NCBI GenBank assembly: GCA_030672285.1
Contig: DAOVGS010000028.1
Location: 1-38,672, forward strand
DNA from: Hadesarchaea archaeon
GTDB lineage: Archaea; Hadarchaeota; Hadarchaeia; Hadarchaeales; Hadarchaeaceae
Reading direction: 5' to 3'
DNA length: 38,672 nt
Part shown: in pieces, positions 1 through 38,672 of the stretch
Position numbering within the stretch: the first letter of the stretch is position 1
How the letters are laid out: every line of letters begins with the position of its first letter
Program-made: the position numbers and the translations under genes
Notes under the pieces: model-generated
The model's database searches: none
What the model saw: only the letters and a program-made list of their open reading frames with translations
What the model was told of the DNA's origin: nothing

Positions 1-297
1 GATGCGCTAAATATCTTGATGGAAGCGAGCCCAGGCGCGGAAGTCTTGGCCGAGATAAATCGGGTTGTCATGGGTGTGCCGGGCGTGCTGGGATGCCACC
101 GATGCCGTGCCCGCAGGGTGGGGTCCCGCATATTTGCAGACGTGCACATCTACGTTGACCCAAAAATGAGCGTAGCTAGAGCGCACGAGGTAGCGACGCG
201 AGTTGAGCACGATTTAAAAACACGAACAGCCGACTTAACCTCGGTGGTCGTGCACATAGAACCAGCTAGAGGGCGCGCACATGGCAAAAAGCGTTGA
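1..297 (+). CDS. Cation diffusion facilitator (CDF) transporter, C-terminal cytoplasmic dimerisation domain (5'-truncated by window edge)
   Basis: Frame is open from base 1; 'VMGVPGVLGCHRCRARRVGSRIFADVHIYVDPKMSVARAHEVATRVEHDLK' matches the ZT_dimer domain pattern. Confidence 0.85.
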   Translation, partial: DALNILMEASPGAEVLAEINRVVMGVPGVLGCHRCRARRVGSRIFADVHIYVDPKMSVARAHEVATRVEHDLKTRTADLTSVVVHIEPARGRAHGKKR

Positions 298-1486
298 GGA
301 AGTTCGGGCTGAGATTCCCTTCTTGCGTACTGGCATCATCTACTTGGACAACGCTGCGACGACGCCGACGCCCCAGCCCGTGCTCGACGCGATGCTCGAG
401 TATTTCCGCGAGTACGGTGCAAACGTTGGGCGGGGCCTACACCGTGCGACGCGACGCGCGACCGAAGCGTTTGAGGCGACCCGTGAAAGGCTCGCTCGGG
501 TGATCAACGCGAAGCCCGATGAAATAGCCTACACCAAAAATACTACTGAGGCCATCAACATCGTCGCCCAGGGCCTGAAGCTGCGGAAGGGGGACAAGGT
601 CGTGACGACGGTGCTCGAGCACCATTCGAACCTCCTCCCATGGCAGCGGCTGGAGCGCGAGCGGGGCGTGAAGCTCGAGCTCGTCCGGGTGCCGCGCGAG
701 TGCCTGATTGATCCGGCTGCAGTCGAGGCTGCGATTGATGATAAAACTCGGCTCATAGCAACCCATCACGTCTCCAACGCGATCGGGAGCATCCAGCCCG
801 TGGAGGAGATCGGCAAGCTCGCCCAGGATCGCGGCGTGCTTTACCTCATCGACGCGGCTCAGGCGGTCGGCCACATGCCCATCGATGTTCGAAAGCTCGG
901 GTGTGATTTCCTAGCCGCCCCCGGGCACAAGGGGCTACTTGGACCCCAAGGTACTGGCTTCCTCTACGCGCGCGAGGACCGCTTGACGGGGCTCGAGCCC
1001 CTCTTGGTCGGTGGAGGCATTGTGGAGCAAGTTGAAGAACACACGCACGATTTGGTCAAACCGCCTCAAATCTTCGACGCCGGGACCCCCAACATCCCGG
1101 GGATCATCGGGCTTGGCCGCGCCTGCGAGTACGTGCTCGAAATCGGAATAGAGCGAATTGCCGAACGCGAGCGAAAGCTGACCGAGCAAATGCTGCGCAT
1201 CGCGGACCTCGAGCACATCGAAGTCTACGGCCCCCGTGGCACCGAGCAACGAGGAGGTGTCGTGAGCTTCAACATCAGCGGTTTGGGGCACCACGATGTG
1301 GCATCAATGCTGGACGAGCTTGCTCAGATAGCGGTTCGCTCGGGGCATCATTGTGCACAACCGACCATGCGCCTTCTGGGAGTTGAGGGCACCGTGCGAG
1401 CTTCGGTTCACTATTACAACCTCGAAGGGGAGATCGAGCGCTTTACGACGACGCTCGAGCAGATCGCACGTGAGTTTGGCGATTGA
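281..1486 (+). CDS. sufS: Class V aminotransferase / SufS-like cysteine desulfurase
   Basis: 401 aa; 'YLDNAATTPTPQPVLDAM', PLP lysine context 'APGHKGLLGPQGTGFLY', C-terminal 'VRSGHHCAQPTM' typical of SufS/CsdA. Confidence 0.9.
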   Translation: MAKSVEEVRAEIPFLRTGIIYLDNAATTPTPQPVLDAMLEYFREYGANVGRGLHRATRRATEAFEATRERLARVINAKPDEIAYTKNTTEAINIVAQGLKLRKGDKVVTTVLEHHSNLLPWQRLERERGVKLELVRVPRECLIDPAAVEAAIDDKTRLIATHHVSNAIGSIQPVEEIGKLAQDRGVLYLIDAAQAVGHMPIDVRKLGCDFLAAPGHKGLLGPQGTGFLYAREDRLTGLEPLLVGGGIVEQVEEHTHDLVKPPQIFDAGTPNIPGIIGLGRACEYVLEIGIERIAERERKLTEQMLRIADLEHIEVYGPRGTEQRGGVVSFNISGLGHHDVASMLDELAQIAVRSGHHCAQPTMRLLGVEGTVRASVHYYNLEGEIERFTTTLEQIAREFGD

Positions 1487-1703
1487 CCCACCCTAAGAGG
1501 GCCGCGAGCGAAGCCCGGTGAGTCCGGAGATCCTCCTTGAGTATCTTCAGTGATGGTTCTTTGTCGATCACGATGGCGAGCTTCAGCAGGAGTTCTAGGT
1601 TAGGGTTCGAGGGATGTGTCGAATTTAACCACTTGCGGACAGCACCCTCGGTGACGCCGATTTTCCTCGCGAGTTCCCCCGTGGAGCCGAGTCCCTCGAG
1701 CAA
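1443..1703 (-). CDS. Small helix-turn-helix DNA-binding protein
   Basis: 'GSTGELARKIGVTEGAVRKWLNSTHPSNPNLELLLKLAIVI' is HTH-like. No ATG/GTG in frame upstream, so a TTG start is assumed; the open frame continues upstream. 3' end overlaps sufS convergently. Confidence 0.6.
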   Translation of the reverse strand: MLEGLGSTGELARKIGVTEGAVRKWLNSTHPSNPNLELLLKLAIVIDKEPSLKILKEDLRTHRASLAALLGWVNRQTHVRSARASS

Positions 1704-1775
1704 AAGTTCAACGAGCTCGGTCCTAGCGGTCCTGCTTAGGTACTCGCATATGCCGTGCCACTCTCCGTTTGTTTT

Positions 1776-1985
1776 CGTACTCCCCGGTACGGATTTACGG
1801 GGAGGTTGTTTATAAGGCGAAAAATCGTACTCCCCGGTACGAACGTCATCGTGGTGCTCGAAATTCGTACTCCCCGGTACGATTTAGCCGTACCCCCCAG
1901 TACGATTTCACAATCGGCGAGCGGATTCGTACTCCCCGGTACGAATGGCAAATTAATTCAGATACCGATCGTACTCCCCAGTACG
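1776..1985. repeat. Array of six 16-bp hairpin/palindromic repeats, consensus CGTAC-TCCCCG-GTACG
   Basis: Copies at 1776-1791, 1826-1841, 1866-1881, 1889-1904 (CGTACCCCCCAGTACG), 1928-1943, 1970-1985 (CGTACTCCCCAGTACG); all in the same orientation with an asymmetric C-rich centre. Confidence 0.95.
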
Positions 1986-2035
1986 GTTCGGCCATCGTCG
2001 TTCAACTTAAATACAACAATTTTTTTGCGAAAAAA

Positions 2036-2515
2036 TCAAACCGGAATTGAACCCGTCTCCTTCTCCGTCTTGAGCACGACCAGCGTTCGCGTGCTGCTGA
2101 CCCCGGGAATTCGGTCGATCTCGTGCAGAACCTTGTTCAGCCCCAGCGTGTCGTCGATGATCAGCTTGAGGAAGAGGTCGTGCTCCCCGACCACCTCATG
2201 GATCTCAAGTACCTCTGGCCTTCGGTTGAGTTGTGCAATTACCTCCCCGCAGGTGCCGGGTGAGGTGGAAACGCCGATAAAAGCCTTCAACTTTTTCCCG
2301 ACCGCCTGAGGGTCAACCACGACGACGAATTTCTTGATAACCCCCGCATCCACCAACCGCTTCACCCGCTTGTGAATCCCCGAGGAGCTTATGCCCAGCC
2401 GCTTGGCGAGCTTGGCGTAGGGCACCTTCGCATCGCCCTGCAGGAGGTTGAGCAGCTTTCGATCGGTCTCGTCCAGTTCCACGATTTCCACTTTTCCAGC
2501 CCGTACGAGGCTCAA
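2036..2515 (-). CDS. Lrp/AsnC family transcriptional regulator
   Basis: 'LDETDRKLLNLLQGDAKVPYAKLAKRLGISSSGIHKRVKRLVDAGVIKKF' HTH plus RAM-like C-terminus 'EIHEVVGEHDLFLKLIIDD'. Confidence 0.92.
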   Translation of the reverse strand: MSLVRAGKVEIVELDETDRKLLNLLQGDAKVPYAKLAKRLGISSSGIHKRVKRLVDAGVIKKFVVVVDPQAVGKKLKAFIGVSTSPGTCGEVIAQLNRRPEVLEIHEVVGEHDLFLKLIIDDTLGLNKVLHEIDRIPGVSSTRTLVVLKTEKETGSIPV

Positions 2516-2554
2516 TCATACCATCATTGTGGATAATATTTAAATTTTTCGCTT

Positions 2555-2577
2555 TTTAGGAAATAATTTGTCCTAAA
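2555..2577. promoter_or_regulatory. Inverted repeat TTTAGGA-N9-TCCTAAA in the divergent Lrp / his-operon promoter region
   Basis: 7-bp perfect arms between divergent TATA-like elements (minus strand about 2536-2546; plus strand about 2591-2602). Confidence 0.6.
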
Positions 2578-2632
2578 TCAAGAAACTAGTAAAATTTATA
2601 TACGAAAATGACCAATTCAGGCAGGGAATACC

Positions 2633-3601
2633 ATGGGGAAGTCCCTCGAAGTGCTCGTGAAGGAGTCGAGCTACGCGCTGGTCTTAGGTATAGGTGGAGG
2701 GGGCGATGTAGTGGGAACTCTACCGACCTCACGCTACCTGCGCTTGCTGGGAATCCGAACGCTGGTCGGGGGGCTGACCTGGGAGCGCTACGTGAACGAC
2801 CCGGAGCCGGGCCCCCGCAAGATGGAAGAGATAGTCGAGATTAAGCGGCTCTCAGCGACGGTAGGGCTCGCGAACGCCCGAACGCGAACGACCAAGGAAA
2901 TCCGCTTTACCGAGTCGGTCGTGGCCGAGGTGCTGGGCGAGGAGACCGTGCTCGTGGACCTCAACCGTGGGGTGCAAGGGGCAATCGATGGTCTGAACGA
3001 GGCAATCGAGCAGCTGGGGGTAGATCTGTTTGTGGGGGTCGACGTTGGAGGTGACGTCCTGGCCAAGGGTTCGGAGGTGGGTGTTCACAGTATGTTGGCG
3101 GATAGTATGGTGCTGGCTTCGATGGTCAACTTGAAAGTGCCCGTGGTGCTGGGGGTGCTGGGTTGCGGCACCGACGGCGAGCTCAGCTTCGAGCAGTTCA
3201 ACCAACAAGTCGCTCGCATCGCCGGCTACGGTGGATTTTTGGGCGCCCGGGGCCTGACCCCCGATGATTTGAAGGTGCTCGATGAGGTGATCCCCAAGAC
3301 TAAAACTGAATCAAGCGCGCTGGCGGTCAAGGCGGCCCGGGGGCTTCAAGGGGAAATCGAAATTCGCGAAGGCCGTCGCAAAACCATGCTGACCCCTATG
3401 TCGGCGATGACGCTCTACTTAGACCCTCGGGTGGTATTCGATCGGATAAACGGGGTGGCGAAGGAGCTGGTGCCCACCCGCAGCTTGGAAGAGGCCCAAG
3501 GGGTGCTCGAGCGCCTGGGGGTGCCCAGCGAGCTGACGTACGAGCGGAAATACGTGTGGAAGCGCCGCGCCAGCGACCGACCCTCCGGAGGCAAAAAATG
3601 A
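2633..3601 (+). CDS. DUF1152 family protein, first gene of the his operon
   Basis: 'YALVLGIGGGGDVVGTLPTSRYLRLLGIRTLVGGLTWERYVNDPEPGPRKMEEI' and 'VGVDVGGDVLAKGSEVGVHSMLADSMVLAS' fit DUF1152; stop overlaps hisC ATG (ATGA). Confidence 0.8.
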   Translation: MGKSLEVLVKESSYALVLGIGGGGDVVGTLPTSRYLRLLGIRTLVGGLTWERYVNDPEPGPRKMEEIVEIKRLSATVGLANARTRTTKEIRFTESVVAEVLGEETVLVDLNRGVQGAIDGLNEAIEQLGVDLFVGVDVGGDVLAKGSEVGVHSMLADSMVLASMVNLKVPVVLGVLGCGTDGELSFEQFNQQVARIAGYGGFLGARGLTPDDLKVLDEVIPKTKTESSALAVKAARGLQGEIEIREGRRKTMLTPMSAMTLYLDPRVVFDRINGVAKELVPTRSLEEAQGVLERLGVPSELTYERKYVWKRRASDRPSGGKK

Positions 3602-4671
3602 TTTCAAAACGCGTTAGCGAGATGCTGCGATTGCGGGTTTCGTATCCGCTTGCCCGCAAATACGATGTCAGGGCAGCGGGGACCATCAACCTCGCCTCCA
3701 ACGAGAGCCCCTACGGTCCATCCCCCCGCGTGCTTCGAGCGCTCAAGCGGGAGGCGGCGCGCGTTGGTTCATACCCCGACCCCCGAGCCACGGAACTCAG
3801 GCGCGCGATAGGTAGCTACATCGGCGTCGAGATCGAGTGCGTGGCGATCGGGAACGGCTCAGACGAACTCGTGGACCTCGCATGCAAAGCTTTCCTTAAC
3901 CCCGGCGAGCGAGCGCTCATCCCCCTCCCCACGTTTGCGATGTACGAGCTCGCGTGCCGCGTCAACGGAGGGGTGCCCAAATTTTTCGAACTGTCGAACT
4001 TGGAGTGGCGTGTCACCGAACTCAAGCGCGCCTTGGAGGGGACGAAATTGGCGTTCATCGGCAGGCCGAACAACCCAACCGGCAACGGCATGAGTTTGAG
4101 AGACCTGAGGAGCCTGCTGGCGAGCGGAAGGCTGATCATCGTCGACGAGGCGTACGCCGAGTTCGCGGACGACTCGGTTGCAAAGCTCGCGACCAAGACG
4201 GGAAACCTGCTGGTGCTCCGCACGTTCTCCAAAGCTTTCGGGCTCGCGGGTTTGAGGGTCGGCTACGCGGTGGGCAACCCCAAGTTAATCGAGGCGCTTG
4301 AGGGAATCCGCGCCCCCTTCAACGTCAACCGCCTAGCCCAAGCCGCGGCGATTGCGGCCCTACGGGACAAGCGATACATGCGCAGGGTCGTGGGGAAAGT
4401 GAGACGGGGAAGGACGTACATACGCCGCGAGCTCACGAAGCTCGATTTTCGGGTCCTACCATCTGACGCGAACTTTTTGATGGTCGATGTTAGTCCAATG
4501 GGGTTAGATGCGTCCGAAGTATTCGATTTTCTCGCCGAGCGTAAAATTTTCGTGCGGGATCTCTCGAACTTTCGCGGCGCTGGTTCGGATTACATCAGGA
4601 TAACCGTCGGCACGCCGCGGCAGAACGAGCGGCTCGTGAAGACGATAAAGCAGTTCAAGGGAGGTGGTTAG
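3598..4671 (+). CDS. hisC: Histidinol-phosphate aminotransferase
   Basis: 'NLASNESPYGPSPRVLRALKREAARVGSYPDP', 'RTFSKAFGLAGLRVGYAVG'; start set at ATG 3598 rather than track start 3556. Confidence 0.93.
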   Translation: MISKRVSEMLRLRVSYPLARKYDVRAAGTINLASNESPYGPSPRVLRALKREAARVGSYPDPRATELRRAIGSYIGVEIECVAIGNGSDELVDLACKAFLNPGERALIPLPTFAMYELACRVNGGVPKFFELSNLEWRVTELKRALEGTKLAFIGRPNNPTGNGMSLRDLRSLLASGRLIIVDEAYAEFADDSVAKLATKTGNLLVLRTFSKAFGLAGLRVGYAVGNPKLIEALEGIRAPFNVNRLAQAAAIAALRDKRYMRRVVGKVRRGRTYIRRELTKLDFRVLPSDANFLMVDVSPMGLDASEVFDFLAERKIFVRDLSNFRGAGSDYIRITVGTPRQNERLVKTIKQFKGGG

Positions 4672-5532
4672 GTGGTGGTGAAAATTGCAGTTCCAAAGGG
4701 GCACTTGGAGGAGCCAACGGTTCGCTTGCTTGAGGACTCGGGCATTGGGATCGTCGACAAGGAGGCTCGCCAGCTCTTCGCGCGTACCCGTGATCCCGAG
4801 GTAGAGCTCGTGTTCGTTCGGGCCCAAGACATACCGGACCTCGTGGCGAAGGGAGCAACGGATCTCGGCGTCACGGGTCTCGACTTGGTAAAGGAGAGCG
4901 GGGGTGATGTGGTCGAACTCTTGGACCTCGGCTATGGCCTCGCTCGGATAATAGTTGCAACCCACGAGAAGTCGGGCGTAAAAACGAGCGGGGACGTGAA
5001 GCCGGGCATGAGAGTCGCGACCGAGTTCCCAAGGCTTGCGGAACGCTACTTCGCGGAAAAGGGCGTCGAGGTCGAAATCGTGCGCGTCACGGGGGCAGCT
5101 GAAATAACCCCTCTGATAGGGGTTGCTGACCTCATCGTGGACGTAATGAGCACGGGCACGACTTTACGCACGCACGGGTTGAGGATTGTGGGCACGATTC
5201 TTGAAAGCTCGGCCAAGCTAATTGCGAACCCTCGAAGCCTGCAGGAGAAAAAGTCGAAGATCGAGGGCATCGTTATGGCGATGAAAAGTGTGGTCCAGGC
5301 GAGGGGTCGAAAGCTCATCCTCATGAACGTGCCCGAAGCCAAGCTGCCTGAGATAAGGCGAATAATGCCTGGGATGGCTGGACCCACCGTTTCCAAGGTT
5401 GAAGCTGCCGAGCCCATGCTTGCTGTACAGGCGGTCGTCGAGGCGGATAGGGTCTACGAGGTCGTGCGGCAGGCGAAGCAGGCGGGAGCACGCGATATCC
5501 TCGTCTTGCCCATCGAGCGGGTGTTGTCGTGA
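4672..5532 (+). CDS. hisG: ATP phosphoribosyltransferase (long form)
   Basis: 'KIAVPKGHLEEPTVRLLEDSGIGI', 'GATDLGVTGLDLVKESGGDVVELLDLGYGLARIIVA', C-terminal regulatory domain; GTG start. Confidence 0.93.
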   Translation: MVVKIAVPKGHLEEPTVRLLEDSGIGIVDKEARQLFARTRDPEVELVFVRAQDIPDLVAKGATDLGVTGLDLVKESGGDVVELLDLGYGLARIIVATHEKSGVKTSGDVKPGMRVATEFPRLAERYFAEKGVEVEIVRVTGAAEITPLIGVADLIVDVMSTGTTLRTHGLRIVGTILESSAKLIANPRSLQEKKSKIEGIVMAMKSVVQARGRKLILMNVPEAKLPEIRRIMPGMAGPTVSKVEAAEPMLAVQAVVEADRVYEVVRQAKQAGARDILVLPIERVLS

Positions 5533-5571
5533 AAAATAAACAGGGGTGTTGATTAACAGGGGTGTTTAGTC

Positions 5572-6282
5572 GTGCTGGTGATCCCGAGCGTTGACATCAG
5601 GCGCGGACGATGTGTGCAGCTGGTCGGTGGCAGACCTGAGACCGAGCGGGTTTACGGCGACCCCGTCGAGCTAGCACAGCGCTGGGTGGCCGAGGGAGCG
5701 ACCCACCTGCATGTGGTCGACCTCGATGCCGCGATGGACGTGGGCGACAATTTCACAAAGGTGGCAGAGGTATTGGCGAGCGTTCGCGTTGGCGTTCAAG
5801 TTGGCGGCGGCGTTCGGACCCTCGAGCGTGCGTGCGAGCTCCTCGGAATAGGGGCGAGCCGCGTGATATTAGGCACGGCCGCGGTAAAGAATCCAGAATT
5901 CGTGCGTGAGCTCCTCAAGCTTGCAGGGGGCAAGCGGGTGATGGTGGCGCTCGATGCGCGTTCGGGCAAGGTGGCGATCGAAGGCTGGCGAGAGCAGACG
6001 GAAAAATCTGTGCTCGAGCTCGCGCGGGAATTCGAGCGCATGGGCGTGGGGTCGCTGCTCTTCACGAGCGTCGATGTCGAGGGAAGCATGCGAGGCGTAG
6101 CAGCGCGAGAAATAAGGGAGCTCGTGGGGGCGGTCAAAATTCCGGTCTTCGCATCGGGCGGAGTTGGGGCGCTCGACGACGTGCGCATCGCGCGGGAAGC
6201 TGGGGCAGCAGGCTTGGTGGTCGGGATGGCATTATACAAGGGCAAGTTCACTTTAAGGCAGGCGATGGATGTGATCCGATGA
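5572..6282 (+). CDS. hisA: ProFAR isomerase (HisA)
   Basis: 'MLVIPSVDIRRGRCVQLVGGRPETERVYGDPVELAQRWV' and 'VQVGGGVRTLERACELL'. Confidence 0.94.
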   Translation: MLVIPSVDIRRGRCVQLVGGRPETERVYGDPVELAQRWVAEGATHLHVVDLDAAMDVGDNFTKVAEVLASVRVGVQVGGGVRTLERACELLGIGASRVILGTAAVKNPEFVRELLKLAGGKRVMVALDARSGKVAIEGWREQTEKSVLELAREFERMGVGSLLFTSVDVEGSMRGVAAREIRELVGAVKIPVFASGGVGALDDVRIAREAGAAGLVVGMALYKGKFTLRQAMDVIR

Positions 6283-6854
6283 GGGTTGGCAGGGGCAGGC
6301 GAAAGACGAAGGAAACGAGGGTTGAGGTTAGGATAAACTTGGATGGTTCGGGCAGGACGAGGGTTGACACTGGCATAAAATTCCTCGACCACCTGCTCGC
6401 GAGCTTCGCCAAGCACGGCTGTTTCGACCTCGAGCTTAAGGCGCGTGGCGACTTCGAGCACCACATCGCCGAGGATGCCATGATTGCGCTGGGTGAGGCT
6501 ATCGAGCGGGCTCTGGGGAAAAAGGCAGGCATCCAGCGCATGGGCGACGCGGCGGTGCCGATGGACGACGCACTGGTGCTCGCCGCGGTCGATCTCAGCG
6601 GGCGAGCTTATCCGGACATCGAGGCAAAGTTCACGAAGCGAAAGCTGGACGATTTGAGCAGCGATATGGTCGTGCACCTGCTCGAAACCCTCGCGACGAA
6701 CGGGAGGTTCAACCTACACGTAAAGGTGCTTCGCGGCAAGAATGACCACCACAAGGCAGAGGCAATCTTCAAGGCGCTGGGGGTAGCGTTAGCCCGAGCA
6801 GTGAGCAGGGCGCCCCGGAGGCGAGGCGTGCCGAGCACCAAGGGGGTACTGTAG
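6279..6854 (+). CDS. hisB: Imidazoleglycerol-phosphate dehydratase
   Basis: 'RVDTGIKFLDHLLASFAKHGCFDLELKARGDFEHHIAEDAMIALGEAI'; ATGA overlap with hisA. Confidence 0.95.
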   Translation: MRVGRGRRKTKETRVEVRINLDGSGRTRVDTGIKFLDHLLASFAKHGCFDLELKARGDFEHHIAEDAMIALGEAIERALGKKAGIQRMGDAAVPMDDALVLAAVDLSGRAYPDIEAKFTKRKLDDLSSDMVVHLLETLATNGRFNLHVKVLRGKNDHHKAEAIFKALGVALARAVSRAPRRRGVPSTKGVL

Positions 6855-7610
6855 TTGTACAAGCGAATAGTCCCCTGCCTCGACACGAGACACGGGAAAC
6901 TCGTCAAGGGCGTGTGCTTCAGGGACGTGGAAGAGGTCGGCGACCCAGCTGAGTTCGCCAAGCGTTACGAGAAAGATGGGGCGGACGAGCTAGTGCTTCT
7001 AGATATCACGGCAACCCCTGAGAACAAACCGACTTTGCCCGAGGTTGTTCGAGAGGTAGCAAGTGTGATTTCGATCCCGCTAGCCGTCGGTGGAGGCATA
7101 CGAAGCGTTGAGGATGCTAGAGCTATCCTAGATGCCGGGGCTAGCAAGGTCTCGGTGAACACCGCCGCAGTTAGAAGGCCAGAGCTCCTGCGTGAACTCT
7201 CTCGCGAGTTTGGTAGGGAGAGGGTGGTGAGCGCCATCGATGGAAAGGTCATTGCAAAAGGAAAGTGGGAGGTGTGCGTCTCTGGCGGGATGAAACCCAC
7301 TGGAATTGACATGATAGAGTGGGCGAGGCGGGTCGAATCGCTGGGCGCTGGTGAGATCCTCTACACGGGTGTGCACACCGATGGCACGCAAGAGGGTTAC
7401 GATATCGAAGGAACGCGCGCGATCGCTGAGGCAGTAGACATACCGATTATCGCCTCAGGGGGTGCTGGCAAGCTCGAGCACATCTACGAGGTTTTGACCG
7501 ATGGCAAGGCGGATGCCGCGCTAGCCGCAAGCATCTTTCACTTCGGCACCTACACGGTCGAAGGGGTCAAGCGCTACCTGCAAGAGCGTGGCGTGGCGGT
7601 GAGGGTATAA
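6855..7610 (+). CDS. hisF: Imidazole glycerol phosphate synthase, cyclase subunit
   Basis: 'YKRIVPCLDTRHGKLVKGVCFRDVEEVGDPAEFAKRYEKDGADELVLLDITA'; TTG start. Confidence 0.95.
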   Translation: MYKRIVPCLDTRHGKLVKGVCFRDVEEVGDPAEFAKRYEKDGADELVLLDITATPENKPTLPEVVREVASVISIPLAVGGGIRSVEDARAILDAGASKVSVNTAAVRRPELLRELSREFGRERVVSAIDGKVIAKGKWEVCVSGGMKPTGIDMIEWARRVESLGAGEILYTGVHTDGTQEGYDIEGTRAIAEAVDIPIIASGGAGKLEHIYEVLTDGKADAALAASIFHFGTYTVEGVKRYLQERGVAVRV

Positions 7611-7620
7611 CTGAGGGGTC

Positions 7621-8919
7621 ATGATGTTGAAAATCATTTGCATTTGGAAGTGCTCGCAGGCGGAACGGGAAGAGCTGCTCAAACGCTCTGAACTTGATAT
7701 CTCATCGGCCATGCCTAAAGCGGCCAAAATCGTGGCCGACGTGCGGGAGCGTGGGGACGAAGCCCTACTTGAGTACACGAGAAGCCTCGATGGCGTCAGG
7801 CTTGATCGAAAACAGCTTCACGTTAGCGGGCGGGAGATCGATGCCGCTTACAGGCAGGTCGACGGAAAGACGGTAAAAGCGATCAAGCGTGCGGCGGCGG
7901 CGATCGAGAAATTTCACCGCAGGCAGCTTCCCCGTGAGTGGTCGATGAAGCTCCAGCCGGGCATCAGGGCAGGGCAACTCGTGCGTCCCTTGGCGAGGGT
8001 TGGTATTTACATCCCGGGCGGATTGGCGAGCTATCCTTCGAGCGCGCTCATGGCTGCAATCCCAGCGCGAATTGCCGGGGTCGGGCAAATAATCGCATGT
8101 ACTCCGCCCAAGAAGGATGGCAGGGTTAACGCGGTCGTGCTGGTGGCTGCTGATGTGGCTGGCATCGATGCTGTCTTCAAGGTCGGCGGCGCTCAGGCGA
8201 TAGCGGCGATGGCATATGGCACCGCGACAATCCCAAAGGTCGATAAGATAGTCGGGCCGGGAAACGTCTATGTGGTAGCCGCTAAGCAAGTTGTCGCACC
8301 AAATGTCGATGTAGATTTTGCCGCAGGTCCGAGCGAGGTTTTGATCATCGCGGATGCTTCGGCCAATTCAGCGTACGTCGCGGCGGACATGTTGGCACAG
8401 GCTGAGCATGACCCAGCGGCAGCAGCGGTTCTCGTAACGACATCTCAAGGGTTAGCGTCCAAGGTATGTGAGTCCATCAAGGAAATGCTTAAAGGAAATC
8501 CACGGTCAGCGATCGTCAGACGGGCCCTCGAGAAGTACGGACGAGTGATAGTGACGGCTAACCTCGAGCAGGCGTTGGAGTTCGCGAACGATTACGCCCC
8601 CGAGCACCTCGAGCTAATGGTAAATCGCCCGAGGCAAGTTTTGAGGCGAGTGAAGAATGCGGGTGCAATTTTTGTTGGACCTTACTCGCCGGTGGCAACG
8701 GGTGATTTCGCGGTAGGACCCAATCATATCTTGCCAACGGGTGGTGGGGCTAAGAAACGCTCGGGACTCTCGGTGCTCGATTTCGTCAGGCTGCCCACCT
8801 TCCAGACTTTAACCAAGCGTGGCCTGAAGCGCGTGGCGGCTACCGCAGAAAGGCTTGCCAAGGCTGAGGGTCTTCTGGGGCACGCTCAAAGCATCCGTGA
8901 AAGGTTAAAAGGGCGATAA
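7621..8919 (+). CDS. hisD: Histidinol dehydrogenase
   Basis: 'RVGIYIPGGLASYPSSALMAAIPARIAGV', 'VDKIVGPGNVYVVAAKQVV', 'FAAGPSEVLIIADASANSAYVAADMLAQAEHDP'. Confidence 0.95.
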   Translation: MMLKIICIWKCSQAEREELLKRSELDISSAMPKAAKIVADVRERGDEALLEYTRSLDGVRLDRKQLHVSGREIDAAYRQVDGKTVKAIKRAAAAIEKFHRRQLPREWSMKLQPGIRAGQLVRPLARVGIYIPGGLASYPSSALMAAIPARIAGVGQIIACTPPKKDGRVNAVVLVAADVAGIDAVFKVGGAQAIAAMAYGTATIPKVDKIVGPGNVYVVAAKQVVAPNVDVDFAAGPSEVLIIADASANSAYVAADMLAQAEHDPAAAAVLVTTSQGLASKVCESIKEMLKGNPRSAIVRRALEKYGRVIVTANLEQALEFANDYAPEHLELMVNRPRQVLRRVKNAGAIFVGPYSPVATGDFAVGPNHILPTGGGAKKRSGLSVLDFVRLPTFQTLTKRGLKRVAATAERLAKAEGLLGHAQSIRERLKGR

Positions 8920-8920
8920 T

Positions 8921-9319
8921 TTGAAGTTGACCCCCCTTAAGGCAAGAGAAGTAGTAAAAGCCCTCAACTTCAGGGATGGCTTCGTCACAGCCGTTGCACG
9001 GGACTTCAAAACAAAACAAGTGCTCATGGTAGCGCACCAGACCAAGCAGGCGGTATTGAAGACCCTGACTACAGGCATGATGCACTACTGGAGCCGATTG
9101 CGGCGCAAACTATGGCTGAAGGGCGAGCAATCGAAGCACTACCAGCGAGTTCGTGATGTGTGGGTCGATTGCGATGGCGATGCCTTGGTCTTCGATGTCG
9201 AGCAGGTGTGTGCGGCGTGCCACGAGGGGTATCGTTCCTGCTTCTACCGTAAGGTCAGGCGGGGCAGGCTAACTCGGGTGCTGAAGCGGAAGTTCAAGCC
9301 TGAGGATGTTTACGGCTAG
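8921..9319 (+). CDS. hisI: Phosphoribosyl-AMP cyclohydrolase
   Basis: 'TGMMHYWSRLRRKLWLKGEQSKHYQRVRDVWVDCDGDALVFDVEQVCAACHEGYRSCFYR'; TTG start. Confidence 0.93.
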   Translation: MKLTPLKAREVVKALNFRDGFVTAVARDFKTKQVLMVAHQTKQAVLKTLTTGMMHYWSRLRRKLWLKGEQSKHYQRVRDVWVDCDGDALVFDVEQVCAACHEGYRSCFYRKVRRGRLTRVLKRKFKPEDVYG

Positions 9320-9335
9320 CAAGCGCCGAGGTGGA

Positions 9336-10229
9336 ATGGTGAACCCCGCGAGGAGGACGCTCGACGCTTTCAGGCGGAGTTCCTCGGCGATATCTCTCGT
9401 CATCGTCTTGGGCCTGCTCGTGATGGTCCTGAGCTCTGCCTACTGTATCCTAGCTTACAATCCATCCGAGTTCTTGGAGCAACCGGGGGCACAGGAGTAT
9501 GAGAACGCGCTCGAGAACGTCGGGCGGATGGACGAGTGGGCGCGGACGCAGTACTATTGGTCTCACAACTTGAGGGTCGCCGGGCTGTACGTGGCCGGAA
9601 CCCCAGCCTACCTAAGCTTCCCGTCGCTACTACTCGGCAGTTACTTTACTGGGATGAACCTCTCCTACTGGTACCACTTTGCAGGGGCGGAGGTATTCCT
9701 AGCGTTCGTGGCAAGCATCTTTGTTCATGGCGTGCTTGAACTCACGGGCATCTTCATCGTCGCGGCGATTGCACTGCGGGCGGCTTGGGCTCTCTGGAAG
9801 GGAATGGGACACATGGCGGCGGTGGCGAAGCGCGGTGGAAAGCTATGGACGTGGGGTTTCTCGAGGGAGGAAAAACGGGAGCTTCGGAGGCACAAGGGTG
9901 AGGTCAAGGAGTTCTTGGTGGATTTCCTCTTGGTGGCCGGAGTGGGTGCGTTTTTGATTTTCCTCGCGGCACCGATTGAGGCTTACGTTTCACCTGGGAT
10001 CTTCTGGAACTTCATGACGACGCCACTACTTGCGGTGGTTTTCTTAGCAGTTGTTGCATTTCTCTACTTTTTAGTGGTCGTATGGGGGATCAGGGGTGTG
10101 CGGAAGAATATGGGAGCGATTTACAAGGACCTCAAGTTTGTTTTCAAACGCAGGTGGCGGCCAGCACAGCTTTCAATTTTGATGTTCGCGGTGTTTTCCA
10201 TAATGGTGTTGATCAGCTTCTTGACCTGA
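9336..10229 (+). CDS. Stage II sporulation protein M (SpoIIM/DUF95)-like integral membrane protein
   Basis: 'FHGVLELTGIFIVAAIALRAAW'-type segment (here 'VHGVLELTGIFIVAAIALRAAWAL') and multiple TM helices; start likely ATG 9336 (track start 9306). Confidence 0.75.
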   Translation: MVNPARRTLDAFRRSSSAISLVIVLGLLVMVLSSAYCILAYNPSEFLEQPGAQEYENALENVGRMDEWARTQYYWSHNLRVAGLYVAGTPAYLSFPSLLLGSYFTGMNLSYWYHFAGAEVFLAFVASIFVHGVLELTGIFIVAAIALRAAWALWKGMGHMAAVAKRGGKLWTWGFSREEKRELRRHKGEVKEFLVDFLLVAGVGAFLIFLAAPIEAYVSPGIFWNFMTTPLLAVVFLAVVAFLYFLVVVWGIRGVRKNMGAIYKDLKFVFKRRWRPAQLSILMFAVFSIMVLISFLT

Positions 10230-10233
10230 GTGG

Positions 10234-11298
10234 CTACCTACGAGCGAATCCCAGCCCCTCGACCCGGATGCGTCCAGGTTGCCCTCGCTGCCCCTCGACC
10301 TCAAATTTCACGCCGAGGATTTGCTTAACCAGCGCGATGTTCGTCAGCGCGTGCGAGGTGAGTTCGGCGCTCGTTATCTCAGATGTGCCTTCGGCGAGCG
10401 CGAGGTAGAGCACGAGTTGATCGGTCAGGTGGCTGTCGACCGCGCAGCCCGTTTGAAGTTGCTTGAGCAAGCTCTCGGCAGCTTCCCGCCCAACTTCTTC
10501 GGCCGGCTTTCCCTGTTTGCCCAGCGAGCTCGCCCCTAGGATTGTGCCGCCCTCGGTTTCGGCCCAGAGGGTTATCCCGGTCCCAGGGCCGAGGTGGGGG
10601 TCTCGGGTTGGGGGGTAGGACTCGGCTTTGATGTCGACCTTGGCTTGGCCAGCCTTGATCAACGCCATGCTCGCCGCGTGGGCCATCCGGGTCGCGATGT
10701 GAGCGGGGAGGCGAACGCAGTGCGCTACTCCCGCGATGTGGACCACCCTCCCGGGCTCCGTTAACTTGAGCGCTCCCAGTTTTTCGACGGGTTCGATTCG
10801 GGCGCGCACGATCCCTCCGCCTCGCGGGTAGTGGCCCCGCTGGACGCACTCGACCTCACCCCGATATTCCATCTTGCGCAGCGTGGGCAGGGTGATGTTT
10901 TTTAAAAAGTCGATGGGGGGCGCGAACGGGTTGTCGGTCCCGCCTGTGATTTCAACCTCCACGGGCTTGCCGGCGAAAGCCGCGGCCGGCATCAAGATCT
11001 GTAGAATTAGCGTGGTACTGCCCGCGGTCCCTATGTCGACGCGATATCTGCCGCCCTCTATGGCGCTGGGCTCGAACTTTAGCTCCTTCGAGTGAAGCTC
11101 CAGCCCTTCAACCCGGGCGTTCGTGAGCTTGCTGAGTGCTTCGACCCCTCGCAGGTGTTGGGGCTGGAGCCCGGGTTTCGTCCGTTTCGCGCGGATGTTG
11201 TAAATGTGGATGGGCTTCCAACTGACCGCGCTCAGTCCTAGTGCCGTTCGGAGCACCGCCCCGCCGCCCTCGCCCATCGAGCCATCTACCTCGATCAT
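10234..11298 (-). CDS. rtcA: RNA 3'-terminal phosphate cyclase
   Basis: 'MIEVDGSMGEGGGAVLRTALGLSAVSWKPIHIYNIRAKRTKPGLQPQHLRGVEAL' and 'RGHYPRGGGIVRARI'. Confidence 0.94.
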   Translation of the reverse strand: MIEVDGSMGEGGGAVLRTALGLSAVSWKPIHIYNIRAKRTKPGLQPQHLRGVEALSKLTNARVEGLELHSKELKFEPSAIEGGRYRVDIGTAGSTTLILQILMPAAAFAGKPVEVEITGGTDNPFAPPIDFLKNITLPTLRKMEYRGEVECVQRGHYPRGGGIVRARIEPVEKLGALKLTEPGRVVHIAGVAHCVRLPAHIATRMAHAASMALIKAGQAKVDIKAESYPPTRDPHLGPGTGITLWAETEGGTILGASSLGKQGKPAEEVGREAAESLLKQLQTGCAVDSHLTDQLVLYLALAEGTSEITSAELTSHALTNIALVKQILGVKFEVEGQRGQPGRIRVEGLGFARR

Positions 11299-11356
11299 CA
11301 GCAGAAGTTAGGTCCTTCAAATATAAGAGTTGAAAGCGAATATCCTCACGGGTCAA

Positions 11357-11707
11357 ATGTCGAGATTTCAGGCGAGCGTTTTGGGGTTGGTATCAAAGGT
11401 TCTCAAGGGCAAGGTGACGACTTACAAGGAACTTGCACGAGCTCTGGGTAGGCCTCGCGCGTGGAGAGCTGTCGCCAATGCTCTAGCTAGAAACCCCAAC
11501 CCGATAAAAATACCCTGCCATCGCGTGGTGAGGTCGGATGGCAAAATTGGGGGTTATAAGTTAGGCGTTCAACGAAAGGCGAGGTTGCTCATCGAGGAAG
11601 GCGTTGAAATTAGGGGAGAAAAAATCGATCTTGAAAAATATTTGTTGAATTTAAAAATTGATACCGTGCTCGAGCGACGCGCGAGATCAAAGCCGTTGAG
11701 CGGCTGA
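11357..11707 (+). CDS. Methylated-DNA--protein-cysteine methyltransferase
   Basis: 'GKVTTYKELARALGRPRAWRAVANALARNPNPIKIPCHRVVRSDGKIGGY' with PCHRV active site; start taken at ATG 11357 (track start 11330). Confidence 0.93.
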   Translation: MSRFQASVLGLVSKVLKGKVTTYKELARALGRPRAWRAVANALARNPNPIKIPCHRVVRSDGKIGGYKLGVQRKARLLIEEGVEIRGEKIDLEKYLLNLKIDTVLERRARSKPLSG

Positions 11708-11726
11708 AAGATTTATCAAAAGCCGC

Positions 11727-13019
11727 TTATTCCAAATAGACCAGTTGCGTATGAACGCTGACGGCATTCTTGTAGCTTACACCCTGTTGAATGGCTTCCT
11801 GTTGAATTACATATGTGAGCTGGATATCCAAGATATTGCTGTAACAATTGCTATCCTTCCCGCGTGGGGGAGATCCAGCTGAGACTGAGTCTGTTGAGGT
11901 TGTGGGAGGAGCGTAATAAAAGTCCACCCCACTGTCCGAGCTCGCCTCCCAAGTCAGGATCATATTGTCTACAGCGTATGTCGAGCCGTCATGGGCAGGA
12001 TAAGAATCTCTTTTTGAGGTGTAGATTAGTTCCTGGTATGTGCCGTTCGTTTTCTCTGCTATTTCTTTGAAGATACTTACCCCGTTCACATAACCAGTTA
12101 TTCCACTGCAGCCTATGACATGAATTTTGATACCCTTCTCCTTAGCAATCTCTACTTCATTTCTATAATCATAATCGTCCTCATAGTCCATATGGGGTGG
12201 CGCATCACCTATGAGGAATACCATCTTTACATGATCGTCATTACCCCAATTGCAGTCGTTTATCGCCACATGCAGAGCTTCATTCACTGATTCAGGACCA
12301 TCACCGCCTCCCTGGGCCTGTATACTCCTGAGAAATGTTTTGATGTCCTCTACATCTTCTGTAAAGTCAAAGAGCATTGTAACGTATGTATCGCCTCTGT
12401 CCCTGTAGGTAACGATAGCATATCTCACATCTGGTTTTGGGGTGCCGTTCTGTACCCCAAATATGATTTCCTCTATCTTATCTTTTACAACCAGTATTTC
12501 ATCGTCCATGCTACCAGTGCTGTCTAAAAGGAATAGCACATCGATTCGAGGTGGCGTTGTTTCAGAATCATCAGTATCACCAGAGTCATCATCATCGTCT
12601 GGCTCGTCAGGGACATCTGGTTGATTTGGAGTATCGGGGTCATCTGGCTGGTTCTCTTCAATCATTCTAATCGCGTTTTGGGCCAACCTCTTCGCGGAAT
12701 TCGCCAATCCGTAAGCCCGACCATATCTCCCTTCATCATAAGCTTCCTTCGCGTTGTCAAGATGTTCTTTCGCTTCCTCAAAAAGCACCGTCGCGCTCTG
12801 AGGAATATCATTTTCCAAAGAGTCGATCAGATTTTCTGCACGTTCTATCACAGCCTCCGCTGCTTCTATCTCTTCTAGCGCTCTCTGCTGCTGTCCCTCG
12901 TTGTTTTCATGCCCACCGCTTAACATCAAATTTTGGTGTTCCATTGACCTAGCACAAACAGTGCCGGCCGAAACTGTGATGGCTGCTATCAGGATGATGG
13001 TGGCCCCAAACCATTTCAT
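11727..13019 (-). CDS. Secreted von Willebrand factor A (VWA) domain protein with helical N-terminus and acidic linker
   Basis: Signal peptide-like N-terminus; 'DVLFLLDSTGSMDDEI' MIDAS motif; 'KMVFLIGDAPPHMDYEDDYDY'; linker 'DEPDDDDDSGDTDDSE'. Confidence 0.85.
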   Translation of the reverse strand: MKWFGATIILIAAITVSAGTVCARSMEHQNLMLSGGHENNEGQQQRALEEIEAAEAVIERAENLIDSLENDIPQSATVLFEEAKEHLDNAKEAYDEGRYGRAYGLANSAKRLAQNAIRMIEENQPDDPDTPNQPDVPDEPDDDDDSGDTDDSETTPPRIDVLFLLDSTGSMDDEILVVKDKIEEIIFGVQNGTPKPDVRYAIVTYRDRGDTYVTMLFDFTEDVEDIKTFLRSIQAQGGGDGPESVNEALHVAINDCNWGNDDHVKMVFLIGDAPPHMDYEDDYDYRNEVEIAKEKGIKIHVIGCSGITGYVNGVSIFKEIAEKTNGTYQELIYTSKRDSYPAHDGSTYAVDNMILTWEASSDSGVDFYYAPPTTSTDSVSAGSPPRGKDSNCYSNILDIQLTYVIQQEAIQQGVSYKNAVSVHTQLVYLE

Positions 13020-13131
13020 CTCTTATCCCTGAGTTAAGAATGGCGCGTAGAAGTATTTATAAAAAGTTTCAAATGTGAGACTTAATTAAATCTACAAAAA
13101 TTCCAAAATGAATTTATGGATTTTAGTGGCA

Positions 13132-13929
13132 CTACACCAATTCCCGCTTACCAACATATTTGTAGACGTGGCTCGGCTTGCCCCTACCGCCGAGCCCATT
13201 CGCCGCGAGTTTCGTTTGCTCGGTCGGTTTCACAAGCCCCCGCTCGACCAGCTTCTGGACCGTTCGCCAGACCGTGACCTTGGAGGTCTTTGTCAGTTTC
13301 ATGAGCTCAGGGATGGTGAACTCCTTCAGCTCCATTATGTGCCCCACTATCTCCACATCTCTCACCGTCATGTCGTGGAGCCCGTGCTCGAGCAGCGTCG
13401 ATGTCGCGCCGCCCCACATCTGCCGATACCCAGCCCAAACGGCGAGAGCCACGACCCCCATCGCGATACCGATGCTCGCGGCGATCGGCAGGGCATTGAT
13501 CGGCTTTGTCTCCGTAGTCGTCGTGTTGGCAACGGTAACAGGATCTCTAGTTGCTTGTGCTTGTTCATAGGCGTTTGTTGGCACGTTTATCTGAGATACC
13601 CCGAGCCTACCCCCATCACCTACTAAAGCGGCTGGCGCCGGGGTTAGGACAGGGGCGTCATCATAATCTTCATAACCTGAGTAGTACCACAGGTTGTAAA
13701 AACCTACATTATCCGCGCTTAGAACAAATTCCACGTTCTCCACATCATACTGTACATTGTCTATGGATATCTGTTGTCCAAAGTTCTCGATAACTACAGT
13801 TTGGGTTGAGGTGATGACATATCTTTCGCCGTAAAAATGGTCGAGAGCAACGTAGGACGTGACAGCAGCCGCCCCCAGCACCACCAAAGCTATCATCGCA
13901 CCAAGAAACCAACGACGCATGCCCAGCAC
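13132..13929 (-). CDS. Membrane-anchored transcriptional regulator: TM, extracytoplasmic domain, TM, C-terminal winged HTH
   Basis: 'FLGAMIALVVLGAAAVTSYVAL' and 'ALPIAASIGIAMGVVALAVWAGY' TMs; 'EFTIPELMKLTKTSKVTVWRTVQKLVERGLVKPTEQTKLAANG' wHTH. Confidence 0.75.
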   Translation of the reverse strand: MLGMRRWFLGAMIALVVLGAAAVTSYVALDHFYGERYVITSTQTVVIENFGQQISIDNVQYDVENVEFVLSADNVGFYNLWYYSGYEDYDDAPVLTPAPAALVGDGGRLGVSQINVPTNAYEQAQATRDPVTVANTTTTETKPINALPIAASIGIAMGVVALAVWAGYRQMWGGATSTLLEHGLHDMTVRDVEIVGHIMELKEFTIPELMKLTKTSKVTVWRTVQKLVERGLVKPTEQTKLAANGLGGRGKPSHVYKYVGKRELV

Positions 13930-13942
13930 CGCATAAAGTATC

Positions 13943-13990
13943 GTTTATGAAACTTATAAATTATGTTTCTTTTATGAAACTTAATTTAAA
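13943..13990. promoter_or_regulatory. Divergent promoter with two direct TTTATGAAACTTA repeats (13944-13956, 13971-13983)
   Basis: Exact 13-bp direct repeat, second copy abutting a TATA-like ttaatttaaa; lies between divergent genes 13929(-) and 14026(+). Confidence 0.6.
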
Positions 13991-14025
13991 TCCGAGGTTT
14001 GACCATCTTTAATTGGTGAAACAAA

Positions 14026-15984
14026 ATGAGGCGCTGGCTTCCGCCCGTGTCGGCATGGTATCTGATAGAGGCTAAATTATCGTTTGTGGCGCTCATTCTG
14101 ATTGTGGCCACTGTAACAACTTTGGCTACTCCAATTCTCATCGTCGCGGCGGGGCTGAACGCTGAAGAAGATTTGAGCTACGGTGGGCAGAATTACTTAA
14201 ATAAATTCTCATCCTACGAGGAGCTGAAAAATTTTGTGAAGGGAAGTGTTGGTTATGACGACGCTTATTACCCTGAATCAATCCTGCCGGTTCCAATGGT
14301 TCCAAGTTCCAACTCGTTGACGAACACATGGACAGGCACAAGATTTGTTGCAGGTTCAGCCGCCCAAATAGATTCAGATTATGTAACTTATGAAATCAAC
14401 GTAACGACGGACACCCAAACAGATTATTCAACGACAAATATCCAAGTTGAGGGCGTCGATGAGGCGGACATCGTGAAGAGCGACGGGAAATACATTTATG
14501 TCGTTTCTGGAAGCAAGGTAGTCATCATCGACGCATATCCAGCCGAAAATGCCAGAATTCTTTCCGAGATAGAAGTGAACGGAAATCCGGTTGAGATATT
14601 TATAAACGGAAACAAACTCGTCGTGCTCGGATGGGCGTACATCAAAGTTTACGATGTTTCAGACAGGGAGAACCCCATCCTAACAAGAGACGTTTCCTCC
14701 GATGGCTATTATTCCGATTCGAGAATGGTGGGGAGTTATGTTTACGTGATAATAAATTCACCAATTTACTATCGGGTGGAGGAAATAGATCTACCCTACA
14801 TTTCCTCCAATGGCGACACCAAAACAATTCCAGCGACTGAAATTTACTATTTTGAAAATATTCAAGATTATTCGTACGAGTTCACGACCATCATGGCGAT
14901 AAACACGCAAGAGGATGATGAGGAGATAACAAGCGAAACGTTCCTCATCGGCATAACCCAGAACGTCTTCGTTTCCTCGAACAACATTTACATAACATAC
15001 ACCGACAGCTGGTACACTCCATACACTGACAGGGATGAGGATCAGTGGACTGAGAAAACAATTATTCACAAAATATCCATAGCTGGTGGGATAATCGAAT
15101 ACAAATCGCAGGGGGAGGTTCCGGGGCACGTCTTGAACCAATTTTCCATGGACGAATACCAGGGATATTTCAGGATAGCGACCACAACGGGGGAGGTTTG
15201 GGGCGGTGGAGCCCGGAATCACGTTTATGTTCTCGATGAAGATCTTAACATCGTTGGTAGATTAGAGGACCTTGCCCCCGGAGAAAGAATTTACTCCGCA
15301 AGATTTATGGGCGGCAGGGCTTACCTCGTGACGTTCAAAAAAATTGATCCTTTATTCGTGTTAGATTTAAGTGATCCCCGTAACCCAAGAGTTCTTGGAG
15401 AGTTGAAAATACCGGGGTACTCCGATTACCTGCACCCCTACGATGAAACTCACCTGATAGGCGTGGGCAAGGACACCGTGGAGTCGGAATGGGGAAACTT
15501 CGCGTGGTATCAGGGCGTAAAGATAGTCCTCTTCGATGTGAGCGACCCAGAAAACCCAATAGAAATATCAAAATATGTGATAGGCGACCGGGGGACCGAT
15601 TCTTACGCTTTGAGCGATTCTTACGCTTTGAGCGATCACAGGGCATTTTTGTTCAGCAGGTCGAAGAACCTCCTCGTGATTCCCATCTTGCTTGCCGAGA
15701 TAAACGAGGAACAATACTTTGGAGGAGTTCCGCCCAACGCTTATGGGGAATACACTTGGCAGGGCGCCTACGTATTTGACATCTCCTTGACCGATGGTTT
15801 GGTGCTTAAGGGAGGAATAACTCATTCGGAGGACAACGCCCAGCTAGGGTGGGGTTGGTATTATTCATTCCGCTCCGTCAAGAGATCCCTCTACATAGAC
15901 AACGTGCTCTACACCATCTCGGATGAACTGGTGAAAATGAACAACCTGGAGGACTTGAGCGAGATAAGTGAAGTAGAATTATAA
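14026..15984 (+). CDS. Secreted beta-propeller domain protein
   Basis: 'TTNIQVEGVDEADIVKSDGKYIYVVSGSKVVIIDAYPAENARILSEIEVNGNPVEIFINGNKLVVLG' is typical of the secreted Beta_propel family; N-terminal TM/signal. Confidence 0.85.
   Translation: MRRWLPPVSAWYLIEAKLSFVALILIVATVTTLATPILIVAAGLNAEEDLSYGGQNYLNKFSSYEELKNFVKGSVGYDDAYYPESILPVPMVPSSNSLTNTWTGTRFVAGSAAQIDSDYVTYEINVTTDTQTDYSTTNIQVEGVDEADIVKSDGKYIYVVSGSKVVIIDAYPAENARILSEIEVNGNPVEIFINGNKLVVLGWAYIKVYDVSDRENPILTRDVSSDGYYSDSRMVGSYVYVIINSPIYYRVEEIDLPYISSNGDTKTIPATEIYYFENIQDYSYEFTTIMAINTQEDDEEITSETFLIGITQNVFVSSNNIYITYTDSWYTPYTDRDEDQWTEKTIIHKISIAGGIIEYKSQGEVPGHVLNQFSMDEYQGYFRIATTTGEVWGGGARNHVYVLDEDLNIVGRLEDLAPGERIYSARFMGGRAYLVTFKKIDPLFVLDLSDPRNPRVLGELKIPGYSDYLHPYDETHLIGVGKDTVESEWGNFAWYQGVKIVLFDVSDPENPIEISKYVIGDRGTDSYALSDSYALSDHRAFLFSRSKNLLVIPILLAEINEEQYFGGVPPNAYGEYTWQGAYVFDISLTDGLVLKGGITHSEDNAQLGWGWYYSFRSVKRSLYIDNVLYTISDELVKMNNLEDLSEISEVEL
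15598..15636 (+). repeat. Perfect 18-bp in-frame tandem duplication (DSYALS x2)
   Basis: gattcttacgctttgagc at 15598-15615 and 15616-15633, followed by gat. Confidence 0.97.
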
Positions 15985-16002
15985 AAAAAGAATTTTGTAG
16001 CT

Positions 16003-17369
<1,367 letters not shown>

Positions 17370-17379
17370 GGGGAGAATG

Positions 17380-17634
17380 CTACTTCTTCTCCCCTTTGGT
17401 CTGGTCGTACTGCGTCCAGTTATTTGCCCAATCTTGCTTTATCTTGCCAAGTCGGTCCAAGACCATGGTTCGAATCTCGCTCGTCGGCATCTGGTCGCGC
17501 GCTGATTTCTCGATTTCGTCGGCTATGCTGGCGGCGACATCTGCGGGGGCCCCTACGGCCGTACACGCGTTGACTATTTTCTGGCGCTGAAAGGGTTCGG
17601 TCTTACCATCTTTTTTAACTACTTGAACTGCCAT
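17380..17634 (-). CDS. Stand-alone ATP-cone domain protein
   Basis: 84 aa: 'VQVVKKDGKTEPFQRQKIVNACTAVGAPADVAASIADEIEKSARDQMPTSEIRTMVLDRLGK' is an ATP-cone pattern. Confidence 0.82.
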   Translation of the reverse strand: MAVQVVKKDGKTEPFQRQKIVNACTAVGAPADVAASIADEIEKSARDQMPTSEIRTMVLDRLGKIKQDWANNWTQYDQTKGEKK

Positions 17635-17708
17635 TCGGCCACCTCCAGTTTTATAACTAAACCTCCGGACTTAAAAAATGAAAGCCTTTTTCAACTCAAG
17701 CAAGCACT

Positions 17709-19001
17709 TTGTATCGAGGTCAAATTATGCAGATGGAGGAGGCCAAGCGCGGCGCGGTGACGCCCGAGGCGGAGGCGGTCGCGAAAGCCGAGGGAAAGCC
17801 AGTTAAATTTTTATTACGGGGGCTAGCGGCGGGCAGGCTGATCATCCCCCGCAACGCGAGGCGTGAAAATGTCAGCGTTCGGGGCATAGGCGAGGGATTG
17901 CGGACGAAAATAAACGCCAACATCGGTACCTCGCCCGACTACGCGGACATCGATGAGGAAGTCGAGAAGGCAAAGGTCGCGGTCAGGTATGGGGCCGACA
18001 CGGTGATGGACCTCAGCATAGGCGGCGACGTCGATGAGGTCAGAAGGCGGATCCTCCGCGCCGTGAACGTACCCGTGGGGACCGTTCCAGTTTACCAAGC
18101 GTGGATTAAGGCGGCCTCGAGAGGCGACGCAGAGGGCATGACTTCAGATGACCTCTTCAACGGGATTCGAAGGCATGCTCGGGATGGTGTGGACTTCGTA
18201 ACCGTACACTGCGGCGTGACTCGCGCGGCGATTGAGACTTTGAAGCGCAGTGGAAGATTGCTCGACGTTGTCAGTCGGGGGGGAGCTTTCCTAGCGGCTT
18301 GGGTCCTTCACAACGAACAGGAGAACCCCCTTTACAAGGAGTTCGATTACCTACTCGAGCTTGCGCGGGAGTTCGATCTGACGCTCAGCTTGGGGGACGG
18401 GATGCGCCCGGGGTGCTTGGCAGACGCCTCCGATGTGGTGCAATTTCAGGAGCTGCTCACGCTCGGAAAGCTGGTTGAGCGGGCGTGGGCCAAGGATGTG
18501 CAAGTGATGGTGGAAGGTCCCGGACACCTGCCACTTGACCACATCGAGGCCAACGTCAAAATCGAGAAGGCAATGTGCAAAGGGGCGCCTTTCTACGTTT
18601 TAGGCCCCTTGGTTACCGACATCGCCCCAGGATATGATCACTTGGTTGGGGCCATCGGGGGAGCCCTTGCGGCGTGGGCGGGGGCTGATTTTCTCTGTTA
18701 CCTTACCCCAGCCGAGCACCTCTGTCTACCCTCAATCGAAGATGTCAAGGATGGAGTTGTGGCAACGAAAATCGCTGCTCACGTGGCGGATCTCGTTAAG
18801 GGAATTGGGGCTAAGCGTGACGATGAGATGGCGAAAGCACGAAAAGAGTTGGATTGGGCTAAGCAGTTCAGGCTGGCCATAGATTCTGAAAAGGCGCAAG
18901 AGTTCAGAAAGCGGAGACCACCCCTGCTTGACTCGAAAGTCTGCACCATGTGTGGACGTTGGTGTGCCATCAAAATGATCAACACTTATCTAAAGAAATG
19001 A
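17709..19001 (+). CDS. thiC: Phosphomethylpyrimidine synthase
   Basis: 'GLAAGRLIIPRNARRENVSVRGIGEGLRTKINANIGTSPDYADIDEEVEKAKVAVRYGADTVMDLS'; C-terminal Cys cluster 'CTMCGRWC'. Confidence 0.94.
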   Translation: MYRGQIMQMEEAKRGAVTPEAEAVAKAEGKPVKFLLRGLAAGRLIIPRNARRENVSVRGIGEGLRTKINANIGTSPDYADIDEEVEKAKVAVRYGADTVMDLSIGGDVDEVRRRILRAVNVPVGTVPVYQAWIKAASRGDAEGMTSDDLFNGIRRHARDGVDFVTVHCGVTRAAIETLKRSGRLLDVVSRGGAFLAAWVLHNEQENPLYKEFDYLLELAREFDLTLSLGDGMRPGCLADASDVVQFQELLTLGKLVERAWAKDVQVMVEGPGHLPLDHIEANVKIEKAMCKGAPFYVLGPLVTDIAPGYDHLVGAIGGALAAWAGADFLCYLTPAEHLCLPSIEDVKDGVVATKIAAHVADLVKGIGAKRDDEMAKARKELDWAKQFRLAIDSEKAQEFRKRRPPLLDSKVCTMCGRWCAIKMINTYLKK

Positions 19002-19059
19002 CGTAAGAACTATTTTTTAAATCAGTATTTTAAGAACCGAATCACAGTAGTAGAGAGGC

Positions 19060-20130
19060 ATGCACATGAAACTTTTCACCGTTGGACCAGTCGCCTGCCG
19101 GCCAGAAGTTCTTGAAGAGATGAGCAGTCAGATGTTCAGTCACCGGAGCGAGGATTACAAGGAGCTTCATCGTGAAACGGTCGAACGGCTGCGGCGATTT
19201 CTTGAAACTGAGAACCAAGTTTTCCTTTTTCCAAGCTCCGGGTCGGGTGTGATGGAGGGCACCGTACGAAACTGCGTCGAACGAAAGATGCTGTGCTGTA
19301 TAAACGGAGAGTTCGGAAAGCGCTACGCAAGGGTCGGTGAATCCAATGGAAAAGAGGTCGAGCGACTCGAGGTGGAGCTTGGTAAATCTATCACCCCTGA
19401 ATCATTGGATGAGTTGCTTTCCTCAAGTCCGGATGTTGAGGCAGTCGCGATAACCTACAACGAGACAAGCGTCGGACTGTTGAACCCTCTCCCAGAGCTG
19501 GCTAAGGTCGTCAAAAAACACGGGAAGCTTCTGTTTGTCGACGCGGTGAGCGCGATGGGCGGGGTCGAGCTGAAAGTTGACGAATGGGGGATAGACGTCG
19601 GTTTCACGAGTTCACAGAAGTGCTTCGGGGTTCCCCCCGGATTAGCTCTCGCGAGCGTGAGCGAGGAAGCTTTGAAACGATCGGAGCGAGCCAAGGACAA
19701 AGGATGGTACTTCGATTTCAAACTCTATGAGAAGTATCAACAGGAGGGGAGTAGTACCCACATGACTCCTCCCATCCCACAAATCCTCGCCCTTAACAAG
19801 GAGCTCGAGATCATCGAGCAGGAGGGCGGCAAGCAAAAGCGTTTTAAGCTTTACTCCGAACGAATGCAGAAAATTAAACAAGGAATCAAAGCTCTGGGTC
19901 TCTCCCTATTCCCCGAGCCTGGGTACGAAAGCCCAACTGTAGGTTGTGTGAACGCTCCCGAGGGGATAAGCGGACTTGAGGTGTACGAGCGGATGCGCGA
20001 GCGCGGATTTGAGCTGGCGAAGGGATACGGGAAGCTGAAGGAGCGGACCTTCAGGATAGGGAACATGGGATACATTCGCCTCGAGGATGTGGCTGAGATG
20101 CTTCAGGCTCTTGCGGAGGCAGCGAAGTAA
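19060..20130 (+). CDS. Class V aminotransferase (alanine/serine-glyoxylate type)
   Basis: 'LFTVGPVACRPEVLEEMSSQMFSHRSEDYKELHRETVERLRRFLETENQVFLFPSSGSGVMEG'; PLP Lys 'TSSQKCFGVPPGLALASVS'. Confidence 0.9.
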   Translation: MHMKLFTVGPVACRPEVLEEMSSQMFSHRSEDYKELHRETVERLRRFLETENQVFLFPSSGSGVMEGTVRNCVERKMLCCINGEFGKRYARVGESNGKEVERLEVELGKSITPESLDELLSSSPDVEAVAITYNETSVGLLNPLPELAKVVKKHGKLLFVDAVSAMGGVELKVDEWGIDVGFTSSQKCFGVPPGLALASVSEEALKRSERAKDKGWYFDFKLYEKYQQEGSSTHMTPPIPQILALNKELEIIEQEGGKQKRFKLYSERMQKIKQGIKALGLSLFPEPGYESPTVGCVNAPEGISGLEVYERMRERGFELAKGYGKLKERTFRIGNMGYIRLEDVAEMLQALAEAAK

Positions 20131-20220
20131 GGAACCTCCAACCCCACGACGGGTGATGCTTCTAATAGGAAAATTTCAGGGAATGACACTATCATTATAA
20201 AGAAGCGGGAAAATCGTGTT

Positions 20221-21153
20221 GTGAGGCAGATGGGATTAACACCAACGAAGTTCATCTGGATGGACGGAAAACTCGTTCCGTGGGAAGAAGCAAACGTGCA
20301 CGTGCTCACCCACACCCTCCACTATGGTTTGGGTGTCTTCGAGGGTATCCGCTGCTACAAAACCGAGAAGGGCCCAGCGGTTTTCAGACTCAAGGATCAC
20401 ATCCAAAGGCTGGAGGATTCGGCAAAACTCGTTGGGATGAAACTCCCGTACTCGGTCAAGGAGCTGGTAAAAGGGGTCAAGGAAACGATAAAGGCGAACG
20501 AGATCGGGGAGTGCTACATCCGTCCCATCGCCTTCTACGGCTACGGCGTCATGGGGCTGAACCCAGAGGGCTCTCGGGTCAACGTGGCGATAGCGGTCTG
20601 GCCTTGGGGTACCTACCTGGGTGAGGAGGGCCTCGAACGCGGAATCCGGGCGAAGATCTCCCCTTGGCTTCGAATTCATCCTCGCATCCTCCCGCCTCAA
20701 GCGAAGTTGGTGGCAAACTACGCCAACTCGATTCTCGCGAAGGTGGACGCGCTCAACTCAGGGTACGACGAGGCCATCCTCCTGAACATAGATGGGTTCG
20801 TCGCGGAGGGTCCAGGGGAGAACCTCTTTATAGTGGAAAAAGGCAAGCTCGTGACCCCGCCGCTCTCTTCCGGTGCGCTCGGGGGCATCACTCGGGACTC
20901 GATTATAAAAATCGCCCGTGATAAAGCAATTCCGTTCAAAGAAGAAGACATCTCGAAAGACAGACTTTACCGCGCCGACGAAGCTTTCTTCACGGGAACC
21001 GCGGCAGAGGTAACACCCATCCGGGAAGTGGATGGCAACTGCATAGGGAGCGGGAAGCGAGGGAAAATCACCGAGGAACTCCAGCACATATTTTTCGAAG
21101 CGGTTCGGGGGAAGGAGCTGAAGTACGAGGCTTGGCTGGATTACGTGAGGTAG
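20221..21153 (+). CDS. ilvE: Branched-chain amino acid aminotransferase
   Basis: '[38 protein letters not shown]', '[43 protein letters not shown]'. Confidence 0.94.
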
Positions 21154-21182
21154 TCAAGTGGCACGATTCATAAAAGAAAAAC

Positions 21183-21998
21183 GTGTGGCAAGTGTTTAAA
21201 TCCAGACAAATGCTAAATCAGATTGGGGAAAGTTGGGGTGAAACTTTGGCGAAGAAGAAAAAATCGCGGCGAAGAAAAAAATTGGAAGAAATGCTTAAAA
21301 TGCTAGATGAGAGGCTCATCCGCGGTGAAATCTCCGAGCCCACGTACAAGGAACTCAAAGCGAAGTATAGCGCCGGATTGGAGGAGATTGCAGAAAAACC
21401 AGCCGCACCGAAAATTGCCGTGGCAGAAAAGCCCACAGCGCCTGCGCCTGCGGTGGAAAAGCCTCCGGAAAAACCAGCACCGAAACCTGGGAAAACTCCA
21501 TGGGGGAAGTGTCCCGTATGCGGTGGGGAGTGGCCACCTGAACTAGACGGGTGCAAGGGATGTAAAGCTACAGTGTTGGCCGCGCACTCGATTCACAAAA
21601 ATCGTTCATTGCTTGCGTTAGGCCCACGTGGTAAACGTGCCAGAGGTTTTGTGCACGCCGAGTATGGGGCGCGAAGAATCGCTTTTCTGATAGACTGGTT
21701 GCCGATCAGCGAGTTTTCCGATGGTGCCACCCTCATCAAGAGATATAGGGATGGCACGAACGATCGTGCCCGCTTTAAACTGAAGACTCGGGAGTGGGAT
21801 GTACATTTTCATAAAGGCATTACCAATCCAGAAAAAATACTGGGCTTCTTTACCCACCCATCAGAGCGCCCAGCAGAGGTCGTGCCGAGTAAACCGGCGG
21901 AGAAGGCAAACATCTGTTCTAACTGCAGTGTAAAACTGGAACCGGGTGCAAAATTCTGCCCAAATTGTGGACGCAAAGTGGAACCATCCAAAGCGTAA
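21183..21998 (+). CDS. Zinc-ribbon protein with N-terminal SHOCT-like segment and Pro/Ala-rich linker
   Basis: 'LKMLDERLIRGEISEPTYKELKAKY'; 'CPVCGGEWPPELDGCKGC'; C-terminal 'ICSNCSVKLEPGAKFCPNCGRK'; start could be downstream (e.g. 21210 or 21247). Confidence 0.7.
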   Translation: MWQVFKSRQMLNQIGESWGETLAKKKKSRRRKKLEEMLKMLDERLIRGEISEPTYKELKAKYSAGLEEIAEKPAAPKIAVAEKPTAPAPAVEKPPEKPAPKPGKTPWGKCPVCGGEWPPELDGCKGCKATVLAAHSIHKNRSLLALGPRGKRARGFVHAEYGARRIAFLIDWLPISEFSDGATLIKRYRDGTNDRARFKLKTREWDVHFHKGITNPEKILGFFTHPSERPAEVVPSKPAEKANICSNCSVKLEPGAKFCPNCGRKVEPSKA

Positions 21999-22152
21999 AC
22001 GCTTTCCGGCATGGACAAAGGATCCCCCCTTCATGACGTGTTTAAATTACGGGGAGTGCTAGAACGTATACCCGCCAAAGTTCTAGAACCAAAGGATAAA
22101 AGCCTAGAAAACATTTAAAAGAGCAAAAACAACCGTCTTTGGAGGTAAATAA

Positions 22153-23043
22153 TTGAAGCAAAAAGGAATCTCCGCAATGGGCATCGTGATAGTGATTATT
22201 GTAATCGTAGTTGCAGCGGGCGCGGGCACATACTTCTTAGTGCTAAAAGGACCGGGCGACTTTGGCGAAGCATACATCACGGGGCTCGTGGACGAGAACG
22301 GGAACACAATAGTTAGCGGTGGCACAACCGACCAAAAAGTGCAGCACATCAAGGGGACGGTGAAGAACCCCCAACCAGATGAAACGACATTTAAGGGCAA
22401 GGTCTATCTGAACTTCAACGGTGCAGATGAAGAAATTCCCGCATACAATGATGGCACACACGGCGACGAAACGGCGGGAGATGACATCTGGGCCTTTTAT
22501 GAGACGCGTGTGTTGATAAGCGGCGCAAACACGTTCCTGATAATAGTCAAGGATGAGGCAGGGAACACCGTTGCCCAAAGCGATGAATTTACAGTGACTG
22601 CTAACATCCCGGTGATGGACATCTGGATACAGCTCACGTGGGACACCGACGGAACGGATGTCGATCTACACGTATGGGACCCAGGTAACGAGCATACCTA
22701 CTTTGGACAAAAAACTGAAGCCGCAGGTGGAATATCGGGCGCGGAACTGGATGTCGATGATGTAAATGGTTATGGTCCAGAGCACTTCACGATGCAGAGC
22801 GCCCAGGTTGGCGACTATGTCGTTAAAGTAAGATATTACAGCGCTCATGGTGTTACTGCAAATACCACTGCAACGGTCAGGATAAGCATCGCAGGGGGGG
22901 CATACCACACATACACACACACTTTCACTCCTGATGACGTTACAACAGAGACCGGCTACAGCACTACTTCTGGTTATGACTGGCATGTCGCGACGCTGTC
23001 GATGACGGGCACCGGTGGCGGCACAGTTACTGCTAGTACATGA
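22153..23043 (+). CDS. Pilin-like (class III signal) anchored protein with DUF2135-type domain
   Basis: N-terminus 'MKQKGISAMGIVIVIIVIVVAAGAGTYFLV'; 'IQLTWDTDGTDVDLHVWDPGNEHTYFGQKTEAAGGISGAELDVDDVNGYGPEHFTM' fits the DUF2135/YfaP pattern. Confidence 0.7.
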   Translation: MKQKGISAMGIVIVIIVIVVAAGAGTYFLVLKGPGDFGEAYITGLVDENGNTIVSGGTTDQKVQHIKGTVKNPQPDETTFKGKVYLNFNGADEEIPAYNDGTHGDETAGDDIWAFYETRVLISGANTFLIIVKDEAGNTVAQSDEFTVTANIPVMDIWIQLTWDTDGTDVDLHVWDPGNEHTYFGQKTEAAGGISGAELDVDDVNGYGPEHFTMQSAQVGDYVVKVRYYSAHGVTANTTATVRISIAGGAYHTYTHTFTPDDVTTETGYSTTSGYDWHVATLSMTGTGGGTVTAST

Positions 23044-23055
23044 ACAAAAGGCAAA

Positions 23056-23095
23056 GGGGGCTCTAACGCAGCTCGTGGCCCCCAACTTTTTTATT
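23056..23095 (+). terminator. Hairpin plus T-rich tract downstream of the DUF2135 gene
   Basis: GGGGGC (23056-23061) / GCCCCC (23078-23083) followed by aacttttttatttt. Confidence 0.5.
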
Positions 23096-23157
23096 TTGTT
23101 GAAAGCCTGCACGCGCAAAGGTTAATTTAACCGTCCCCTAACCAACTTCGTGGTCGA

Positions 23158-24126
23158 ATGCGGCTAGGCAGGAACTTCACGAATTTGCTCTACTTCGAGT
23201 ACCTGAGTGAGGCGGACAAGCGCAGGCTCGAGTTAGGTGAGCTAAGCGTCGCGGACATGGATGCCACCGTTCAGGTAACGGCGAAAGGAGATATCGCGCG
23301 ACAGGTCCAAGTGGCTAAGGCGATGGGTCTTGATCACGTAGAGCTAGATGGCGCGGTACCGAACCCTTACCTCACCTTCACCGGGGAAGCCAAGCGGGAA
23401 GCTAAAAGCGCGGCCGAGCGAGCCGGCATATCCCTCTCGCTTCATCTACCATACACCTACGTCGGCGCTGGTGTCTGCGCACCCGATGAGATCGACCGTC
23501 GGGCAGCAGTTAAGCTCCACAAGCGTTACCTCGAGTTCGCCTCCAGCATAGGTTGCGAGTACTGCAACATACATCCCGGAGTAGTGCCGTTTTATCATGC
23601 GAGCGGCAAGTACTTCGATCTAATTCGGGCTAGCTTGGTCCGCAGCATGCTCGAGCTGGGCGAGTTCGCGGCTGCTCGGAAAGTCGTGCTCCACCTCGAG
23701 AACAACACGGCCTTTGACGCTGTGTTCGTAGAGCCCGAGGAAATTTCTAGCGTGATCGAGGAAGTTCGAGGGCAGGGGGTAGAGGTCTACTTCAACTTCG
23801 ATATTGGGCACTGGTTCACCCGCGCGGATGTCGGTAAGCCGGTGCCGGACCCGCCGGAAAAAATCATCGAGGAAATCCCCGATGGCATGTTCAAGGAAGT
23901 GCACCTGAACGACTACGTGCCGGGCAAGCGCATCTTCCACCCGCCGCTACAGGAGGGCCTGGGCCTGTTCAAGCGAGAGAATCTAGTGCGTTATGCGCAG
24001 CTCGTTCGCGACAAGGGCGCCGAGCTAATCGTGGTCGAGACGGCAATCAAGACAAAAGAGCAAGTGATGCGCCGCAACGAGATCATGCAGGGGGAGAACG
24101 GGTTTTTAAGAACGATTTTCGGGTGA
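23158..24126 (+). CDS. Sugar phosphate isomerase/epimerase-like (AP endonuclease family 2 TIM barrel)
   Basis: 'VAKAMGLDHVELDG', 'SLSLHLPYT', 'CEYCNIHPGVVPF', 'VVLHLENN', 'FNFDIGHWF', 'EVHLNDYVPGKRIFHPPLQEG'. Confidence 0.82.
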   Translation: MRLGRNFTNLLYFEYLSEADKRRLELGELSVADMDATVQVTAKGDIARQVQVAKAMGLDHVELDGAVPNPYLTFTGEAKREAKSAAERAGISLSLHLPYTYVGAGVCAPDEIDRRAAVKLHKRYLEFASSIGCEYCNIHPGVVPFYHASGKYFDLIRASLVRSMLELGEFAAARKVVLHLENNTAFDAVFVEPEEISSVIEEVRGQGVEVYFNFDIGHWFTRADVGKPVPDPPEKIIEEIPDGMFKEVHLNDYVPGKRIFHPPLQEGLGLFKRENLVRYAQLVRDKGAELIVVETAIKTKEQVMRRNEIMQGENGFLRTIFG

Positions 24127-24130
24127 GCCC

Positions 24131-24742
24131 TTGCCTAACGTTTTTTTGATCGGCAGGCCGGGCTGCGGGAAGTCTGCGGCCTATCATGTACTCGAGGAGG
24201 AACTTCGAGCGCGAGGCTATGGGGGCGAGCTCAAGCGCATCGACGATTTTCCGTTTTTGAAACACATCTTCGACACGGATGTTGAGTATAAAAGGCACCG
24301 CCCAGCCCCAGGGGGAGGGGTAAAGATCATCGATGATACGGTTTGGGACGACCTCGCGCGAGCGCTGAACCAAGAGGCGCTTAAGCTGCAGTCACCGAGC
24401 CGATTGTTGTTTATCGAGTTTTCGCGTGATAATTATCGACGGGCATTCAAACACTTTGATCCCGAGTTGATACGCGGCTCGCTCATCGTTTACGTCGACT
24501 GTTCATGGGACATGTGCTGGGAACGGAATGTTCGGCGGGCCAAGCTAGAGAAAGGACTGGATGCACACTTAGTTTCAAGGGAGGAAATGGAGATTACTTA
24601 CAAATACGATGATCACGGGGAGCTCTCAAAACACATCGGGGCGCCCGTGCTCGTGGTAAGGAACGATTCGGACGACCTCGAGAAGTTGCGAGGGGAACTC
24701 CGGAAAGTCATTGAAAAGCTTAAGGAGGCGATAAAGAAGTAG
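24131..24742 (+). CDS. P-loop NTPase / nucleotide kinase-like protein
   Basis: Walker A 'GRPGCGKS'; 'SLIVYVDCSWDMCWERN'; TTG start 5 bp after the preceding gene. Confidence 0.7.
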   Translation: MPNVFLIGRPGCGKSAAYHVLEEELRARGYGGELKRIDDFPFLKHIFDTDVEYKRHRPAPGGGVKIIDDTVWDDLARALNQEALKLQSPSRLLFIEFSRDNYRRAFKHFDPELIRGSLIVYVDCSWDMCWERNVRRAKLEKGLDAHLVSREEMEITYKYDDHGELSKHIGAPVLVVRNDSDDLEKLRGELRKVIEKLKEAIKK

Positions 24743-24756
24743 TTTTTGAGATTTAC

Positions 24757-25869
24757 ATGGATGAGAGAGGAAGCACCACTTCAGTGATTATTGCGGTAGT
24801 TGTTGTGGCTGTAGTTGTAGTGGGAGTTAGTCTTTACTTTTTGAGCAACTTTGGCGGCGACAATCTGGGATCAGGCCCAATCACTTTCACGTATTCCCCA
24901 CTGGAAGAAAATTTGATCGACAGTATAACCCCCCTAGGAAACCTCAATCCTCCTGGCCATACCTTTCCCACTGACCATATCTATCTTAATCTTAGTGAGG
25001 GCCAGGATGCTCCTCCATACGCTATGATCAGAGCTCCCGCAGATGGGATTATAACAGGGATTGAGTTGGGGGTCTATGACCGGCCAGATGGTGGTGGCAC
25101 ATACGAAGATTACGCACTAGATTTCACCTATACCTCAACGTTCAAGGGTTACTTCTACCACCTAAACGGGCTTGACCAGTCAATTTTGCAAGAGGCAGGC
25201 ACACTAAACACGGATGGTTACACTGATGTTCACATCCCCGTCGAGGCGGGGGATGTTTTGGGAAAAATCGAGTGGATCCAGCCATATGGGTACGGTATGG
25301 ATTGGGGAGTAATAGATTATGATGTTACGCTAGGGTTCACAAATTCAGACAGATATGAAGACCCGTGCCATCCCCCACTTCATTCTGTTTGTCCACTTGA
25401 CTACTGTGCAGAACCCCTGAAAACTTCCCTTTACGAGAAAGTTGGTCGAACGGCCGAACCGAGGGGAGGCAAAATTGATTTTGATCAGCCGGGCAAACTC
25501 GTAGGTAACTGGTTCGCGGAGGGAATTGACGAATCCGACCCGCTAGGGGATTGGTCTAATCACTTGGCTTTTGTTTATAATCTGTATGATCCAACTCAGA
25601 TAAAAATCTCCATTGGGGGAAATCTCTCGATAACTGGGCTATACTCTGTTGTGGGGAACTTTCCCGACCCAGCCGATGTTTCTATCGAGACTGGAAAAGT
25701 CTGTTATCAACTCCAAGGGACACCCATGGAGTCAGGGGGCGGACAGCAAGAGGGAGTTCTCATCGCCCAAGTGGTGGATACTAACAGAATAAAAGTGGAT
25801 ACAATAGAGGGCGTGCAAGCTAGCTCCGACCCAGATTTCACCGAGAATGCCAAGTATTACATAAGGTAG
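24757..25869 (+). CDS. Pilin-like anchored secreted protein with degenerate M23/LytM-like core (tentative)
   Basis: 'MDERGSTTSVIIAVVVVAVVVVGVSLYFL' N-terminus; 'IRAPADGIITGIELG...KGYFYHLNGL...IPVEAGDVLGKIEW' resembles M23 beta-strands without the HxH motif. Confidence 0.5.
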   Translation: MDERGSTTSVIIAVVVVAVVVVGVSLYFLSNFGGDNLGSGPITFTYSPLEENLIDSITPLGNLNPPGHTFPTDHIYLNLSEGQDAPPYAMIRAPADGIITGIELGVYDRPDGGGTYEDYALDFTYTSTFKGYFYHLNGLDQSILQEAGTLNTDGYTDVHIPVEAGDVLGKIEWIQPYGYGMDWGVIDYDVTLGFTNSDRYEDPCHPPLHSVCPLDYCAEPLKTSLYEKVGRTAEPRGGKIDFDQPGKLVGNWFAEGIDESDPLGDWSNHLAFVYNLYDPTQIKISIGGNLSITGLYSVVGNFPDPADVSIETGKVCYQLQGTPMESGGGQQEGVLIAQVVDTNRIKVDTIEGVQASSDPDFTENAKYYIR

Positions 25870-25908
25870 TTACACTCGATTAACTTGGATGACTCTCAAT
25901 AAGCGTCG

Positions 25909-28896
25909 TCATGCTCCCGGGAATGACTTACGTTGAATTCCTCGAGCGCGCTTTGGTCGATGACTAATCCAAATTATAACACCGGCAACAACACACACCG
26001 CGACGATCGCCGCAACTATAAGAAGAATGTTTAACTCCTCTTCTGCGGGCTTGGTCAGGGTGAAATCGTCAGCGGTAGAGAAGCTGCTTTCATTACTAGC
26101 CTCGTCAATTGCGCTAACCTTCCAATAGATCTTTCCCTCGGGAAGGTCACTTGCGGGCGTGTATGTGTTTTCAGTTATGGTGTCGTCTACAATCGGGCTA
26201 CTGAAGTCAGGGTTGTCGTCTATCAAGATGTGATATCCCGTAGCATCCGGCACATCCGACCAATCAAGGGTTGGAGTCGGGTCTTCGGTCGGGTCCGGCG
26301 TGTATTCAGTTAGTGATGGGACGGCTGGAGCAACAGTATCCACAGTGAGCGACCAAAATGCGGACCAAATAGCTGGCACTTCTGAGTTCTCTCCTCGAAC
26401 TCGCCAGTAGTAGATACCGTCTGGGAGTTGGTTTTCATCTGGGAGCACCAACGTGGTATTGGTTAGTCCCATATTCTCATAAATCAGCGGAAGTGTGAAG
26501 GCGTTTTCGTTATCGAGTTGAAGGGTGTACCCCTCTGCACCCAGAACACTCTCCCAGCTGAAAGTGGGTGAATTATCGTTCGTAGCTGTGCCATCCGAGG
26601 GCGATATTAGAGCAGGGGCTGAGAGCGCGCTCGAATTTATCTCTAAATGCCATATGGGGGACCAATCGCTCTTTATTCCTCCACCCTCTGCTAGGGCACG
26701 CCAGTAATAGTCGTCGTCCGGTAACCCATCTCCTGCCACGTAGATAGACGCTAATAGCCCCGGGTAATCGATTATAGGTGATGAGAAGTCAGTGTTATTA
26801 TCGATCTGCAACCAGTAGTTCTCAGCGTTTGTGACGTCGGACCAATCAAAGGTTGGCGTGTTGTCGTTTGTGATCGTGTCGTTAGGGGGCGATATCAAGG
26901 ATGGTGCTGAGAGCGTGACTGGGCTCACCTCTACACTGTGAGAGATTGTGTCTGTAGCGCCACCGTTATCCGTAACCGTTAGAGTTACGGTATAGGTTTC
27001 GGAGTGAGTGTAGGAGTGAGTCGGGTTCTGTAAGGCGCTTGTCGTTTCATCCCCAAAGTTCCAAGACCAATTCTCAATGGTCCCATCCGGGTCCGTTGAC
27101 TCATCCGTAAACTGGATTGTTTGCCCAACATTCGGAGAACTCGGAGAGTACGAAAAATTAGCAGTCGGGGGCTGATTAACTCCCGGAGCAGTATAGACCT
27201 CGAAGTGCCATGTGGAGGACCAATCGCTCTGGTGTCCGAGTTCATCCTCGGCACGGACTTTCCAGTAGTAATTGTCATCAGATAAATTGCTTCCCGGCGT
27301 GTATGTGGATGCGGTCAATTCAGAGTTATCTATTACGGGAGATAAGCAGTCGGGGTCATCATCAACTACTAACTGATACGTGAAGTTTGACAAGTCGGTT
27401 GAGTCCGTCCAATCGAATGTTGGGGTATGATCGGTTGTGGCGCTATCATTGGGAGGGGAAATTAGATCAGGTATAGAGGGTGACTGGGTGTCAAGTGTGA
27501 AGTTGTCGGTGGCCGAGAAGTCAGTTTCGTTTTCAAATACATCTCTCGCACTTACTCGCCAGAAGTATGTTCCGTCATCATAACCAGTAGGGCCATAATT
27601 ATAATATGACCCCGACGGATACGCTTCGAATGGGCTGCTAAACTCTGGGTTGTCATCCAGCTGAATGTGGTATCTATCGGCCCCCGTAACGTCAGACCAG
27701 TCAAAATTGAAGGTATCACTGTCGGTTGGATCGGTCATGGGGACTAGAGTTGGAATATCTAAAGGTGTCATCCAAAGCTGGGCAGTGTCCAGTTGAGTAT
27801 TGTAGGTCCCCACGTACAATTTAGTAGTAGGAATAGGACCAAAAGTGGCCATTGATGATATTTCTTTATTATTTACATCTCCAAAACCATTGGAGTTAAC
27901 CTGTTCCCATGTTGACCCATCGTACTTCCACAGTTCGGCCCCATCAGATAAATTTTTGGTCCCGACGTATAGTTCGTCGTTTAAAATCGCAAATGATTCT
28001 GTAAGGGTATTGTTTCCATCCCCAAAACCATTATCGTTTATCTGGGTCCAACTACCTCCGGATCTCCACCTCACTTGACAGCCACTGTGAGGGTTACATA
28101 CGCCAGCATATAGTCTCTCAGAAGCGAATGGACCCAAAAATGTCCCTAGCCATCCAATTGTGTAATTATTTTCGTCGCCAAATCCATAGGGATAAACGTC
28201 CACGGACCATCCTGGTGCATCTCCTCCAGGAGTTCGCCAGATCCTTGCCCCAGTATTAGAGTTAGCGACCCCTGCGTAGAGATAGCCATTAAAGGCCACC
28301 ATTGAGTCCACTCTAGTATTATTCTCATTAGCGAATCCGTAATAGAGCACTTGATTCCAAGTTGTGCCATCGGAAGTTCGCCAGATTTCCGCGCCAGTGC
28401 CATAATTGCTAGTTCCTGCGTAAAGATATCCATCAAATACCGCCATCGAGGTTATGTAAATATTATTCTCATTGCCAAACCCATTTTCATTTGCCTGACT
28501 CCAATTCGTGCCGTTTGAAGAACGCCAAATTTTCCCACCACTAGTTCCCACATAGAGATAGCCGTCGAATACAGCCATCGAAGCAATTCTTATGTTATTC
28601 TCATTACCAAATCCATCTGAATTAACCTGTTCCCATGTCGTTCCATCGTCACTTCTCCAGAGCTCGCACCCCTCAAATTGGAAAGGGTCTTTATAAGTTC
28701 CTGCATACAGGTAGTCCCCGAACGTTATTAGGGACTCGATTGAAAGATTGTGAGGATCTTCAAATCCATCACTTACTTTTGCCCACGTGGGCTGCGCCCC
28801 AGGGCCGGGGTCCGCGCTAGCTTTCCCCGAAAATGTTGCGAGCCAGAAGAAAACCAAGAGCACGATTGCAAATGCCCAAACCCTTTTGATACTCAC
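25909..28896 (-). CDS. Large surface protein: N-terminal seven-repeat beta-propeller, Ig/Fn3-like repeats, PKD domain, C-terminal TM anchor
   Basis: Seven 'xSMAVFDGYLYAGT...IWRSSDGTTWxQVNxxGFGNENN' repeats; five 'TPTFDWSDVTxAxxYxLQIDNNxDFSSP...DGxYYWRV' repeats; PKD 'PTANFSYSPSSPNVGQTIQFTDESTDPDGTIENWSWNFGD'; TM 'ILLIVAAIVAVCVVAGVIIWI'. Confidence 0.85.
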   Translation of the reverse strand: MSIKRVWAFAIVLLVFFWLATFSGKASADPGPGAQPTWAKVSDGFEDPHNLSIESLITFGDYLYAGTYKDPFQFEGCELWRSDDGTTWEQVNSDGFGNENNIRIASMAVFDGYLYVGTSGGKIWRSSNGTNWSQANENGFGNENNIYITSMAVFDGYLYAGTSNYGTGAEIWRTSDGTTWNQVLYYGFANENNTRVDSMVAFNGYLYAGVANSNTGARIWRTPGGDAPGWSVDVYPYGFGDENNYTIGWLGTFLGPFASERLYAGVCNPHSGCQVRWRSGGSWTQINDNGFGDGNNTLTESFAILNDELYVGTKNLSDGAELWKYDGSTWEQVNSNGFGDVNNKEISSMATFGPIPTTKLYVGTYNTQLDTAQLWMTPLDIPTLVPMTDPTDSDTFNFDWSDVTGADRYHIQLDDNPEFSSPFEAYPSGSYYNYGPTGYDDGTYFWRVSARDVFENETDFSATDNFTLDTQSPSIPDLISPPNDSATTDHTPTFDWTDSTDLSNFTYQLVVDDDPDCLSPVIDNSELTASTYTPGSNLSDDNYYWKVRAEDELGHQSDWSSTWHFEVYTAPGVNQPPTANFSYSPSSPNVGQTIQFTDESTDPDGTIENWSWNFGDETTSALQNPTHSYTHSETYTVTLTVTDNGGATDTISHSVEVSPVTLSAPSLISPPNDTITNDNTPTFDWSDVTNAENYWLQIDNNTDFSSPIIDYPGLLASIYVAGDGLPDDDYYWRALAEGGGIKSDWSPIWHLEINSSALSAPALISPSDGTATNDNSPTFSWESVLGAEGYTLQLDNENAFTLPLIYENMGLTNTTLVLPDENQLPDGIYYWRVRGENSEVPAIWSAFWSLTVDTVAPAVPSLTEYTPDPTEDPTPTLDWSDVPDATGYHILIDDNPDFSSPIVDDTITENTYTPASDLPEGKIYWKVSAIDEASNESSFSTADDFTLTKPAEEELNILLIVAAIVAVCVVAGVIIWISHRPKRARGIQRKSFPGA

Positions 28897-28982
28897 ACCC
28901 CTTATGGCTCTTATTCGGCTCCTTTTAAGTGTTTTTTTTGAGCAAGCCAGCTATTTACATCGTCATATCTAAATTGGGATTA

Positions 28983-30041
28983 ATGAACAAGCTTGCATTT
29001 GAGCCGGTGTGGTTTGACTCGCTCGGGGCGAAGTCATCATGCACCTTAGTCAAAACACCTGATGTTTCGGTCCTTATTGATCCAGGGGTCGCGGTGATGC
29101 AACCGAGTTTTCCGGCATCTTGGGCGAAAAAGCTCTACTGGGAGGCTCAAGGGAGGCGCGCAATCGGGAAGGCGAGCCGCAAAGCAGATGCGATTGTGAT
29201 TTCCCACTACCACTACGACCACTTCACAGACTTCGACCGCGGGCTTTACAAGGGAAAGCTCCTGTTAACGAAGAACCCGAACGAGTACATCAACGACTCC
29301 CAGCGGGGACGGGCCGAGCACTTCTTCGATAACCTCTGCCGTGCGTTTGGCGGGGGCGGGCTCGAGGAGGTACTGCGAGAGCGTGAGCCAAAAACCTACG
29401 GCGACCCGCTCAAGGACATCCCCCGCGCTCGCGACAAGGACTTCGGCGACTATAATCGGCGTCGGAGGGAGCTTTTCAGAAAAGGGCGCAAGTGGTTCCA
29501 GAATCGGGTAAAGAATTGGAAATCAGCAAAGTTGATCCCCGAACTGAAGTTCAAAAATATTGAAGTGAAGTTTCCGGAGGGCAAGGAATTCAAATTTGGG
29601 CGCACCAAACTCAGGTTCACTCCCGCGCTTTTCCACGGTATCGAGTTCTCACGCGTGGGTTGGGTGTTCGCGACAATCATAGAGCGGGATGGGGAGAAAC
29701 TGATTTATTCCTCCGACCTCGATGGTCCAATCATCGAGGATTATGCAGACTGGATCATCCGAGAAAATCCTGATGTGCTGATTCTAGACGGCCCCATGAC
29801 TTATATGAGGGGTTATTTGCTCACGAAAACCACCATGAGACGCGTGGTAGCAAACGCCGTGCGGATTCTAGAGAAAAGCGACGTAAAGCTGATGATTTAC
29901 GATCACCACTTGCCACGCGAGCCGAAGTTCAAAGAGTGGACGCGGGAGGTATGGGAAGAGGGTAAGCGCCGACGGAAGAAGGTCTTGACAGTTGCAGAGT
30001 ACTTGGGTAAAAAGCCGGTCGTGCTTGGCCTAGGCAGATAA
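28983..30041 (+). CDS. Metallo-beta-lactamase fold metal-dependent hydrolase
   Basis: 'ADAIVISHYHYDHFTDFD' (HxHxDH), 'LIYSSDLDGPIIEDYADWIIRENPDVLILDGPMTY', 'MIYDHHLPR'; start taken at ATG 28983. Confidence 0.88.
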   Translation: MNKLAFEPVWFDSLGAKSSCTLVKTPDVSVLIDPGVAVMQPSFPASWAKKLYWEAQGRRAIGKASRKADAIVISHYHYDHFTDFDRGLYKGKLLLTKNPNEYINDSQRGRAEHFFDNLCRAFGGGGLEEVLREREPKTYGDPLKDIPRARDKDFGDYNRRRRELFRKGRKWFQNRVKNWKSAKLIPELKFKNIEVKFPEGKEFKFGRTKLRFTPALFHGIEFSRVGWVFATIIERDGEKLIYSSDLDGPIIEDYADWIIRENPDVLILDGPMTYMRGYLLTKTTMRRVVANAVRILEKSDVKLMIYDHHLPREPKFKEWTREVWEEGKRRRKKVLTVAEYLGKKPVVLGLGR

Positions 30042-30056
30042 ACGAGGTGAGCGCCG

Positions 30057-30149
30057 TTGGAAGGCTTAGAGGGAAAGTATGCCGATATCGACCTTTCTGG
30101 GATTGACAAAAAACCAATTCGGCGGAAAAAGCACTACACTTCAACTTAA
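30057..30149 (+). CDS. Candidate 30-aa microprotein MEGLEGKYADIDLSGIDKKPIRRKKHYTST
   Basis: TTG start preceded by SD-like gaggtga, in the gap between two same-strand genes; below the ORF track's length cut-off. Confidence 0.35.
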   Translation: MEGLEGKYADIDLSGIDKKPIRRKKHYTST

Positions 30150-30158
30150 GTTTTTGTC

Positions 30159-31247
30159 GTGCAAATTGTCGTAGGGTCGAACATGGCAGAAGGCGGAAGG
30201 GAACCCTCAAACGGCCAGCCCACAGTCAGGAGAGCACTGCTTTGGGAGGAGTTGCCCGATAAACGAGTGCAATGCAACCTCTGCGAACGGCGATGCAAGC
30301 TCGCCCCTGGCGCGCTCGGCTTCTGTAAGACGCGTAAGAACATTGGCGGCAAGCTCTACACGCTCGTCTATGGTGACATAAGCTCAATCTCTGCGAATCC
30401 CATCGAGAAGAAACCCCTCTATCATTTTTGGCCCGGCAGCGTTGCGCTTACGATCGGTACGTGGTCGTGCGATCTTACGTGTCCTTGGTGTCAAAATTGG
30501 CACATTTCGAAATCACCACCCAACCCGAAGCTAGCAAACTATCTCAGCCCAGAGGAGTTCGTCGCCCAAGCGCTTCGCGAGCGTTGTCAAGGTACTTCGA
30601 TTTCGTTTAACGAGCCAACCCTGCTCTTCGAGTACTCGCTCGACGTTTTCAGGCTGGCGAGGAAGCAGGAGTTCTACAACACCTACGTCACGAATGGTCA
30701 TATGACGCTCGAGGCGCTTCGAATGCTCCACGGTGCTGGGCTGGATGCGATGTGCATAGATGCCAAGGGCGATGCGGCGGTGGTTCGCAAATATTGTGGC
30801 GGGGACATCGAAGTCGTGTGGCGGAACGTGCGTGAGGCGAAAAAGCTCGGGATGCACGTAGAAGTCGTGAACCTCATCATCCCCGGCATCAACGATCGAG
30901 ATGAGCAATTGCGCGAGCTGGCCAAGCGTCACCTTCGTGAGGCGGGCAAGCAAACGCCGCTCCACTTCACCGCTTATTACCCTGCTTACAAATTCGATGC
31001 TCCGCCCACGCCGGTGGCAACACTTGAGCGGGCACGCGACATGGCCGTGTCAGAGGGCATCGAGTTTGTCTACCTCGGCAACGTCCCCGGACATCGGTAC
31101 GAGAACACTTATTGCCCGGGGTGCGGGGAGCTACTGATTGAACGTCGTGGGCTGGAACTCGTCGAGGCCAGATTGGTAAATGGACGGTGCCCGAGCTGCG
31201 GACGTGAAATTCCCATCATTGAGGGAGTTGATAAAACAAGGCGATGA
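30159..31247 (+). CDS. Radical SAM enzyme, AmmeMemoRadiSam (AmrS) / PflA-like, with C-terminal zinc-ribbon-like segment
   Basis: 'VQCNLCERRCKLAPGALGFCKTRKNIGGKLYTLVYGDISSISANPIEKKPLYHFWPGSVALTIGTWSCDLTCPWCQNWHIS' (CX3CX2C); tail 'YCPGCGELL...CPSCGREIP'. Confidence 0.9.
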   Translation: MQIVVGSNMAEGGREPSNGQPTVRRALLWEELPDKRVQCNLCERRCKLAPGALGFCKTRKNIGGKLYTLVYGDISSISANPIEKKPLYHFWPGSVALTIGTWSCDLTCPWCQNWHISKSPPNPKLANYLSPEEFVAQALRERCQGTSISFNEPTLLFEYSLDVFRLARKQEFYNTYVTNGHMTLEALRMLHGAGLDAMCIDAKGDAAVVRKYCGGDIEVVWRNVREAKKLGMHVEVVNLIIPGINDRDEQLRELAKRHLREAGKQTPLHFTAYYPAYKFDAPPTPVATLERARDMAVSEGIEFVYLGNVPGHRYENTYCPGCGELLIERRGLELVEARLVNGRCPSCGREIPIIEGVDKTRR

Positions 31248-31260
31248 TAACCTGCCTAAA

Positions 31261-33219
31261 CTATTTGCTCCTCCATCCCCTCGCCCATTTCGTGAGCGAT
31301 ACCCTTTTGCTCACACCATAGCCCATCCTACTGATTATCCCCTTGTCCTCGAGCCTTTGCAAGATGCGTGACATGGTCGCCTTGGGGATGCCCGTTTTGT
31401 CACATAATGCCTTCTGGGTCAAGTCGTCTTTTCTAATCAGTTCCTCTACGATTTTTCTCTCGTGAGCTGTCAGCATCCCCAATATTTTTCCAACATCCTC
31501 CCTAGAGAGTGCTGGGGGAAGCTCCACTTTTTTAGGTATTTTTTCTTTGGGCTTCCTCATCGATTTGATTTTTAAAAACGCTCCAACAGCTGCCAAGGAC
31601 GTAGCGACTCCCGCCAGAAAGACGATGTAGGGGGATAAGGGGGCCAGCATCGAAGGGGAGGTGGTGAACTCTTCGTCGCCTGAAACCTCAGTATTTTTCG
31701 TCGCATCGCCTGACTTCACCCTGTAGTGATAAGTCGTGCCCGCCAACAGATTTGTCAAAGTTATGGAGTGGTTCGTGACTAGAGAGTTGTCCGATTGGGG
31801 GGGCAACTCATAAGTGGTAGTCGTCCCGTACTCCACGACGCTGTCGGCAGGCTCATCGGTGGTCCACTCGATTGTGATTGAGTTCTGACTGACGTTCAAC
31901 TCTGTTAACCCTGAGATCGTGGGCGCCGTGACATCGACTCGGAAGGAGCGCTGCGAGTTTCCCCCGATGTTGCCAGCGTTGTCCTTCGCCTGAACTCTCC
32001 AGTACCACACACCCTCAGCGAGCTCGGTCGTGAGCTGGTAGTTATCGCTTAGGGTCCAGCCATCAGAGTTCTCGTTCTCATATGGGAACTCAGAATTATC
32101 GCTCACCGCAACATAATAACGGACAGGGGTGGAGTTCTCAATTGGGTCGAGGTTCTCCCAAGTGAGGTTCGGGGTATTGTCGTTCATATTCTCGTTGTTA
32201 TTCGGCGAGCTGAGGGATGGTGCCGGAGGCGCCACGGTGTCAACGCGGAAGGATCGGACGGAGGAGAATATGCTTTCATCCGCCCCCCGATAGCCGCGAA
32301 CGCGCCAGTAAAATAAGTTGTCAGCGAGCTGAGTCGGAGTGTAAGAATTACTGGTAGTGTTGTCAACGATTGCGGTCGACCAGTCACTCTTGTTGTCGAT
32401 CCATATCTCCCAGTTGTCGGCTACAACTTTGTTCTCCCAACTGAAGGTTGGAGTATTGTCCTTCGTATTCACTCCATCATCCGGGGAAATCAGTTCCGGC
32501 ATGAGCTTGTCGACCTGGAACTTCCACCAGGGGGAGTTATCACCGATGTTGCCCGCGTTGTCCTTCGCCCGGACATGCCAGTACCAGGTGCCGTCGGTTA
32601 GTTCAGTCGTGAGCTGATAGTTATCGTCTTCGATCCAGCCCGAGTTGTCATTCTCGTATGGGAACTCCGAATTGTCGCTCACGGCGACGTAATAGAGCAC
32701 GGGCTTGCTGTTCTCCTCTACGGTGGCCCAGCGTAGGTTAGGAGTGTTATCGTTCACGTTCTCGTTGTTCTCAGGCGAGGTTAGGTCAGACGCAGCCGGT
32801 GCTAGAGTGTCGACCCTGAAAATCCAGTTCTCGGACCAAGAGCCTAGGCCGTCAGTATTCTCCGCCCGAACGTGCCAATAGTATGCTCCATCGGGTAGCG
32901 CGTTCTCGTCCGGAACCGTATATTGGCTTACACTCCCCACGTTATCGTTATCCACGTTGGGTGAGGAATAATCGCTGTCGTTGTCGATTTGTATGTGATA
33001 ATTGTCCGCTCCAGTAACGTCCCCCCAATCCATGAGGGGTGTATTGTCTTTTGTGTTCTCGTTGTTCTCTGGTGAGACGAGTGTCGGCTGGCCCGGCTGT
33101 GCAGACGCAGATAAATTAATGATCACAAGCAGCGCTAGGGCCAAGAGCATGCCGACGACGAAGCGCGATCTTCGTATACCTGTCACCTCCTTAGAGCGGA
33201 AAGTGCCCCTTGAGGACAT
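31261..33219 (-). CDS. Membrane-anchored one-component regulator: signal/TM, four Ig-like repeats, Fn3 domain, TM, cytoplasmic winged HTH
   Basis: 'MLLALALLVIINLSASAQ' signal; Ig-like repeats; Fn3 'SITIEWTTDEPADSVVEYGTTTTYE...LLAGTTYHYRVKSGD'; TM 'LSPYIVFLAGVATSLAAVGAFL'; HTH 'LTAHERKIVEELIRKDDLTQKALCDKTGIPKATMSRILQRLEDKGIISRMGYGVSKRVSLT'. Exact start uncertain. Confidence 0.85.
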   Translation of the reverse strand: MSSRGTFRSKEVTGIRRSRFVVGMLLALALLVIINLSASAQPGQPTLVSPENNENTKDNTPLMDWGDVTGADNYHIQIDNDSDYSSPNVDNDNVGSVSQYTVPDENALPDGAYYWHVRAENTDGLGSWSENWIFRVDTLAPAASDLTSPENNENVNDNTPNLRWATVEENSKPVLYYVAVSDNSEFPYENDNSGWIEDDNYQLTTELTDGTWYWHVRAKDNAGNIGDNSPWWKFQVDKLMPELISPDDGVNTKDNTPTFSWENKVVADNWEIWIDNKSDWSTAIVDNTTSNSYTPTQLADNLFYWRVRGYRGADESIFSSVRSFRVDTVAPPAPSLSSPNNNENMNDNTPNLTWENLDPIENSTPVRYYVAVSDNSEFPYENENSDGWTLSDNYQLTTELAEGVWYWRVQAKDNAGNIGGNSQRSFRVDVTAPTISGLTELNVSQNSITIEWTTDEPADSVVEYGTTTTYELPPQSDNSLVTNHSITLTNLLAGTTYHYRVKSGDATKNTEVSGDEEFTTSPSMLAPLSPYIVFLAGVATSLAAVGAFLKIKSMRKPKEKIPKKVELPPALSREDVGKILGMLTAHERKIVEELIRKDDLTQKALCDKTGIPKATMSRILQRLEDKGIISRMGYGVSKRVSLTKWARGWRSK

Positions 33220-33655
33220 CGGAGAGCCTCACCACCTCGATAGATTCAATCCCTCCGCTTTTTTGCATTTGCTTCGCTATCTCGTTCGTCCGTCTCCGGT
33301 CGTTGGTCGCCGTCATCGCGATCAGCTCTGCGGATTCGACCGAGGTCGCGATGAATTTTACCTCCTCGAGTTTTCCGAAGTCGTCCGCTAGCTCCTCGAG
33401 TCGCTCGCTCGTCAGGTGGGGCATCACCTCGCTCTCTATCTTCAGCTTGATGAGGGCGACATCGGGAAGCCCAAATTCACGGGGATCGACCCGAGCGGTG
33501 AACCCCTTGAGCACCCCGAGCTGTTGGAGGCGCTTGATGCGGAAGTGAATGGTGGTGTCGGGGACCTTGAGCTCGCGCGCCAGCTTGAGGAAAGACACCC
33601 GCCCGTCGTGCAGCAATCGCTCGAGGATCCCGAAATCGATCCTGTCAAGTGGCAT
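33191..33655 (-). CDS. Lrp/AsnC family transcriptional regulator
   Basis: 'LDRIDFGILERLLHDGRVSFLKLARELKVPDTTIHFRIKRLQQLGVLKGFTARVDPREFG'. Confidence 0.9.
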   Translation of the reverse strand: MPLDRIDFGILERLLHDGRVSFLKLARELKVPDTTIHFRIKRLQQLGVLKGFTARVDPREFGLPDVALIKLKIESEVMPHLTSERLEELADDFGKLEEVKFIATSVESAELIAMTATNDRRRTNEIAKQMQKSGGIESIEVVRLSDVLKGHFPL

Positions 33656-33698
33656 ATAATCGCGTTTCAGGTGGGTTTTGGGCGCATATTAAATTATC

Positions 33699-33782
33699 TG
33701 CGAGGTTCGCAACGAGCCGAGCCGGGGTTTATAAGGGGTTTGGCTTACTGCGATGTTCGCAAAAATCGTTGTGAATGTCGCA
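33699..33782. promoter_or_regulatory. Three 13-bp operator-like palindromes TGCGA-NNT-TCGCA
   Basis: TGCGAGGTTCGCA 33699-33711, TGCGATGTTCGCA 33749-33761, imperfect TGTGAATGTCGCA 33770-33782, between divergent Lrp and secreted-protein genes. Confidence 0.7.
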
Positions 33783-33821
33783 ACCTTAATAAGCCCTCGT
33801 TTACACTACTTTATCAAGGCG

Positions 33822-36017
33822 ATGAAAGTGAAGGTCACCTCGCTCGTTGTAATGGTCGTGGTGGCGATCACCTTGATCAGCGTTGCTCCTGTTGCATTTG
33901 GAACTCATTTGGTGACCACACCTACGTTTGGCTCTCATGAGATTTCGGATTTTTCCGCAGAGGGCGGGGAATTATGTATTGCAGTAAAAAATCCTGTGTT
34001 GACCATCGAAACGACAAACAAAGAGTCAGCATCTTTCGCTGGGCAAGAACTAATCGTGAATGGAGATTTCTCCACAGGTGACGCTACCGGCTGGACGTTT
34101 GGATGTGCAACCGAGCCATGGTATGGTTCAGAACCGACTTACGAGATCGTGGACCAGACGGCACGGATTTACCGCACCGGGGCGGGGAGCACGGGGAGAG
34201 GGGCTTGGTTGTACCAAGAGCCGAACGCATACGTTGGCGATGCGAGTAAGCTGATCCTCTCATTCAGGGTTAAAGTTGACTACCAAAGCCTTGCCCGCCC
34301 CGGCGATTCCAACAGTGAATTCGCTGCGGATGTAATAGTTCGCTACATAGATGTGAATGGGAATCCGGGTGTTTTCACGCGCGGTTTCTCATACGTTGGC
34401 CCGAGCACCTATCCGAACGCTGAGACGATACCTCAAAGCACATGGGTCTCCCGCTCGTATGATTTGGCATCACTTTCACCAAAGCCAGCGACCATAACGA
34501 GAGTGCTCCCAGATGCTAACGGCTGGGACTACGATGTCAGCTTCGACGACGTGAGCCTCGTCTACATTGCGCGGGACGCGATGGACACGACGCTACCAAC
34601 CTCAGCGGTCGACCCGATCGAGCCCTATTGGCAGAATGCTGACATGGTTCCGTTCACCATAACCGCGACTGCCTTGGACGATCTAAGCGGCGTGGCAAGC
34701 GTCGAGCTATTCTACCGCTACTCGAGCGACAATGTTACATTCAGCCCGTGGACATCTTTTGGGGTCGATACTGCCGCGCCTTGGGAGTGGTCGTTCACCG
34801 CACCCGTCGGCCACGGCTTTTATGAGTTTTATTCCATAGCCCGCGACGTAGCAGGAAACGTCGAGGAACCACCTGATGTCGCAGATGCCGCATGTGGCGT
34901 TGCGGTGTCTGTCGTGGTACCTGCAACGATTGACATCGACCCGGACACGCTCAACCTGAAGAGCGAGGGCAGGTGGATAACCGCTTACATCGAGTTGCCA
35001 ACTGGTATCGAATCACCAACCCCTCTCGTTTTACTCGAAGATGATTTCAACGATGGAAACGATGAGGGATGGACGGTATTTCAAGGCAACTGGCAAGTAA
35101 TCAATGGCGAATATGTGTATGGCGCAAATGGTATTACCTACGTGGATGGGGTAACGGTTGCTGGAGATGTGAGTTGGGAAAACTATACCTTCGAATCGAG
35201 GTTCAAATTAATCGAAGGAGATCCGGAGATATACGTTTTGTTCAGGTTCACCGATTACGTGACATACGAGAGATATAATGGATACAGTTTTCAATACTGG
35301 CCAGACAGATGGTCCTTGTTGAGGTGGGAAATTGAAAAAGGATGGCCATGGTGTTCCATAATATCAAGGGAGCCCAACCCCTCTTCAATCACATCTGGTG
35401 AATGGTATGACGTAAGGGTTGAGTTGTCAGGCGACCGCATAAAGTGCTACGTCAACGATGAATTGAAAATAGACGTGCATGATTCAATGTTTCCGAATGG
35501 TCGCATCGGGTTAAGAGCTGACGTGTCTAAAGTCGCTTTCGATGACATCAGAGTTTATACGCTTGCACCTCTTTCAGCTGTCCGGTACGATGTCGCGGAC
35601 ATCGATATCGACACAATTCTTCTTGAAAGTACCGTGCCTGCAGAACCGTGGCCAACTGAAATCGGAGATCACGATGGCGACGGAATTCCGGACCTGATGA
35701 TCAAGTTCGACTGCTCGGCCTTGCAGGACCTCGTAAGCGTTGGCGACGTGGAGCTGACGGTTACTGGAAAGGTTGGTGAGGTGCCCTTCGAGGGCAGCGA
35801 TGTCATCAGAGTAATCGATCCGGGCGAGGGACGACCGGAAGTGCCTCATGAAATTGATGATTCTCGTGGGGATGATACTCCTTCTGGCAACACATCTGGA
35901 GCGGACGGATCAGTGGATAGCACGGATGATATGAGTGACACATCAGGCAAAGGAGGAACGGACAGAACCGAACCAGGTAATTCGGCTTGGGGTCACAGCC
36001 ACAATCGTTCTAAATGA
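33822..36017 (+). CDS. Secreted multidomain protein (carbohydrate-binding/LamG-like domains; hydrophilic C-terminal tail)
   Basis: Signal peptide 'MKVKVTSLVVMVVVAITLISVAPVAFG'; 'IDIDPDTLNLKSEGRWITAYIELP ... YDVADIDIDTILLESTVPAEPWPTEIGDHDGDGIPDLMIKFD'; start chosen at 33822 (track start 33753 lies in the operator region). Confidence 0.82.
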   Translation: MKVKVTSLVVMVVVAITLISVAPVAFGTHLVTTPTFGSHEISDFSAEGGELCIAVKNPVLTIETTNKESASFAGQELIVNGDFSTGDATGWTFGCATEPWYGSEPTYEIVDQTARIYRTGAGSTGRGAWLYQEPNAYVGDASKLILSFRVKVDYQSLARPGDSNSEFAADVIVRYIDVNGNPGVFTRGFSYVGPSTYPNAETIPQSTWVSRSYDLASLSPKPATITRVLPDANGWDYDVSFDDVSLVYIARDAMDTTLPTSAVDPIEPYWQNADMVPFTITATALDDLSGVASVELFYRYSSDNVTFSPWTSFGVDTAAPWEWSFTAPVGHGFYEFYSIARDVAGNVEEPPDVADAACGVAVSVVVPATIDIDPDTLNLKSEGRWITAYIELPTGIESPTPLVLLEDDFNDGNDEGWTVFQGNWQVINGEYVYGANGITYVDGVTVAGDVSWENYTFESRFKLIEGDPEIYVLFRFTDYVTYERYNGYSFQYWPDRWSLLRWEIEKGWPWCSIISREPNPSSITSGEWYDVRVELSGDRIKCYVNDELKIDVHDSMFPNGRIGLRADVSKVAFDDIRVYTLAPLSAVRYDVADIDIDTILLESTVPAEPWPTEIGDHDGDGIPDLMIKFDCSALQDLVSVGDVELTVTGKVGEVPFEGSDVIRVIDPGEGRPEVPHEIDDSRGDDTPSGNTSGADGSVDSTDDMSDTSGKGGTDRTEPGNSAWGHSHNRSK

Positions 36018-36051
36018 TGAATATGCTAAAGCTACTTTTACTATTCTAAAC

Positions 36052-37143
36052 CTACCTACCCATCGTCAGCGCCAGCACCGCCATCTGAGCGTGCAACCGG
36101 TTCTCCGCCTGGTCGTAGATTACCGAGTGGGGGCCATCCATGACTTCGTCGGTTGCCTCCTGCTCCCTGAACACAGGCAGCACGTGCATGATGATCGACT
36201 TCGGGTCCATCAGGTCGACCAGTTCTCGATTCAAAATCCAGTCGCGGTGCTTCTCATGCAGCTTGACCTCGTTTGCCTTGCCGAACTTGTCCATCCCCTG
36301 CATCACGCACGCGTGGGACGCCCAGCTGCGGGGGAAGACGATGTGGGCGCCCTTGAGTGCACCCTTGAGATCATCGGTGACCTCGAAGTCCGCACCGCTC
36401 CCCTTCGCGTTCTTGCGGCAGAGGTCCATGATATTCGGGTCGAGCTCGAACCCCTTGGGAGCCGCGACCGAAACATCGACCCCGTAGCGGCTCATTATCA
36501 GCGCCTCCTCCTGAACGCTCCCCCATGAGCGCACCTTGTCCGAGTAGGCCCACATGATAACATAGCGCTTCCCTTCGGGCTTCGGAATTTTTTCTTGAAC
36601 GGTGAGCATGTCCGCGAGCCCTTGACAGGGGTGATAAATATCATCTGCCATATCGATCACCGGAACCTCGCAGTGCTTCGCGTACTCACGAATCATCGCA
36701 TTACCATTGCCGTAAACGTAGTTGACTGCAGACTCCAAGATGCGAATGCCGAGGCCATGCCCATAGCGCTCGTACATTCGTGCCATATCCTTGGGTTGCT
36801 CCCCCTCGCCAGCCCTTGTCGTAGTGACATCCACGAACTGCGCATGACCCCCCAGAGCTGTCATCGCCGCCTCGAACGATGCGCGGGTGCGGGTGGAAGT
36901 ATTATAGAAGAGCATGAAAAACGTCTTGTCCTTAAGGAGAGGCTGAAGCTGGCGGACGTAGTATTTGCGCTTCAAATCCTTCGCGAGCTCGAACGTCGCG
37001 TCGAGTTCCTCGCGCGACCACTCCTGCGTCGTTATCAGATCACGGCCATAGAGCTCGACCATTTGACCACTATTTATCATAATCCGCGGCGACGTTTTAG
37101 CCTTTCGCTGGCATTCGGCGCTTCGCCAGATCTCGTGCCACAT
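36052..37143 (-). CDS. Aspartate/ornithine carbamoyltransferase superfamily protein, substrate uncertain
   Basis: 'FYNTSTRTRASFEAAMTALGGHAQFVD', 'HPCQGLADMLTVQEK', 'HVLPVFREQEATDEVMDGPHSVIYDQAENRLHAQMAVL'. Confidence 0.85.
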   Translation of the reverse strand: MWHEIWRSAECQRKAKTSPRIMINSGQMVELYGRDLITTQEWSREELDATFELAKDLKRKYYVRQLQPLLKDKTFFMLFYNTSTRTRASFEAAMTALGGHAQFVDVTTTRAGEGEQPKDMARMYERYGHGLGIRILESAVNYVYGNGNAMIREYAKHCEVPVIDMADDIYHPCQGLADMLTVQEKIPKPEGKRYVIMWAYSDKVRSWGSVQEEALIMSRYGVDVSVAAPKGFELDPNIMDLCRKNAKGSGADFEVTDDLKGALKGAHIVFPRSWASHACVMQGMDKFGKANEVKLHEKHRDWILNRELVDLMDPKSIIMHVLPVFREQEATDEVMDGPHSVIYDQAENRLHAQMAVLALTMGR

Positions 37144-37196
37144 CGGTCAACCAAATTTTTCAGAATATTTTTATATATATAACTAAATTGCTAACC

Positions 37197-37922
37197 ATGC
37201 GCGAATCCATCGTCATCGAGGGGCTGAGCAAGTACTACGACGGCTTCCTAGCCCTCGACAAACTCTCGCTGAAAATTAAGAAGAATGAGGACGTTGCACT
37301 TCTCGGCCCTAATGGCGCGGGGAAGACCACCACCCTCAAGCTCCTGTGCGGGCTCCTCCGCCCTTCCTCGGGCACGGCCTACATCAACGGCGTCAACGTC
37401 ATGGAAGAGCGCGAACGAGCGATTTCGATGGTGGGGGCCATCTTGGAGACACCTGAATTTTATCCCTTCCTAACCCCAGTGGAAACCCTCAGCTACTTGG
37501 GGAGGCTCCGGGGAATGAGCGGGCAGGGGTTGGAAAGTAGGATAGAGGAGGTCATCAAACTTGTCAGGCTTGAAGAATGGGCCAAAGTCAAAATAGAAAA
37601 ATTCTCGCGCGGGATGAAACAGCGCCTAGCCCTTGCGCAGGCATTGCTCCACTATCCGCCGATCTTGATCCTTGACGAGCCGGCGTTAGGCCTTGATCCC
37701 AGGGGCATGATGGAGGTGCGGGAAATCCTAAAGAAGGCGAGAAAAGAGAAAACGGTCTTCTTGTCCTCACACCTCATTACAGAAGTCGTTCAAGTGTGCG
37801 ACAAAGTGGCGCTGATTGATCACGGTCACTTGCTCGTCTATGACAGTATCCCTCGCCTAAAGCGAAAGTATCGAACGTCATTGGAGGGTGTTTACCTCAA
37901 GCTCACGGAGGCGACCATTTGA
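37197..37922 (+). CDS. ABC transporter ATP-binding protein
   Basis: Walker A 'LGPNGAGKTTTLKLL', signature 'FSRGMKQRLALAQALL', Walker B 'ILILDEPALGLDP'; start at ATG 37197. Confidence 0.93.
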   Translation: MRESIVIEGLSKYYDGFLALDKLSLKIKKNEDVALLGPNGAGKTTTLKLLCGLLRPSSGTAYINGVNVMEERERAISMVGAILETPEFYPFLTPVETLSYLGRLRGMSGQGLESRIEEVIKLVRLEEWAKVKIEKFSRGMKQRLALAQALLHYPPILILDEPALGLDPRGMMEVREILKKARKEKTVFLSSHLITEVVQVCDKVALIDHGHLLVYDSIPRLKRKYRTSLEGVYLKLTEATI

Positions 37923-38672
37923 GCGAGTTCGAAAAGCTGAAGATAGTGACGAAATACGAGTTGCTGAAGCAGTTCCGGAGGAAGAGATTTTACGGAGCTT
38001 TGGTGCTTACCCTCCTCGCCGTGATTTTGGTCATAGTGCTCTACAAAGGGTTGGATATCCCTGGGAAGTTATCTCCCTTCATCACCGAGGATTCCCCTGA
38101 ACTTTTTGCGTTATTCGTAACGTCGGCAGGTGCAACCATACCAATTTTTGCAGCTGTGTTCTTCGCTGGGGACTCCATCGCTTCAGAATTCGAACATAAA
38201 ACTGGTTACATCCTTTTCCCAAATCCGGTAAAGCGAAGCACCCTTGTCGTCGGGAAATATATCGCATGCCTTGCTGTCACAGCGCTTATTGTCATTTTGG
38301 CCTACGTCGCCACGATGATAGCGTTAGTCGGGATATATCAACAGTTGCCAATCGAGGTATTTGGTTCGCTTGCCCTCGCATTGGTTTATGCGAACAGTGT
38401 GCTGGGTATCGCATTTCTCTACAGCTCAGTGCTCAAGGGAAGCATGGGTGCCACGATAGCCACACTTTTAACAATAATGCTAGTTTTTGGTGTCATCGAA
38501 ATCAGTTTGATATTTGCAAACATTGAACCGTGGTTCATGCACGGATATGCGGGCGATTCGGTCGGTAGCGTGTACGGGGCTTCTTTCGCGGCGTTCGGTG
38601 GGGCGATGCCCGGGGGCGGGATGGAGAGGAACCCGAATCCTATCACAAGCTTTTTTGTAATGTTAGGATACT
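37919..38672 (+). CDS. ABC-2 type transporter permease (3'-truncated; absent from ORF track because no stop is in the window)
   Basis: TTG start overlaps ABC ATPase stop (TTGA); reads 'MSEFEKLKIVTKYELLKQFRRKRFYGALVLTLLAVILVIVLYKG...DSIASEFEHKTGYILFPNPVKRSTLVVGKYIACLAVTALIVILAYVATMIALVG' with no stop to window end. Confidence 0.85.
   Translation, partial: MSEFEKLKIVTKYELLKQFRRKRFYGALVLTLLAVILVIVLYKGLDIPGKLSPFITEDSPELFALFVTSAGATIPIFAAVFFAGDSIASEFEHKTGYILFPNPVKRSTLVVGKYIACLAVTALIVILAYVATMIALVGIYQQLPIEVFGSLALALVYANSVLGIAFLYSSVLKGSMGATIATLLTIMLVFGVIEISLIFANIEPWFMHGYAGDSVGSVYGASFAAFGGAMPGGGMERNPNPITSFFVMLGY

Follow-up and report, generated by a model that had tools for sequence, protein, structure and literature searches.

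Between a sufS-like gene and an lrp gene of a Hadesarchaea archaeon lies a small helix-turn-helix (HTH) gene with six short palindromes upstream of it, all pointing the same way. The locus raises the question whether these palindromes act as DNA, as cooperative operators of the HTH protein, or as RNA, as serial hairpins in a long 5' leader; a preliminary description had proposed both. We analyzed the window, i.e. the whole stretch of 38,672 nucleotides that contains the locus (contig DAOVGS010000028.1 of assembly GCA_030672285.1), together with related genomes. Most likely, the palindromes serve the members of a mobile regulator family to control themselves, each protein recognizing its own word around a G-rich centre common to all.

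Repeat array

Exact copies of CGTAC-N6-GTACG occur six times in the window, in a single shared orientation and with start-to-start spacings of 50, 40, 23, 39 and 42 bp (Table 1). The 16-bp units with their coordinates, uniform orientation and spacings are all as the preliminary description gave them, and so are the centres (TCCCCG in four copies, CCCCCA and TCCCCA in one each) and the longer arms of copy 5. The arms of copies 2 and 3 measure 6 bp. In 200 simulated sequences with the dinucleotide frequencies of the window, no more than two 5-6-5 palindromes with the same arms occurred inside 250 bp, compared to the six observed. The six repeats are real and chance is excluded. A separate figure of 54 in 100 shuffles refers to matches with up to two mismatches allowed.

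The word search proposed in the preliminary description located CGTACYCCCCRGTACG six times in the 958-kb assembly (82% complete), every time within the array at the window's HTH gene, and not once in 60 other genomes searched. CCCC/GGGG is the most frequent centre of 5-6-5 palindromes in the window genome (34 against 16 for the runner-up). On one small contig, three copies of TTCACAGGTGTGAAAA (G000:C34:1178-1193, 1241-1256 and 1514-1529) possibly constitute another repeat array.

Table 1. Features of the HTH locus in window coordinates.
Feature	Position	Strand	Remarks
SufS-like class-V aminotransferase, flanking gene	281..1486	+	protein profile
Cassette (HTH gene and array)	1489..2000	-	approximate boundaries; missing from G001 and G004
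Cro/CI-type HTH domain	1497..1763	-	profile match; open frame ends at 1443
Operator copy 1 (predicted), CGTACTCCCCGGTACG	1776..1791	+	3' of the TATA box, covering the expected transcription start
TATA box TTATAAA of the HTH gene	1809..1815	-	followed by CAACCTCC, as in the common promoter block of the lineage
Operator copy 2 (predicted)	1826..1841	+	ends 10 nt upstream of the TATA box
Operator copy 3 (predicted)	1866..1881	+	exact repeat
Operator copy 4 (predicted)	1889..1904	+	centre CCCCCA
Operator copy 5 (predicted)	1928..1943	+	8-bp arms, 1925-1946
Operator copy 6 (predicted)	1970..1985	+	centre TCCCCA
Lrp/AsnC regulator, flanking gene	2036..2515	-	protein profile

HTH protein

The window protein matches the HTH_3 profile above the cut-off (E = 4.9e-7), as do its homologues, and thus carries the HTH_3/Cro-CI domain that marks members of the Cro/CI (XRE) family. 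The family shares an N-terminal E..SR..R..L motif, the HTH itself and an HPSN motif. AlphaFold2 yielded a helical model with a pLDDT of 92. Its top matches in the PDB are XRE proteins, among them C.Esp1396I, the lambda and P22 repressors and 434 Cro, with weak E-values of 0.3-1 and a TM-score of about 0.5; on these weak matches, the predicted fold may resemble the five-helix fold of the operator binders of the Cro/CI type. Distant homologues in other archaea (L320-L326; profile E-values from 4e-8 to 2e-13) are HTH proteins with an SK/SR-x-AR...HPSD pattern.

The preliminary description placed a small HTH gene at 1443..1703. The HTH assignment holds, but the extent does not: the homologous domain covers approximately 1497-1763, and the 86-residue open reading frame from the TTG at 1703 drops the most conserved segment of the family. 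The end of the frame overlaps the 3' end of sufS. In the window frame no ATG, GTG or TTG precedes the conserved first helix at the N-terminus (1703-1763, minus strand). The nearest relative, L008 (L222:100-190), likewise has no start codon before this helix, and a GTG is present one frame off the conserved N-terminus. Since a canonical start codon is missing, the window copy may be damaged or misassembled; an unusual start, a small indel, an assembly error or early decay may account for it.

Putative operator words among homologues

If the array belongs to the HTH gene, repeats should also accompany its homologues. Palindromes of the same build, two to six each, indeed lie close to the gene at all 16 intact HTH loci, differently spelled from regulator to regulator. 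Read toward the centre on the HTH sense strand, they comprise 12 half-site words around a constant G-tract centre. Words with the centre Y-GGGG-R are CGTAC (the window), GAAAC, GTAAC, TAAAC and CGGAC; those with A-GGGG-T are TCAAC, TACAC, TTCAC, TTTAC and TTCGC. ACAAC and GGACA have a mostly reversed centre. The usual core is AC-N-G4-N-GT, and the variation resides in the outer bases.

The more alike two proteins are, the more alike are their half-sites (Mantel r = 0.38, p = 0.0016), and this also applies to the recognition helix alone (r = 0.44, p = 0.016). The type of centre follows the protein clades (p = 2e-4) and has changed twice on the tree, as few times as three states allow. Half-sites are sometimes mixed within one site (gtcaac...gtttac), as expected if a dimer reads each half separately. 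The word of G019 resembles that of the window in its distribution, with six copies that all lie beside its own HTH gene. At 14 of the 16 loci, the asymmetric centre points the same way with respect to the HTH gene. A simple homodimer operator need not conserve such a centre, as the preliminary description had remarked; we agree, and a simple operator leaves the fixed orientation unexplained.

Promoter position and RNA folding

A TATA-like TTATAAA on the minus strand had been noted at about 1808-1818. The box itself is confirmed and can be placed exactly (Table 1), and it belongs to a promoter type that is common in the lineage. Of 12 HTH loci with a recognizable TATA box, 11 have the box 3-26 nt downstream of the end of the nearest operator; the twelfth (L011) carries a diverged copy, TCAACAGAGGTGTTGA, at that position. 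Judged by sequence, the family thus has palindromic operators at its own promoter in the manner of Cro and CI. Five of the window copies lie upstream of TTATAAA, whereas copy 1 replaces the second half of the promoter block.

With five copies upstream of the TATA box, five of the six would lie outside an mRNA that starts there. As RNA, the array folds in an ordinary way (z = -1.08), with an optimum other than six serial hairpins, and an Rfam scan gave no match. For this array, serial hairpins in a long 5' leader thus lack support and were rejected, given a promoter inside the array and an ordinary fold.

A conserved block 3' of the TATA box was considered as a feature private to the HTH genes and was rejected, because it represents the general promoter type of the lineage. 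This block of ~45 bp (ATTTTYCCCCTTATAAACAACCYCCRCSCAAAGCCTCGGCGGGA, with the start codon a few nucleotides further on) is near-identical upstream of at least 12 unrelated genes. It was seen in G000 at L030:4212, L031:1576, L050:7862-, L052:804, L053:14615-, L063:7242-/6506-/5848-, L071:12594, L117:969/5076 and L119:13516-, as well as in the Hadesarchaea contigs L211-L243. It is unusual for the stretch from TATA box to start site to be so well conserved.

Distribution and the cassette

A single-protein scan of genome contigs recovered no relatives; the homologues were obtained by whole-genome profile searches of 28 Hadarchaeota genomes. Their distribution is patchy. Clear homologues were found in eight of the 28 genomes, with a ninth marginal, and many close relatives have none. 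The window genome, G011 (one copy broken) and G017 contain four copies each, the other carriers one each.

The gap between sufS and lrp measures only 26 bp in G001, where the flanks are 94-97% identical to the window, and 41 bp in G004; in both, the bases from about 1489 to 2000 are absent, i.e. a cassette of ~0.5 kb. No gene other than the HTH gene lies between sufS and lrp in the window cassette. At other loci the HTH genes sit amid unrelated genes without a constant partner. Because both relatives examined lack the cassette and the nearest homologue (52-56% identity) occurs in another genus, gain in the window lineage is the simpler reading, and the cassette would have been acquired by insertion rather than lost elsewhere. 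An origin from a plasmid, phage or virus was rejected, as the HTH protein had no match in plasmids or phages, nor at close range in viral contigs. Two viral contigs with similar repeats were also dismissed. L319 has two copies of GTCAACACCCCTGTTGAC as a tandem repeat within an unrelated ORF; L309 has several TTTAC palindromes that form a different, iteron-like cluster of TTTACACCCC(CC)TGTAAA (L309:2700-3060, IMGVR_UViG_3300010167_000175). Neither has a match to the HTH family.

Several details of the HTH neighbourhoods may be added. In two genera, HTH genes of two clades lie shortly 3' of a gene for an EF-1A-like GTPase (L046:11540-13279 and L213:2172-4270), possibly an insertion hot spot. Two near-identical HTH copies lie at the ends of G000 contigs C24 and C29 (L046, L051; last 30 bp), and both contigs stop at the same point, a few bases past the stop codon, as if the sequence that follows were repeated in the genome. 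The G007 assembly contains the T2SSE-tadC junction in two forms, one carrying the HTH gene (C91) and the other just the repeats (C100), and in G003 (C66) the junction likewise has just the repeats; the variants represent either a presence/absence polymorphism or, alternatively, a strain mixture.

Dispersed sites

Unlike the words of the window and of G019, the word of the paralogue on contig C31, TTTAC-ACCCCT-GTAAA, is also found away from its gene. Its sites lie at the starts of an MbhD-like and a NuoK/MnhC-like gene of an antiporter operon (labelled mnhB and mnhC), before a T2SSE ATPase gene, between aroC and the shikimate kinase gene (both named by eye) and upstream of an amidohydrolase. 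The shikimate kinase hairpin may have grown from a local ribosome-binding site instead of having been inserted. In other genera mnhB and mnhC begin right after ribosome-binding sites; in the genus of the window two 17-bp repeats are inserted at these starts, the mnhC insertion being flanked by TTGGACTTCA repeats. The two hairpin repeats occur genus-wide (L050:9036-9100, L050:10040-10110; L245-L257) and seemingly give rise to a short ORF in the leader and to a new start at TTG.

Across the genus, some genomes have the sites as TTCAC...GTGAA and others as TTTAC...GTAAA, with both arms and several loci changed in concert, and the regulator differs as well between G002 and G000. Such concerted changes would fit a reader that acts in trans and drifts in its specificity. 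Absence of the HTH gene was not accompanied by significant operator decay (15 of 18 against 6 of 9 intact).

Proposed mode of action and alternatives

Based on these results we consider it highly probable that the array consists of six DNA operators of the adjacent Cro/CI-type HTH protein, that gene and operators form a cassette of ~0.5 kb, and that this cassette is one of a multi-copy, patchily distributed Hadarchaeota family whose members have private operator words. The operator array suggested in the preliminary description is supported by the homologous arrays, by their position at the TATA box, by half-sites and centres that track the protein and by the predicted fold. A homodimer would contact the half-sites NNNAC...GTNNN, which are spaced by 11 bp from centre to centre, roughly one turn of the helix; indirect support for such binding comes from half-sites that covary with the protein. 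The recognition helix would read the outer bases, which differ between regulators, and the constant G-tract would lie between the two half-sites. Operators just upstream of the TATA box and one over the start site would then allow the HTH gene to regulate its own transcription. Repression is the simplest sign of control, but the upstream-only arrays at other loci would equally suit activation.

Some observations speak against the operator model. A symmetric dimer needs no fixed asymmetric centre, yet 14 of 16 HTH loci and all eight dispersed loci keep the orientation, and a G-tract centre runs opposite to the A-tracts that the 434 and P22 repressors prefer (PMC3317979). The missing start codon of the window HTH and the weak E-values of the structural matches also count against it. 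A bolder scheme, which we regard as rather unlikely, is a self-spreading regulator-operator system. Its cassettes would insert between chromosomal genes, and operator units, possibly with their own ribosome-binding site and start codon (AGGGGTGTRAAG-TTG), would spread to the starts of host genes and put these genes under the regulator; the words would drift in concert in each genome, and the one-way G-tract centre would be strand-specific on transcribed DNA or in RNA.

That the palindromes act as RNA, as transcribed hairpins with a GGGG-containing loop which is bound by the HTH protein or hides a ribosome-binding site, seems improbable to us. Several of the dispersed sites have AGGGGTGTRAAG-TTG on the sense strand, where it could provide a Shine-Dalgarno-like motif and a start codon in or next to the hairpin, so an RNA role is possible there. 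Hairpins adjoin the TTG starts at mnhB, mnhC and other genes, and at mnhB the hairpin pair folds better than its shuffled versions (z about -3). The sense strand carries the GGGG at all eight dispersed loci with respect to the neighbouring gene (p = 0.008, manual count) and at 14 of 16 HTH loci with respect to the HTH gene, whereas one clade has CCCC on this strand. One-sided arm changes favour G-U over A-C by 8 to 4 in one class, but the excess is not significant; the rest run 3 to 2 plus nine other mismatches, and many such changes would abolish base pairing in any RNA (9 of 14 in the classes other than TTYAC). In the window itself, the position of the promoter and the ordinary array fold argue against an RNA role, as do the membership of the protein in a DNA-binding family and the lack of an Rfam match.

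We find it quite improbable that the palindromes are REP- or MITE-like mobile repeats, with the HTH gene as passenger or helper and regulation only secondary. The insertions at mnhB and mnhC relative to other genera, the TTGGACTTCA flanks of the latter, the absence of the cassette from close relatives and the patchy, multi-copy HTH genes between unrelated genes are in line with mobility. However, copy numbers are about ten or fewer, the words change along with the HTH protein and are located at its TATA box, and the window word is not dispersed. A Y1 transposase gene was found neither in the window genome nor in most of the genomes that carry the HTH gene; such an enzyme was rejected as the mover after a search for PF01797 gave no match in the window genome assembly (82% complete). 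Same-orientation repeats next to the gene of a small DNA-binding protein are also what a replication or partition site (iterons, centromere-like) of an integrated element would look like, with the HTH protein as binder. To this we give hardly any credence: the 0.5-kb cassette contains no replication, partition or integrase gene, its neighbours are ordinary chromosomal genes, plasmids, phages and (at close range) viral contigs yielded no protein match, and the operators align with TATA boxes. The DNA operators of a self-regulating HTH protein remain our preferred explanation.

Significance

The fold and the operator logic are known. Outside the subscription literature, we found no report of a family of archaeal Cro-like genes that are solitary, patchily distributed and carried on cassettes, with private words around a constant G-tract centre. 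Literature searches on repeats or regulators of Hadarchaeota returned nothing relevant, and those on regulator-site coevolution no related ideas. The loci provide a natural set of regulator-operator pairs, with one small fold, 12 half-site words and a constant core, that permits tests of how protein-DNA specificity diverges and bears on how orthogonal regulators arise. Operators caught being gained at the starts of archaeal host genes bear on the growth of regulons. The G-tract centre contrasts with the A-tract preference of 434 and P22, and its fixed orientation has no ready explanation.

Comparison with known systems

The best structural matches of the HTH model include the C proteins of restriction-modification systems (C.Esp1396I), which are self-regulating small XRE proteins with operator sets. 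No restriction endonuclease or methyltransferase gene was found as a neighbour, neither in the window, where sufS-like and lrp genes flank the cassette, nor at the other loci, whose ORF lists were inspected by eye. The antitoxins of toxin-antitoxin systems (HipB, HigA, YdaS) are comparable as proteins of the XRE fold with autoregulated operators, and the YdaS profile matches the HTH proteins, below its cut-off. A type II system is defined by an adjacent toxin gene in the same operon; no such gene was found, and the neighbours vary among the loci.

REP elements with RAYT transposases resemble the family in that short palindromes are tied to one protein gene and some are dispersed. Unlike in REP/RAYT systems, no Y1 transposase gene was found in the window genome, the copies are few and the words follow the HTH protein; REP elements exceed 100 copies in typical genomes (PMC2817692). 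The distant archaeal HTH proteins (L320-L326) are alike in their N-terminal and HPS motifs and differ in that no comparable G-tract array lies beside their genes.

The lambdoid Cro/CI repressors (lambda, 434, P22) share the small HTH_3/Cro-like domain and operators that are short palindromes, several to a promoter, whose half-sites are spaced by about one turn; the 434-like layout ACAA-N6-TTGT recurs at L018. Unlike in lambdoid phages, the gene is solitary and chromosomal in an archaeon, with up to six operators and with neither a prophage partner nor a phage match. The 434 and P22 repressors prefer A-tract operator centres (PMC3317979), whereas the Hadarchaeota family has a G-tract centre in one orientation.
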